Below, in pieces: positions 1 to 50,358 of a stretch of DNA of 50,358 bases (position 1 is its first letter; the number at the start of each line of letters is the position of its first letter). The position numbers were made by a program, and so were the translations under genes. The notes beneath the pieces are model-generated. The model ran no database searches and was not told the origin of the DNA. It worked only from the letters and a program-made list of their open reading frames with translations. Origin of the DNA: Candidatus Onthousia faecavium (GTDB lineage: Bacteria; Bacillota_I; Bacilli_A; RF39; UBA660); NCBI GenBank assembly GCA_018711135.1, contig DVIS01000006.1:1-50358 (forward strand), given 5' to 3'.

Positions 1-141
1 AAATCAATAGTGTCAACTAAAAAAAGTCTTTGTAAATGAAATGTAAATTAATAAATTACATAGTTTTTGTATGTCTTAATAAAAAAGCGATTTAAGTAAT
101 TTAAATTTTTCATAAAAAGCCGAAACTCAAACTAAAAAATA
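1..141. other. AT-rich intergenic stretch, nothing recognised
   Basis: No open reading frame with a ribosome site, no tRNA and no clear hairpin was found before the tRNA promoter. It may be the 3' flank of a gene lying outside the window. Confidence 0.5.
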
Positions 142-171
142 TTGTCAAAATAAAGAAAACTATGTTATAAT
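142..171 (+). promoter_or_regulatory. Promoter of tRNA-Trp
   Basis: TTGTCA at 142-147 and TATAAT at 166-171 are separated by 18 bases. A TG one base before the -10 box makes it an extended -10. It sits about 55 bases upstream of the mature tRNA and no other gene intervenes. Confidence 0.7.
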
Positions 172-203
172 TAACTCGTGCATAAATTTAGTCCTAATTA
201 TAC

Positions 204-219
204 GTGTCAATTTTGACAC
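204..219. repeat. 16-base inverted repeat in the tRNA-Trp leader
   Basis: Seven-base arms GTGTCAA and TTGACAC flank a two-base spacer. It lies after the predicted transcription start and ends five bases before the tRNA 5' end. It could be a hairpin in the precursor or an operator. The sequence alone does not decide. Confidence 0.6.
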
Positions 220-224
220 AACTT

Positions 225-298
225 AGGGGATTAGTTAAATGGTATAATAATGGTCTCCAAAACCACTGTTGGGAGTTCGATTCTCTCATCCCCTGCCA
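225..298 (+). tRNA. tRNA-Trp (anticodon CCA)
   Basis: The 74-base sequence folds as a cloverleaf: acceptor arms AGGGGAT and ATCCCCT, T arm GGGAG/CTCTC around TTCGATT, anticodon loop CTCCAAA with anticodon CCA, and an encoded 3' CCA. One pair at the top of the anticodon stem is A/C. The CCA anticodon reads UGG only, which fits normal use of TGA as a stop in this window. A promoter lies upstream and a terminator directly downstream, so it is transcribed alone. Confidence 0.95.
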
Positions 299-308
299 TA
301 AACAAACT

Positions 309-336
309 AAAGTCCATAAAATGGACTTTTTATTTT
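309..336 (+). terminator. Rho-independent terminator of tRNA-Trp
   Basis: A nine-base stem AAAGTCCAT/ATGGACTTT with a three-base loop is followed by a T-rich run. It begins 11 bases after the tRNA end. Confidence 0.9.
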
Positions 337-389
337 TATTGATAAATTTTGCATATAATGATAATATAAACTAGAAAGGAAGGTAGTGA

Positions 390-1337
390 ATGAAAAAGAA
401 AGGAATTATTATACTTATTGTTATCTTAATTATAGTTGCAATTGGCACCTTTTTCGCTGTTAGTTACTTTACAAAAGAAAAAGAACCAATAGAAGAAAAT
501 AATAACAATAATGTTGAAGAAAAAGAACCAGAAATTGAAGAGGATGATTACTTAACTCTTTATAAAGAATATTTACAAGATGAACTTTTCACCATCGACG
601 ATATTGATGAGGTGACAGGAGTCTTATTAACCACTGAAGAAAAAGAAGAACCAATTCTCGTCATAAAATATATGGATCAAGATAGTATCTATCAAATTAT
701 CATCTTAAGCATTCAAGGAGATGAAGTCTTTGCCAGTGAAACATATCGTTCTGTCAGTTTAAATTATTTATATAATGTTGAAGAAGATAAAGTTCAATAC
801 TTTATAAATGAAATCGACTCTCATCCAACCTATATCTCTATTTCTGATATTATTCAAAATAAGACTGACATCGAAGAAATTAGTGAAGATGATCTTGATA
901 AAGATTACATCCTAATTGACCAAGCAATAAACTTTTACAAAATTGAAGAAGATAAACTTGACAGTAGTCTTGAAAGACTAGTAGAAAAAGATGAAGATAC
1001 TGATACAACTACACTAGATAATGCCGTTGATGAAATAAAAGGAAACGTCTTAAGAAAAGATGAAAATGGTATTTATAACGATACATATAGAATCGCTTAT
1101 GGTACTTACATCTATGGAGACACAGAAATTACCCTTTCATCTGATAACTCTGTTTATGAAAAAGGGTGGATGGATTGGTATGGTAGTTATGATCTTCAAT
1201 ACAATAAAATTGTTACTTTGATGGCAGGAGATATTCAAACAACGGACATCATCTTTGTTATTGAAGATAACAACAAGCTAAGAGCTATAAATGAAAATAA
1301 CTATTTAGAAGACACTATTTGGAATTTAAAACAATAA
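390..1337 (+). CDS. Membrane-anchored acidic protein of unknown function
   Basis: 315 residues. Residues 2-4 are basic and residues 6-28 form one hydrophobic segment, so the protein is probably an N-in, C-out single-span protein with a large extracytoplasmic part. An acidic linker rich in E and N (about 30-52) follows. The remainder is rich in D, E, I and Y, has no cysteine pair or recognisable motif, and ends with a Y/W-rich section that could be a small beta domain. The start is fixed by AAGGAAGG seven bases before the ATG. A TATAAT-like box at 354-359 and the terminator at 1339-1379 suggest a single-gene transcript. Function unknown. Confidence 0.8.
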   Translation: MKKKGIIILIVILIIVAIGTFFAVSYFTKEKEPIEENNNNNVEEKEPEIEEDDYLTLYKEYLQDELFTIDDIDEVTGVLLTTEEKEEPILVIKYMDQDSIYQIIILSIQGDEVFASETYRSVSLNYLYNVEEDKVQYFINEIDSHPTYISISDIIQNKTDIEEISEDDLDKDYILIDQAINFYKIEEDKLDSSLERLVEKDEDTDTTTLDNAVDEIKGNVLRKDENGIYNDTYRIAYGTYIYGDTEITLSSDNSVYEKGWMDWYGSYDLQYNKIVTLMAGDIQTTDIIFVIEDNNKLRAINENNYLEDTIWNLKQ

Positions 1338-1338
1338 C

Positions 1339-1379
1339 AAAAAAACTATATTGGACTATTTATCCTTTATAGTTTTTTT
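1339..1379. terminator. Bidirectional terminator between converging genes
   Basis: The arms at 1339-1350 and 1368-1379 are complementary, with an A run on one side and a T run on the other. It can end the plus-strand gene and the converging minus-strand gene. Confidence 0.75.
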
Positions 1380-1512
1380 AAACTTTTATCATATTGCATA
1401 TTTAAGCCTATTTTTCACTATTCCTTAAAACTATCAAATTATCTTAATCTACCTAATTATTCATCATCCATATTAGTTCTTTCATCTTATTTTTTAATAA
1501 CTAGAACTATAT

Positions 1513-3216
1513 TTATTTTAATGACTGCTTCTCCTGAATATTTTCTTTTACTAAATCATCATCACTCATACTATCAGTAAATGATACTATATCATCATCT
1601 TGTAAATTACCTTTTAAAAGTTGTAAATAATTTTTATAAAAGAAATACTCATCATGATTATCATTTTTATTTATAGTTACCATTTTAGCTTCTAATTCTT
1701 CTTGTGAATAAACTCTACCATTTTCATCCATAATATAACCTAATATCTCATACTTTTGCCGATGTTTTTTTAACTCATCAGGTGAATATTTAGAAACAAA
1801 GCTTTGAATTAAATTTTCCTCTTCTCCTGGAACTATCGCTTTCTTTAAATTGTTCTTATCTTCATCATATGTATAAAAATGCGTTGGATTATCTTTCATC
1901 ATCATCAAATATTCTTGAGAAAGTCCGACATTAAACTGTTTTAAAAAAGCATAAGTTTCTAATTTAGAAGCTCTTCTGGCATCACGTTCTTTATTTATAT
2001 CATTATAGTGACTATTATAATAACTTTCTCCGTAAATTTCATCAATCGTATATAAGAGATTAGAAATACTAAGCTTATCCCTAGTAAATCTTTGTTTAAT
2101 ATGTCTTTCTTCATGAAAGATATCTTCTATATTTTGAATTAAAGCCTCTTTATTTTGTTCTAAATATATAGAATTAAAAGTAATATCAGAAATATTTGCT
2201 TTAACACTATGTCCCCCTCTCATTCCTGGTTTCATTAATTGGAAAGTCACCTCATGTAATGGTAAATTATTCTCTTTTGCTATCTGTTTAGCTAATTGTA
2301 CTAAAAACAATTTTATATATTCAATAGGTACTTTATTATACTGATTAACATTTAAAATTGTCATAGCAAGAGAAGAAAATTGTTCTTTTGAAAAATCATC
2401 TTCTAATAAATCCGGCAAAACAGCTTTAAAGTCAGTATCTAACTCTTCTAAATTTACTGCTTTTTGAAAGTTATTATCTATAACTCCATTATATATATCA
2501 GTTATTGAAAACTCTTTCCAACCACTCATCTCTTCTTTATAAGCTTCATTTAAAACAGCCACCATCCTGTCTTCATCTAAATCTGTTTCTTCTTTTAAAT
2601 ATATAACTGCCTTTCCAAAAGAAAACCCCATTTCTTTAAGTCTTGTATTATTATCAACTATTTTACGGCTTCTAAATCTTTCCATAAAACTCATTGTACT
2701 TTCATCTTTTTCTTCTGCTGGATAACAATTCACAAATTCTTTTAACCTTTTACAAGGAAGAGTTTCTAAAACAGCTGTATTTTTCTCTATAGTTCTCTCA
2801 TTATAAGGTAAAGTATTATATTTTGCTATTACAATATTCTGATTTTCCTTTGAAAGAGCTGCCAAAACCTCTTTATCATTTAACAATATATCTTTCCTAT
2901 AAATAGTTGCAAATAAAGTATCAAAGTTAGGATTAGCAATATCTTTACACTTTGTTTTTATCTCATCTTGTAAAACTGTAAAACAAAAATTATCTCTAAT
3001 ATTAAAATTATTATCTACTATTTCTTCATCAATAGTTTTTATAAAGTCAGATATTACATCTTCTCTTAATAAAAAGAATCTATCACTCTTACTTAAGTTC
3101 AAAAAGCTTTCCATAAACAATCCTTTTTCAGAACTAGAAAGCTCTTGGTTATTTGATTTCTCAATCAATTTTTTTATCAATTCAAAACATCTTTTCTCTA
3201 AAACTTCTTTCTCCAT
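1513..3216 (-). CDS. Cytoplasmic protein with HExxH motif
   Basis: 567 residues, no signal peptide and no membrane segment. The family is not recognised. Near residues 368-372 is HEERH, the HExxH pattern of zinc metallopeptidases, in an amphipathic segment. A third zinc ligand could not be assigned. The N-terminal two thirds is helical and charged. The start is the ATG at 3216, nine bases after an AGAGGA site. An in-frame ATG at 3240 lies before that site and is rejected. The protein at 36226-37428 also carries an HExxH after a Y/L-rich strand-like stretch, so the two may be distantly related. A proteolytic role is only inferred. Confidence 0.75.
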   Translation of the reverse strand: MEKEVLEKRCFELIKKLIEKSNNQELSSSEKGLFMESFLNLSKSDRFFLLREDVISDFIKTIDEEIVDNNFNIRDNFCFTVLQDEIKTKCKDIANPNFDTLFATIYRKDILLNDKEVLAALSKENQNIVIAKYNTLPYNERTIEKNTAVLETLPCKRLKEFVNCYPAEEKDESTMSFMERFRSRKIVDNNTRLKEMGFSFGKAVIYLKEETDLDEDRMVAVLNEAYKEEMSGWKEFSITDIYNGVIDNNFQKAVNLEELDTDFKAVLPDLLEDDFSKEQFSSLAMTILNVNQYNKVPIEYIKLFLVQLAKQIAKENNLPLHEVTFQLMKPGMRGGHSVKANISDITFNSIYLEQNKEALIQNIEDIFHEERHIKQRFTRDKLSISNLLYTIDEIYGESYYNSHYNDINKERDARRASKLETYAFLKQFNVGLSQEYLMMMKDNPTHFYTYDEDKNNLKKAIVPGEEENLIQSFVSKYSPDELKKHRQKYEILGYIMDENGRVYSQEELEAKMVTINKNDNHDEYFFYKNYLQLLKGNLQDDDIVSFTDSMSDDDLVKENIQEKQSLK

Positions 3217-3345
3217 ATTAAAACATCCTCTATATATCATAGATTATAACACAAGTATTTACACGTCTAAAATAAAATTTCACAAAAATTTCATTTTCTA
3301 TTGCCATTTACCATTTCTTATAATATATTAAATATGGAGGTACAT

Positions 3346-3789
3346 ATGAAAAAGAGAGTAATTTTAGGATCAATTGCAGGAGTTATGCTTCTCACTTTAA
3401 CTGGTTGTGGTGGAGGAAAAACGTTAACTTGTACCATGGAAAATAGTGAAGATGGAATGAGCCAAATAACAGAAATGAGAGTTTCTTTCAAAAATGATAC
3501 TGCCACCAGCTTCAAAACAACTAGCACCTTTGAAATGGGTGAAGAATATTCTGGTTACCTAGATGAATTTGAAGATTATCTTAAAGATTCTATGACATCA
3601 GAACTTGAAGATGCCGGTGTAGATATTGATTTTCAAAGAGATGGCAATAAATTCATTCTAACTATGGGTGCAGATTTCTCTGAAATGACAGATGAAGAAA
3701 AAGCCGATCTTGGTTTTGATGAATCAGATGACAACAGCTATGATACAATCAAATCTAGTCTAGAAGACTCTGGATACACTTGCAAATAG
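3346..3789 (+). CDS. Small acidic lipoprotein (YehR/DUF1307-like style)
   Basis: 147 residues. MKKR, a hydrophobic core and the lipobox LTGC (Cys about residue 21) predict a type II signal peptide and lipid anchoring outside the membrane. The mature part starts GGGK, then TLTCTME, and is strongly acidic. A second Cys is the penultimate residue and may pair with the one in TCTM. The layout recalls YehR-type lipoproteins, but the match is by impression only. The ATG at 3346 follows GGAGG by five bases. A TATAAT at 3319-3324 is the likely -10. It is a single gene ended by the hairpin at 3799-3838. Confidence 0.8.
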   Translation: MKKRVILGSIAGVMLLTLTGCGGGKTLTCTMENSEDGMSQITEMRVSFKNDTATSFKTTSTFEMGEEYSGYLDEFEDYLKDSMTSELEDAGVDIDFQRDGNKFILTMGADFSEMTDEEKADLGFDESDDNSYDTIKSSLEDSGYTCK

Positions 3790-3798
3790 AACCAAAAG

Positions 3799-3838
3799 AA
3801 AAACTACCAAAATTATTTAATTTCTAGGTAGTTTTTTT
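3799..3838 (+). terminator. Rho-independent terminator
   Basis: AAAAACTACC pairs with GGTAGTTTTT and seven T residues follow. It lies nine bases after the lipoprotein stop codon. Confidence 0.9.
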
Positions 3839-3839
3839 G

Positions 3840-3868
3840 TTGAAGAAAATGCATTAATTATATATAAT
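3840..3868 (+). promoter_or_regulatory. Promoter of the ABC exporter/add operon
   Basis: TTGAAG at 3840-3845 and TATAAT at 3863-3868 are separated by 17 bases. The first gene starts 29 bases downstream with an AAAGGAG ribosome site. Confidence 0.65.
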
Positions 3869-3897
3869 TAAGCTATATGTAGTAAAGGAGAAAAAAC

Positions 3898-4599
3898 ATG
3901 AAATTAATAATTAATCATCTAACTAAAAGTTTTGAAGAAAAAGTTGTTCTAAATGATATAAACTTTACCTTTAAGCAAGGAAAGATTTATGGCCTCTTAG
4001 GGCGTAATGGTTCTGGTAAAACCACTTTTTTTAACTGTCTAGATCAAGATATTCCCTTTGCTGAAGGTACTTTTGATCTAATAAAAGATAATGAAACAAA
4101 CACTTTACAATTAACTGATATCGGTTATGTCTTATCAACACCTAATGTTCCAGAATTTCTAACTGCAAGAGAGTTCTTAAAATTCTTTTTAGATATCAAT
4201 GAAGATAAATTAAAAGAGAAAAAAACAATTGATGAATACTTTGATTTTATTCATATCGCTGAAGAAGATCGTGATAAACTCTTAAAAGACTATTCCTATG
4301 GTATGAAAAATAAAATGCAGATGCTTGTTAATATTATCGCTAACCCAAATGTTTTATTACTAGATGAACCATTAACCTCTTTAGATGTTGTTGTAGCAGA
4401 AGAAATGAAAGAGATGTTAAAATCAATAAAAAAAGATCATATCATTATCTTTTCTACCCACATTATGGAATTAGCTTTAAGTTTATGTGATGAAATAGTT
4501 ATCTTAAATAATGGTAAACTAGAAGAAATAGATCGTAAAAACTTAACTGATCAAGCGATGAAAGACAAAATAATTAAAGCTTTAACGGAGGAGAAATAA
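3898..4599 (+). CDS. ABC transporter ATP-binding protein
   Basis: 233 residues. Walker A is GRNGSGKTT (about residues 36-44). Walker B is VLLLDEP and the H-loop is STH. The signature region reads YSYGMKNKM, which departs from LSGGQ in the way common for ABC-2 type exporters. It should power the membrane protein encoded one base downstream (4601-6184), a usual arrangement for two-component export of drugs, lipids or peptides. The substrate is unknown. It is first of a three-gene operon with the permease and adenosine deaminase. Confidence 0.92.
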   Translation: MKLIINHLTKSFEEKVVLNDINFTFKQGKIYGLLGRNGSGKTTFFNCLDQDIPFAEGTFDLIKDNETNTLQLTDIGYVLSTPNVPEFLTAREFLKFFLDINEDKLKEKKTIDEYFDFIHIAEEDRDKLLKDYSYGMKNKMQMLVNIIANPNVLLLDEPLTSLDVVVAEEMKEMLKSIKKDHIIIFSTHIMELALSLCDEIVILNNGKLEEIDRKNLTDQAMKDKIIKALTEEK

Positions 4600-4600
4600 C

Positions 4601-6184
4601 ATGTTTTCCTGCTTTTTGAAATCTTTTAAATTAAAAACTACTTATCGCGTTAACACTTTTATTTATTCCGTTAAGCAATTACCAATCATAAAAAATCTTT
4701 TAAAAAACACTTTATACAGTAATAAACCTCTTAAAGTCTTAGGTTTAATCTTTAGTATTATCTTAGAATTAATAGATACCTTCTTAGGTAAATTTCTCTA
4801 TGTCTTTCTCATTATCTTTTCTCTAGCAAGTATTTATGAAGGTGAATCATCAAACTCTGTCTTTATCCACATTTTTATCTTTCTAACTATAGCAGGTTCT
4901 TTTATGAATACTTACATGTTTAATCCTACCAAAGATAAATATTATGCCATGTTTTCTTTACGAATGGATGCTAAACTTTATACATTAACAAACTATTATT
5001 ACACCATTCTAAAAGTCATAGTAGGTTTCTTACCATTCACCATTATCTTTGGTTTAATGTCTCATGTTCCCCTGATTATTTGTTTAATCATCCCCTTCTT
5101 TGTCGCTGCTGCTAAAATAATAGTCGCCTCTTACCTCTTAAAACAATATGAAAAGAAAGACCAAATAATTGATGAAAATCATCCTCTAAAAGGTATGTGG
5201 ATTCTAACTGGTATTCTTCTAGCTCTAGCCTTCGCTCTACCTTATTTCCATCTAACTATTCCTTTAATACCTAGTCTAATCTTTATGATTATAACAATTA
5301 TCTTTTCTCTAACAAGATTAAGTTATCTAAATAATTTTAACAAGTATAAAGAAATATATAAGATTATTTTAACTGAAGGAAATATGAATCTAGCAAGTTA
5401 TAAGACTAATAGCACGAATATCCAAAAAAAACAAATTGAAAAACAAATAAATATTAAAGATAATGTTACCAGTAATAAACATGGTTATGCTTATTTTAAT
5501 GATCTATTTGTCAAAAGACATAGTAAAATCTTATTAAGTTCAGCAAAAAAAGTAACAGTCTTTGCTTTAATAGCCATAATCGTCTGTATTATTATAATAA
5601 AAGCTCTACCTCCTCTTGCCCTAGAAATCAATAACTGGCTTCTAGTCATGTTACCATATTTTGTCTTTATCATGTATCTTATTAACCGTGGTCAAGTTGT
5701 AAGTCAAGCAATGTTTATGAACTGTGATCATAGTATGCTAACCTATGGGTTCTATAGAGAGCCTAAAGTTATTTTAAATCTCTTTAGAGAACGTTTAAAA
5801 AGTGTTATTATCATAAACCTCTTACCAGCAACGATAATTGGTCTAGGTTTAACCTTAATTCTTTTCGTATCAGGTGGTACAGATAATATTTTAGAGTATC
5901 CCCTTCTCTTCATCTCAATCATTGCTATGAGTATCTTCTTCTCTGTTCATCACTTAGTAATGTATTACTTACTCCAACCTTACAATGTTAATAGTGAAAT
6001 GAAAAGTAGTACCTATCAAGTTGTAAACTTTCTAACCTATCTTGCCTGCTACTGGATGATAGAGTTACAAATACCAATCTTCTCTTTTGGTTTAATGACG
6101 ATAATATTTAGTATTTTATATTGTTTAATATCCCTTATTTTAATCTATAAATTAGCACCTAAAACTTTCAAGTTACGAGTATAA
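4601..6184 (+). CDS. ABC transporter membrane protein (ABC-2-like)
   Basis: 527 residues with about 10-12 hydrophobic segments spread along the chain, separated by short basic loops. A longer charged cytoplasmic loop lies near residues 245-310. It starts one base after the ATPase stop, so the two are translationally coupled and probably form one exporter. There is no exact family signature; the match to large ABC-2 permeases rests on topology and partner gene. The nucleoside enzyme downstream does not by itself define the cargo. Confidence 0.85.
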   Translation: MFSCFLKSFKLKTTYRVNTFIYSVKQLPIIKNLLKNTLYSNKPLKVLGLIFSIILELIDTFLGKFLYVFLIIFSLASIYEGESSNSVFIHIFIFLTIAGSFMNTYMFNPTKDKYYAMFSLRMDAKLYTLTNYYYTILKVIVGFLPFTIIFGLMSHVPLIICLIIPFFVAAAKIIVASYLLKQYEKKDQIIDENHPLKGMWILTGILLALAFALPYFHLTIPLIPSLIFMIITIIFSLTRLSYLNNFNKYKEIYKIILTEGNMNLASYKTNSTNIQKKQIEKQINIKDNVTSNKHGYAYFNDLFVKRHSKILLSSAKKVTVFALIAIIVCIIIIKALPPLALEINNWLLVMLPYFVFIMYLINRGQVVSQAMFMNCDHSMLTYGFYREPKVILNLFRERLKSVIIINLLPATIIGLGLTLILFVSGGTDNILEYPLLFISIIAMSIFFSVHHLVMYYLLQPYNVNSEMKSSTYQVVNFLTYLACYWMIELQIPIFSFGLMTIIFSILYCLISLILIYKLAPKTFKLRV

Positions 6185-6194
6185 GGAGGAAAAT

Positions 6195-7175
6195 ATGACT
6201 ACAGAAAATATTCCCAAAATAATTCTCCATCTTCATTTAGATGGTTCTCTAGATTTAGATTTAGCCGTTAAATGGCTCCATGAAGATGGTTATAACTACA
6301 CCAAAGAACAAGTAAAAAAACTTTTATCTGTTGATAAAGACTGCCACAATCTTAACGACTATCTAACTAAATTTACTATTCCTTGTAAGCTTCTAACAAC
6401 AGAAGAAAGACTAGAAGAAGCAACGTATACACTATTAAAAAAGTTAGCAAGTGAAAACGTAGTTTATGCCGAAATACGTTTCGCCCCTTTAAAACACCAA
6501 GCTAAAGGTCTAACTAAAGATGATGTTATAAAAGCTGTAATCAAAGGAAAAGATAAAGCCACAACAGATTATAATATTGACTGTAGTTTAATTCTCTGTT
6601 GTATGCGAGACTCTAGCATAGAAGACAATTTACAAGTTGTATCCCTAGCTAAGAAATATCAAACAGCCATTGATCTAGCCGGCGCTGAAAGTATCTATAA
6701 AACCAAAGACTTTAAATACATCTTTGATTATGCTAAAAAAGAAAATATTCCCTATACTATTCATGCTGGCGAAGCAAGTGGAAAAGACAGTATCAACAGT
6801 GCCTTAGACTTTGGAACTAAAAGACTAGGACACGGTATCAAGTGTATTGAAGATAAAGATACTTTAGAAAGAATTAAAAAAGAAAAAGTTCTTCTTGAAA
6901 TATGTTTAACCAGCAACTATCAAACAGAAGCAATAAAAGGTAAACATCCCCTTGAAGAACTATACAACCAAGGCATTAATATATCCATTAACACCGACAA
7001 TGATACTGTATCAAATATAAATATAACCGAAGAATATAAACGCATCCTAAAAGAAACAAACCTTACAATCAAAGACTTAATCAAATGCAATTACAACTCT
7101 ATAGATTACTTATTTACAAGTAATGAGATAAAAGATAAATTAAAATCTATATACCAAAACATAAACTCTCAGTGA
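6195..7175 (+). CDS. add: Adenosine deaminase
   Basis: 326 residues, close to the family's usual size. It converts adenosine (or deoxyadenosine) to inosine in the cytoplasm for purine salvage. Family motifs are visible: HLHLDGS near the N-terminus (metal ligands), an RFAP segment, TIHAGEASG (metal-binding His and acid Glu), RLGHGI, and NTDND with the metal-binding Asp. All the zinc and catalytic positions appear intact. The start has an AGGAGG site, ten bases after the permease stop. A terminator overlaps its stop codon. Confidence 0.95.
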   Translation: MTTENIPKIILHLHLDGSLDLDLAVKWLHEDGYNYTKEQVKKLLSVDKDCHNLNDYLTKFTIPCKLLTTEERLEEATYTLLKKLASENVVYAEIRFAPLKHQAKGLTKDDVIKAVIKGKDKATTDYNIDCSLILCCMRDSSIEDNLQVVSLAKKYQTAIDLAGAESIYKTKDFKYIFDYAKKENIPYTIHAGEASGKDSINSALDFGTKRLGHGIKCIEDKDTLERIKKEKVLLEICLTSNYQTEAIKGKHPLEELYNQGINISINTDNDTVSNINITEEYKRILKETNLTIKDLIKCNYNSIDYLFTSNEIKDKLKSIYQNINSQ

Positions 7176-7199
7176 GACAATAACTCTCACTTTTATTTT
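7171..7199 (+). terminator. Terminator overlapping the add stop codon
   Basis: AGTGAGA and TCTCACT form a seven-base stem with a seven-base loop, followed by TTTATTTT. The TGA stop of add lies inside the left arm. Confidence 0.8.
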
Positions 7200-7230
7200 A
7201 GCCAAAAACTACATTTTTATCTTGACATTA

Positions 7231-7764
7231 TCATTCATCTACATACATTCTTAATCTATAATTATTACTTTCACTTGAAGACATACTACTTGTATATAAG
7301 CTCATCTCTCCTGCTGGTCTTCCGGTATATTCATTGGCACTTGCTTCCTCGTTATAAGTCTCTGGTGTCATCAACTCTTCTTCAGTTCCATCATCTTTTA
7401 TTCTTGTTAGATATAATTTGATATTAGAACCATCTATTTTTCTATCACTAGTTGTTACATCTTTAGCACTGATTTCATAGTTAATATTAACATTACCTGT
7501 TATTGTACTGGAAATAGTAAAATCAAAGTATTCTCCTTCATTAAGTCTTACCTTACCTGTTTTATCTGTGGTAGGTAATGCTCCACTCATACTTATTACA
7601 TTACTACTTTCTGTATAAGTCATTCTAATCGCACCACTTGTGATTGTATTAACAGTATTACCTAATCCTACATAGTTAAAGGCAGCATAACTTACTCCTA
7701 CTACTGCTACTATTAACACCAATATCAATACTATAATTAATATTTTCTCTTTCCTATTCTTCAT
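7231..7764 (-). CDS. Secreted module protein, TasA/camelysin-like
   Basis: 177 residues. It begins with a basic stretch and a strong hydrophobic segment ending VGVSYAAF, like the signal or anchor of TasA/camelysin-type proteins. A beta-rich domain follows with GAIRMTYTE, a middle P-TTDKTG turn and an FDFTISS strand. The same order (SYAW, GDIELVLNET, P-TYDDEG, YTFTLRN) is present in the N-terminal part of the protein at 28263-30128, so this gene encodes that module alone. The start ATG has GGAGG ten bases before it. Surface or fibre role is inferred from the family resemblance. Confidence 0.7.
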   Translation of the reverse strand: MKNRKEKILIIVLILVLIVAVVGVSYAAFNYVGLGNTVNTITSGAIRMTYTESSNVISMSGALPTTDKTGKVRLNEGEYFDFTISSTITGNVNINYEISAKDVTTSDRKIDGSNIKLYLTRIKDDGTEEELMTPETYNEEASANEYTGRPAGEMSLYTSSMSSSESNNYRLRMYVDE

Positions 7765-7813
7765 CTATTTACTACCTCCTACTACCTGTAGTATTACCTA
7801 TTCTTTATATTCT

Positions 7814-7841
7814 ATTATAAATTTTTTTAAGGGTAACGCAA
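7814..7841 (-). promoter_or_regulatory. Promoter of the secreted module gene
   Basis: On the minus strand, TTGCGT (7841-7836) and TATAAT (7819-7814) are 16 bases apart. The start codon lies 50 bases downstream. Confidence 0.6.
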
Positions 7842-7869
7842 TTATCTGATTTAGAAGATACATTAAAAA

Positions 7870-7912
7870 CATATAAAAAGATATGACTTAAATACTTAAA
7901 AATCATATCTTT
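7870..7912 (-). terminator. Terminator of the envelope operon
   Basis: On the minus strand AAAGATATGA pairs with TCATATCTTT across a 16-base loop, followed by a T-rich stretch. It lies just after the stop of the gene at 7918. Confidence 0.7.
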
Positions 7913-7917
7913 ATATT

Positions 7918-8802
7918 TTACACATCTATATGTGAATAACCATTTATATATGGACCACCACCAGTATAATATTCAATTGAAGACACTGTACTACCATCAT
8001 AATTTACATAAATTGGTCTCGGATTATCATCTAACTTAAAAGCTATATAGCCATCTTCAACTGTAATTTCTGTTATATTACCAGCAGAATATTGTTCCTT
8101 TACTCTTTCTATATCTTCCTTTAAACCAGGAACAATAGGATGATTATCACCTAAATATGCAATTCTTTCATTGATTGCTGCAATCTTAGACTCCATAATA
8201 GTGTTTAAAGCATTTTCTAAATCTGAATAATTATAAGTATTGCCATTAAGACCGAAAGATTTTATCTCAAAAGTATTCTTATCAAAATAAACCTTTAAAT
8301 CATCCGCTGTTTCAATCATAAGAGTATCACCAAAAACAGAAATATCCTTAATAGAATGCGTTGTCCCTACACCATTACCACCATAAATATTATCTAAAAG
8401 ACTATCAATTCCATTATCAAATGAACATATTTCTCCAAGACTATTTGTATAACTAGATAATTTAAAAGAATCACCATCAGGTACAAATAGATACTCTTCA
8501 CCTGTGTCTAAAATTATCTTAACATTTTCACCATTTACACCACATCTTAGCGCTTCTTTAATATCATCTTTATCAATAAAGTCTAAATTTTCCATTTCTA
8601 ATATCTCTATCGCTGTCCCCTTAGTAATATTATTACTACCAAAAAAATCCAAAACCTTATCACCAAAAGAGTCAATATATTCAATATTATTAGAGTTATC
8701 AATTTTTGTAACTTGACCAGAATTCATATTAGGTACTGAATTATTAAAATTCGATAAATTACTCATATCTACCGATATATTTTTTATTTTTTCAACTGCC
8801 AT
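7918..8802 (-). CDS. Soluble acidic protein of unknown function
   Basis: 294 residues, no signal peptide or membrane segment. It opens MAVEKIKNISVDMSNL. Beta-strand-like repeats with aromatic residues and D/N-G turns follow, then a helical, possibly coiled section (about 195-240, NTIMESKIAAINERI and LKEDIERVKEQY), and a Y/G-rich C-terminus (YYTGGGPYINGY). It is not recognised. It is last in a four-gene minus-strand operon whose other members are membrane proteins, so it may be a cytoplasmic or peripheral partner or a protein exported without a classical signal. The start follows AAAGGAAATAATTAGGG. Confidence 0.7.
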   Translation of the reverse strand: MAVEKIKNISVDMSNLSNFNNSVPNMNSGQVTKIDNSNNIEYIDSFGDKVLDFFGSNNITKGTAIEILEMENLDFIDKDDIKEALRCGVNGENVKIILDTGEEYLFVPDGDSFKLSSYTNSLGEICSFDNGIDSLLDNIYGGNGVGTTHSIKDISVFGDTLMIETADDLKVYFDKNTFEIKSFGLNGNTYNYSDLENALNTIMESKIAAINERIAYLGDNHPIVPGLKEDIERVKEQYSAGNITEITVEDGYIAFKLDDNPRPIYVNYDGSTVSSIEYYTGGGPYINGYSHIDV

Positions 8803-8831
8803 CCCTAATTATTTCCTTTCTATCAGATTTA

Positions 8832-9809
8832 TTAATTCAAACTCTTTACCTCACTCTTTGTAACTGTAACCTCTGTATCTTTTTGAAAAGAAGTTGGTAA
8901 TGGTTTTTTTAGTAACATTTGATCTATTTGTAACATAACATCACTGCTAAGATCATTAGCAATAATTGTATCTTTATCTAAACTATAATAACCATCACCT
9001 GGTTTAACTCGATAAAGATAGCTCTCATCATAAAAAGATCCATCAGCAAAATAATTAGTATATCGTGCTAAACCTTCTAATACTTTATCCGTAAACTCTG
9101 TATCTATTTGATAATCATATGGTACCGCTAAAGTTACTGTTGGTTGCATTACATCTCCTACTGCCTTTTCAATATCTGAAGGTCCTCTTGATGTAAACGC
9201 ACTATCCATAATAGTAACACCTTTTCTGATATCATCACCACTAACTTTATCATCACTAAAAGAAGCAGCCATTCCTAAAGCTAAAAGATCAGCATGATTA
9301 TTACCATCTTCATAATTAGCAATTACAACAGGTTCATCACCACCATAATTTATAAAGGAAATAAGAGTTTCATCTTGACTGGATGTAAAACTACCAATAT
9401 CCTCTACCTCAAATTTAAGACCAGCCGCATTAAGTTCCATTTGTAAATCATTAAACTGACTATTGTCAAAATTATCATTTACAAGAACAACATTATAAGA
9501 TGATAAAGAGTCAGTACTAGTATTAATTTCTTTATCCTCATTATAATTATTAAACGCTATCGATTCTGGTTCTGATTCTGATATAGGAGGCACCTCTGAA
9601 TCAACTTTAGACCTATCACGATAATTTGATACTGCCCCCAGTGCCATAGTAAGTACAACACCTGCTACCAACATTTTTTTTAAAGAAAACTTAGACTTAT
9701 TTGATTTCTTATAAACATTACGAGAAATCCGCAAATTACTGACCTCTCTTCTATTCACATTTTCCCTTTCTCTTCTATTTTGACTTGGAAATTCAATAAT
9801 CTCTCCCAT
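8832..9809 (-). CDS. Single-span envelope protein of unknown function
   Basis: 325 residues. A basic N-terminal cytoplasmic tail of about 44 residues (many R, K, N) precedes one membrane segment (about 45-62). The extracytoplasmic part has alternating strands and helices: VVLVNDNFD, then an NYGGDEPVVIANYED stretch, then VTLAVPYDYQID, as in a small Rossmann-like or amidase-like fold. Near the C-terminus, YRVKPGDGYYSL resembles the start of a LysM repeat, but the rest of a LysM is not evident. The start has AGGTGAGG seven bases before the ATG. A link to the cell wall is suggested by topology only. Confidence 0.7.
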   Translation of the reverse strand: MGEIIEFPSQNRRERENVNRREVSNLRISRNVYKKSNKSKFSLKKMLVAGVVLTMALGAVSNYRDRSKVDSEVPPISESEPESIAFNNYNEDKEINTSTDSLSSYNVVLVNDNFDNSQFNDLQMELNAAGLKFEVEDIGSFTSSQDETLISFINYGGDEPVVIANYEDGNNHADLLALGMAASFSDDKVSGDDIRKGVTIMDSAFTSRGPSDIEKAVGDVMQPTVTLAVPYDYQIDTEFTDKVLEGLARYTNYFADGSFYDESYLYRVKPGDGYYSLDKDTIIANDLSSDVMLQIDQMLLKKPLPTSFQKDTEVTVTKSEVKSLN

Positions 9810-9820
9810 ATTAACCTCAC

Positions 9821-10159
9821 CTATTTATTTATATTAGAAGCAATTTTATTAAGTAAACTAATTACCTCTCCTAATCCATATATTAAACTACAAAAAACAA
9901 AACTAGCTAGCCAAAACAATAATGTCAACGACAAATTATACTCTGTTCTTGTACAAGTATTAAACATACTAGAAGCCTCACTACAAGCTGGAAACAAATT
10001 GCCTAAAATAACACCAACTACAAATAAGAAAATGAAAAGACATACTGCTAACTGCTGGTAGAAATTATAATCTCTTTTCTTTTGAACCTCTTTACTTATT
10101 TTTTTTAATTTAGGAAGCTCTTTTCTCTCTTCATCAATCTCATCAAACAAGTCTTTCAT
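9821..10159 (-). CDS. Small two-span membrane protein
   Basis: 112 residues. A charged N-terminal helix (about 1-34) is followed by hydrophobic segments near 37-56 and 76-98. The loop between them has two cysteines (PACSEASSMFNTCTR) that could form a disulphide outside the cell. Its ATG overlaps the stop of the upstream gene as ATGA, so the two are translationally coupled. No family is recognised. It is part of the 7918-10890 operon. Confidence 0.7.
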   Translation of the reverse strand: MKDLFDEIDEERKELPKLKKISKEVQKKRDYNFYQQLAVCLFIFLFVVGVILGNLFPACSEASSMFNTCTRTEYNLSLTLLFWLASFVFCSLIYGLGEVISLLNKIASNINK

Positions 10160-10890
10160 TTCTCATCATCTCCATCCTTTTTACTTGGCTTCTTCTCTTC
10201 TTTATCTTTTTCTTTCTCAAAAGCCCCACTTTCTTCTTTTTTATTTTCTTTAACCCTTATTGTTTCTTTTTTTTCTTTACTTTTCTCTTCACTTTTACTC
10301 TCGATATATTCTTTATATAGATAAATATATCTAATTAAGAAGAATTGATACATCGCTTCTAGTAAATAAACTACAACATCTTCAAAGTTATTAACATCAA
10401 TTAAAGAAACAACTAAACTAACCGCAATAATTCCTAACAATAAGTAATAGTACTGACCATTTTTTATTTCAGATAACGGACTATCAGAAAGTTTTAAATC
10501 TCTTCCAATAACTGTATCTGTAAAAAAAGAATAACCAAAATAAAGGGTAACTAAAATATTAAATGATAGATTTAATATTGAAGCAAAACCAAAAGATTGA
10601 AAAATTGTAAAAAGCCCTGCAAAGGTAGATAATAAAAAGAAGACAAAGAACAATACATTTAAGTAATCAAAATATTTTTTACCAAACTTAAATCTAATTA
10701 ATATAAAGTAAATTAAACTAACTAAATAAATACTATTATGATTAATAATTGATCTAAATATCTCTCCTGCTTCCATGTGACTTTGAATAGCAAAAGACTG
10801 TGATAGAATAATTAAAACTACTAATAGACCAATTAAAATAAAAGTAATCATACTAGGACTATCGAAAAAATCTTTTTCATTTTTCTGCAT
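10156..10890 (-). CDS. Multi-span membrane protein with charged tail
   Basis: 244 residues with about six hydrophobic segments (residues 12-190). A strongly charged C-terminal tail of about 45 residues, nearly all K, E, D and S, should be cytoplasmic. It has no enzyme or transporter motif and is not recognised. It is first gene of the envelope operon, with GAGGTGATATA before the ATG and a TACAAT-like -10 at 10908-10913 preceded by TG. It is coupled to the next gene by a four-base overlap. Confidence 0.7.
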   Translation of the reverse strand: MQKNEKDFFDSPSMITFILIGLLVVLIILSQSFAIQSHMEAGEIFRSIINHNSIYLVSLIYFILIRFKFGKKYFDYLNVLFFVFFLLSTFAGLFTIFQSFGFASILNLSFNILVTLYFGYSFFTDTVIGRDLKLSDSPLSEIKNGQYYYLLLGIIAVSLVVSLIDVNNFEDVVVYLLEAMYQFFLIRYIYLYKEYIESKSEEKSKEKKETIRVKENKKEESGAFEKEKDKEEKKPSKKDGDDEK

Positions 10891-10938
10891 TATATCACCT
10901 CACTATTATTGTAACATAAATTATTTATTATTACATAT

Positions 10939-11562
10939 TTAATTAACTAGTACTCTTTCTCTATAAACCTCTTCTTCTTTAACATCATACGCTTTCTTTA
11001 TCTTATTTAAACTACTATACTCTTTTCCATATTTAGCCATTACTTGTTTTATAAATAGTTCTTCTTCATAATATTCATTAAATATCTCTTTCCCATCTAC
11101 AATAATATTATACACGGTATTTTCATCTATATTATCACCTTTCATCTCTTTAGATGACCAATCAGTAATTTTATATATATCATAATCTTCATCTGCAACA
11201 TCCTGTTCATAAATTAAATATTCTCCACAACGTAAAGTTACTTTTTTAGCATTATCTGTAAACTCCACTTTAGATTCATATAAATCACAGTATTTATCTC
11301 CAGAAAAAGCATTTTTCATCTTTGTAACATATCCATCATCAACTAATTCATATAGGTAAACAGTATCAAAATCACTATTTATTTGATAATCTATCGCATT
11401 AATTCCAATTGTTCTAGCATTATATTTAAATACTTGAAACTTTTCATCATCAATAAGTCTGAAGACAACAAATAATAAGATAATTGTTAAAATTAAACAG
11501 ACAACTACTACAGTTAAAAACTCATAACTCCCCCATCCTTTATTATTAACACTTCTCTTCAT
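10939..11562 (-). CDS. Type IV pilin-like protein
   Basis: 207 residues. The N-terminus reads NNKG followed by WGSYEFLTVVVV and a long hydrophobic stretch. Cleavage after the Gly would leave Glu at position 5 of the mature protein, the hallmark of class III (prepilin) signals. A helical segment follows and then a small domain with two cysteines (KYCDLYES and TLRCGEYL) that could form a disulphide. No prepilin peptidase or assembly ATPase is in the window. Its ATG overlaps the ezrA stop as ATGA, so it is co-translated with the division protein. The pilin call rests on the N-terminal pattern. Confidence 0.6.
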   Translation of the reverse strand: MKRSVNNKGWGSYEFLTVVVVCLILTIILLFVVFRLIDDEKFQVFKYNARTIGINAIDYQINSDFDTVYLYELVDDGYVTKMKNAFSGDKYCDLYESKVEFTDNAKKVTLRCGEYLIYEQDVADEDYDIYKITDWSSKEMKGDNIDENTVYNIIVDGKEIFNEYYEEELFIKQVMAKYGKEYSSLNKIKKAYDVKEEEVYRERVLVN

Positions 11563-13262
11563 AGTTTCGTCAACTTTCCTTCAATATTATCATCTACTAA
11601 TTTTAATGTTTCTACACAAACATTTAAAGCACTATCATAGTTTCCTTTAAAAAACAAATTACTAGCTCTATCTAAACCTCTCGCAATATCTTCATGTAGA
11701 AATCTATATCTATTACCATAAACCATAAAAGCTTCACTAATCTTAGCCTTCTTAATCATATTTAAAGTTGTATTATAAAGTTTCAAAACTAAGTCTCTTG
11801 CCGTATCAACTCTTGTATTAAGCGTTTTAATAACAATTGGTTTTCTAGATAATTCTTTAATAACCTCAGCTATCGCTTCATTCGCTTCACTTAACTCCAC
11901 AAAATAATTATCACTAATAATTGGTAATTTAAATTCCCTCATTTTTTCTTTACATTCTTTTAATAGTTTATCTATCTCTAATAACTGTTCTCTAGCTCTT
12001 TGCTCATCCTCATACATATTTCCTAAAGATCTTAAAGATACATCAAGAGTGGATTCTGTTTGTTTAAGTCTAATTGTTAATTCATCTACCTCTTTGGTAA
12101 TCAAAGAATAAGGTGTTGCTTTATTTTTTACTTTATCCACAACTTTTTTATAATCATCTTTAATTGCCGTTAAATCTTTATTAACCTCATTAATAATCTT
12201 AACATCTTCTTCATTAAGATCATACATATTTTTAATATCATCTAATTGATCATATATATCTGTAACAACTTTATTAGTTTTATTTAATTTCTTAGCAAAA
12301 TCATGAATACTTTCTTCGTATACTTTTCTTGATAATCTTTCTTTTTCAAAATCTACAAAGATACTATCTAAGTAATCCATTATCGTTTTTAATTCAAACA
12401 TACAATCTTCAAGATTTAAAACTTTAATTCGATCAAGTATAACACCTACATTTTTTCTAGCTTCTTCAAGGTTATAATCCAAATTTAAGTATTCTATTGG
12501 ATATCCTTTTTCTATCATTTCTTTACTAGTATCACTAACCTCTTTTATTTTTTTAGGTACAAGCTGTTTACTCATAAGCATCAAATCAGGAACCTCATTA
12601 ACAACAATTTCCATATGACTTACCATCGTATCAAGTGCTTTAACAATATGAACTACCTCACTATAAAGGTTATCATCCATCGCTTGTTCAAACTCCAAAA
12701 ATCTCTTTTCTATATTTTCAAGCTGTAACTCTATCGCTTCCGCCATTTCTTCATATAGATTTTTATGGTCATTATATTCTTTATTTAGAGCCCTATATTT
12801 AGTCTTAAGTTTACTAATAATACTACGATATTTCTCTTCACTTAAGGTTATTTCTTTAATCTGATCTAACAAGTCATTCGCTTGTTCTCTAACTTTATAG
12901 ATTTCCATTTCTAATTTAGCAATTCTAAATTTAGCTGTTTTATATTCATGTTTATCTATCAAAGTATCCAACTCAATCAACATATCATCAATTCTAGGAA
13001 TATCTTTATTCTTAATAACATCAAACCGATTCTCCCAGTTTTGATATTTTTCTTCCATTTTTTCGTTTTTTATGATAGGTTCTAATTTAGACAACTCTAA
13101 AAGTACTGGTGTACTTCCAATAAGATTTTTTTCTCTTTCAATACTACTATATATATTTTCATAATATTTTTTCTGTTTTCTTTTTAAAACAGTGATAATA
13201 ACTATTACTAAAAGTATAACCACGACAACTATACTAATAATAATTAAAAGCCTTCCTTCCAT
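11559..13262 (-). CDS. ezrA: Septation ring formation regulator EzrA
   Basis: 567 residues, the usual EzrA size. EzrA is an FtsZ-binding membrane protein that limits Z-ring formation to mid-cell in Bacillota. One N-terminal membrane span (about 4-26) is followed by KRKQKKYYENI. The rest is nearly continuous coiled coil, with the family's early PVLLELSKLEPI and NWENRFDVI segments. The ATG at 13262 is eight bases after GAGG; the GTG at 13271 overlaps that site and is rejected. An extended -10 (TG-A-TATGAT, 13289-13284) lies upstream. The pilin-like gene follows with a four-base overlap. Confidence 0.9.
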   Translation of the reverse strand: MEGRLLIIISIVVVVILLVIVIITVLKRKQKKYYENIYSSIEREKNLIGSTPVLLELSKLEPIIKNEKMEEKYQNWENRFDVIKNKDIPRIDDMLIELDTLIDKHEYKTAKFRIAKLEMEIYKVREQANDLLDQIKEITLSEEKYRSIISKLKTKYRALNKEYNDHKNLYEEMAEAIELQLENIEKRFLEFEQAMDDNLYSEVVHIVKALDTMVSHMEIVVNEVPDLMLMSKQLVPKKIKEVSDTSKEMIEKGYPIEYLNLDYNLEEARKNVGVILDRIKVLNLEDCMFELKTIMDYLDSIFVDFEKERLSRKVYEESIHDFAKKLNKTNKVVTDIYDQLDDIKNMYDLNEEDVKIINEVNKDLTAIKDDYKKVVDKVKNKATPYSLITKEVDELTIRLKQTESTLDVSLRSLGNMYEDEQRAREQLLEIDKLLKECKEKMREFKLPIISDNYFVELSEANEAIAEVIKELSRKPIVIKTLNTRVDTARDLVLKLYNTTLNMIKKAKISEAFMVYGNRYRFLHEDIARGLDRASNLFFKGNYDSALNVCVETLKLVDDNIEGKLTKL

Positions 13263-13366
13263 TACTATCACCTCTACTATAACATCATATCACAAAGTTT
13301 AGTTTAAATCTACTATCTTTTCACCAGTTATACCTGTCTCAATCTGTAAAGTTAAAAAATATGTAA

Positions 13367-13395
13367 TTGTCGAAGATTGGTTTCTATTGTATAAT
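13367..13395 (+). promoter_or_regulatory. Promoter of the zinc-ribbon membrane protein gene
   Basis: TTGTCG at 13367-13372 and TATAAT at 13390-13395 are 17 bases apart. The start codon is 20 bases downstream with AAGGAGGAG before it. Confidence 0.7.
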
Positions 13396-13414
13396 GTGTT
13401 AAGGAGGAGTAAAT

Positions 13415-13819
13415 ATGTATTGTTCAAATTGTGGAAAAGAAGTTGATAAGAACGCTGTTGTATGTATTCATTGTGGTTGTGCTTTGAATAATAACATGCA
13501 AACAAAGAAAAAAGGACACGGCAAAGGTATAGCTAGCATGGTTCTAGGTATCATCGCTATTGTTTTCGCTTTAGCAGCCTTTGGCAATGTAAGTGATGAT
13601 TCATTACGTATTGCCTTAAGATTTACAAGTTCTAGTTATCAATTTGGTTATGCCATTGGTACTGTCTTAATTCAAGGTGTTCTAGCAATTGTTGGTGTTT
13701 GTCTTGCAATTGCTGACAGAAAAACAGAAAAAAATGGTTATAATACTGCCGGCCTTTGGTTAGCAATTATAACATTTATTATGATTGTTATTCAATTTAT
13801 TATGGTTGTAACTTACTAA
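13415..13819 (+). CDS. Zinc-ribbon membrane protein
   Basis: 134 residues. CSNCGKEV and CIHCGCAL at the N-terminus form a CxxC...CxxC zinc ribbon. A short basic linker (TKKKGHGKG) leads to three hydrophobic segments (about 40-58, 78-100, 110-133), as in DUF4190-like proteins. The ribbon should face the cytoplasm. Function is unknown. It is a monocistronic gene with a clear promoter and terminator. Confidence 0.8.
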   Translation: MYCSNCGKEVDKNAVVCIHCGCALNNNMQTKKKGHGKGIASMVLGIIAIVFALAAFGNVSDDSLRIALRFTSSSYQFGYAIGTVLIQGVLAIVGVCLAIADRKTEKNGYNTAGLWLAIITFIMIVIQFIMVVTY

Positions 13820-13842
13820 GAACCCAAAAGGTTCTTTTTTTT
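13818..13842 (+). terminator. Rho-independent terminator
   Basis: AAGAACC pairs with GGTTCTT, followed by a T run. The left arm overlaps the stop codon of the zinc-ribbon gene. Confidence 0.9.
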
Positions 13843-13847
13843 GCTAC

Positions 13848-13876
13848 TTGACAAAAGTAAAGTTTCATACTATGAT
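13848..13876 (+). promoter_or_regulatory. Promoter of rpsD
   Basis: TTGACA at 13848-13853 and TATGAT at 13871-13876 are 17 bases apart. It is among the best -35 matches in the window, as expected for a ribosomal gene. Confidence 0.8.
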
Positions 13877-13882
13877 ATTAGA

Positions 13883-14035
13883 GCATATTAACTTGATACA
13901 GCAATGCTTTACTTTACTTAATGTGTTTTTTAATGAACAGTAACTTTCATGCTGTAAAGCGAAATAAAGACTCCCTAAGTAAATGGTGAAAGCAATTAAT
14001 CAAGAGGATGCAAATATAAGGAAAGGAGTAAGAAA
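13883..14035 (+). ncRNA. Structured rpsD leader, probable S4 autoregulatory RNA
   Basis: The untranslated leader is about 150 bases. Nested pairings are visible: CTTGAT (13892-13897) with ATCAAG (13999-14004), and GCTTTAC (13906-13912) with GTAAAGC (13954-13960). In Bacillus-type bacteria, S4 binds the rpsD leader and represses its own synthesis. Position, length and the segments GTAAAGCG, GACTCCCTAAGTAAATGG and GTGAAAGC fit that element. The match is from memory of the family, not a covariance search. Confidence 0.6.
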
Positions 14036-14638
14036 ATGGCTAGATATACAGGACCTAGTTACAGAAAATCAAGACAATTTGGTTTTTCTTTAACAGAAAC
14101 AGGTAAAGAACTTGCAAAAAGACCTTATGGACCAGGACAACATGGTAATGCTAGACATGGAAAACCTAGTGATTATGGTGTTCAATTAAAGGAAAAACAA
14201 AAATTACGTTTCATGTATGGAATCAATGAAAGACAATTTAAAAAGACTTTCAAAGAAGCTGGTAAATTACCAGGTGTACATGGTACTAATTTCTTGATCT
14301 TACTAGAATCTCGTTTAGACAACTTAGTATATCGTATGGGCTTTGCTACTACTCGCCGTGGAGCTAGACAACTTGTAAACCATGGACATATTACTGTAAA
14401 TGGTAAAAAAGTTGACATTCCTTCATATCGCGTTAAACCAGGTAGTGTTATTGCTTTAAAAGAAAACTCTAAAGATCACAAAGCTGCTAACGAAGCCTTA
14501 ACTAAGGTTACTAAACGTGTTGAATATGTAACTTTTGATGAAAACAAAAAAGAAGGTACTTATGTAAGATATCCTGAAAGAGGAGAACTTAATATGGATA
14601 TCAATGAATCTCTAATAGTTGAATTCTATAACAAATAA
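14036..14638 (+). CDS. rpsD: 30S ribosomal protein S4
   Basis: 200 residues, full length. S4 binds 16S rRNA early in assembly of the small subunit and represses its own mRNA in Bacillota. The N-terminus ([16 protein letters not shown]) and RPYGPGQHG are characteristic. The S4 RNA-binding domain follows at about 90-150 ([19 protein letters not shown], then [15 protein letters not shown]). There are no cysteines, so it is the zinc-independent form. GGAAAGGAG precedes the ATG. Confidence 0.98.
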
Positions 14639-14661
14639 AAACTGCTTACTGCAGTTTTTTT
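14637..14661. terminator. Bidirectional terminator of rpsD and the T-box operon
   Basis: ACTGC and GCAGT form the core stem, flanked by an A run and a T run so that it works on both strands. The minus-strand gene at 14646 ends inside it. Confidence 0.85.
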
Positions 14662-16070
14662 ACTTTACTAATTTTTAACTCATTGGCACTAATAAAACTA
14701 TCAACTTGTTTACTTAAATAAGGTAGAGGTATCTCTTCTTCTATCTGTTTCATTGTATCAACTACATATTTAGTAGCATCCCTCAAATTAGGAATATGTA
14801 ACTTTAAAGAAATATATCTTCCATCCTCACAATAGATTTCATTAATATCATTAATAAAGCCATTAATTCTATTATCTAATGTTTCAAGAGAAAAATCATG
14901 ATCAACATATATTGCATCATTTATATAATTATAGGCATCTCCCTTTTTATTTAAATGAACAAGTGAATATGTCCCATTCTCTATATCAAGAAAATAATTA
15001 CCATTAAATTTACCATCACACCCATAAGTCGTAAAAAGAACATGACATTTCTCTATCTCATTATTACCATCTAAATAAATATCACTAGTTAAAGAAGAAT
15101 TATCGATAATATCACTCTTATAAGTAATTCTAGTACTATTAGCTTCTTTCAATTTCATTATTTCTAAATTACGAGCCTTTATCTCTGTATAAAATCTATC
15201 ATCCTTAATAGAAAACAAACCATTTTCAAACTTAAAACCTTTTTTTAACAAATTATAGTTAAATTTATATCTAGAACTATCAATCTTAGTATTAGATAAA
15301 TCATCTTTATAAATAAAACCTCTATAAATATCAAAAAACTTAGAAAGCTTAGATAAACTAATATCTCCATCAATATTAAAAGTTATTTCTCTAACTGCAT
15401 TATGAGATTTAATATTACTCCATTTAACTGCTAAAGCTTTATTAAATATCTCATCATATGTCACATGTTTATTCTTACTATCATCTAAATCTATATCAGG
15501 AACAAGCTCTAATTCTTCCCACCATGATTGTCTCCAAATAGTAAGAACATCATGTGTATCCTTCATTTCTCTAATAAGTAATGGTAATAGAGTATTATAA
15601 TAGTTGTTACTCCTCTTAAAAGTAGAACTAGAAGAAAATAAAATTTCTCTTATATATTTAAATTCATTATATTTTTCCAAATCAATATCATTTCTTAAAT
15701 CCACCACAATATTTTCTTTATCATAACAGTATAAAGCTAAAGAGTCTATTAATTGATCAATCAACTTTTCCATCTCTTTTTCTGTTCTAAATTGTTCTTC
15801 ATCTAATTGCACTAAAACCTCTAAATCTTTCTCATCACAACTTGTATCAATTATAACAACTCCAACACCAATAATTTCATTTCTTACCAACATATAAGCT
15901 TGATAATCACTATTCTCTGAATATGAGATAGAACTTTCTTTAACTATTCTAAGTAAATCCTCATTAATATTTTTTAAATAATCAAAAATATACCAACGTT
16001 CTCTTTCATATTTTTTTAAACTATATTGATATTTTTTATTACCGTTTAAAACTATATTCTTATATTTCAT
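14646..16070 (-). CDS. GNAT-like protein of unknown function
   Basis: 474 residues, soluble. Residues about 40-115 alternate strand and helix (YMLVRNEIIGVGVVIIDTS, then LEVLVQL, then a helix and a YCYDKENIVVDL strand), which recalls a GNAT acetyltransferase fold, but no clear acetyl-CoA loop was found. The C-terminal two thirds is rich in D, N and Y. The ATG at 16070 is chosen because GAGG lies nine bases before it. A TTG at 16085 would be an alternative with no spacing to that site. It overlaps the upstream gene by 11 bases and is last in the T-box operon. Function unknown. Confidence 0.7.
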   Translation of the reverse strand: MKYKNIVLNGNKKYQYSLKKYERERWYIFDYLKNINEDLLRIVKESSISYSENSDYQAYMLVRNEIIGVGVVIIDTSCDEKDLEVLVQLDEEQFRTEKEMEKLIDQLIDSLALYCYDKENIVVDLRNDIDLEKYNEFKYIREILFSSSSTFKRSNNYYNTLLPLLIREMKDTHDVLTIWRQSWWEELELVPDIDLDDSKNKHVTYDEIFNKALAVKWSNIKSHNAVREITFNIDGDISLSKLSKFFDIYRGFIYKDDLSNTKIDSSRYKFNYNLLKKGFKFENGLFSIKDDRFYTEIKARNLEIMKLKEANSTRITYKSDIIDNSSLTSDIYLDGNNEIEKCHVLFTTYGCDGKFNGNYFLDIENGTYSLVHLNKKGDAYNYINDAIYVDHDFSLETLDNRINGFINDINEIYCEDGRYISLKLHIPNLRDATKYVVDTMKQIEEEIPLPYLSKQVDSFISANELKISKVKKLQ

Positions 16071-16413
16071 AAACATTGGCCTCAAACTTTTCTTTAATAA
16101 TCAAAATTATCTCTTTACTAGCTACAATTAAGATATTTTTATCTAAATCTAAGTCCGTAACAAAAGCCATAATCTCTTCTTTATCTATCTTATCAAAACT
16201 ATGAGTTCTCTCTACTACTAACCTATCTCCCACTAAAATAATGGCACTAGAAAAGTCTTTTAAAAGAAAAGAGCTGTAACATTTATCAAACTTAATCCCA
16301 CTTATCTTTAATTTTATTCTTTTCCCAACTTGCACTCCCTCCTCACTAAGAGGAGGATTATTTTTTCCTTCAAAATCTTTGTCTTCTTTAAAGCTTTCTC
16401 TTAAATATAACAT
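16060..16413 (-). CDS. Degenerate histidine-phosphatase-like protein
   Basis: 117 residues. The N-terminus follows the phosphoglycerate mutase/histidine phosphatase pattern: LYLRES, then NPPLSEEGVQVGKRI, then YSSFLLKDFSSA and an ERTHSFD segment. The catalytic RHG is changed to RES, and the second His block (usually SHGG) reads VASKE, so both catalytic histidines are missing. The chain is also short for the family. It probably keeps the fold without phosphatase activity, perhaps as a binding protein. Its ATG overlaps the upstream stop as TAATG. Confidence 0.65.
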   Translation of the reverse strand: MLYLRESFKEDKDFEGKNNPPLSEEGVQVGKRIKLKISGIKFDKCYSSFLLKDFSSAIILVGDRLVVERTHSFDKIDKEEIMAFVTDLDLDKNILIVASKEIILIIKEKFEANVYEI

Positions 16414-17711
16414 TATTCATACCATTCCGTCTCTAAGTCTTTATTATATTGTAAAAAATAAACTCTAAAATCTTTATTATTTCCTCCCAATTCTTTTGAA
16501 GATGTTTGTCCACCAACAAGATAACCATCCTCATTAACTAAAATTGAACTAAAATAAGTATCTCTACTACCTTTCTCTTCCTTTTTCTCTATAAGTTCCA
16601 AATCTTGATCATATTTAGCAATAATACCACTATATCTAAAGACATTATATGTATCAGTAGACTCATCTTCATCTTTTTTATAAGTATGGCCTACTGCTAC
16701 AAGTTCTCCATCATCTATAGCTAACTCATTAAATCTTGCTGCCTTATTATATGCAAGAGTTACCTCATCTACTTTATTACCATCACAATCATATTTAACT
16801 ATTAACGCTTCAGTAACTTTATCTTTATCTTCAGCATCAATATTAGTTGTCATAGATCCTGCTACATAGAAATAATCTCCCATTTTTACTATTGAACTAA
16901 AACCAACAGTATCTGTATAACTATAACTCTTGGTAAAAACAGCTTCCCCATCTAAAGTATATTTAGCAATAATACCATATCGTGTTGCATCTTTACCAAC
17001 CAAATATAAATAGTTATCACTTATAATAGCATCAGTAAAATTAGCTGACTTACTACCTCCATAATTAGCTCTCCATATCTCATTAAGATCAAAATCATAT
17101 TTAATGATTACTGCTCCTCCATTAGGATCAGTCCCAACCACCATATTTTGCAATATACTTTGACCAATAACAATAAAACCATCATCAACCACTAAAATTT
17201 TATTAAACGAAGTATCCCCTGCTATTTGTACTGACTTAGAATCTATCTGCTTCCCATTTTTATCATATAAAACAATTAATCCATCAGTAGCATTATCACT
17301 AACTTGTTGTTCACTATATTGTGCTCCTCCTACAGCAATAAAACCATCATCATAATCAGTAACATAATTAAAGTATGAACTATATCCCTTTGTATAAGCA
17401 CTTTCAAATTCTATTTCAAAGTCACTATTATATTTCGCAAACTTAGCTTTTGTATATTCTTTTTCATAGTCATTAAATTTACTATTTTTAAAATCACTAC
17501 TACCTGCAACTACATAATAATCTTCAATCTGTTTAAAGTCATTAAGAGTATCAATATATCTAATATTTTTCTTATTAAGATAAACATTAATTCCAAGATA
17601 TCCTAATTCTAGAACAATAATTGCAACACATAAGACAATAATAACTCTTAACCATTTTATAATCTTTTTTTGCTCTAAACTAAGTTTTTTCTTATTATCT
17701 TTCTTCTTCAT
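16413..17711 (-). CDS. Membrane-anchored predicted seven-bladed beta-propeller
   Basis: 432 residues. A basic N-terminus and one membrane span (about 22-43) put the rest outside the cell. Seven repeats share a hydrophobic-G core spaced about 50 residues: YYVVAGSS, FIAVGGAQ, FIVIGQSI, YLYLVGKD, YFYVAGSM, ELVAVGHT, GYLVGGQT. Each is followed by a YD-like turn and an acidic strand, as in PQQ/kelch-type propellers. The ATG at 17711 is five bases after GGAGG; upstream starts lack a site. It overlaps tyrS by 17 bases. Its ligand is unknown. Confidence 0.7.
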   Translation of the reverse strand: MKKKDNKKKLSLEQKKIIKWLRVIIVLCVAIIVLELGYLGINVYLNKKNIRYIDTLNDFKQIEDYYVVAGSSDFKNSKFNDYEKEYTKAKFAKYNSDFEIEFESAYTKGYSSYFNYVTDYDDGFIAVGGAQYSEQQVSDNATDGLIVLYDKNGKQIDSKSVQIAGDTSFNKILVVDDGFIVIGQSILQNMVVGTDPNGGAVIIKYDFDLNEIWRANYGGSKSANFTDAIISDNYLYLVGKDATRYGIIAKYTLDGEAVFTKSYSYTDTVGFSSIVKMGDYFYVAGSMTTNIDAEDKDKVTEALIVKYDCDGNKVDEVTLAYNKAARFNELAIDDGELVAVGHTYKKDEDESTDTYNVFRYSGIIAKYDQDLELIEKKEEKGSRDTYFSSILVNEDGYLVGGQTSSKELGGNNKDFRVYFLQYNKDLETEWYE

Positions 17712-18957
17712 TGTTACCTCCATAACATACAATAAAGTATTTTTTCTTTCCTCTTCTTACTACTAAGTATTTATCATCTATAGTTTTATCTTTACTAACT
17801 ACAAATTCTAAATCATTAACTTTATCCCCATTAATACTAATACTATTGTTAGTAACAAACTCCCGTGCTTCTCTTTTACTACTACAGATATTACATTCTA
17901 CTAAGAAATCTACAATATTCATATCTTTATTTATAGTGATTTTATCTAACCCTTTAAAAGCCATTTCTATTTGTTCACTAGATAGTTCTTTGATATTTCC
18001 CTTAAATAGTGATTCACTAATCTTTAACGCTTCCTCATAAGCATCACTACCATGGATAAAGGTAATTACCTCACGAGCTAAAGTCTTATGAGCAATTCTT
18101 GATTCTGGATTAGCTTTTTGCTGTTCTTCAATATCTTTTATTTCCTCTACTGATAGGAAGGTTAGAAATTTTAAGTAATCAATTACTTTTTCATCTTCTG
18201 AATTAATTAGGAATTGATACATTTCATAAGGAGTAGTTTTATTCCTATCAAGCCAAATCGCACCGCCTTCACTTTTTCCAAATTTAGTTCCATCAGCTTT
18301 TGTCAAAAGAGGCATTGTAAAGCCATAAACCTCTTTACCTGTTTTCTTTCTAATTAAGTCAATCCCTGCTGTAATATTTCCCCATTGATCTTGTCCAGCC
18401 ACTTGTAAAGTACAGTCAAAAGCCTGATTAAGATGTAAAAAGTCTAAAGACTGTAAAATCATATAAGAAAATTCTGCATAAGTAATACCTGTATCTAATC
18501 TTCTTTTAACAATATCTTTATCAAGCATATAGTTAATATTAAAGTACTTACCATAATCTCTTAAAAAGTCAATTATATTAATATCTTTTGTCCAATCGAA
18601 GTTATTTACAACTCTAAAGTCTTTATCACCTCTTGCAAATATCTTTTCCGCTTGTTCTTTAAGACATTGATAATTATGATTTAAGGTTTCTTTAGATATC
18701 ATTGGTCTTTCACTAGTTGGTCTAGGATCTCCAATAAGTCCTGTCGCTCCTCCTACCAAAAGAATAGGATGATGTCCCGCTTCTTTTAATCGTCTAGCTA
18801 TAAGAAATGATGAAAAGTGTCCAATATGTAAACTATCCGCTGTTGGATCTGTACCAATGTAAAAGGTAAGTCCTCCCCTATTTAGTTTATCAATTAGTTC
18901 TTCACTTGATATATCTTTAATAAGTCCTCTCCATTTTAATTCTTCATATAATGTCAT
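17695..18957 (-). CDS. tyrS: Tyrosyl-tRNA synthetase
   Basis: 420 residues, full length. It charges tRNA-Tyr in the cytoplasm. The class I HIGH motif is HIGHFSSF and the KMSKS equivalent is KFGKS. YIGTDPTADSLH and VAGQDQWGNI complete the active site. An S4-like RNA-binding domain forms the C-terminus (about 340-410). The end (CYGGNNEEER) runs slightly past the usual tail because the next gene's ribosome site and start lie inside it. The Tyr T-box upstream matches its substrate, so tyrosine limitation should raise expression. Confidence 0.97.
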   Translation of the reverse strand: MTLYEELKWRGLIKDISSEELIDKLNRGGLTFYIGTDPTADSLHIGHFSSFLIARRLKEAGHHPILLVGGATGLIGDPRPTSERPMISKETLNHNYQCLKEQAEKIFARGDKDFRVVNNFDWTKDINIIDFLRDYGKYFNINYMLDKDIVKRRLDTGITYAEFSYMILQSLDFLHLNQAFDCTLQVAGQDQWGNITAGIDLIRKKTGKEVYGFTMPLLTKADGTKFGKSEGGAIWLDRNKTTPYEMYQFLINSEDEKVIDYLKFLTFLSVEEIKDIEEQQKANPESRIAHKTLAREVITFIHGSDAYEEALKISESLFKGNIKELSSEQIEMAFKGLDKITINKDMNIVDFLVECNICSSKREAREFVTNNSISINGDKVNDLEFVVSKDKTIDDKYLVVRRGKKKYFIVCYGGNNEEER

Positions 18958-19382
18958 TTTATCCCTCCTATTTTTTTAACTTTATTTAAAAGAATATTTT
19001 CATCAAAGTAATATGAGTATATATCTATTCCTGTTTTATCAGTCATATACATTAATCCCCAATGTAAAGCTCCAATTCCTTCTCCAAATACTTGCCAAAG
19101 TTTATCTTCTTCAAAAGAGTTCTCTTCGAAATATCCAAGCTTTTCTGTAATCAGTTTTTTATAGTCATCATCACTAAATTGAAAATCAGCAGTTACTTTA
19201 TCAATATTCTTATCGATTATTTCTTGATAGTAATGATAGAATTTACCTTCTTCTACCTCTAAAGGTAAAAACTCTTCTTTTTTCTCTAATAGAAGAAGAG
19301 CAAGTAACTTACTTGGTTCCTCTTTTTTACCAGTATCTACATATTCTTGTCTTTTTGCATCATACAGTTCTGTTAATGTCAT
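18954..19382 (-). CDS. Unknown protein, first gene of the T-box operon
   Basis: 142 residues, acidic, mostly helical, no signal or membrane segment. It has LALLLLEKKEEFLPL, a ...EDKLWQVFGEGIGALHWGLMYMTD stretch and a Y/F-rich end. The family is not recognised. It lies between the tyrosine T-box and tyrS and overlaps tyrS by four bases (ATGA), so it is co-regulated with tyrosine charging and translationally coupled. GGGAGG precedes the ATG by five bases. Confidence 0.75.
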   Translation of the reverse strand: MTLTELYDAKRQEYVDTGKKEEPSKLLALLLLEKKEEFLPLEVEEGKFYHYYQEIIDKNIDKVTADFQFSDDDYKKLITEKLGYFEENSFEEDKLWQVFGEGIGALHWGLMYMTDKTGIDIYSYYFDENILLNKVKKIGGIK

Positions 19383-19441
19383 AATACCTCCCTATAGAGT
19401 CTATCTTTCTCTATTATAACGCATATTTGTCTAATATAAAC

Positions 19442-19648
19442 AAAAAAGTTTCTACAAGATAAGGACGAAATTATTCCGTGGTACCACCTTATTTCATAGA
19501 AACTATGCACTCAAAATCTAATTAACGCTTAAGTCACGTTTTTTCTCCCTCTATGTAATTTCAAAATACAACTTTCTTAGTTTTCACCAACCACTAAGTC
19601 TCTATCAAAAAAGTATATATTTCTACTTTTAGAGTTCATCGAAAATAT
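19442..19648 (-). promoter_or_regulatory. T-box leader with tyrosine (UAC) specifier
   Basis: Reading the minus strand, stem I carries AGAGAC, then GGTTGGTGAAAAC, and the specifier loop GAAAT-TAC-ATAG with the UAC codon at 19557-19555. The T-box core AAGGTGGTACCACGG follows. AGTTTCTATGAAATAAGG can pair with CCTTATCTTGTAGAAACT to form a terminator followed by six T residues (19447-19442). Uncharged tRNA-Tyr should favour read-through into the operon with tyrS. The specifier codon and downstream gene agree. Confidence 0.95.
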
Positions 19649-19654
19649 ACATTA

Positions 19655-19683
19655 TATATACCAGAAAAAGAGCTTTAAGTCAA
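19655..19683 (-). promoter_or_regulatory. Promoter of the tyrosine T-box operon
   Basis: On the minus strand TTGACT (19683-19678) and TATATA (19660-19655) are 17 bases apart, with TG one base before the -10 box. Confidence 0.75.
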
Positions 19684-19798
19684 ATCTTGTTTTAAATTTT
19701 ATAGATTTTACATCTATAATTTGATACAATCCTATTAGGAAGCATAATCTTAAAAAATTATATTGTCCTGAACAAAAGAGAAAGGAATAAAATTTAAT

Positions 19799-20653
19799 AT
19801 GGAAATTAGAGATTTAAAAAACATCAGTATTTCAAATTTAATTTTAATTATTTTGAATGATAAAAATAACGATCTATTAAGAAGGTGTGGGGAGGTAGAA
19901 TTACGCAAAAGAATTAAAAATGTTGGATGGCCTTATGATGACTTATTACACTTTGATGACAAGGTAATAAAACAAAGGGGATTAGATGTTGAAAATTATT
20001 TGATTTCCCCAAATGTTAATATGCAACAACTTATGGAAATATTTTTTATGTACGATTGGAAAACAAATTATAATACAAATTGTCTGTTATTTAGTGAAAA
20101 ACATTTATGCAATACAGCTGATTTTGCAGCTCCTTTTTTTCACAAAGTATGTAATATAGAGATAAATAATATAAGTCAAAGACTAGAAAAAGCAGAAACT
20201 CAATCTCAAAAAGAACAATTATTATTGTTTAAACAGTTATTAGAAGAAAGAAATAAAAAAAGTAAACAAAACAAAAAAGAAATATTTAAGGATGACCATG
20301 CCGAACTTCTTTGCTATAATGAAGCTATGTATAAATTAGGCGGTCCCATTTTTTCATGTCATGAGTTTCTACAAAATTGTAGCGATGAAGAGTTATATAA
20401 ACTTTTAAGAACAAAATCAGGAATACTAGAAGCAAATATTTTGGGTTTTTTAAATGATTCTTTTTTTGATATAGATTTAATTCAAAATTTATGTGGATTA
20501 AACTTTGTAAGAAAAGATAGTTCCAAATTAAATAAACAAAAAAGACAATTATTTCACGAAGTTAGGAGTGGATACGAAATAAATTATGAAACTGAAGGAA
20601 TGCAAAAAGCATTACAAAAAATAAAGAAAATAGATAATTTCAAGCACAATTAA
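19799..20653 (+). CDS. Unknown soluble protein
   Basis: 284 residues, no signal or membrane segment, mostly helical. It is rich in N, K and L and has several scattered cysteines. The middle (about 125-165, SQRLEKAETQSQKEQLLLFK then LEERNKK) looks coiled. No catalytic motif or family is recognised. An AAAGGAA site lies before the ATG at somewhat long spacing. It is transcribed divergently from the T-box operon. AT content and codon use match the neighbours. Confidence 0.65.
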   Translation: MEIRDLKNISISNLILIILNDKNNDLLRRCGEVELRKRIKNVGWPYDDLLHFDDKVIKQRGLDVENYLISPNVNMQQLMEIFFMYDWKTNYNTNCLLFSEKHLCNTADFAAPFFHKVCNIEINNISQRLEKAETQSQKEQLLLFKQLLEERNKKSKQNKKEIFKDDHAELLCYNEAMYKLGGPIFSCHEFLQNCSDEELYKLLRTKSGILEANILGFLNDSFFDIDLIQNLCGLNFVRKDSSKLNKQKRQLFHEVRSGYEINYETEGMQKALQKIKKIDNFKHN

Positions 20654-20758
20654 CAATATTTTTTTCACATAAAGATTAAGTAAAATACGAATTATTTTAT
20701 GAAAAAATAGAGTATTAAAATTCAAAATTTATAAAATGAAAGGTTAAGGTTATTTATT

Positions 20759-21373
20759 ATGCAAGAGAAATTTATATTTTATTATAGTGCTATGAAGGGT
20801 GGAAAAACAACAAGAATTCTTCAGAAAATTCATGATTTAGAAGAAAATGGCCAAAGTGTCTTATTAATTAAACCTCTAGTTGATACTAAAGGTAATGATG
20901 AAATTATTAATAGACAAAATCAAACCCGAAAAGTTGACATCTTACTAAAGCCTGGAGAAAGGTTATTATCAGAAAAACATATTAAAGATATTTGGTATTG
21001 TAATCATATTTTAGTAGATGAAGCCCAATTTCTAGAGAAAGAACAAATTGACGAGTTATGGGAGATTAACAAAAACATCAATATTCCTATTACCTGCTTT
21101 GGTCTTAAAAGTAATTTTCAAGGTGCTCTTTTTGAAGGCTCATCACATCTTATCGCTAAAGCTGATGAAATAATTGAATTAGATAGTAACTCTCTTTGCC
21201 CATGTGGTGCTCCTGCTAAATTTAACGCCCGTCTTGTAAATGGCATTTACACTATGAGTGGTGAAGAAATTGAAATAGATGGCGAAAACCACAATATTTC
21301 TTACACTCCTCTTTGTGGTAAATGCTATTTCGACAAAGTCTATAGCAAAAGAATGCGTAAAAAAACTAATTAA
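20759..21373 (+). CDS. tdk: Thymidine kinase (type II)
   Basis: 204 residues, usual size. It phosphorylates thymidine to dTMP in the salvage pathway; tmk at 40256 would take the next step. The P-loop is SAMKGGKTT (about 10-18). The Walker B-like strand ILVDEAQFL carries the catalytic Glu nearby. The lasso domain has four zinc cysteines (CPCG and CGKC). CFGLKSNFQGALF is the family's substrate segment. The SAM...GGKT loop is slightly unlike the more usual GPMFSGKT. It converges on murI with an eight-base overlap. Confidence 0.95.
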   Translation: MQEKFIFYYSAMKGGKTTRILQKIHDLEENGQSVLLIKPLVDTKGNDEIINRQNQTRKVDILLKPGERLLSEKHIKDIWYCNHILVDEAQFLEKEQIDELWEINKNINIPITCFGLKSNFQGALFEGSSHLIAKADEIIELDSNSLCPCGAPAKFNARLVNGIYTMSGEEIEIDGENHNISYTPLCGKCYFDKVYSKRMRKKTN

Positions 21374-22103
21374 GCTCTAAATACTTTTTAAATCTTGCAT
21401 ATTTATTATTATCTCCACTAGAATCAATAAATTCTATTTGTAACTTTTCATTTTTATAATCAAGTCCTCTAAGTTCTAGTTGTCTAACAAGTTCTTTACT
21501 AACCCCTATCGCTCCATCAAAGAACTTAACATCACCAAGGACTTTTTTTATTTTGTCTTTAATTAAGGGATAATGAGTACAACCTAAAACCACATTATCT
21601 ACATCCTTATAATTCTTTAATTGTTCTTCTAAATATCTATCAATCTCCTCACCTTTATCTTCTTCTATAAGTTCCGCTAAAGATTCACAAGGTAATAAAA
21701 TTGTTTTCTGATTATCATATTTATGATATAAAGCAAGAAACTTTTCACTTTTAAGCGTCCCTACTGTTGCCATTACTAAAGTCTTTCCCAAAGGATTATA
21801 ATCATGAACCATTTTATAAGCTGGTTCTATAGCAATAAACAAGATATCTTTATACTCTTCTCTTAATCTCTTTACACATATCGCACTAGCTGTATTACAA
21901 GCAATCACAATCGCTTTTACTCCTCTTTCTCTAAAGTAATTGACAATATCTTTAACTAGCAAATAAACCTCCTCTTCACTCTTATTTCCATAAGGATTAT
22001 TTAATGAATCACTATAATATATAAAATGTCCTTTAGGTATCACTTTAATTATTTCTCTTAAAACACTAACTCCCCCAAGACCTGAATCTAACAGTCCAAT
22101 CAT
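21366..22103 (-). CDS. murI: Glutamate racemase
   Basis: 245 residues, close to the usual 260. It makes D-glutamate for peptidoglycan precursors in the cytoplasm. Motifs present are LLDSGLGG (catalytic acid region), YYSDSLNNPYG, VIACNTASA with the first catalytic Cys, and VLGCTHYPL with the second. Its ATG overlaps the truA stop as TAATG, so it is coupled to the upstream gene. It is good evidence that this organism builds a cell wall. Confidence 0.96.
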   Translation of the reverse strand: MIGLLDSGLGGVSVLREIIKVIPKGHFIYYSDSLNNPYGNKSEEEVYLLVKDIVNYFRERGVKAIVIACNTASAICVKRLREEYKDILFIAIEPAYKMVHDYNPLGKTLVMATVGTLKSEKFLALYHKYDNQKTILLPCESLAELIEEDKGEEIDRYLEEQLKNYKDVDNVVLGCTHYPLIKDKIKKVLGDVKFFDGAIGVSKELVRQLELRGLDYKNEKLQIEFIDSSGDNNKYARFKKYLELN

Positions 22104-22843
22104 TATTCATCCTCCAAAGAGGTTTTAACAAGGTATAAACCACATGCTTTAGCAGTTGCCCCATTTTTACCTCTTTCTTTACTATCAAGAATCTCTTTAA
22201 CGACATATGGCTCTATCTTTCCTGTTCCTACTTTAAGTAATGCTCCAACCATATTTCGCACTTGATATCTTAAAAAACCATTACCTATAAAACTAATTTC
22301 TATAATATCATCAGCTACCTCAATAGATGCTTCATAGATCTTTCTTATACAATTTTCTTTAACTTTATTCTCTGTTACAAACGCTCTAAAGTCATGTTCA
22401 CCTTCAAAATACTGTATCGCTTCATACATTTTTGTAACATTAAGGTAATAACAATGTTGATAGACATAATTACGCATAATAGGATTATATTCACCCATAT
22501 TTATATAATAACTATACTGTTTACATCTAACATGTCCACGTACAAAGTAATCATCACTTACCTCTTTCACTTCATTTATATGAATATCATCTGGTAAATT
22601 ACTATTCATCGCACGTTTAAGTTTATATGTTGTAATAAGAACATCTATATCTAAAGTCGCTACTTGATCTAAGGCATGAACTCCACGATCTGTTCTTCCT
22701 ACCGCTACTACATTAACCGCTTTATTATTATTGATCTTTGTCGCCGCTTCTTCTAACTCTCTTTGAATTGTTCTAAATTCACCTTGTCTTTGATATCCTT
22801 TATAATTAGAACCATCATAACTAAATCTTATTAAGTATCGCAC
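22103..22843 (-). CDS. truA: tRNA pseudouridine(38-40) synthase
   Basis: 246 residues. TruA isomerises uridines 38-40 in the anticodon arm of many tRNAs. GRTDRGVHAL carries the catalytic Asp. The N-terminal RFSYDGSNYKGYQRQ and the later FRYQVRNMVG are family segments. It lies five bases downstream of the second EcfA-like gene. In many Bacillota the order is ecfA1-ecfA2-ecfT-truA; here ecfT is absent. Confidence 0.96.
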   Translation of the reverse strand: MRYLIRFSYDGSNYKGYQRQGEFRTIQRELEEAATKINNNKAVNVVAVGRTDRGVHALDQVATLDIDVLITTYKLKRAMNSNLPDDIHINEVKEVSDDYFVRGHVRCKQYSYYINMGEYNPIMRNYVYQHCYYLNVTKMYEAIQYFEGEHDFRAFVTENKVKENCIRKIYEASIEVADDIIEISFIGNGFLRYQVRNMVGALLKVGTGKIEPYVVKEILDSKERGKNGATAKACGLYLVKTSLEDE

Positions 22844-22848
22844 TTATT

Positions 22849-23646
22849 TCACCTCGCATTCCAATAAACATCTTTAATAACATCTTTTACATCTGCTCTT
22901 CTTGGTAAATCAATACCTGTTTTTTCTTTAACTAATCTAATAAAAGCTACTATCTCTGGTCTTTCTAATGTTTTAGAAGAGAAGAAATCACTCTCAAAAA
23001 ACAAGTCTTTACTCTTTCCTTCTAATACTACTTTATCTTTATTAAGCACAATTAAATTTGTTGTATATTGATATAAAGTATTAGGATCACTACTATAAAT
23101 AACAATTGTTTTCTGATATTTTTCTTGTAATTTATAAAGTATTCTACTAACTCTTTTTTTATTATTTATATCATATCCTCTAAATGGCTCTTCTAATAAT
23201 AAGACTTTCGGATTACTAAGTAAAGCCAAAGCTAAAGAAAGCAGTTTTTCTTCACTATAAGTAAGAGTTGAAAACTTTCTTTCTAATATCGCTACAGATA
23301 ACCCTACTAATTTAACCGCATCTTTTATTTTCTTTGTAACATCTTTTACTTTTATTTTATGATATCTAATATAGTAAACAAAGTATTCATAAACCCCATC
23401 TATAGCAAATTGTTTTTCAAATCTTTCTCTTACAAGTCCAATATCTTTTCTAAACAAATAACTATTCCGTTTAAGTTTTCTAATCTTATTAAAATAAATA
23501 ATCCCTTTACTTTCTTCTTGTAAAGATAGTAAAGTTAATAACTCTTTACCTTTATCTCCATATATTCCTGTTATTTCCCCTTTAGGAATTACAAAAGACA
23601 AGTCATTGAGTCCTAACCCACTAACATGAGAAAATCTTATTTCCAT
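22849..23646 (-). CDS. EcfA2-like ABC ATPase with broken motifs
   Basis: 265 residues. The layout is that of ECF transporter ATPases: N-terminal strand pair, helical domain, VLLLEEPF at the Walker B position, and a C-terminal LERPEIVAFIRLVKE segment typical of EcfA. The Walker A site reads GIYGDKGKELL with no GK[S/T]. The signature is LTYSEEKL instead of LSGGQ, Walker B has EE for DE, and the H-loop His is Ser (IYSSD). ATP hydrolysis at this site is doubtful. It overlaps the partner gene by ten bases. Confidence 0.8.
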   Translation of the reverse strand: MEIRFSHVSGLGLNDLSFVIPKGEITGIYGDKGKELLTLLSLQEESKGIIYFNKIRKLKRNSYLFRKDIGLVRERFEKQFAIDGVYEYFVYYIRYHKIKVKDVTKKIKDAVKLVGLSVAILERKFSTLTYSEEKLLSLALALLSNPKVLLLEEPFRGYDINNKKRVSRILYKLQEKYQKTIVIYSSDPNTLYQYTTNLIVLNKDKVVLEGKSKDLFFESDFFSSKTLERPEIVAFIRLVKEKTGIDLPRRADVKDVIKDVYWNAR

Positions 23647-24425
23647 ATTGTATCCACCAACCTTACCGGATTTAAAAAGATTTTATCCACAAGATTATAG
23701 TATTTTAATTTAACTGACAAATCTACCATAAAAGGTAATTCTAAACCTGCTTTATTAATTAAACTATCATTACTAAGCACCTCAAAAATATCCCCAGAAC
23801 TAATTATCTTGCCATTATCTAGGATATAAAGTGTACTATTAACTGTATAAATAGTCTCTTCTAAAGAAGAACTTGTCATAATAATTGTCATTCCCATTGT
23901 TTGTAAATGATTAAATATACTTACTAGTTCCTCTTTTTCATAACGATTTAAAAACTTAGCTGGATCATCTATAAGTAATATTTTAGGACTACTAACAAGA
24001 TTAGCTGCTAAAACAACTCTTATTTTTTCATAAAAGTTAAGTTCTGCTATATTTTTATTTAAGATATTAGTAATTTTCATATCTTTACCAATATCTTTTA
24101 CTAATTTATTAATCATAGTATCATCATATTCACTCTGTTCTAACGGATAACGAATCTCATCTATTACTGTTTCAAATGTAAAGGAAAAATCATCAAGTAT
24201 CACCACAATATCTTTATTTAAGGTTGTACCAAGATAATTTTCCAAAGCTTTATCATTATATAGTACTTTATTTTTCGTACTAACAAGTCCACTCAATACT
24301 TTTATAAGTAGAGTTTTTCCACTATTATTACTACCTGTTATTATTGAAAAAGAATTAGCTTTAAACCCTAAGGAAAACTTATTAAAAGGTCCTATTGTTA
24401 AATTAGAAATTTCTAATAAGCTCAC
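23637..24425 (-). CDS. EcfA1-like ABC ATPase, partly degenerate
   Basis: 262 residues. Walker A is intact (GSNNSGKT, residues 31-38). The signature is AELNFYEKI instead of LSGGQ, Walker B ends IDDP rather than DEP, and the H-loop position is Ser (TSSSLEE). The C-terminal LELPFMVDLSVKLKYY is the usual EcfA ending. It starts with GTG overlapping the SDR stop (TAGTG). With its neighbour it occupies the conserved position before truA, but no EcfT membrane protein is present, so an ECF transport role is uncertain. Confidence 0.8.
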   Translation of the reverse strand: MSLLEISNLTIGPFNKFSLGFKANSFSIITGSNNSGKTLLIKVLSGLVSTKNKVLYNDKALENYLGTTLNKDIVVILDDFSFTFETVIDEIRYPLEQSEYDDTMINKLVKDIGKDMKITNILNKNIAELNFYEKIRVVLAANLVSSPKILLIDDPAKFLNRYEKEELVSIFNHLQTMGMTIIMTSSSLEETIYTVNSTLYILDNGKIISSGDIFEVLSNDSLINKAGLELPFMVDLSVKLKYYNLVDKIFLNPVRLVDTIWK

Positions 24426-25177
24426 TATTTAACCTTCTTCTTTTGAATATTATAAGTAAGTCTAGCGACAAATTTATCTGATAAAAATCTAACCCCAAAC
24501 TTAACAAATTTCATCTTTACACCCGGTATAATAATAGTTTTCCCCTTCATAAGTTTATCAATCGCATACTTTGCTACATAATCACTTTTTAAAGCTTTAA
24601 TTGTAAATCTAACTCCAGCTCTTTTATTAAAATTAGTATCCACTGGTCCTGGACATAAAACCGCAATTTTTACTTTGCTTCTTTTTCTTCTTAACTCTTC
24701 ATTAATTGCCAAACTAAGTCTATAAACATAACTCTTACTAGCATAATAACTACTAAATAAAGGTCCTGCCATAAAAGAAGCACTACTAGCCACATTTAAA
24801 ATCATACCTTCATCTTTTTTAACCATATCTTTTAAAAATAATTTTGTTAATAAATGAACTGCTCTAACATTAACATCAAGCATCTTAAATTCTTCATTTA
24901 TATCAGTACTAACAAACTCTCCAAATACTCCAAACCCAGCATTATTAACTAATAAATCAATATTTTCATTTTTCGTCAAGACATAGAGTTCTTTAACCTT
25001 CTGTTCATTACTTAGATCAACGATAATAATTTTTACTTTTGTTTTAATCTTATCTTTCAACTCTTCTAGTTTCTCTTTATCTCTACCAACTAGAATTAAA
25101 TCATAAGAAAGACTAGCTAGATAAAGTGCTATATCACGTCCAATTCCACTACTAGCACCTGTAACCATCGCTTTCAA
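24425..25177 (-). CDS. Short-chain dehydrogenase/reductase
   Basis: 250 residues. VTGASSGIG is the NAD(P)-binding loop, NNAG the central strand, and Ser plus YYASK the catalytic Ser-Tyr-Lys set. CPGPVDTNF follows. The Arg in VGRD after the second strand hints at NADPH. The substrate is unknown; the basic C-terminus (TYNIQKKKVK) may lie near membranes. The TTG at 25177 is chosen because AAGGGTGG lies eight bases before it; the ATG at 25168 is the alternative. It is followed with a one-base overlap by the EcfA-like pair. Confidence 0.9.
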   Translation of the reverse strand: MKAMVTGASSGIGRDIALYLASLSYDLILVGRDKEKLEELKDKIKTKVKIIIVDLSNEQKVKELYVLTKNENIDLLVNNAGFGVFGEFVSTDINEEFKMLDVNVRAVHLLTKLFLKDMVKKDEGMILNVASSASFMAGPLFSSYYASKSYVYRLSLAINEELRRKRSKVKIAVLCPGPVDTNFNKRAGVRFTIKALKSDYVAKYAIDKLMKGKTIIIPGVKMKFVKFGVRFLSDKFVARLTYNIQKKKVK

Positions 25178-25254
25178 AATAAACACCACCCTTCCTGATA
25201 ACGTTTCTCTTTTTAATATTATAACGTTATTCTTCATATTAAGCAAAGAATTTT

Positions 25255-25293
25255 AGAGGCAAACAAAAGATAGAACCAAATATTCTACCTTTA
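25255..25293 (-). terminator. Probable terminator after the GH31 unit
   Basis: On the minus strand AAAGGTAGAA can pair with TTCTATCTTT (one G-T pair) over a seven-base loop, followed by TTGTTT. It overlaps the last codons of the gene at 25291. Confidence 0.55.
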
Positions 25294-25671
25294 ATTTTTA
25301 AAAATTTTAGTGTCTATTAAACTAATAAATTCATTTAATTCATCACTTTCAGTTATACTTATTTTATATATATCCCCATTAGCAAAAGAAACTTTATAAT
25401 TATATCCATAAGATCCCTTGTCATAGCTTTTTATCATTTTAACAAGATAATCCATACTATTTTTATAAGGAACCTCCCCACTATCTACAACCTCACCATC
25501 TCTATTTATTATTTGATAACTTTTATCTTTATAGACATATAGAGTATTAACAGCACAAAAGCAAGAAATATCTTCTACTTTAAAAAGATAATTATTTTTA
25601 GACAGATAGACATAATGAACAACAAACGAAATAACAACAACTAGAATTATTCCTAATACTAACTTTTTCAT
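25291..25671 (-). CDS. Small membrane-anchored protein
   Basis: 126 residues. MKK plus a hydrophobic segment (about 4-24) predicts a signal anchor; the rest should be outside the cell. It has two close cysteines (ISCFCAV) and a beta-rich middle (YQIINRDGEVVDSGEVPY). Function unknown. It starts three bases after the glycosidase stop and is almost certainly co-transcribed with it. Confidence 0.75.
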   Translation of the reverse strand: MKKLVLGIILVVVISFVVHYVYLSKNNYLFKVEDISCFCAVNTLYVYKDKSYQIINRDGEVVDSGEVPYKNSMDYLVKMIKSYDKGSYGYNYKVSFANGDIYKISITESDELNEFISLIDTKIFKN

Positions 25672-25674
25672 AGT

Positions 25675-28098
25675 CTATACACTCTCTATATATTCCATAA
25701 GTTTTAGGAATAATTTCATATGCTCTTTAGATAGACCACTACGTCTTAATTTTCTAATCGCAATTCTTTTTTTCTTAATTGGCATATCACTAAAAATAAT
25801 ACCAGCTAGTTTCTCTTTTAAATACGTCTCTATTTGTAAATCCATTAAAATACTATCTATATCTTCATTTATAAGTCTAACCGCATCAATCTCAATATCT
25901 TTACCTTTACAATTAATCGTTAACTGTCCAATCGTATTAACATTATTAACAACAACCACAAAGTCATTTTCTTCTATATACATATCTTCTATTTTAATTT
26001 CTTTTTCATTATAATATGCTTTAACATCTTCAGCTTTCTTAGTATTTCTAAATCTAAACTTATAGTTTCTTCTCATCGGTACAATACCACTTTTACCTTC
26101 TACTGATCTAACTATAACCGTATAATTATTCTGCATATAGTTATAGTCAATATCTGTTTTTAAGTAGTAACCTTCTTTATATAAGGATGTAAGTCCATCA
26201 TCTTCATAAAGAGTATAAGTTGTCGAAACACCAGGAAAGATATGAATCTCTAAGTCTAGAGGAAGCCCTACGTTATTAACATCACTTCTATTGGATAAAG
26301 GAATTACTGAACCTGCTCTTGCAAAGACAGGATAATCTTCTTCTTTATAGAATGATACGTATTTTTTATTACCAGGGAATTTCTTACCTGTTTTAAAGTC
26401 ATACCAAATCCCTTCTGGCATATAAAAACGATGAATAGTCCTATTCATAACAAGATCTTTTTTTGTAAGGATAGGACAAACTAAAAGCAAGCTTCCTAAA
26501 AAGTATTGATATTTATAATTATTATCATCAATTACCCATTTATATTTATAGTAAAAAGGCTCTATTAATACTTTCGCATTCTTATAGTAATTATAACTCT
26601 CTGTATATAGATAAGGTATAAGTCTATGTCTTAATCGTAAATAATCGTTAACAATTGTTTCTGTTTTAATATCCCATCTCCAAGGTTCTCTTTTATAGTA
26701 ATTACCCCTAGCCGCATGGAATCTTAAAATAGGACTAAAAGTTCCAAGTTCTACATAACGAATATATAATTCACTTTCTTCAATTCCTCCATGATTACCA
26801 CCAACATCATGACTCCAGAAAGACACCCCAATATTACTAGCGGCCATATTACTAGCTGATATTTCTCTTAATCCTTCCCAAGACACCTCTGTACTACCAG
26901 CATAAAGAATTGGATAACGGTGAGCTGCAAAGACACCACTACGACTTAACATAATGCTTCTTTTAGCGGGATTTCTCCCCATATCTTTATAGTTATAATG
27001 ATTATACGCTAAAAGTTTTAATGCTTGCTTATCACCTGTATAATCATGCCAAAAGAAATCAACTCCTAAAGCCTCTAAAGGATGTAAGAAAAGTTTAAAG
27101 TAAACATCTAGTAATTTAGGATTTAACGGATCAAAAACTATTATTTTATTATCATTAATTCCAAGATAAGAACAAGCTTCTTTATAATATGTTTCATGAG
27201 GATAAAACCCTTCTGTAGGATCAATCTCAAGACCTAATCGAACATTATGAGAATGTAAAAATTTAGCTGTCTCAGAAGGATTAGGAAATAATGATTTATT
27301 AAAGGTAAACCCTGTATGTAAACCTCTATTATTACCAACATCCCGATAATGCCAATCTTTATCTAAAAGCAGAACTGCTAAAGGTATATTTCTTCTTTCA
27401 AAGTTACTAACTAATTCTTTAACACTCTCTTCACTATAGGTAGTATTACGACTCCACCAATTTCCAAGAGCATAACGTGGAATAAGTTCTGGATTACCTG
27501 TAAGTTTAAAGTAGTCCTTTAAGGCTAAATCAAAATCATCTTTATAGAGGAACACATATATATCCACACTACCCTTTTCTCTAGCATACATAGTTCCATC
27601 AGGATTAAACAAAAGACTATTACTATCATCTATACTAGCAAAGCCCTCTAAAGAATATAACCCCCTCTTTAAAACTCTAGGTGTCTTAATATCTTCACTA
27701 ATCATATTGCCATTTAAATTGCGCACCTCCGGATGTCCATAATACCAATCCCGTTCATTTTCTTTTTCCCCCATAAACAAAGATATTTTTAAATTCTTCA
27801 TTGGGTCAATTTTAGAACCCGTAAAAGGAGCTTCTTTTACATAGGTAAGGCGAAAATATTTAGTAGTTATCTCTAAAAACTTAGCATCCTGTCTTGTCTT
27901 ATATTCAGGATATGAAAAAGCTCTATTAATAACTAGCTGACTAGGAGCATCAACAAAAACTCCACTAGAACTATATTCAAGCCTCACAAGACGTTCACTT
28001 AAAACTGTAATTCGATAATGTTTACCTTTATATGTACATTTATCATCACTTTTAGCTTTACTACTATCAACCTCAAACTGTTTACCTAAAGGATACAT
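25675..28098 (-). CDS. GH31 family alpha-glucosidase/xylosidase
   Basis: 807 residues. Retaining glycoside hydrolase of family 31, cleaving terminal alpha-linked glucose or xylose. An N-terminal beta domain (about 1-210) leads to a TIM barrel. The barrel carries LLDKDWHYRD, the nucleophile region DFFWHDYTGD and the acid/base region SFWSHDVGG, then RFHAARG. A C-terminal beta domain and a helical tail end the protein. It has no signal peptide, so it probably acts on imported oligosaccharides. GGGTGATGAT precedes the ATG. The exact sugar cannot be read from the sequence. Confidence 0.93.
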   Translation of the reverse strand: MYPLGKQFEVDSSKAKSDDKCTYKGKHYRITVLSERLVRLEYSSSGVFVDAPSQLVINRAFSYPEYKTRQDAKFLEITTKYFRLTYVKEAPFTGSKIDPMKNLKISLFMGEKENERDWYYGHPEVRNLNGNMISEDIKTPRVLKRGLYSLEGFASIDDSNSLLFNPDGTMYAREKGSVDIYVFLYKDDFDLALKDYFKLTGNPELIPRYALGNWWSRNTTYSEESVKELVSNFERRNIPLAVLLLDKDWHYRDVGNNRGLHTGFTFNKSLFPNPSETAKFLHSHNVRLGLEIDPTEGFYPHETYYKEACSYLGINDNKIIVFDPLNPKLLDVYFKLFLHPLEALGVDFFWHDYTGDKQALKLLAYNHYNYKDMGRNPAKRSIMLSRSGVFAAHRYPILYAGSTEVSWEGLREISASNMAASNIGVSFWSHDVGGNHGGIEESELYIRYVELGTFSPILRFHAARGNYYKREPWRWDIKTETIVNDYLRLRHRLIPYLYTESYNYYKNAKVLIEPFYYKYKWVIDDNNYKYQYFLGSLLLVCPILTKKDLVMNRTIHRFYMPEGIWYDFKTGKKFPGNKKYVSFYKEEDYPVFARAGSVIPLSNRSDVNNVGLPLDLEIHIFPGVSTTYTLYEDDGLTSLYKEGYYLKTDIDYNYMQNNYTVIVRSVEGKSGIVPMRRNYKFRFRNTKKAEDVKAYYNEKEIKIEDMYIEENDFVVVVNNVNTIGQLTINCKGKDIEIDAVRLINEDIDSILMDLQIETYLKEKLAGIIFSDMPIKKKRIAIRKLRRSGLSKEHMKLFLKLMEYIESV

Positions 28099-28142
28099 AT
28101 CATCACCCGTCCTTTTATTCTCTTATATTTTATCATAATCAA

Positions 28143-28184
28143 AACCAAAATAAAAGAGCTATAAACCTAAAAATCTATAACTCT
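28143..28184 (-). terminator. Terminator after the 621-residue surface protein
   Basis: On the minus strand AAGAGTTATAGA pairs with TTTATAGCTCTT (with G-T pairs), followed by a T-rich run. It lies beyond the separate long hairpin at 28188-28224. Confidence 0.7.
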
Positions 28185-28187
28185 TAT

Positions 28188-28224
28188 GCTTAAGGAAATC
28201 ATAGCTTAGCTATAATTTCCTTAA
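28188..28224. repeat. Long inverted repeat downstream of the possible variable region
   Basis: Arms CTTAAGGAAAT (28188-28198) and ATTTCCTTAAG (28214-28224) are perfectly complementary. ATAGC and GCTAT extend the stem to a three-base loop with one mismatch. No T run follows on the minus strand, so it is not a normal terminator. It lies 38 bases after the stop of the surface protein gene. Confidence 0.85.
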
Positions 28225-28262
28225 GTTCGTTCAAGCCTCTATTCGTTTGACATAGTCCTTAC

Positions 28263-30128
28263 TCACCTAGTCGCACTCATCACGAGGCAAAACGAATTGT
28301 TACTGTGACCACTAGCAGTGTTACGATTAAAGCTGAAAATACCAGCATACGTAGCATTATCATAGTAACCGCCGCGCCCAAACCATGGATATGTAGCACT
28401 TATCATTGTCTGTCCATCACTATACCATCCTGCCGTTTCACTTAAACTGTGTCCAAAACACACATCACGATTACATGCTATATTTGCTGTACTACTTGCA
28501 TATTTATCATAGTATTTGGCATCTGGCATTGATGAGAATCCGGAACTACCTATTGTATCATTATAGTTACCCATTACATATTCCCAGGCTCCTCCTGACA
28601 TATCGTATACTCCATATATCGTTCCTGTTGTACTAGCTCCTACTCCTTTTCCTATCAAACCTGTCTCATCTCTTACATTATTGTCATATGTATATTGACA
28701 TCCATAATCTGTATTAGCATTACTTGGGCTTCCATAACTACATCCAGTTATATAACTATCTGATTTATTTTGATATATTTCTTTATCTGCACCCGTAAAA
28801 TTCTCATTTCCTAACTTGCCATATCTGCTTTGTGAAAGGTATGCTACCACTCCCCATTCACTGTTCTTCATCGCATGTGAGTTCATGCTTTCACTAAATC
28901 CATATCTATTTCCTGCTGCACTCACCTTTGTCGCTACTGTATGTATATTACTTACAGTTATACTTCGCCAACTCGTGACATTTGGTTTTATCATAGGATC
29001 TAAGCTTATTGTATTACCACCACCATCACTAGCATTTGGATCACTACTACTTGTCTCAAACTTTCCAACCCAGATTCCTGGTAATTCTTCTCCATCATAG
29101 GTAAATGCATCTGGTGTCCGATAGTTCTTTGGCGTCTCTGTTGCAAGATATTTAGCATTGCCTGTATCTTTCTCATCAACACCTATGAACTTAATATCTA
29201 TCTCACCTGGTCTTGTTGGTGATGGAGTTGTATCTAAATATATTCCTTTCTTACCATAGTAACTAGTTCCACCATTTTCACTACCAATTGTATAACTATA
29301 TCTTGGAATCCATACCCACATTGTTTCTATATCGTTCATATCTATTTCTGTTCCAACTGCTGCACTCTGGTATTCTGCTAACTTATCACTTTTTACGGTA
29401 ACAGCATTTGCCCATATTCCCATATCATAGTTATACCAATTATTAGCAGTATCTGTTTTTACCCAGTTATATCCATCATGTTTTACCGCTATCATATTAT
29501 TATCCATTACTGGAGCATTTACATTATCTGTTCCTTGTTCAAAATCAGCATCTGCTACTTGTTGTGACGCAAAAACTTTTAGTTGACCTAAAAATACTTT
29601 ACCCATAGATTCCGTAGTAGCATTTATATTAAGCCAAATCCTAAGTTCACAATCTACCTCTTCATCAGGATCTATTATTCCATAACTTAATATATATGAG
29701 TCAGATAATGTTCCTGTAAAAGTTCTATCTCCCATCTTTAGTTCATATCTAACATCTCTACTATCTAATAACTCACAGCTTCCTCCACTATCAGTTTTAC
29801 AAGCACTTATCGCTTCCTCATCATCTACAACACCTAAAGTATAATATAATGGTATTGTACTATTATTCCTTAATGTAAAAGTATATGGTTCACCTGCTTT
29901 ACCTTCATCATCATAAGTTGGTATAGTATTTACTAACTGTATTCCTTCATTAGTTTCATTTAAGACAAGCTCGATATCACCTACTACTATATTCATATCT
30001 TTATCACCATAAATAACTGTATATAACCAAGCATATGACAGTCCAATAATTATAGCAAATAAGACTATGTAAGAGGTAATAATCAAAATCTTCGTTCTTT
30101 TTCTTTTCTTTTTTTCCTTCTCTTTCAT
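28263..30128 (-). CDS. Surface protein with C-type-lectin/FGE-like C-terminus, possible DGR target
   Basis: 621 residues. One membrane span (about 13-36, ending LSYAWLY) is followed by a TasA-like module (GDIELVLNET, P-TYDDEG, YTFTLRNN) shared with the protein at 7231-7764. The C-terminal half resembles the formylglycine-generating-enzyme/C-type lectin fold: MWVWIPRYSY, IWVGKFETS, YGVYDMSGGAWEYVMGN. The last 40 residues (FGRGGYYDNATYAG, then IFSFNRNT, then FCLVMSATR) look like the variable region of DGR target proteins. Codons there (GGG CGC GGC, CTC GTG, GCG, AGG) are GC-rich and rare elsewhere in the window. No reverse transcriptase or template repeat is present here. AAGGGTG precedes the ATG. 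Confidence 0.8.
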   Translation of the reverse strand: MKEKEKKKRKRTKILIITSYIVLFAIIIGLSYAWLYTVIYGDKDMNIVVGDIELVLNETNEGIQLVNTIPTYDDEGKAGEPYTFTLRNNSTIPLYYTLGVVDDEEAISACKTDSGGSCELLDSRDVRYELKMGDRTFTGTLSDSYILSYGIIDPDEEVDCELRIWLNINATTESMGKVFLGQLKVFASQQVADADFEQGTDNVNAPVMDNNMIAVKHDGYNWVKTDTANNWYNYDMGIWANAVTVKSDKLAEYQSAAVGTEIDMNDIETMWVWIPRYSYTIGSENGGTSYYGKKGIYLDTTPSPTRPGEIDIKFIGVDEKDTGNAKYLATETPKNYRTPDAFTYDGEELPGIWVGKFETSSSDPNASDGGGNTISLDPMIKPNVTSWRSITVSNIHTVATKVSAAGNRYGFSESMNSHAMKNSEWGVVAYLSQSRYGKLGNENFTGADKEIYQNKSDSYITGCSYGSPSNANTDYGCQYTYDNNVRDETGLIGKGVGASTTGTIYGVYDMSGGAWEYVMGNYNDTIGSSGFSSMPDAKYYDKYASSTANIACNRDVCFGHSLSETAGWYSDGQTMISATYPWFGRGGYYDNATYAGIFSFNRNTASGHSNNSFCLVMSATR

Positions 30129-30203
30129 TTTTTACACCCTTTTCAAAAATATCAGTATATTTGACATTAATTATAGTTTAACCTATTTTTTAGATTTTAT
30201 ACC

Positions 30204-30219
30204 CTGGTTATATAACCAG
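30204..30219. promoter_or_regulatory. Perfect 16-base palindrome upstream of the surface protein gene
   Basis: CTGGTTATATAACCAG is perfectly self-complementary. It lies about 30 bases upstream of a TATAAT (30175-30170, minus strand) that has no good -35, so it could be an activator or repressor site for the gene at 28263. Confidence 0.5.
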
Positions 30220-30228
30220 TTTACACAT

Positions 30229-30262
30229 CAAAAAAAGAACAGAATACTCCTATCCTGCTCTT
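30229..30262 (-). terminator. Terminator of the hidden 47-residue gene
   Basis: On the minus strand AAGAGCAGGA pairs with TTCTGTTCTT (two G-T pairs), followed by seven T residues. It overlaps the last codons of the small gene. Confidence 0.75.
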
Positions 30263-30393
30263 ATTCCATAATTAAAGAAAGTAGTTAATTGTCTAAAACT
30301 ACCCCCCCCCCAGGTAACTATTTGTAAACGGGTGTTAGTATAAATTTGGTACACCAATTCTTTAGGATATACCATCATATTTATTCCCTTCAT
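30250..30393 (-). CDS. Hidden 47-residue protein with in-frame G10 tract
   Basis: ATG at 30393, eight bases after a strong AGGAGG. The product runs MKGINMMVYPKELVYQIY, then TNTRLQIVTWGGG, then SFRQLTTFFNYGIRAG, ending TAG at 30250. The coding strand has ten G in a row (30311-30302) across codons for W and GGG. It has a possible promoter, a strong ribosome site and its own terminator, so it is likely a real gene. One base more or less in the tract would truncate it. No family is recognised. An ATG at 30399 lies too close to the ribosome site. Confidence 0.65.
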   Translation of the reverse strand: MKGINMMVYPKELVYQIYTNTRLQIVTWGGGSFRQLTTFFNYGIRAG

Positions 30394-30425
30394 CTTCATT
30401 ACCTCCTCATATCTTTGTTAACCAT

Positions 30426-30454
30426 ATCTTAACACATTTTTAAATTAATCACAA
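30426..30454 (-). promoter_or_regulatory. Possible promoter of the hidden 47-residue gene
   Basis: On the minus strand TTGTGA (30454-30449) and TAAGAT (30431-30426) are 17 bases apart, about 35 bases before the start codon. It lies directly downstream of the carboxypeptidase stop. Confidence 0.5.
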
Positions 30455-30455
30455 T

Positions 30456-31583
30456 CTACTTATCTAGAAACATTACATAATACTCATCATAAGTAATATT
30501 ATTATCATGAATATATTCTGCAATATCTTTACCAACATAACGATAATGCCAAGCTTCACACTTATACCCTGTTATATCTTCCTTACTCTTAGGATATCTT
30601 AATATAAAACCATATTTATAAGCATTATCCATCATCCAACCATATTCATCACTTTCAACAAAAGTATTAACACTTTTACTGGCTACATCTAAACTCATTG
30701 CAGTTTGATGTTCTGAAAATCCAGGTTTCGCTACATAATTATCAACATAATTTTGTCCATAAAGCTCTAAATATGTATTGGTTATCTCTTCTTGATCTTC
30801 ATAACTTCTATACCCAGAACTAACCATTAATTCCATCCCATCTTTACTAGCTGCTTCAGCCATATCATAAAATGCTTTAGCAACGCTTCTTTCTATTTGT
30901 ATCTCCCCATCAGCTTTTACATACTCTTTATCAATCGTCACTAAATCATCAGGAACATAATTACTACTAAGTTGTCTATGTTTATTAACTAAAACTAAAT
31001 CATCAAAATCATCAATAACTAAAGGATCTACATACTCCTCCTTATCAAAATCCATATTTACATACAATACAGTTGTCTCTGCATCATCATTTTCCTGTTC
31101 TTGATATGCTACATACCTATCATAATTAGCTAGTTTTGCATAACTTATAGACAAAAACTCTTCTATATATTTAACTTTATCTCTTTTAGCAAACTCACTA
31201 ACCGCTTTATCATCACCTTTTGAAACAATTAGTGATATTTCATTATTGCTATAACCTTTATCAATTAAAGTATTAATATTACTAATCAGATGTTCCTGTT
31301 CTTCATAATCAATCTTCGCATAATTATCAAGGTTATCAGCATCATAATCACTTGATTCAAAAGCTGCATTTAAAGTTTTATTTTCTCCAATATCCATAAC
31401 ATAAGAATACTTAAATTTAAAAATTATACTCTTCGCTGCTTTATCACTATAACCTAAACTTTTAAGTTCTCCTACTCTATAAGAATAAAAAGTAAAAATA
31501 ACTATTATAACTAAAAGAATAGATCCTATTATCATTAATGGCCTCTTAACACTACTTTTTAATTTGAGTTTTTTCTTTTGCAT
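30456..31583 (-). CDS. VanY-type D-alanyl-D-alanine carboxypeptidase
   Basis: 375 residues. Zinc peptidase of the M15 family that trims the terminal D-Ala of peptidoglycan stem peptides outside the membrane. An N-terminal anchor (about 13-33) is followed by a helical linker domain. The catalytic domain has SSGYRSYEDQ, SEHQTAMSLDV (zinc His and Asp) and CEAWHYRYVG (zinc His). The active site appears complete. The ATG at 31583 follows a TTGAGGTGATG ribosome region; GTG and ATG codons upstream sit inside that site. Confidence 0.9.
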   Translation of the reverse strand: MQKKKLKLKSSVKRPLMIIGSILLVIIVIFTFYSYRVGELKSLGYSDKAAKSIIFKFKYSYVMDIGENKTLNAAFESSDYDADNLDNYAKIDYEEQEHLISNINTLIDKGYSNNEISLIVSKGDDKAVSEFAKRDKVKYIEEFLSISYAKLANYDRYVAYQEQENDDAETTVLYVNMDFDKEEYVDPLVIDDFDDLVLVNKHRQLSSNYVPDDLVTIDKEYVKADGEIQIERSVAKAFYDMAEAASKDGMELMVSSGYRSYEDQEEITNTYLELYGQNYVDNYVAKPGFSEHQTAMSLDVASKSVNTFVESDEYGWMMDNAYKYGFILRYPKSKEDITGYKCEAWHYRYVGKDIAEYIHDNNITYDEYYVMFLDK

Positions 31584-31675
31584 CAAAAACATCACCTCAA
31601 CTAAAGATTTTTCATATTCTTAATATTGATTATACCACAAATTAATTTTATGGTATACTATTAGCGGTGATTTAC

Positions 31676-32809
31676 ATGAAAACGGCAGTCGTATTATCAG
31701 GTGGCGGTGCTAAAGGTAGTTATCAATTAGGAGTATGGAAAGCCTTACGAGAGTTACATATTAAATATGATATTGTCACAGGAACCTCTATAGGAGCTTT
31801 AAACGGTGTCTTAATGTGTGAAAAATCATATTTTAAAGCCAAAGAAATCTGGAAAAGAATTAATATGGAGTATTTATTTAATGAATTACCAAAGTCCAAT
31901 AAAAGTCTTGATATTGTCAAACTATTTGGTAATAAATTTATTAAAAATGGTGGCATGGATATTGAAAAAATTGAGACTATTATTGAAAAATGTGTTAATA
32001 AAAGAAAGTTTTATAATAGTGATATTGATTTTGGTCTTATTTCATACAATGTTACAACTAGAAAGCCTTTAATCTTAACCAAAGATAATATTCCAAGTAA
32101 TAAATTAGTAGATTATTTAATGGCTTCTGCTACTTGCTTTCCTGCTTTTAAAATGAAAGAAATTGATGGTAATAAGTATATAGATGGTGGTTATTATGAT
32201 AATCTTCCGGTTGAACTAGCAATGAAACTAGGGGCAGACTTTTTAATAATAGTTGATTTAAAAGCTCCTGGGTTTAAAAAGAAATCTAGTAAAAAAGTTA
32301 AACATATTATCATTAAACCTAAGAACAGTATTTCTTTCTTCTTAAACTTTGACGAAGAAGCCGCAAGATTAAATATCAGATTTGGTTATAATGACACCCT
32401 TAAAGCCTTCAAAAAATTAGATGGAAATAAATTCACTTTTAAAAAAAATACACTTTCTAAATATTATAATACTAATAAAGACTATTTATTTGATAACACT
32501 GAAAAAGACTTTCTAATCTCAATAGAAAAACTTGGAAAGATATTTAAACTAGATGAAAGTAAAATCTACAGTTTTAAGAGTTTTATCAAAAACCTAACTA
32601 TAAAAATTGAAAATGAAAAATCACTTGATCAAAAAACTATTAAAAATATTAAATCTTTTACTAAAAGAATAAGTAAAAAAACTTTAGTTCTATTCTTCTT
32701 AAGCCATCTAGAAAATAATAAAAAAATAGGAAAATTAAGTAAAATATTTGCCAAAGAATATAAATTAGCTAAATATTTACAGGTTTTAGGAGTAGTATAT
32801 GGAAAATAA
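31676..32809 (+). CDS. Patatin-like phospholipase
   Basis: 377 residues. Lipid acyl hydrolase with a Ser-Asp dyad. The oxyanion loop is GGGAKGSYQLG, the nucleophile elbow GTSIGAL, and the catalytic Asp is in DGGYYDN. The C-terminal 150 residues are lysine-rich and helical, possibly membrane-binding. The ATG at 31676 follows GCGGTGA by six bases. TG-G-TATACT (31651-31659) is an extended -10, which would leave a leader of only about ten bases. It overlaps the radical SAM gene by 11 bases. Confidence 0.92.
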   Translation: MKTAVVLSGGGAKGSYQLGVWKALRELHIKYDIVTGTSIGALNGVLMCEKSYFKAKEIWKRINMEYLFNELPKSNKSLDIVKLFGNKFIKNGGMDIEKIETIIEKCVNKRKFYNSDIDFGLISYNVTTRKPLILTKDNIPSNKLVDYLMASATCFPAFKMKEIDGNKYIDGGYYDNLPVELAMKLGADFLIIVDLKAPGFKKKSSKKVKHIIIKPKNSISFFLNFDEEAARLNIRFGYNDTLKAFKKLDGNKFTFKKNTLSKYYNTNKDYLFDNTEKDFLISIEKLGKIFKLDESKIYSFKSFIKNLTIKIENEKSLDQKTIKNIKSFTKRISKKTLVLFFLSHLENNKKIGKLSKIFAKEYKLAKYLQVLGVVYGK

Positions 32810-33743
32810 ATTTAAATATAGTAACGATAATAAAAGATATCACACCCTAACTTATTTTTATCAACAGAAATTTAAAGAAAAAATTTGTAAAGTCAGTCTC
32901 AATGCTAATTTTACTTGTCCTAATATTGACGGTAAAGTTGGCTTCGGTGGCTGTATTTACTGTTCCAAGTTAGGTAGTGGAGATTTTGCTGGTAATCCTG
33001 AAGATGATTTACTAACTCAGTTTGAAAAAGGAAAAAAATTAATGCAAAGAAAGTGGCCTAACGCCAAATTTATCGCTTATTTTCAAGCCCATACAAACAC
33101 TTATGCTAACATAGAAACTCTGAAAAAATATTTCGAACCATTTATTGTAAGATCTGATGTCATCGGTTTATCCATTGCCACTAGAAGTGACAGTATCACC
33201 GATGAATGTCTTGACTATTTGACAGATATTAACAAAAGAACCTATCTTATTATTGAACTAGGTTTACAAACCATCCATGACAAGACTAGTAAACTCATAA
33301 ATCGCTGTTCAACTCTTAAAAACTTTGAAGAAATGGTCAAAAAACTAAAAGAAAGAAATATCACTGTCGTTGTTCATATTATTAATGGTCTTCCCTATGA
33401 AACAGAAAACATGATGTTAGAAACTGTAAAATATCTAAATACCTTAAATATTGATGGTATTAAAATCCATATGTTACATATTTTAAAAGATACACCTTTA
33501 GCAAAATATTATGAAAAAAATAAATTTAAGATTTTAACTAAAGAAGAATATGTCAATATCGTTGTCAAACAACTAGAATATTTACGACCTGAAATTGTCA
33601 TCCATCGTCTAACTGGAGACCCCGATCCTAAAAATATTATTGAACCAACTTGGTTAATCAAAAAATTTACTATCTTAAATGAAATTGACAAATTAATGGC
33701 TAAAAATAATCTTTATCAAGGTGACAAAATTAACAAAAAGTAG
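32799..33743 (+). CDS. Radical SAM protein, YhcC/TIGR01212 type
   Basis: 314 residues. The iron-sulphur cysteines appear as NFTCPN then GGCIYC, the longer spacing typical of the YhcC family. The SAM-binding region (GLSIATRSD, LIIELGLQT) and the VVVHIINGLPYET segment fit the TIM barrel. Family members are linked to RNA modification, but the reaction is not settled. It is co-transcribed with the patatin-like gene through an 11-base overlap. Confidence 0.9.
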   Translation: MENKFKYSNDNKRYHTLTYFYQQKFKEKICKVSLNANFTCPNIDGKVGFGGCIYCSKLGSGDFAGNPEDDLLTQFEKGKKLMQRKWPNAKFIAYFQAHTNTYANIETLKKYFEPFIVRSDVIGLSIATRSDSITDECLDYLTDINKRTYLIIELGLQTIHDKTSKLINRCSTLKNFEEMVKKLKERNITVVVHIINGLPYETENMMLETVKYLNTLNIDGIKIHMLHILKDTPLAKYYEKNKFKILTKEEYVNIVVKQLEYLRPEIVIHRLTGDPDPKNIIEPTWLIKKFTILNEIDKLMAKNNLYQGDKINKK

Positions 33744-33776
33744 TATTATATGTATAAACAGAAAGGGGGAATAAAA

Positions 33777-34457
33777 ATGAAGAATTTGAATATTAGAAAA
33801 GTATTATTACCAGTCGCTACCTCTTTAGTCTTAATATCATCTGCTTGCACTAATGAAGAAACAAAAACATTAGAAACATCTATTGAAAAAAATATAGAAA
33901 TAGAAACAGAAACAGAAGCTCAAGCTGAAACACAAACAGAACCTACTATAGAAACAGATATATCAGAAAACACAACTAATCAAGAAGAAAGTTTTGATAA
34001 CTTTACAACTGAAAAAGAAGAAATTAGTACTTTAATTAATAAAGATGATTTTGAAAAAGCTAAAGAAAAAGGAACAGAATTCTTTATCACAGCCGTTGAC
34101 TTTATCTTTTATGATGCCGAATATAAAAATATTACCTTTGATGAATTAACTGATGAAGCGAAAAAAGAAACCTATGATAATCTTTGTATTATTGATGGTT
34201 GGATTATGAACATCGCCCCAAATTATAAAGAAAATCTAGGTGAAAAATGGCAACTAGTTAAAGATTTCACCAGTGAAAAATACTATTTTGCCTTAGATAA
34301 AATAAAAGAATATATCAGTGAAGAAAACTATAATGCTGTAAAAGAATTTAAAGATAATGCTAAAACAACCATCAAAGATGGCTGGGAAAAAACTAAAGAA
34401 AAAGTAAAAACCAAAGCTGACGATTGGTATCAACAATTTAAAAATGATCATGAATAA
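33777..34457 (+). CDS. Glu/Thr-rich lipoprotein
   Basis: 226 residues. A signal peptide with lipobox ISSAC (Cys about 25) predicts a lipid anchor. A low-complexity linker of E and T repeats (about 28-75) resembles a wall-spanning spacer. The C-terminal domain is helical, ending with amphipathic repeats (DGWEKTKEKVKTKADDWYQQF). The ATG at 33777 follows GAAAGGGGG. Function unknown. The terminator at 34456-34488 closes the unit. Confidence 0.75.
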   Translation: MKNLNIRKVLLPVATSLVLISSACTNEETKTLETSIEKNIEIETETEAQAETQTEPTIETDISENTTNQEESFDNFTTEKEEISTLINKDDFEKAKEKGTEFFITAVDFIFYDAEYKNITFDELTDEAKKETYDNLCIIDGWIMNIAPNYKENLGEKWQLVKDFTSEKYYFALDKIKEYISEENYNAVKEFKDNAKTTIKDGWEKTKEKVKTKADDWYQQFKNDHE

Positions 34458-34488
34458 AGTCTAAAGTGTAAAGTCTTAGACTTTTTTC
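34456..34488 (+). terminator. Rho-independent terminator
   Basis: AAAGTCTAA pairs with TTAGACTTT over an 11-base loop, followed by T residues. Confidence 0.8.
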
Positions 34489-34517
34489 TTGTCTAAAACT
34501 ATATTTTAGATTATAAT
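34489..34517 (+). promoter_or_regulatory. Promoter of the Ig-like protein gene
   Basis: TTGTCT at 34489-34494 and TATAAT at 34512-34517 are 17 bases apart, 25 bases before the start. Confidence 0.7.
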
Positions 34518-34542
34518 GTTTATAAAGTAGAGGGTGGTAAAA

Positions 34543-35256
34543 GTGACTAAAAATATAAGAATAATTGTTGTCGTTTCCTTTGCCTTATTAGGAATATTAT
34601 GTATTGCTTCAGGAATAATGTACTCTTCTTTAGAAAGTAATAGTATTGAAGAAAAGATACTTGTCGTAGTTGAACAAAAACAAGTAAGTGCCATAGATGA
34701 TGTAGAATTAAAATTAAAAAATCTAACTATTGAGATTAATACACCTTTGAGTGTTAAAATAGTTGATTATTTAGATATTGCTGTAAGTAATGAGGTTTTA
34801 GCTAACTTAAAGCTAGATACTAGTAGTGTTAACGTTACCGAAGTAGGAACCTATACTTATACAATCAGTTATAATGAAAAAACTTACCAAGGTTTAATTA
34901 TCGTTAAAGCTAAAGAAGAACCTGTTAATACCATGCCAACAATTACCTTAAAAACTCTAAATATTAAACTAGGAACTGCTTTAACTACTGACTTAGCAAA
35001 CTATGTTGTTGAACCTTTAACAGATGAAATTAAAGCAACTATGACATTAGACTTAAGTAATGTTAATGTCAATTTACCAGGAACTTATCAATACACTATA
35101 AATTATAATAACAGTATTTATACGGGTAATGTCATTATCACCGAAGACCAACCAACTTTATCAACAGGAACAAAAGAAGAAGAACCTACAACAACAGATC
35201 CTTCCCTTGAAACAACACCTGATATTACTACAAATCAAACAACTACAACAAATTAA
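34543..35256 (+). CDS. Anchored protein with two Ig-like repeats
   Basis: 237 residues. One membrane span near the N-terminus (about 6-29) is followed by two related repeats: LKNLTIEINTPLSVKIVDYL...VGTYTYTISY and LKTLNIKLGTALTTDLANYV...PGTYQYTINY. Each is about 70 residues in the style of bacterial Ig-like domains. The last 30 residues are Thr-rich and look like a wall linker, but no sorting signal follows. The GTG at 34543 is nine bases after AGAGG; the GTG at 34534 overlaps that site. Probable surface spacer protein. Confidence 0.75.
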   Translation: MTKNIRIIVVVSFALLGILCIASGIMYSSLESNSIEEKILVVVEQKQVSAIDDVELKLKNLTIEINTPLSVKIVDYLDIAVSNEVLANLKLDTSSVNVTEVGTYTYTISYNEKTYQGLIIVKAKEEPVNTMPTITLKTLNIKLGTALTTDLANYVVEPLTDEIKATMTLDLSNVNVNLPGTYQYTINYNNSIYTGNVIITEDQPTLSTGTKEEEPTTTDPSLETTPDITTNQTTTTN

Positions 35257-35279
35257 GACCTCTCAAGGAGGTCTTTTTT
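35255..35279. terminator. Terminator between converging genes
   Basis: AAGACCTC pairs with GAGGTCTT over a five-base loop, followed by T residues. It overlaps the last base of the Ig-like gene and the stop of corA. Confidence 0.9.
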
Positions 35280-36222
35280 ATAACATATTTTTCTTTTTTA
35301 AAATTAAAGCTACCAAGATAGATAACAGTAAGGCAATTAAAACTAGAAAAAGAAAAGCAAATGGATTTTTAGCAAACTCTCCAAAGCTAACATTCATTCC
35401 CATAAATGAAGCAACCATTGTTGGAATTGAGAAAACAATTGTAATACCTGCTAAAAATTTCATAATTGTATTCAAGTTATTAGAAATAATAGTTGCTACT
35501 GTATCTGTCGTACTGCTAAGTATTCCTCTATATAAATCTGCCATCTCAATCGCCTGATTATTCTCAATAATTGCATCTTCAAGCAAATCCTCATCCTCAT
35601 CATATAAATCAATTACATTGCCTTTTAAAATCTTATCAAGTACTACTCCATTAGATTTTAAAGCTGTAATTATATAAGTTAAACTATTCTCCAACCCCAA
35701 AAGATTAAGTAATTCCTGATTCTTAGTCGCATTAAGTATCTGTGACTCTGCTAATTCAATCTTATTATCAATCTCTCTTAAAGCTTTTAAATACAAAATA
35801 GCAATTCTATATATAAGTTGAATAATAAATCTACTTTTCTTATAAGTATAAAACTCTTTTACTTTACCATTGGTAAAGTCTTTAATAATATCATATTTTT
35901 GCAAACCAACTGTCACAATATAGTCATTACGAACCACAATAATACCTAAAGGATGAGTTACAATCGCTTCCATACCATTCTTTTTTTCATAGACTGGAAC
36001 ATCTAAAAGTAACATTTTCGCTCCATCCTCTTCATCTATACGTGGTTTCTCATCATCATCAAGAATACTTTCAATAAAACTTTTCTTAATATTTAAAGCA
36101 TTCGCTACCTCATCAAGTTCCGCTTCTGTTGGATTTGTTAAATTAATCCAGCTTCCAAGTTCATAAGTATCTATTTTACTAAATGTATTTGTATTAATAT
36201 CTGTATTATAAATTCTTAACAT
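35278..36222 (-). CDS. corA: CorA-type magnesium channel
   Basis: 314 residues, family size. It takes up Mg2+ (and Co2+) through a pentameric channel. The large acidic N-terminal cytoplasmic domain and long stalk helix precede two C-terminal membrane spans. The GMN signature (SFMGMNVSF) lies at the end of the first span. A basic tail (LKKKNML) follows the second. AGAGGTGTGATAC precedes the ATG, three bases after the HExxH gene. Confidence 0.95.
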   Translation of the reverse strand: MLRIYNTDINTNTFSKIDTYELGSWINLTNPTEAELDEVANALNIKKSFIESILDDDEKPRIDEEDGAKMLLLDVPVYEKKNGMEAIVTHPLGIIVVRNDYIVTVGLQKYDIIKDFTNGKVKEFYTYKKSRFIIQLIYRIAILYLKALREIDNKIELAESQILNATKNQELLNLLGLENSLTYIITALKSNGVVLDKILKGNVIDLYDEDEDLLEDAIIENNQAIEMADLYRGILSSTTDTVATIISNNLNTIMKFLAGITIVFSIPTMVASFMGMNVSFGEFAKNPFAFLFLVLIALLLSILVALILKKKNML

Positions 36223-36225
36223 GTA

Positions 36226-37428
36226 TCACACCTCTTTACTATTATTTTTTTCTATCATTTTTTCATTTTTAGCAGCATTATCTATTAGACAAAGATATAA
36301 CTCTTCTAAATTGTTATCATCACATAATAAGTAATCATCAACTAACTCCATTTTACTTTTGTATACAACTTTTCCATCCTCCTCTTTAAATTCATAATGT
36401 AACTGTGGATACTTATCAAGTAAGTCCTTTCTATCCTCAATGAATTCTTTAAATAAGTCATTAATATTAACTAATTCTCCATCTATTTCTCTGAAAGGAT
36501 CAGCAACATTTGTTAAGTCATTATTAACAACTGAGGAAAGGGTTAGAGCATATTCATTATCAATTTCTAAACCTAAGCTTTTTAAGTAATTAACAGCTAG
36601 ATAATACGAATTAACATTAGCTTCAATTTCATGAAGATTTTTGACATAATTATTATCATTTAAATATATATCTAAACTATACTTACTTAGCAATCTTTCC
36701 TTTAGTGCTAAAAGATCATAAATACTATTAACCATACCTTTAGATTCTAAATAAGTTCTATAGATATGACTCATTTCATGAAATAGAGTAAAAAAAATCT
36801 GAATATCTCCATTATCATAAAAACTATCCATTTCTTTTCTATCTAAGCAAATATTATAATAAAAAGCCGAACCAGAAATTTCCTCTCCTAAATCAGAAAT
36901 GAAAAAATTACTATTTTTACTTATCTTTCTAGTACTAGAAAGAACTAAATGACTAACTACTTTTTCTATTATTTCTTTACTAAGAGTATTTTTTATTAAA
37001 ATAACATTTCTAAGTATTAAATCTCTTAATATTTTATCTTTTTCTAAAAAAAGATCATCACTAAATATAAAATCTATAAGCTTACCATCTTCCTTGTTAT
37101 AAGAAGAACTTTCCTGTAATTCATTTATTATCTTATCAACCTCTATATCTACATCAAATTGAGCAAATTCTTTTTTCAAATCTTCGTTTATACTAGAAGC
37201 TTTATATAAATAAAGATATAATTCCTTATCTAAATCATCTTTTGTTAATTTTGAAAGCAAGGAATCTATGTTTTCATGACTAGTTTTTAACTTTTCATTA
37301 AAATCTCCACAGTATCTACAGTTAAACGTTTTATAATCATATGTTCCACCACAACACTTACATATACTATTATTAAAGTAAGTATTAAAACTATCTATTA
37401 AATTCTGTTTGCAATTTATATCTAACAT
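36226..37428 (-). CDS. Zinc-ribbon protein with HExxH motif
   Basis: 400 residues, soluble. The N-terminus has a zinc ribbon (C23-C26 with CKCCGG, C37-C40 with CRYCG). HEMSH at 217-221 is the HExxH pattern of zinc metallopeptidases, and a Glu-rich helix after it (HEIEANVNSYYLAV) could supply the third ligand, as in gluzincins. The family is not recognised. Its ribosome site AGGAG lies inside the small gene at 37391-37549. It precedes corA by three bases. It resembles the protein at 1513-3216 only in the HExxH region. Confidence 0.75.
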   Translation of the reverse strand: MLDINCKQNLIDSFNTYFNNSICKCCGGTYDYKTFNCRYCGDFNEKLKTSHENIDSLLSKLTKDDLDKELYLYLYKASSINEDLKKEFAQFDVDIEVDKIINELQESSSYNKEDGKLIDFIFSDDLFLEKDKILRDLILRNVILIKNTLSKEIIEKVVSHLVLSSTRKISKNSNFFISDLGEEISGSAFYYNICLDRKEMDSFYDNGDIQIFFTLFHEMSHIYRTYLESKGMVNSIYDLLALKERLLSKYSLDIYLNDNNYVKNLHEIEANVNSYYLAVNYLKSLGLEIDNEYALTLSSVVNNDLTNVADPFREIDGELVNINDLFKEFIEDRKDLLDKYPQLHYEFKEEDGKVVYKSKMELVDDYLLCDDNNLEELYLCLIDNAAKNEKMIEKNNSKEV

Positions 37429-37549
37429 CTAATAACTCCTGGAGCTTTTGTATCTGATACAAAATTAATAATTTTTTATTTTCATCTTTTTCTTTAACAT
37501 ATAACTGTTCCAACACTGTAATTTTTTCTTCTATACTTATATTATTCAT
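37391..37549 (-). CDS. Hidden 52-residue helical protein coupled to fhs
   Basis: Its ATG overlaps the fhs stop codon as TAATG, a typical re-initiation junction, and it ends 38 bases inside the next gene. The product begins MNNISIEEKITVLEQLYVKE and continues with KDENKKLLILYQIQKLQELL, a predicted amphipathic helix or coiled coil rich in L, K, E and Q. No separate ribosome site is needed at such a junction. It is not recognised and could be a small regulator or simply the coupling ORF between fhs and the HExxH protein. Confidence 0.5.
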   Translation of the reverse strand: MNNISIEEKITVLEQLYVKEKDENKKLLILYQIQKLQELLDVRYKLQTEFNR

Positions 37550-39144
37550 TAAAATATTCCCCTTATTTCTCCATTAACTAAGTCTATTTTTTCATAGTTA
37601 GGATTCTTTGGTAATCCAGGCATTGTTAATATTTTTCCTAACAAAACTGTTATAAAGCCTGCTCCATTATTAATAATAATGTCTCTAACAAACAATTTAT
37701 TATTATGAGGGTATCCAAGTTTCTTCGCATCATCTGATATTGAATACTGTGTTTTAGCTACACAAATTGGAAGATGATATAGGCCTATTTCTTTTAACAG
37801 TTCTATTTTTTTCTTTGCTTCTTCACTATATTCTATCGAATCTGCTTTGTAAATTACAGATGCTAACCTCTCAAGTTTTTCTTCAAGTGTCATTTCTTTA
37901 TTAACTAAAGGTGTAAAATTATTATCTGCTTCGCTAGCTTTAATTACTGCTTTCGCTAAATCTATCGCTCCATTTCCTCCATTAGTATAAGCATCACTTA
38001 TCTCTATTTCTAAGTTTTTATCTTTAACATAATTAAGAACAAAATTAATATCTTCCGTACTATCATCACTAAATTTATTAAGACAAAGAACAAGAGGCAC
38101 TTGATAATTCTTTAAATGATCTATATGAGCATCAAGGTTACAGATTCCTTTTTCTAAAACTCCATCCCCATTATATTTTAAGGCTCTAATTGTAACAACT
38201 AACACAATAGCATCCGGGGTAATATTAGCGGTAGGACAAACGATATCAAGAAATTTTTCTGCTCCTAGATCTGATCCAAATCCTGCTTCCGTAATAACAT
38301 AATCACTTAAACTCAAAGCTAGCTTTAAAGAAACAATACTACTACAACCATGAGCAATATTTGCAAAAGGTCCTCCATGAACAATCGCTGGTGTCTTTTC
38401 AAGAGTTTGAACCAAATTAGGTCTAAAAGCATCTTTAAGTAACACTGTTAAAGCTCCTTCTAATTTTAAATCACGCACATAAATAGGCTTATCTTGACTA
38501 TTAAAACCAATAATAATATTAGCAAGTCTACCTCTTAAATCATCAATATCAGTTGCTAAACAAAATAAAGCCATAATTTCACTAGCAGCTGTAATATTGA
38601 AATTATCTTTATACTCATTACCTGCACATTTAAAAGTTATATTTCTAAGACTCCTATCATTCACATCAAAACATCTTTTAAAAGTAATTGTCTTTATATC
38701 TAAGAGATTTCCTTGTTCAATATGATTATAAATAGCTGCACTTATTAAATTATTAGCACTAGTTATGGCATGAAAGTCTCCTGTAAAATGTAAATTGATA
38801 TCTGTCATTGGTGCTATTTGACTATAACCTCCCCCTGTCGCTCCACCTTTCATTCCAAAAACAGGACCAAGTGATGGTTCTCTTAAAGCTAAACAAACAC
38901 TCTCACCAAGTTTATTTAAGGCATCTGCTAACCCAATACTAACCGTCGTCTTACCTTCTCCATAAGGAGTAGGATTAACTGCTGTAACTAAAATTGCTTT
39001 CCCCTTCTTACTACCTTTTTCTTTCTTAATCTTCGCTTTATAACTACCATAACATTCAATCTCATCTTCAGTTAAAGACAACTTTAAAGCTACATCTTTA
39101 ATATTATCAAGTTTCACCTTACTAGCAATCTCTATATCTGTCAT
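37549..39144 (-). CDS. fhs: Formate-tetrahydrofolate ligase
   Basis: 531 residues, slightly shorter than the usual 555. It makes 10-formyl-tetrahydrofolate from formate, THF and ATP for purine and initiator-tRNA formylation. TPYGEGKTT is the P-loop. EPSLGPVFGMKGGATGGG, DINLHFTGDFHAI and EAGFGSDLGAEKF are conserved in the family. GGAGGTG precedes the ATG by five bases and ATTATA at 39168-39173 gives a minus-strand TATAAT. A small ORF is coupled at its stop. Confidence 0.97.
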   Translation of the reverse strand: MTDIEIASKVKLDNIKDVALKLSLTEDEIECYGSYKAKIKKEKGSKKGKAILVTAVNPTPYGEGKTTVSIGLADALNKLGESVCLALREPSLGPVFGMKGGATGGGYSQIAPMTDINLHFTGDFHAITSANNLISAAIYNHIEQGNLLDIKTITFKRCFDVNDRSLRNITFKCAGNEYKDNFNITAASEIMALFCLATDIDDLRGRLANIIIGFNSQDKPIYVRDLKLEGALTVLLKDAFRPNLVQTLEKTPAIVHGGPFANIAHGCSSIVSLKLALSLSDYVITEAGFGSDLGAEKFLDIVCPTANITPDAIVLVVTIRALKYNGDGVLEKGICNLDAHIDHLKNYQVPLVLCLNKFSDDSTEDINFVLNYVKDKNLEIEISDAYTNGGNGAIDLAKAVIKASEADNNFTPLVNKEMTLEEKLERLASVIYKADSIEYSEEAKKKIELLKEIGLYHLPICVAKTQYSISDDAKKLGYPHNNKLFVRDIIINNGAGFITVLLGKILTMPGLPKNPNYEKIDLVNGEIRGIF

Positions 39145-39200
39145 ATTAACACCTCCAAACTATCTCTATTATATGTTAAACGAAAGAAAAAAACCAGCCT

Positions 39201-39238
39201 AAAAAAGACTAATACCAAAAGTTCTATTAGTCTTTTTT
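39201..39238 (-). terminator. Terminator after the gene at 39227
   Basis: On the minus strand AAAAAAGACTAATA pairs with TATTAGTCTTTTTT. The stop codon of the gene lies inside the left arm. Confidence 0.85.
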
Positions 39239-40222
39239 CTTTATCAGTGCTTTTACCTTTTGTTTTTCAAAATTTGTTCTTACTCCTACACGTTCATTTT
39301 CAAGTGCTAAACACTCTTCCTCATACCGTTTAACTAATTCTTCTTTTCTATCATCTATATCTTTATATAAAGGTTTAGTTTCCTTCTTTTCTATTCCTTT
39401 TATTCTCTCATTAAGTTTACTCAAAGAATAACTAAGTCTTGCTCTAGCCATTTCTACACTATCTTGATCAAATCTTGTCATAGAATCAATAACTACTCCC
39501 TTATCTTTATCACCATAAACAACATCATTATATACCATTTTAGAAGCTACTAAAAATAAAGATTTCTCAAATTTAGGAATAGCAGATTCCACAAATTCTA
39601 CTTTATCGCTAAAGATATCTGAATTATTAAATTCAATTTTTCTTCCTGATCTTGCTAAGAATTTATACATATTTCCTTTAACATTAGTAAATTTAATACT
39701 ATCCCCTTCAAAATTCGTGCTAAGAAGGCTTATGTCAGACTCACTTATCTCCAAAGACTTTCCTTTAACAAGCAACTGTTTCATCCCCCTTATATCACCT
39801 TGTAAACTTATTTCTTCTCCAGAAACTACATAACGATTAGATGATAATTTTACACTTGAAGGATTAGACACTTTCATACCAAATAAAGGTGAGTAATCTT
39901 TATCATGAGTAGCAACATAAAGACTATTACCACCACTTATACAAAACATATCACATAAATTAAGATTTGCTACTCTTTCACTTACAACTACATCAGTAAA
40001 ATCAGATGCTGCAATCTCCCCATTAAGCCCAGTCATATAGAAATGAACATATTTAACATTCTTCTTAACCTTATAATAGTTATCCGCATATCCTTTTTCA
40101 AACACTTTACCACGTTTATATATATAATTAAATGGTGTTAAAACTCTTAATTTATCATCCTCTAATTTGTAATATATTTTAGCAGTTCTTAAATATTTAA
40201 TATATTTTCTCAAATTCATCAT
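39227..40222 (-). CDS. Unknown protein with parallel-beta-like centre
   Basis: 331 residues, no signal or membrane span. The middle (about 95-245) is a series of short strands with N, S and G turns (ISGGNSLYVA, KLSSNRYVVSGEEISLQGDI, LLVKGKSLEISESDISLLS, NFEGDSIKFTNVKG), suggestive of a beta-solenoid or polymer-forming cytoskeletal style. A charged helical C-terminus (about 260-331) could be coiled. It is not recognised. The start is set at 40222 from GAGG six bases upstream; neighbouring ATGs at 40225 and 40219 are possible. Confidence 0.65.
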   Translation of the reverse strand: MMNLRKYIKYLRTAKIYYKLEDDKLRVLTPFNYIYKRGKVFEKGYADNYYKVKKNVKYVHFYMTGLNGEIAASDFTDVVVSERVANLNLCDMFCISGGNSLYVATHDKDYSPLFGMKVSNPSSVKLSSNRYVVSGEEISLQGDIRGMKQLLVKGKSLEISESDISLLSTNFEGDSIKFTNVKGNMYKFLARSGRKIEFNNSDIFSDKVEFVESAIPKFEKSLFLVASKMVYNDVVYGDKDKGVVIDSMTRFDQDSVEMARARLSYSLSKLNERIKGIEKKETKPLYKDIDDRKEELVKRYEEECLALENERVGVRTNFEKQKVKALIKKKD

Positions 40223-40255
40223 CATAAACCTCACTTTCTGAAAAATATATTATAT

Positions 40256-40915
40256 TCATTTTTTATTATTAATCAAGAATTTTTTAACAACTTTATAAAC
40301 CTCTTGACTTATATCTTCAATACTACGCAAATTACCCCCTTCACAACATTCAATTATCTTAAAATTATATTTACTAGCAACCACTATACTATTATCATAA
40401 ACTTTATCTAAATACTCTAAGTCTTGTTCATTTATATCTTTATCCTTATCATTTCTCTTCTCTAAAAGTTCTAAAGCCTTTTCTTTATCTACTTTCAAAA
40501 ATATAACTAGATCAGGTTCTTTAAGTCCCAATTTATTATATTCATAATCACATATATAACGAAAGAACTCATTCTTTTCTTCATCTTTAAGTAAAGCTCC
40601 TTGATATATTAAATTAGAACTTGTATAGCGATCAAGTAGTATTATCCCCTCTTTATCTTTTAAATCTTTATTAAAAGCATAAAATCTATCCATCGCAAAA
40701 AAACTACTAACAACATAAGGACTAAGCTCTTCTCTTTCACCTAATTCCCCTTTTAAGTATGCTTCTACTAAAGTCGCTCCTTTTTCTTTATAACTAGGAA
40801 AATGATGGTAAGTAACATTATATCCATCTTTAACAAGCTTATCATATAGCTCTTTTACTTGTGTACTCTTCCCTACTCCATCACTTACCCCTTCAATTAC
40901 AATTAGTTTTCTCAT
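40256..40915 (-). CDS. tmk: Thymidylate kinase
   Basis: 219 residues. It phosphorylates dTMP to dTDP, the step after tdk (20759). The P-loop region is IEGVSDGVGKSTQ, with one residue more between EG and GKST than in the common EGxDGxGKST form. The Arg of the LDRY segment and FPSYKEKGATLVEAYLKGE match the family. The ATG at 40915 follows GTGGTGATAAAG; the upstream GTG overlaps that site. It is followed closely by unrelated genes. Confidence 0.93.
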   Translation of the reverse strand: MRKLIVIEGVSDGVGKSTQVKELYDKLVKDGYNVTYHHFPSYKEKGATLVEAYLKGELGEREELSPYVVSSFFAMDRFYAFNKDLKDKEGIILLDRYTSSNLIYQGALLKDEEKNEFFRYICDYEYNKLGLKEPDLVIFLKVDKEKALELLEKRNDKDKDINEQDLEYLDKVYDNSIVVASKYNFKIIECCEGGNLRSIEDISQEVYKVVKKFLINNKK

Positions 40916-40964
40916 CTTTATCACCACTATTATTATAAAGAAAAAAAGAGTAAATTTAAATACT

Positions 40965-42746
40965 CTAATTAAAGTTCTTTTTAAAGACTAATAAACTATT
41001 TAATATTGTTAATAACATTACTCCCACATCTGCAAAAATAGCTAAATAAATAGGTAAATCTATAATAAGTCCCAATAACAGAATAAGAATTTTAAAACTA
41101 AGGGCAAAAACAATATTCTGTCTTATTTTAATATTAGTATATTTACTAATTCTAATAAATTTATTAATATCTCTTAAGTCATCATGCATAAGTATTACAT
41201 CACTAGCTTCCATTGCCATATCACTACCTATACCACCCATAGAAATACCAATATCACTAGTAACTAAAGCTGGCGCATCATTAATACCATCACCTACAAA
41301 AGCGACTACATCGTTATTTGTTAAAGACTTTTTAACTATCTCTGCTTTATCTACAGGTAACAAAGATGCTCTATAATTAATATTTAACTCTTTAGCAATC
41401 TTCATCGCATATTTTTCTCTATCCCCAGTTAACATTGTCTGTTCTATTAAAAAACTATTAAGTTCATCAACCGCTTCTTTACTAGTATCTTTTAAGTTAT
41501 CACTAATAACAATATATCCCATTTCTTTATGATCATAATTAACAGAAACAACTGTCCCTACTGCAGAAATATTATGATTATTAACATCCCTACCAACTAC
41601 TAATTCTTTCTTTTTATACTGACATTTAACACCAATACCTGCTATTTCTTCCAAAGATGTCACATCACTTTTCTTTACTTTTGCATCACTAAATGACAAA
41701 ATCTTACTCAAAGGATGATTAGAATAAAGTTCTCCTGCTGTAACCAATTCTTTTAATAAGGATATACTAACTCCCTTACTAGGAACAATAGAAGCAATAT
41801 TAAATTCTCCTGTTGTCAACGTTCCTGTCTTATCATAATATATTTTACTTATCTTACTAGCTTTCTCTAAAACAGTTGTATTCTTAACAAGTATTCCTTC
41901 CCTACTACATCTACCTATTCCTGAGAAGAAACTTAATGGTACTGATATAACTAGAGCACAAGGGCAAGAAATAACTAAAAAGATTAAAGCTTTATATAGA
42001 AAATCAACATAGTTATAACCTAACAAAGTTGGTATTAAAAAGATTAACAACGCTAGCAAACAAACAACAGGAGTATATATATGGGAAAACCTTGTAATAA
42101 AACTTTCTGTTTTCGTTTTATTCTCTTCAGCATTCTTCATAAATTTTACTATTTTACTAACTGTAGAATTATCCCCATCTTTTGTTACTCTAATTCTTAA
42201 AGGTTTACTTACTACAACACTCCCACTAAGAACCTCATCATTAATTTTAACAACCAAAGGTCTAGCTTCTCCTGTCAAACTCTTGGTATCAAGACTAATA
42301 TCATCATCTAAACAAATACCATCTAAAGGTACAACCTCTCCAGGTTTAACCAAAATGATATCACCAACTTTAACTTTTGAAGGACTAACTTTCTTCTCTT
42401 TATCATCTTTTATTAATCTAGCAAAGTCTCCTCGTAAATCCATTAATGATGCTATCTTTTCTTTTGAATTATCTAACGCATAATCAGATAACGTCTCTCC
42501 TATTTGATAAAGCATAATAACTAAAACTGCTTCTATATTTTCATTAATTATAAAAGCTCCAACTGTTGCGATAATCATTAGTGTATTTTCATCAAAGAAC
42601 TCTTTCTTTTTTATATTATTAAAAGCTTTAATAAATATATCATAACCAAGTATTAAGTAACTAATTATATAAAGTGGTAAATATTTAAGCCAAAAGGCAA
42701 TAACAAAAATAATAATTCCACAGATTAACTGCCATCTCTTATTCAT
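40965..42746 (-). CDS. Heavy-metal P1B-type ATPase (Zn/Cd efflux type)
   Basis: 593 residues. The ion-binding motif is SCPCALV in a membrane segment. DKTGTLT carries the phosphorylated Asp, SNHPLSK is the HP locus, and GDGINDAPAL the hinge. TGEARPL is the actuator loop. It starts directly in membrane spans and lacks the N-terminal metal-binding domain many relatives have. CPC plus an ArsR repressor with a CzrA-like site suggests export of zinc, cadmium or lead. It overlaps the repressor gene by eight bases. Confidence 0.93.
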   Translation of the reverse strand: MNKRWQLICGIIIFVIAFWLKYLPLYIISYLILGYDIFIKAFNNIKKKEFFDENTLMIIATVGAFIINENIEAVLVIMLYQIGETLSDYALDNSKEKIASLMDLRGDFARLIKDDKEKKVSPSKVKVGDIILVKPGEVVPLDGICLDDDISLDTKSLTGEARPLVVKINDEVLSGSVVVSKPLRIRVTKDGDNSTVSKIVKFMKNAEENKTKTESFITRFSHIYTPVVCLLALLIFLIPTLLGYNYVDFLYKALIFLVISCPCALVISVPLSFFSGIGRCSREGILVKNTTVLEKASKISKIYYDKTGTLTTGEFNIASIVPSKGVSISLLKELVTAGELYSNHPLSKILSFSDAKVKKSDVTSLEEIAGIGVKCQYKKKELVVGRDVNNHNISAVGTVVSVNYDHKEMGYIVISDNLKDTSKEAVDELNSFLIEQTMLTGDREKYAMKIAKELNINYRASLLPVDKAEIVKKSLTNNDVVAFVGDGINDAPALVTSDIGISMGGIGSDMAMEASDVILMHDDLRDINKFIRISKYTNIKIRQNIVFALSFKILILLLGLIIDLPIYLAIFADVGVMLLTILNSLLVFKKNFN

Positions 42747-43032
42747 TATTCTTCTCCTTTATATGGATAAGTCCATAATCTAATATTATATTAATATGAT
42801 GATCACTTATACTGTAATATATTTCTTTACCAACTCTTTCTACTTTCACCAAATTTAATTGTCTTAAAAGCTGTAATTGATGTGATACCGCTGATTGACT
42901 AATCTCTAACCGTTCTGTAATCTCACTAACTCTATATTTATTTTCACTTAATAGAAACAAAATCCTCAGTCTATTACTATCAGCAAAGACTTTATAAAAA
43001 TTAGTAAGTTCTAAAATATATTTTTCTTCCAT
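42739..43032 (-). CDS. ArsR/SmtB-family metal-responsive repressor
   Basis: 97 residues. A winged-helix fold with VSEITERLEISQSAVSHQLQLLR as recognition helix. The last helix, SDHHINIILDYGLIHIKE, keeps Asp and His residues at the alpha-5 metal site of CzrA-type zinc sensors, though the last ligand position differs. It should release the operator at 43045-43066 when metal binds, inducing itself and the efflux ATPase. AAGGAG lies seven bases before the ATG. Confidence 0.93.
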   Translation of the reverse strand: MEEKYILELTNFYKVFADSNRLRILFLLSENKYRVSEITERLEISQSAVSHQLQLLRQLNLVKVERVGKEIYYSISDHHINIILDYGLIHIKEKNNE

Positions 43033-43044
43033 TTCTATTCTCCT

Positions 43045-43066
43045 TATATGAATGCATGTTCATATA
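43045..43066. promoter_or_regulatory. ArsR/CzrA-type operator
   Basis: TATATGAA and TTCATATA flank a TGCATG centre, giving a 22-base inverted repeat. It matches the form of SmtB/CzrA operators and lies just downstream of the -10 box of the repressor promoter. Confidence 0.8.
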
Positions 43067-43067
43067 T

Positions 43068-43096
43068 AGTATATGATATAAATTTTCAAAAGTAAA
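43068..43096 (-). promoter_or_regulatory. Promoter of the metal-efflux operon
   Basis: On the minus strand TTTACT (43096-43091) and TATACT (43073-43068) are 17 bases apart. The operator abuts the -10 box, so bound repressor would block transcription. Confidence 0.65.
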
Positions 43097-43104
43097 TAAA
43101 TTTT

Positions 43105-43209
43105 CTTGAATTTTTAATTTTCCCCCTGATTTACTCATTCAATTTTTAAAAACCCCTCTCTAAATATTAAAAATTGCAACCAAAATTATCCTGAATTTTC
43201 AATTTTTCC
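43105..43209 (+). repeat. Imperfect direct repeats in an intergenic region
   Basis: TTGAATTTTTAATTTTCC (from 43107) and CTGAATTTTCAATTTTTCC (from 43191) are near-identical, with a weaker related copy (CATTCAATTTTTAAAAACC) between them. They lie upstream of the thioester adhesin gene and could be regulator sites, though AT-rich chance similarity is possible. Confidence 0.4.
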
Positions 43210-43271
43210 GATTTGTCTTTTTTATAAACGTCTGTTAAAGTAGGAGCCGTTAAGAAAAAGGAGGAAGAAAA

Positions 43272-44741
43272 ATGAAAAAAATATTATTATTCTTAACAGG
43301 TATTATTACTATTTTAACAGGTATAACTACAGTTAATGCCAGTACTGCTTCTTTTTATGAAGCAGAGTACATTGATAATATTTATATGGTTAGATATGAC
43401 AAAAAAACTAATATTAAGTATTATCAAAAAGCAAGGGTCTATAGAAGAACCAGTGACGGACGTCTTGCCTACTGCCTGCAACCTTTTGTTACCTTTAATC
43501 CGAGTGATAACACGTATGAAAATGTCTCTACTTTACCTATCTTAACAGAAGAGCAGCAAAAAAGATTAATTGAAATTATTGGCTTTGGCTATGGCTATCC
43601 TAGTAATGGTTATAATTTAAAATGGTATGCTGTTACTCAACTAATGATTTGGCAAACTGTAGAACCAGATAGTGAGTTTTATTTTACAGACACCTTAAAT
43701 GGCAATAGAATTAATACTTATGATGATGAAATTGCTACTATTAATAACCTTATTGAAGGTAGTTACAAAGTACCAAGTTTTAATAATCAAACCTTTTATG
43801 GTATTGCTGGTAAACCAATTACAATCGAAGACACTAACAATCAACTAGGAAACTTTTCTACTCCACAAGGTATTATAAAAGAAGGTAATAAAATTACAAC
43901 AACAAATAACGAAAAAGGCTGTTATGAAATAGAATTCTTAAAAAACTACAGTTACAGTAGTCCTATTCTCTTCTATTATAATCCCAACAATCAACAACTA
44001 GCTACAATAGGAAATCCTCATAATACCTATGCCCATGTTAAATTTTGTTTTAACGAACTGGAACTAAATCTTAAGAAAATAGATAATGACACTTTAACTA
44101 ACCAAAGTTCTGGTGAGGCATCTCTAAAAGATACTGTCTTTACTCTTTATAACGACAAAATGAAGAAGATAACCGATTTATCTTTAGATGAAAATATGGA
44201 AATAAACATTACTAGCAATGATTACAACTTAGATTATGGTGTCTACTACATAAAAGAAAAAGAAGCAGGAATAGGCTATTTACAAGATAATAAAACATAT
44301 AAAATAGAATTCACTCCTAATAATACCAAAGTAGAACTAATTGTAAAAAATAAAATTATTGAAAATGAACTTATAATTCAGAAATATTATGGCGATGGTA
44401 TAACTATGGAAGAAGAACCTAACATCACTTTTGAAATATATAATAAAAATAACAACTTAGTAGAAACAATAACAACGGATGAAAATGGAATAGCCAAAGT
44501 AACTCTTCCCTATGGTCATTATAAAGTCGTACAAAAAAATACTACAGATGGTTACACTAAAGTAGAACCTTTTACCATTTTTATAGATGATCCTAAAGAA
44601 GAATATTACTATATAATTAACGATTATAAAGAAGAAGAAATCATCTCCATTGAAGTACCCAATACAAGTACCAAAAGCAACTATCAATTACTAAACTTAA
44701 TTTTTTTACCTACTTATTTTGTTAAGAAAAAGTTTAATTAG
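43272..44741 (+). CDS. Thioester-domain surface adhesin
   Basis: 489 residues. A signal peptide (about 1-24) is followed by a thioester domain: Cys68 in AYCLQPF and Gln123 in YAVTQLMIWQ, the TQxxxW pattern of TQXA/thioester adhesins. An internal Cys-Gln bond would let it couple covalently to host or surface amines. Two Cna-B/prealbumin-like beta domains follow (LNLKKIDNDTL, then LIIQKYYGDG). VPNTS (462-466), a hydrophobic stretch and VKKKFN make a sorting signal. AAGGAGG precedes the ATG. The sortase gene overlaps its 3' end. Confidence 0.85.
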   Translation: MKKILLFLTGIITILTGITTVNASTASFYEAEYIDNIYMVRYDKKTNIKYYQKARVYRRTSDGRLAYCLQPFVTFNPSDNTYENVSTLPILTEEQQKRLIEIIGFGYGYPSNGYNLKWYAVTQLMIWQTVEPDSEFYFTDTLNGNRINTYDDEIATINNLIEGSYKVPSFNNQTFYGIAGKPITIEDTNNQLGNFSTPQGIIKEGNKITTTNNEKGCYEIEFLKNYSYSSPILFYYNPNNQQLATIGNPHNTYAHVKFCFNELELNLKKIDNDTLTNQSSGEASLKDTVFTLYNDKMKKITDLSLDENMEINITSNDYNLDYGVYYIKEKEAGIGYLQDNKTYKIEFTPNNTKVELIVKNKIIENELIIQKYYGDGITMEEEPNITFEIYNKNNNLVETITTDENGIAKVTLPYGHYKVVQKNTTDGYTKVEPFTIFIDDPKEEYYYIINDYKEEEIISIEVPNTSTKSNYQLLNLIFLPTYFVKKKFN

Positions 44742-45264
44742 CTTTCTCCTCTTAACAATATATTTAGGTAGTTGCCTTTTAATCTATACCGACGAAAATA
44801 AAGAAAACACTGTAGAAAAAGCCAAGATAGAAAATAGTAATACCAATTATTTAGATAATAGCATTGTTACTAAAAACGATGTTATCGCTACGCTAGAAAT
44901 ACCCAAAATAAATCTTAAAAGAGATATTTATTCACTTGCTAACCCTCATAATAATGTTGAAGAAAATGTTACCATTTTAACCGATACTGAAAACTTAATT
45001 GTTCTAGCCGCTCATTCGGGGCCAGGTGATATCGCTTATTTTAATGATTTAGATAAGCTAATCTTAAATGATACTATCAACTTAACCTATAAAAATACTA
45101 ATCAACTTTACAAAATTACAAATATTGAAGAGCAACCTAAAGATGGTAATATTGAAATAAAAAAAAGCAATCAAAAAAGATTGATTTTAACAACATGTAG
45201 TAAAAAATCTAATAATAAACAATTAGTTATAATAGCAAAAATTGAAAAAGATGACCTCACTTAA
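44719..45264 (+). CDS. Sortase, probable partner of the adhesin
   Basis: 181 residues. An N-terminal anchor (about 4-23) is followed by a compact sortase domain with LEIPKINL, catalytic His99 in LAAHSG and Cys160 in LTTCSK. It most resembles small class D-like enzymes. The Arg expected about eight residues after the Cys is Gln168 (NNKQLVI), and no Arg occurs after Cys160. It starts at TTG inside the adhesin gene, with no strong ribosome site, so translational coupling is likely. Its probable substrate is the VPNTS signal upstream. Confidence 0.85.
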   Translation: MLRKSLISFLLLTIYLGSCLLIYTDENKENTVEKAKIENSNTNYLDNSIVTKNDVIATLEIPKINLKRDIYSLANPHNNVEENVTILTDTENLIVLAAHSGPGDIAYFNDLDKLILNDTINLTYKNTNQLYKITNIEEQPKDGNIEIKKSNQKRLILTTCSKKSNNKQLVIIAKIEKDDLT

Positions 45265-45284
45265 TAGTAAAGTCATCTTTTTTA
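45246..45284. terminator. Bidirectional terminator
   Basis: AAAAGATGAC pairs with GTCATCTTTT across a 16-base loop, with A and T runs on either side. It serves the sortase gene and the converging clpB. Confidence 0.85.
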
Positions 45285-47381
45285 TTTAACTAACTTTAAT
45301 TCATTTTGGTCAACATCAAAAGTAACAGTTTCTCCATACTTAATATTACCTTTAATTAACTCATGAGCAAGAATACTTTCCACTGTCTTACTAACCTCAC
45401 GCTTCAAAGGTCTAGCCCCATAATTAACATCATATCCTGACTCAACTAGATAATCTTTCGCTTTTCTTGTTAATTTAATATGAATATCATTCATAGATAG
45501 ACGTTTTTCAATATCAGAAATAATCTTATCTAATATTTGATAAATAACATCTTTAGTAAGAGGTTTAAAAACAATAATCTCATCAACACGGTTAATAAAT
45601 TCTGGCCTAAAATGATTTCTAACCTCATCCATTACTTTACTTGTATCACCATCCAATATATATTCACTACCAAGATTAGATGTCATAATTATAATTGTAT
45701 TTTTAAAATCAACTGTTCTACCATTAGAATCAGTGATTCTACCATCATCAAGTATTTGTAATAACAAGTTTAAAACCTCAGGATGAGCTTTCTCTATCTC
45801 ATCAAATAAGACAATACTATATGGATTACGTCTAACCGCTTCTGTTAGTTGTCCTCCTTCTTCATATCCTACATATCCTGGAGGTGAACCAATTAAACGT
45901 GATACACTAAATTTTTCCATATATTCACTCATATCAATTCTAACCATATGTCTTTCATCATCAAAAAGTTCATAAGCAAGTGTTCTTGCTACCTCAGTTT
46001 TACCAACTCCAGTTGGCCCTAGGAAAATGAATGAACCAATTGGTCTATTAGGATCTTTTATTCCACTACGCGATTTAATAATCGCCTCACTAACTAAATG
46101 CAAAGCATCATCTTGTCCCATAACTCTTGCTTTCATACTATTTTCAAGATTTAAAAGTTTTTCTTTTTCACTACTAACCAATTTACTAAGCGGAATATTA
46201 GTCCACTTAGAAATAATACCAGCAATATCTTCTTCAGTAACATTATCACTTAAAAGTTGCATCTTATCATTAGCTTTTAACTCTTCTAATTCCTTCTCAA
46301 GTTTTGGAATTATTCCATGTTGTAATTTAGCAGCCTTTTCTAAATCATATTTGTTTTCAGCTTGTTCTAACTCAAAACGCATCTTTTCAATTTCTTTCTT
46401 CTTATCATTAATCCTATCATTAAGACTCTTCTCTTCTTCCCAAGCTTCTTTATATTCTCTCTCCTCGGCTTTTAACTTTCCTAATTCCTGATCTATCTCA
46501 TCTTTGCGTTTTAAAGACAATTGATCTTTTTCTTTTTTTATCGCTTGTCTTTCAATCTCAAGTCTCATAATCTTACGAGTTAATGAGTCAAGAGCATTAG
46601 GTACAGAATCCATCTGTACTCTAATCGTTGCACAAGCTTCATCTACTAAATCTATCGCCTTATCAGGTAAATATCTATCAGTAATATATCTATTTGATAA
46701 AGTTGCCGCTGCCACTAAAGCATTATCATGAATAGTAACACCATGATGAATTTCAAAACGTTCTTTCAACCCCCGTAATATTGTAATTGTATCTTCCACA
46801 CTTGGTTCTTTTACCAATATCTTTTGAAAACGTCGTTCTAATGCTCCATCTTTCTCTATATATTTACGATATTCATTTAAAGTTGTCGCTCCTATTACAT
46901 GAATTTCTCCTCTAGCAAGCATAGGTTTAAGAATATTAGATGTATCCATTGCCCCTTCTGTGTTACCAGTACCAACAATCATATGAATCTCATCAATAAA
47001 CATAATAATAGAGCCTTCACTTTTTTTTATTTCATTTAATACTTTCTTAAGTCTCTCTTCAAATTCACCACGATATTTGGCTCCCGCTACTAAACTAGCC
47101 ATATCCAACTCCCAAACAGTTTTATTTTTAAGACTAGTAGGAACGTCACCTCTCTCTATTCTAAGAGCTAGTCCTTCAACAATAGCTGTTTTACCAACAC
47201 CTGGTTCACCAATCAAAACTGGGTTGTTTTTCGTCTTACGCGATAAAACCCGAGTTATACTACGAATCTCTTCATCACGACCAATCACAGGATCAATCTT
47301 CCCTGCTTTAACCGCTTCATTTATATTACGACCATATTTTTCTAATACATTTTCATTTTCTTCACTAGGATTTTGATACAT
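45282..47381 (-). CDS. clpB: ClpB disaggregase lacking the N-domain
   Basis: 699 residues against about 860 for full ClpB. The first AAA module has GEPGVGKT and the second GPTGVGKT. Between them is the long coiled-coil middle domain (about 250-385), which marks ClpB rather than ClpA/C. The N-terminal substrate domain is absent: the protein opens with 13 residues, then KYGRNINE and DPVIGRDEE. It rescues aggregated proteins with DnaK. The ATG at 47381 lies eight bases after AAGGAG; earlier ATGs fall upstream of that site and near or before the transcription start. CIRCE regulation is expected. Confidence 0.96.
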
Positions 47382-47408
47382 ATACATCTCTCCTTTCATA
47401 CATAGCAT

Positions 47409-47437
47409 ATTATACAGCATAAATTAGCACTTGTCAA
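47409..47437 (-). promoter_or_regulatory. Promoter of clpB
   Basis: On the minus strand TTGACA (47437-47432) and TATAAT (47414-47409) are both consensus and 17 bases apart. The transcription start should fall near 47402. Confidence 0.9.
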
Positions 47438-47450
47438 TAGCGAGTGCTAA
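47424..47450. promoter_or_regulatory. CIRCE element (HrcA operator)
   Basis: TTAGCACTT, nine bases, then GAGTGCTAA: one mismatch from the consensus TTAGCACTC-N9-GAGTGCTAA. It covers the -35 box of the clpB promoter, so HrcA repression and heat induction are expected. Confidence 0.95.
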
Positions 47451-47494
47451 CTGCAAAAAGAAAGAAAAGTATATAACTAAATATATACATACTT

Positions 47495-48766
47495 TTATTC
47501 ACTAACCACACTTAAAGCTGTTTGTAACATTGTATCATTATCATAAGTTAATGTTTCCCCATCATGTAATACAGTTTCCACTCTATCAGTAGGAACAACA
47601 CCTACATCATTAACCCAATTACCTAAAGGAGTTAACCATTTTTGCACAGTATATTTAATTGTATCTCCACTATTTAAATCACTAGCTGCTTGTACTGTCC
47701 CTTTTCCATATGAGTTAATTCCTACTATTCTTGAACCATAACTTTCTTTAAAAGCACTAGCAAGTATCTCTGCAGCCGAAGCACTATCATCATTTATAAT
47801 TATACTAACAGGATAATCTCTATCTATACTCTTACTAGTACCATATACTACCTCTTTATCTGTTTTAGTTTCTAATTGATAAAGAATCTGTTTCTTATCT
47901 AAAAACAAACATAATATATCTTTAACTTGTGATAAATAGCCACCTGGATTATCTCTTACATCAATAACTAATCCTTCAATGCCTTCTTTTTCAAGTTCTT
48001 TTAATTTACTATTAAACTGTTCATAAGAATTCAAAGAAAATATCTCTATCTTTAAATAACCTATTTTTTTATTATTACTAGTAAATATTTCACTAGTAAC
48101 AACAGGCATATCAATTGTTCCTTTAGAAACATTAAATTCTAATTTCTGTTCTCCTCTTTTAATTGTAAGTTTAACATTCTTACTACTATCTTCCCCTGAT
48201 ATCATCTCTACAACCTCACTTAAGGTTTTACCGCTAACATCAGTATCATTAACTTGTAAAATAATATCTCCAACCTCTAATCCTTCCTTTTTAGCAGAAC
48301 TACCATCAAACACTTTAGAAATACTAATGACATTATCTTTCATCATCACCTCTACCCCTATGCCTTCATAAGTACCTGCTAACTCCTCATTAAAGTCATC
48401 AGATGCTTGTCCACTAAAATATGTAGCATAAGGATCGTCAAGATAATTAATCATTCCTTGAATTCCCGCATCAATAAGTTCTTCTTTATCAACATCTTCG
48501 TAATAGTTATTAATAATATTATCATACGTACTAACAAGTTCTTTTAATTCATCATCTTCACCACTTTTATCAAACACCACAAAATTAATTATATTACCTA
48601 AAAGAAATCCAAACATAATAGCAATTATCATAATAATAATTACCTCAGAAAAATTAAATCCAACTCTTCTTTCAACAATAATTTCTTTTACATTACCTTC
48701 TTCCGGTACAGATACCTCTTCTATATTTTCTATATTTTCTTTCTTATCTTTCTTTTTTCTAAACAT
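47495..48766 (-). CDS. ctpA: Carboxyl-terminal processing protease (S41A)
   Basis: 423 residues. A cytoplasmic tail of about 40 residues and one membrane span (about 41-65) anchor it with the protease outside. A PDZ domain (about 130-205, GIGVEVMMKD, GLEVGDIILQVND) precedes the catalytic domain. The catalytic Ser is in DDSASAAEI and the Lys in YGKGTVQ. DVRDNPGGYL is conserved. It should cut unstructured C-termini of envelope proteins. GGGGTG precedes the ATG. Promoter elements with a LexA-like site lie about 140 bases upstream. Confidence 0.94.
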   Translation of the reverse strand: MFRKKKDKKENIENIEEVSVPEEGNVKEIIVERRVGFNFSEVIIIMIIAIMFGFLLGNIINFVVFDKSGEDDELKELVSTYDNIINNYYEDVDKEELIDAGIQGMINYLDDPYATYFSGQASDDFNEELAGTYEGIGVEVMMKDNVISISKVFDGSSAKKEGLEVGDIILQVNDTDVSGKTLSEVVEMISGEDSSKNVKLTIKRGEQKLEFNVSKGTIDMPVVTSEIFTSNNKKIGYLKIEIFSLNSYEQFNSKLKELEKEGIEGLVIDVRDNPGGYLSQVKDILCLFLDKKQILYQLETKTDKEVVYGTSKSIDRDYPVSIIINDDSASAAEILASAFKESYGSRIVGINSYGKGTVQAASDLNSGDTIKYTVQKWLTPLGNWVNDVGVVPTDRVETVLHDGETLTYDNDTMLQTALSVVSE

Positions 48767-48858
48767 TTTTTCACCCCTAACTTAGTCTATAATTATAACC
48801 TAATATTATACTTATATCCTCTATTTATTTTACAACATGATTTCATATTTTGGTAGTC

Positions 48859-48872
48859 TGATTTTAAAATCA
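48859..48872. repeat. 14-base perfect palindrome in the ctpA leader
   Basis: TGATTTTAAAATCA is fully self-complementary and lies between the distal promoter and the ctpA start. It may be a regulator site or chance in AT-rich DNA. Confidence 0.4.
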
Positions 48873-48903
48873 AATTCTCTCTTTACATACTTAATTTAAT
48901 ATT

Positions 48904-48932
48904 ATTTTACTGTATAAACGTATGTTCGTCAA
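48904..48932 (-). promoter_or_regulatory. Distal ctpA promoter with LexA-like site
   Basis: On the minus strand TTGACG (48932-48927) and TAAAAT (48909-48904) are 17 bases apart. CGAACATACGTTTA (48928-48915) matches the Bacillus-type LexA consensus CGAAC-N4-GTTC at all but one core position and overlaps the -35/spacer. Confidence 0.5.
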
Positions 48933-48940
48933 TATCTTTT

Positions 48941-48964
48941 AAAAAAATGACTAAATATTAGTCA
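48941..48964 (-). terminator. Terminator of the gene at 48958
   Basis: On the minus strand TGACTAA pairs with TTAGTCA over a three-base loop and seven T residues follow. The stop codon is inside the stem. Confidence 0.9.
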
Positions 48965-49452
48965 CTTAAAAAGTTAATTATTTCTTTTATATCAGTAACA
49001 GTCTCTACTACCTTACCATTTTCAAATTTAAGTAGTGTATTATCTTTAACTAATAAACTAGCAGCATCAGTAGTAACAACATCTCCATCAGTAATATATT
49101 TCTTATTAATACCATCACTTAAATCAACATTATATAGTTTAGTATTATCACTATTTAACTGATAAGAACTAACTAAAGAACTAATAATTGAATAATCATT
49201 AGTACTATCAAAGTAAATAACATAATATTCATCTTCACTACGATTAAAAGACTCCCCTGCTAATATCTTATCATAACCTATAACACTCTCTGTTGCTAAA
49301 GTTCTATCAATTTTATTACTTTTAGTAAGTATTCTTGTCGTTAAAAGATACATAAGTATAATTGTAACTAAAATAACTATAATTATTATAATTGCTTTCT
49401 TAACCTCACTAGGCATTCCGTTTTTACTTTGTATTATTTTATTTTTCTTCAC
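48958..49452 (-). CDS. Anchored thioredoxin-fold-like protein without CxxC
   Basis: 164 residues. One membrane span (about 19-43) puts the rest outside. The outer part reads like a thioredoxin fold: YYVIYFDSTND strand-turn, a helix, KLYNVDLSD, then DAASLLVKDNTLLKFENGK and a final helix. There is no cysteine, so redox activity is excluded; the fold may serve for binding. The start is taken as GTG at 49452 with GGTGA five bases before; GTG at 49464 is the alternative. Single gene with a strong terminator. Confidence 0.65.
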   Translation of the reverse strand: MKKNKIIQSKNGMPSEVKKAIIIIIVILVTIILMYLLTTRILTKSNKIDRTLATESVIGYDKILAGESFNRSEDEYYVIYFDSTNDYSIISSLVSSYQLNSDNTKLYNVDLSDGINKKYITDGDVVTTDAASLLVKDNTLLKFENGKVVETVTDIKEIINFLSD

Positions 49453-49544
49453 ATCAATCACCACTTAAATATTACCATAATTAAAAGGAAAAATAAACAC
49501 TTTCATGCTTATTTCCAAATCATAAGTTATTATATTTCTAATTT

Positions 49545-49838
49545 TTAAATAATCAGTAAGTAACTCATCAATATTTTTTCCACATCTTTAGGCTCACTTG
49601 TTTTAATAGCGTTTACTATTCCTATTATATTAGGAACTACTTTAAAACCTCCAATATTATATCTAGGATTATCTACATTATCTAACATATAATCAAATAA
49701 CTGAAAATGATTTTTAGCTTCAATTAAATCATCTAATTTAATAACATCATCAGTTTTAAAAATAACACTAGCAGTATCAAATATTGCTTCTATTTGTTCA
49801 TCTGTTAATCTACTCCCTTCTATCTTGTTAGAATTGTA
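49545..49838 (-). pseudogene. fic-family fragment
   Basis: The frame reads YNSNKIEGSRLTDEQ, then EAKNHFQLFDYMLDNVDNP, then YNIGGFKVVPNIIG and a short helix before TAA. These are segments of the N-terminal part of Fic proteins (inhibitory helix region onward). The spacing between DYMLDNVDNP and the GGFKVVPN block is shorter than in intact members, and the catalytic HPFxxGNGR block is absent. The 5' end stops at the transposon junction, where an in-frame TGA precedes TAC. It is a remnant truncated at both ends. Confidence 0.75.
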
Positions 49839-50040
49839 TCAAAAATGTACTTGTGAAAAATGATAAATATTTCCTTAGAACAAAGGAAACAAAATAAATT
49901 TTGTTTCGCTCCTTGTCGTTGCCTTCAAGGATTCCTACTTCACAGATAAGGTAACCCTTATTCTCCATAGGCTTAAATTCCGATGGTCGCCACCGTACTT
50001 TTTGGTCTTTATTCATTCATTTTAATCTTAAACATTATTT
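49839..50040 (-). ncRNA. Probable omega RNA (reRNA) of TnpB
   Basis: The non-coding stretch after tnpB has GTACGGTGGCGACCATCGG, then TTTAAGCCTATGGAGAATAA, then GAAGTAGGAATCC, segments typical of the right end of Bacillota TnpB elements. TnpB uses this RNA as scaffold and takes the adjoining host sequence as guide. The guide here would begin at about 49838 and read TACAATTCTAAC, inside fic. An open frame in this region (49828-50016) is read as spurious. Confidence 0.65.
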
Positions 50041-50358
50041 AATTTTGATAGTGTAACTTTAATCCTTCAAATAAGATATTTATACTAGCATTTATATCTC
50101 GATCTAATTCTCTTCCACAACTTTGGCATTTATATTCTCTTATACTTAAGTCTTTTAAACTTGTGTCTTTATGTCCACAATAAGAACAAATCTGACTACT
50201 TGGATAGTAGGTATCTATCTTATAATAAAATTTACCTTGTAACTTACTCTTCCATTCTAGTAAGCTACATAATTTGGAAAAGCTGGCATCTAAGATATAT
50301 TTTGCTAGTCTTTTGTTTTTACTCATATCTTTTACTTTTAAGTTCTCAGTTACAATTA
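50039..50358 (-). CDS. tnpB: TnpB RNA-guided nuclease, C-terminal part
   Basis: The frame is open to the window end, so the 5' part is missing; 106 residues are visible. They begin IVTENLKVKDMSKN, which includes the RuvC-II Glu region. SSQICSYCGHK and YKCQSCGRELDRD form the four-Cys zinc finger, and DRDINASIN carries the third RuvC Asp. All the C-terminal nuclease residues look intact. It ends LKLHYQN. No TnpA is visible in the window. Confidence 0.92.
   Translation of the reverse strand, partial: IVTENLKVKDMSKNKRLAKYILDASFSKLCSLLEWKSKLQGKFYYKIDTYYPSSQICSYCGHKDTSLKDLSIREYKCQSCGRELDRDINASINILFEGLKLHYQN

Follow-up and report, generated by a model that had tools for sequence, protein, structure and literature searches.

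The window, that is, the whole 50,358-nt stretch of Candidatus Onthousia faecavium DNA analysed here (contig C36), carries on its minus strand a surface-protein gene whose product ends in ...FGRGGYYDNATYAGIFSFNRNTASGHSNNSFCLVMSATR. A first-pass annotation had proposed that this C-terminus is the variable region (VR) of a remote target of a diversity-generating retroelement (DGR), copied from a template repeat (TR). The features of the gene and its 3' end are listed below.

28263–30128, minus strand: surface-protein gene (621 aa, membrane-anchored); ORF, member of the DGR target family with a putative FGE-like C-terminal domain
28296–28368, minus strand: VR core, 73 nt, homologous to the TR at 971 of contig C30, with 81% DNA identity to that TR unit
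28277–28295, minus strand: 3' anchor of the window VR, IMH-like, TCGTTTTGCCTCGTGATGA (TCGTTCCGCCTCGTGATGA in the TRs); from the locus pattern scan
28369–28380, minus strand: 5' anchor of the window VR, around the GCGCGGCGG block common to the TRs; from sequence and pattern scan
28253–28269, minus strand: decayed target-site hairpin, TAGGTGAGTAAGGACTA; from alignment with genome G022, hairpin scan and folding energy
28190–28224, minus strand: terminator-like inverted repeat 3' of the gene; read directly from the sequence

The GC content of positions 28263 to 28382 was 0.45, compared to 0.352 in the complete gene and 0.285 across the whole window, and this level was matched by 0.04% of the window's 120-nt stretches, in agreement with the annotation's remark that the gene end is GC rich within AT-rich DNA. 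The annotation had also described a C-type-lectin/FGE-like ending. The C-terminal position of the VR held, and the FGE-like fold was weakly supported: the match of the protein to Pfam FGE-sulfatase (E 0.018) was under the model's cut-off, weak matches to the same model were obtained for 18 of 20 members of the target family (best E 4e-4), and an AlphaFold model of the domain was too poor for use (pLDDT 31). Nine paralogs of the window gene were found in its own genome at E<1e-140, and the gene is 85 to 86% identical to the copies on contigs C54 and C9. A large family of paralogs that are 57 to 62% identical to the window protein occurs on contigs C51 (which carries four), C3, C24, and C45, and at the DNA level their C-termini have mostly lost their likeness to the TRs.

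Reverse transcriptase, Avd, and the template array

The genome was available as 55 contigs (92% complete). No reverse transcriptase (RT) lies in the window, as the annotation had stated; the three RVT_1 matches of the genome are on contigs C1, C30, and C20. Contig C30 carries, on one strand, a gene for a 354-aa RT with an avd gene just upstream, five TR-like units, and, at its end, a VR. The RT scored 65 bits against RVT_1 and contains an IGNYTSQ motif, and its best solved relative was 8ub7 (E 9.6e-48; called "Reverse transcriptase" by its depositors), which we take to be the Bordetella DGR RT. The Avd protein matched Pfam bAvd PF22296 with 77.3 bits (cut-off 40) and phrog_3206, "Avd protein of DGR," and fell 0.2 bits short of the cut-off of NCBIfam NF033474 DivGenRetAVD (79.8 versus 80). 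The window site is 78% identical to the VR and 81% identical to the TR of C30, and the second copy beside a DGR-type RT that the annotation anticipated is thus present in the same genome, with the bAvd gene adjoining the RT. At the C30 locus itself, 13 of the 26 A positions had changed between the TR and its VR, and all 47 non-A positions agreed. No relatives of the RT were found in viral contigs, so that there was no sign of a phage carrier.

Contig C9 carries ClpP, a uridine-kinase-like gene, one TR, and then the N-terminus of a target that is cut by the contig end. We rejected the idea that this TR is an orphan acting in trans, because the gene order of C9 is syntenic with that of the array locus in G009. 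Most likely, C9 and C30 are parts of a single locus with six TRs, of which C9 forms the upstream end. An AAA/DUF4143 ATPase gene lies within this array, separating the second coding unit from the third (C30, 5212–6540), and a C39-like peptidase gene lies 3' of the RT. A further VR, on contig C14 (5843–6073), is A biased relative to the C9 TR (15/25 versus 9/54), has no hairpin, and belongs to a gene that is cut off at the contig end.

Beyond the window genome, nine genomes of Candidatus Onthousia, a genus of gut Bacilli, had relatives of the RT with 77 to 81% identity; in one of the nine, G016, the RT gene is interrupted. By DNA search, TR units occurred in exactly 10 of the 35 genus genomes, all fragmented and mostly metagenome assembled, and these were the same ten that have the orthologous RT; the units were confined to the RT locus, plus the one on C9. 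A single RT serves each array, which comprises from 3 (G004 and G032) to 26 (G010) tandem TRs, with one of the 26 found only by DNA search; a partial contig of G028 shows 2. The units are spaced 310 to 400 nt apart as a rule, and each has its own structured 3' tail of approximately 165 nt with three predicted helices, which are common to the units and in which 10 of 21 pairs have changed on both sides. All of the coding TRs from the motif scan were open and in frame with the target and had inserts 73 to 91 nt long, and the sets of TRs differed strongly between species. The array-linked VRs are followed by a hairpin, TAGTCC-GTAA-GGACTA, which reads TAGCCC/GGGCTA in three genomes, where both sides have changed. 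In an outgroup locus (L151; RT identity, 55%) an ordinary VR and a single TR were found, which suggests that the array is derived.

Each of the seven intact array-linked VRs (L012, L083, L084, L087, L088, L090, and L091) matched one TR with 0 to 1 non-A mismatch (and, in L087, a 3-nt gap as well), while the next-best TRs differed from it by 8 or more non-A mismatches. The position of the matching TR within the array varied. For the seven gapless VR/TR pairs pooled (six array linked plus that of the sister species G022, described below), 86 of 185 A positions and 1 of 356 non-A positions had changed (P = 3e-46), with A replaced by G 62 times, by T 20 times, and by C 4 times. The changed codons were mostly AAY (56 of them), which cannot become a stop codon. 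Variation between genomes was concentrated in the same place: in a 5.7-kb alignment of G004 with G032 (99.5% identity), 15 of the 22 substitutions fall inside the 73-nt VR, compared to 7 in the other 5.6 kb.

These patterns are consistent with a mechanism in which a single RT and Avd use RNAs from the tandem array. Each TR unit would yield its own RNA, the chosen TR would be reverse transcribed with errors at A, and the cDNA copy would overwrite the 3'-terminal VR of the array-linked surface-protein gene, with the GC-rich anchor and the downstream hairpin marking the target site. The protein would then vary at two levels, through the template that is picked and through the residues that result from mutated A positions. 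We infer that the choice of TR is a regulated or selected switch.

The first array unit, TR0

In seven loci the first unit of the array, TR0, is A poor (9 to 18%), and all seven TR0s contain an in-frame stop codon, at differing positions. Its 3' homology to the VR is the longest of any unit in six of the seven loci (28 nt in five of them, compared to 20 nt or less for coding TRs), and its 5' homology is 17 to 19 nt in six loci and short in the genome of the window. The core ATTCTTTnTTGCTCTATT has been kept across diverged species. Copies of TR0 were found in the VRs of G009 (L086) and G011 (L089), that is, in two of the nine assembled VRs, and carried A changes at only 0/12 and 1/8 positions, respectively. 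Both truncate the target, the proteins ending in RGGGFLCN in G009 and RGGGCPLVV in G011. Since VR and TR0 have common flanks, TR0 might conceivably have been placed in the VR by misassembly; this is less likely for L089, where the copy differs from TR0 by one base and one indel, than for L086, where the two are identical.

TR0 also carries an inverted copy (approximately 30 to 44 nt) of the 3' untranslated region (UTR) of the target gene, which coding TRs as a rule lack. Compared to shuffled sequences, the TR0/3' UTR duplex had a z score of approximately -6 in three loci and of -1.9 to -3.5 in the others. With TR0 in the VR (the OFF state), the mRNA could end in a long hairpin. The 3' UTR stretch matched by TR0 lies in the 40 to 100 nt after the array-linked VRs; in L083, L086, L090, and others it is flanked by the VR hairpin on one side and by a strong, terminator-like inverted repeat on the other. 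In G004 and G032 the first unit is instead a coding one with a TR0-type tail, and the tail type of TR0 is that found in the single-TR outgroup L151. The coding first unit in these two genomes suggests that TR0 may derive from the ancestral template.

Taken together, these features suggest that TR0, which is the first unit in most arrays, may be an off switch that would silence the target. More specifically, we give an even chance to a system that combines cassette switching with hypermutation, in which the up to 26 templates include a dedicated null template that is nearly mutation proof and has longer homology arms, and in which the target, when rewritten from it, gains a stop codon, providing reversible OFF/ON phase variation by reverse transcription. 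Alternatively, TR0 is a decayed, functionless ancestral template, and its two copies in VRs are accidents or assembly errors. The outgroup-type tail and the short 5' homology in the window's own genome fit such a relic, which would hardly be expected to have the longest 3' homology to the VR, a core conserved across diverged species, an inverted copy of the target's 3' UTR, and copies in two of nine VRs; we regard decay as credible but doubtful.

The syntenic locus in a sister species and the status of the window copy

Compared to the best TR of its own genome, the window VR had changed at 8 of the 26 A positions and at 11 of the 47 others, without evident A bias, and no clean A-only fit was obtained against its own TRs or those of any relative. 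The left arm of the downstream hairpin is broken, which reduces the predicted folding energy to -3.8 kcal/mol, compared to -11.2 kcal/mol for an intact hairpin, and the anchor has two C-to-T changes. The change in the hairpin also creates the stop codon that follows SATR. The A-directed difference that the annotation had predicted was therefore not seen at the window copy. It was found instead at the syntenic locus of G022, a sister species, which is 92% identical over 9 kb and whose neighboring protein is 98.8% identical. The G022 VR differed from the TR of the window genome at 18 of the 26 A positions and at none of the 47 non-A positions (P = 2.8e-11), and its hairpin is intact (TAGTCC-GTAA-GGACTA). 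When the window gene is aligned with this ortholog, conservation over 80-nt stretches of the coding sequence is lowest at the VR (0.725). The TR array is not in the assemblies of G022, G021, or G023, although VR-like targets are present in them, and the donor for the G022 VR is thus unseen; synteny was established with the window's neighbor gene in G022, the loci of G021 and G023 having no neighbor gene for comparison.

We conclude from this comparison that the window locus is by descent one of the DGR targets and that its copy in the window has probably ceased to be one, since its VR is not A directed and its hairpin is broken while the G022 ortholog is clean. On the sequence evidence, the end of the window gene belongs to a gene family rewritten by a mutagenic RT with up to 26 alternative templates. 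Remote paralogs, the window locus included, would have been overwritten in trans for as long as they retained the hairpin. We assign a probability of roughly 0.8 to this reading, namely, that the window gene is a remote and probably retired target of the chromosomal multi-template DGR on C9/C30, which carries out mutagenic retrohoming with template choice. The first-pass annotation was largely right in its guess of a DGR, the remote target being correct in kind, with the machinery on another contig; the apparent retirement of this copy was not part of it, and the template array is not visible from the window.

Two other histories of the window copy were considered. It may still be an active remote target whose TR is missing from the incomplete assembly or was recently lost from the array. 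This would agree with the strong variation in TR sets between species and the six-TR size of the window genome's own array, as well as with the finding that TRs of other species fit the window VR about equally well (the unit at 11313 of L086 does so with 7 non-A mismatches plus gaps). However, the array-linked VRs and the G022 ortholog have unbroken hairpins, and in Bordetella phage BPP-1 the hairpin is required for efficient homing (Guo et al., PMC3240598), which, with the broken hairpin arm and altered anchor, makes continued activity unlikely. The other possibility is that the window gene is simply an old paralog, which received its VR when the gene was duplicated and has at no time been a target itself. 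The close identity to the C54 and C9 copies is compatible with duplication, but the clean A-only TR copy and intact hairpin of the syntenic G022 gene contradict it, unless the G022 VR arose by gene conversion from an array-linked VR, and the low conservation of the VR between orthologs speaks against it as well; we consider it very unlikely. The reading as a retired remote target is preferred to both.

Comparison with other systems and additional reverse transcriptases

In silent-cassette antigenic variation (pilin, vls, and VSG), a silent template library overwrites an expressed copy. Unlike these systems, copying in Onthousia appears to be A mutagenic and linked to an RT rather than plain gene conversion. 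It is extremely improbable that the array merely supplies silent cassettes for ordinary homologous recombination without reverse transcription, as its expressed and silent copies and the nearly unmutated TR0 copies might suggest, because RT and Avd are adjacent and co-occur with the TR units and the pooled substitutions call for copying that mutates A specifically.

Known DGRs are usually portrayed with a single A-mutated template and a VR scaffold that is fixed. The Onthousia scaffold itself appears to be exchangeable: its inserts range from 73 to 91 nt and its backbones differ, and such exchange would give access to a much larger repertoire. With the BPP-1 DGR the Onthousia system has in common the RT and Avd families, A-specific substitution, a GC-rich 3' anchor, a C-terminal VR, and a hairpin just 3' of the VR. 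It differs from BPP-1, which has a single TR and an mtd VR with IMH, in having many tandem TRs with their own tails and a putative null template, a hairpin with a 6-bp stem and GTAA loop, and chromosomal surface-protein paralogs as targets. Surface-protein targets at scattered genomic sites, among them remnants that lack core elements, are shared with the Treponema denticola DGR (PMC4891356), whose TR types differ between strains; the available portion of that paper reports no array, whereas Onthousia has many TRs at one locus. Targets and machinery at separate loci, with paralogous targets diversified in trans, are also known from Thiohalocapsa PB-PSB1 (PMC10907252), where there are several separate DGR loci as opposed to one template array.

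Elements that carry more than one TR are already on record, since the MetaCSST survey includes DGRs with two and with six unique TRs (PMC6642488, accessible sections), the six-TR example having few A changes. Those sections describe neither tandem units of approximately 310 to 400 nt, one-to-one VR switching between species, nor a null template, and we found no report of large template arrays or of DGR null templates or off switches in the open-access literature searched. The null template, if true, would be a DGR-based off switch. A natural library of dozens of putative TR RNAs with a common tail would be useful for testing what RT-Avd needs in TR RNA, and the Onthousia targets offer a natural experiment on the gain and retirement of remote targets.

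Additional RT genes were noted. In G016 the gene for the DGR RT is interrupted (its contig C1, 24854–27826; L091) by an insert that encodes a further RT, of 439 aa, and may be a group II intron. In the genome of the window, contig C1 (2131–3722) encodes a second DGR-like RT, 36% identical and with the IGNYTSQ motif, accompanied by a weak Avd-like ORF; no TR-like repeat was found near it within its 3.85-kb contig, and relatives of this RT are present in many genomes of the genus. The third RT, of 510 aa (contig C20, 5565–7097), resembles the antiviral Drt4/Drt3b proteins, with scores under the curated cut-offs.
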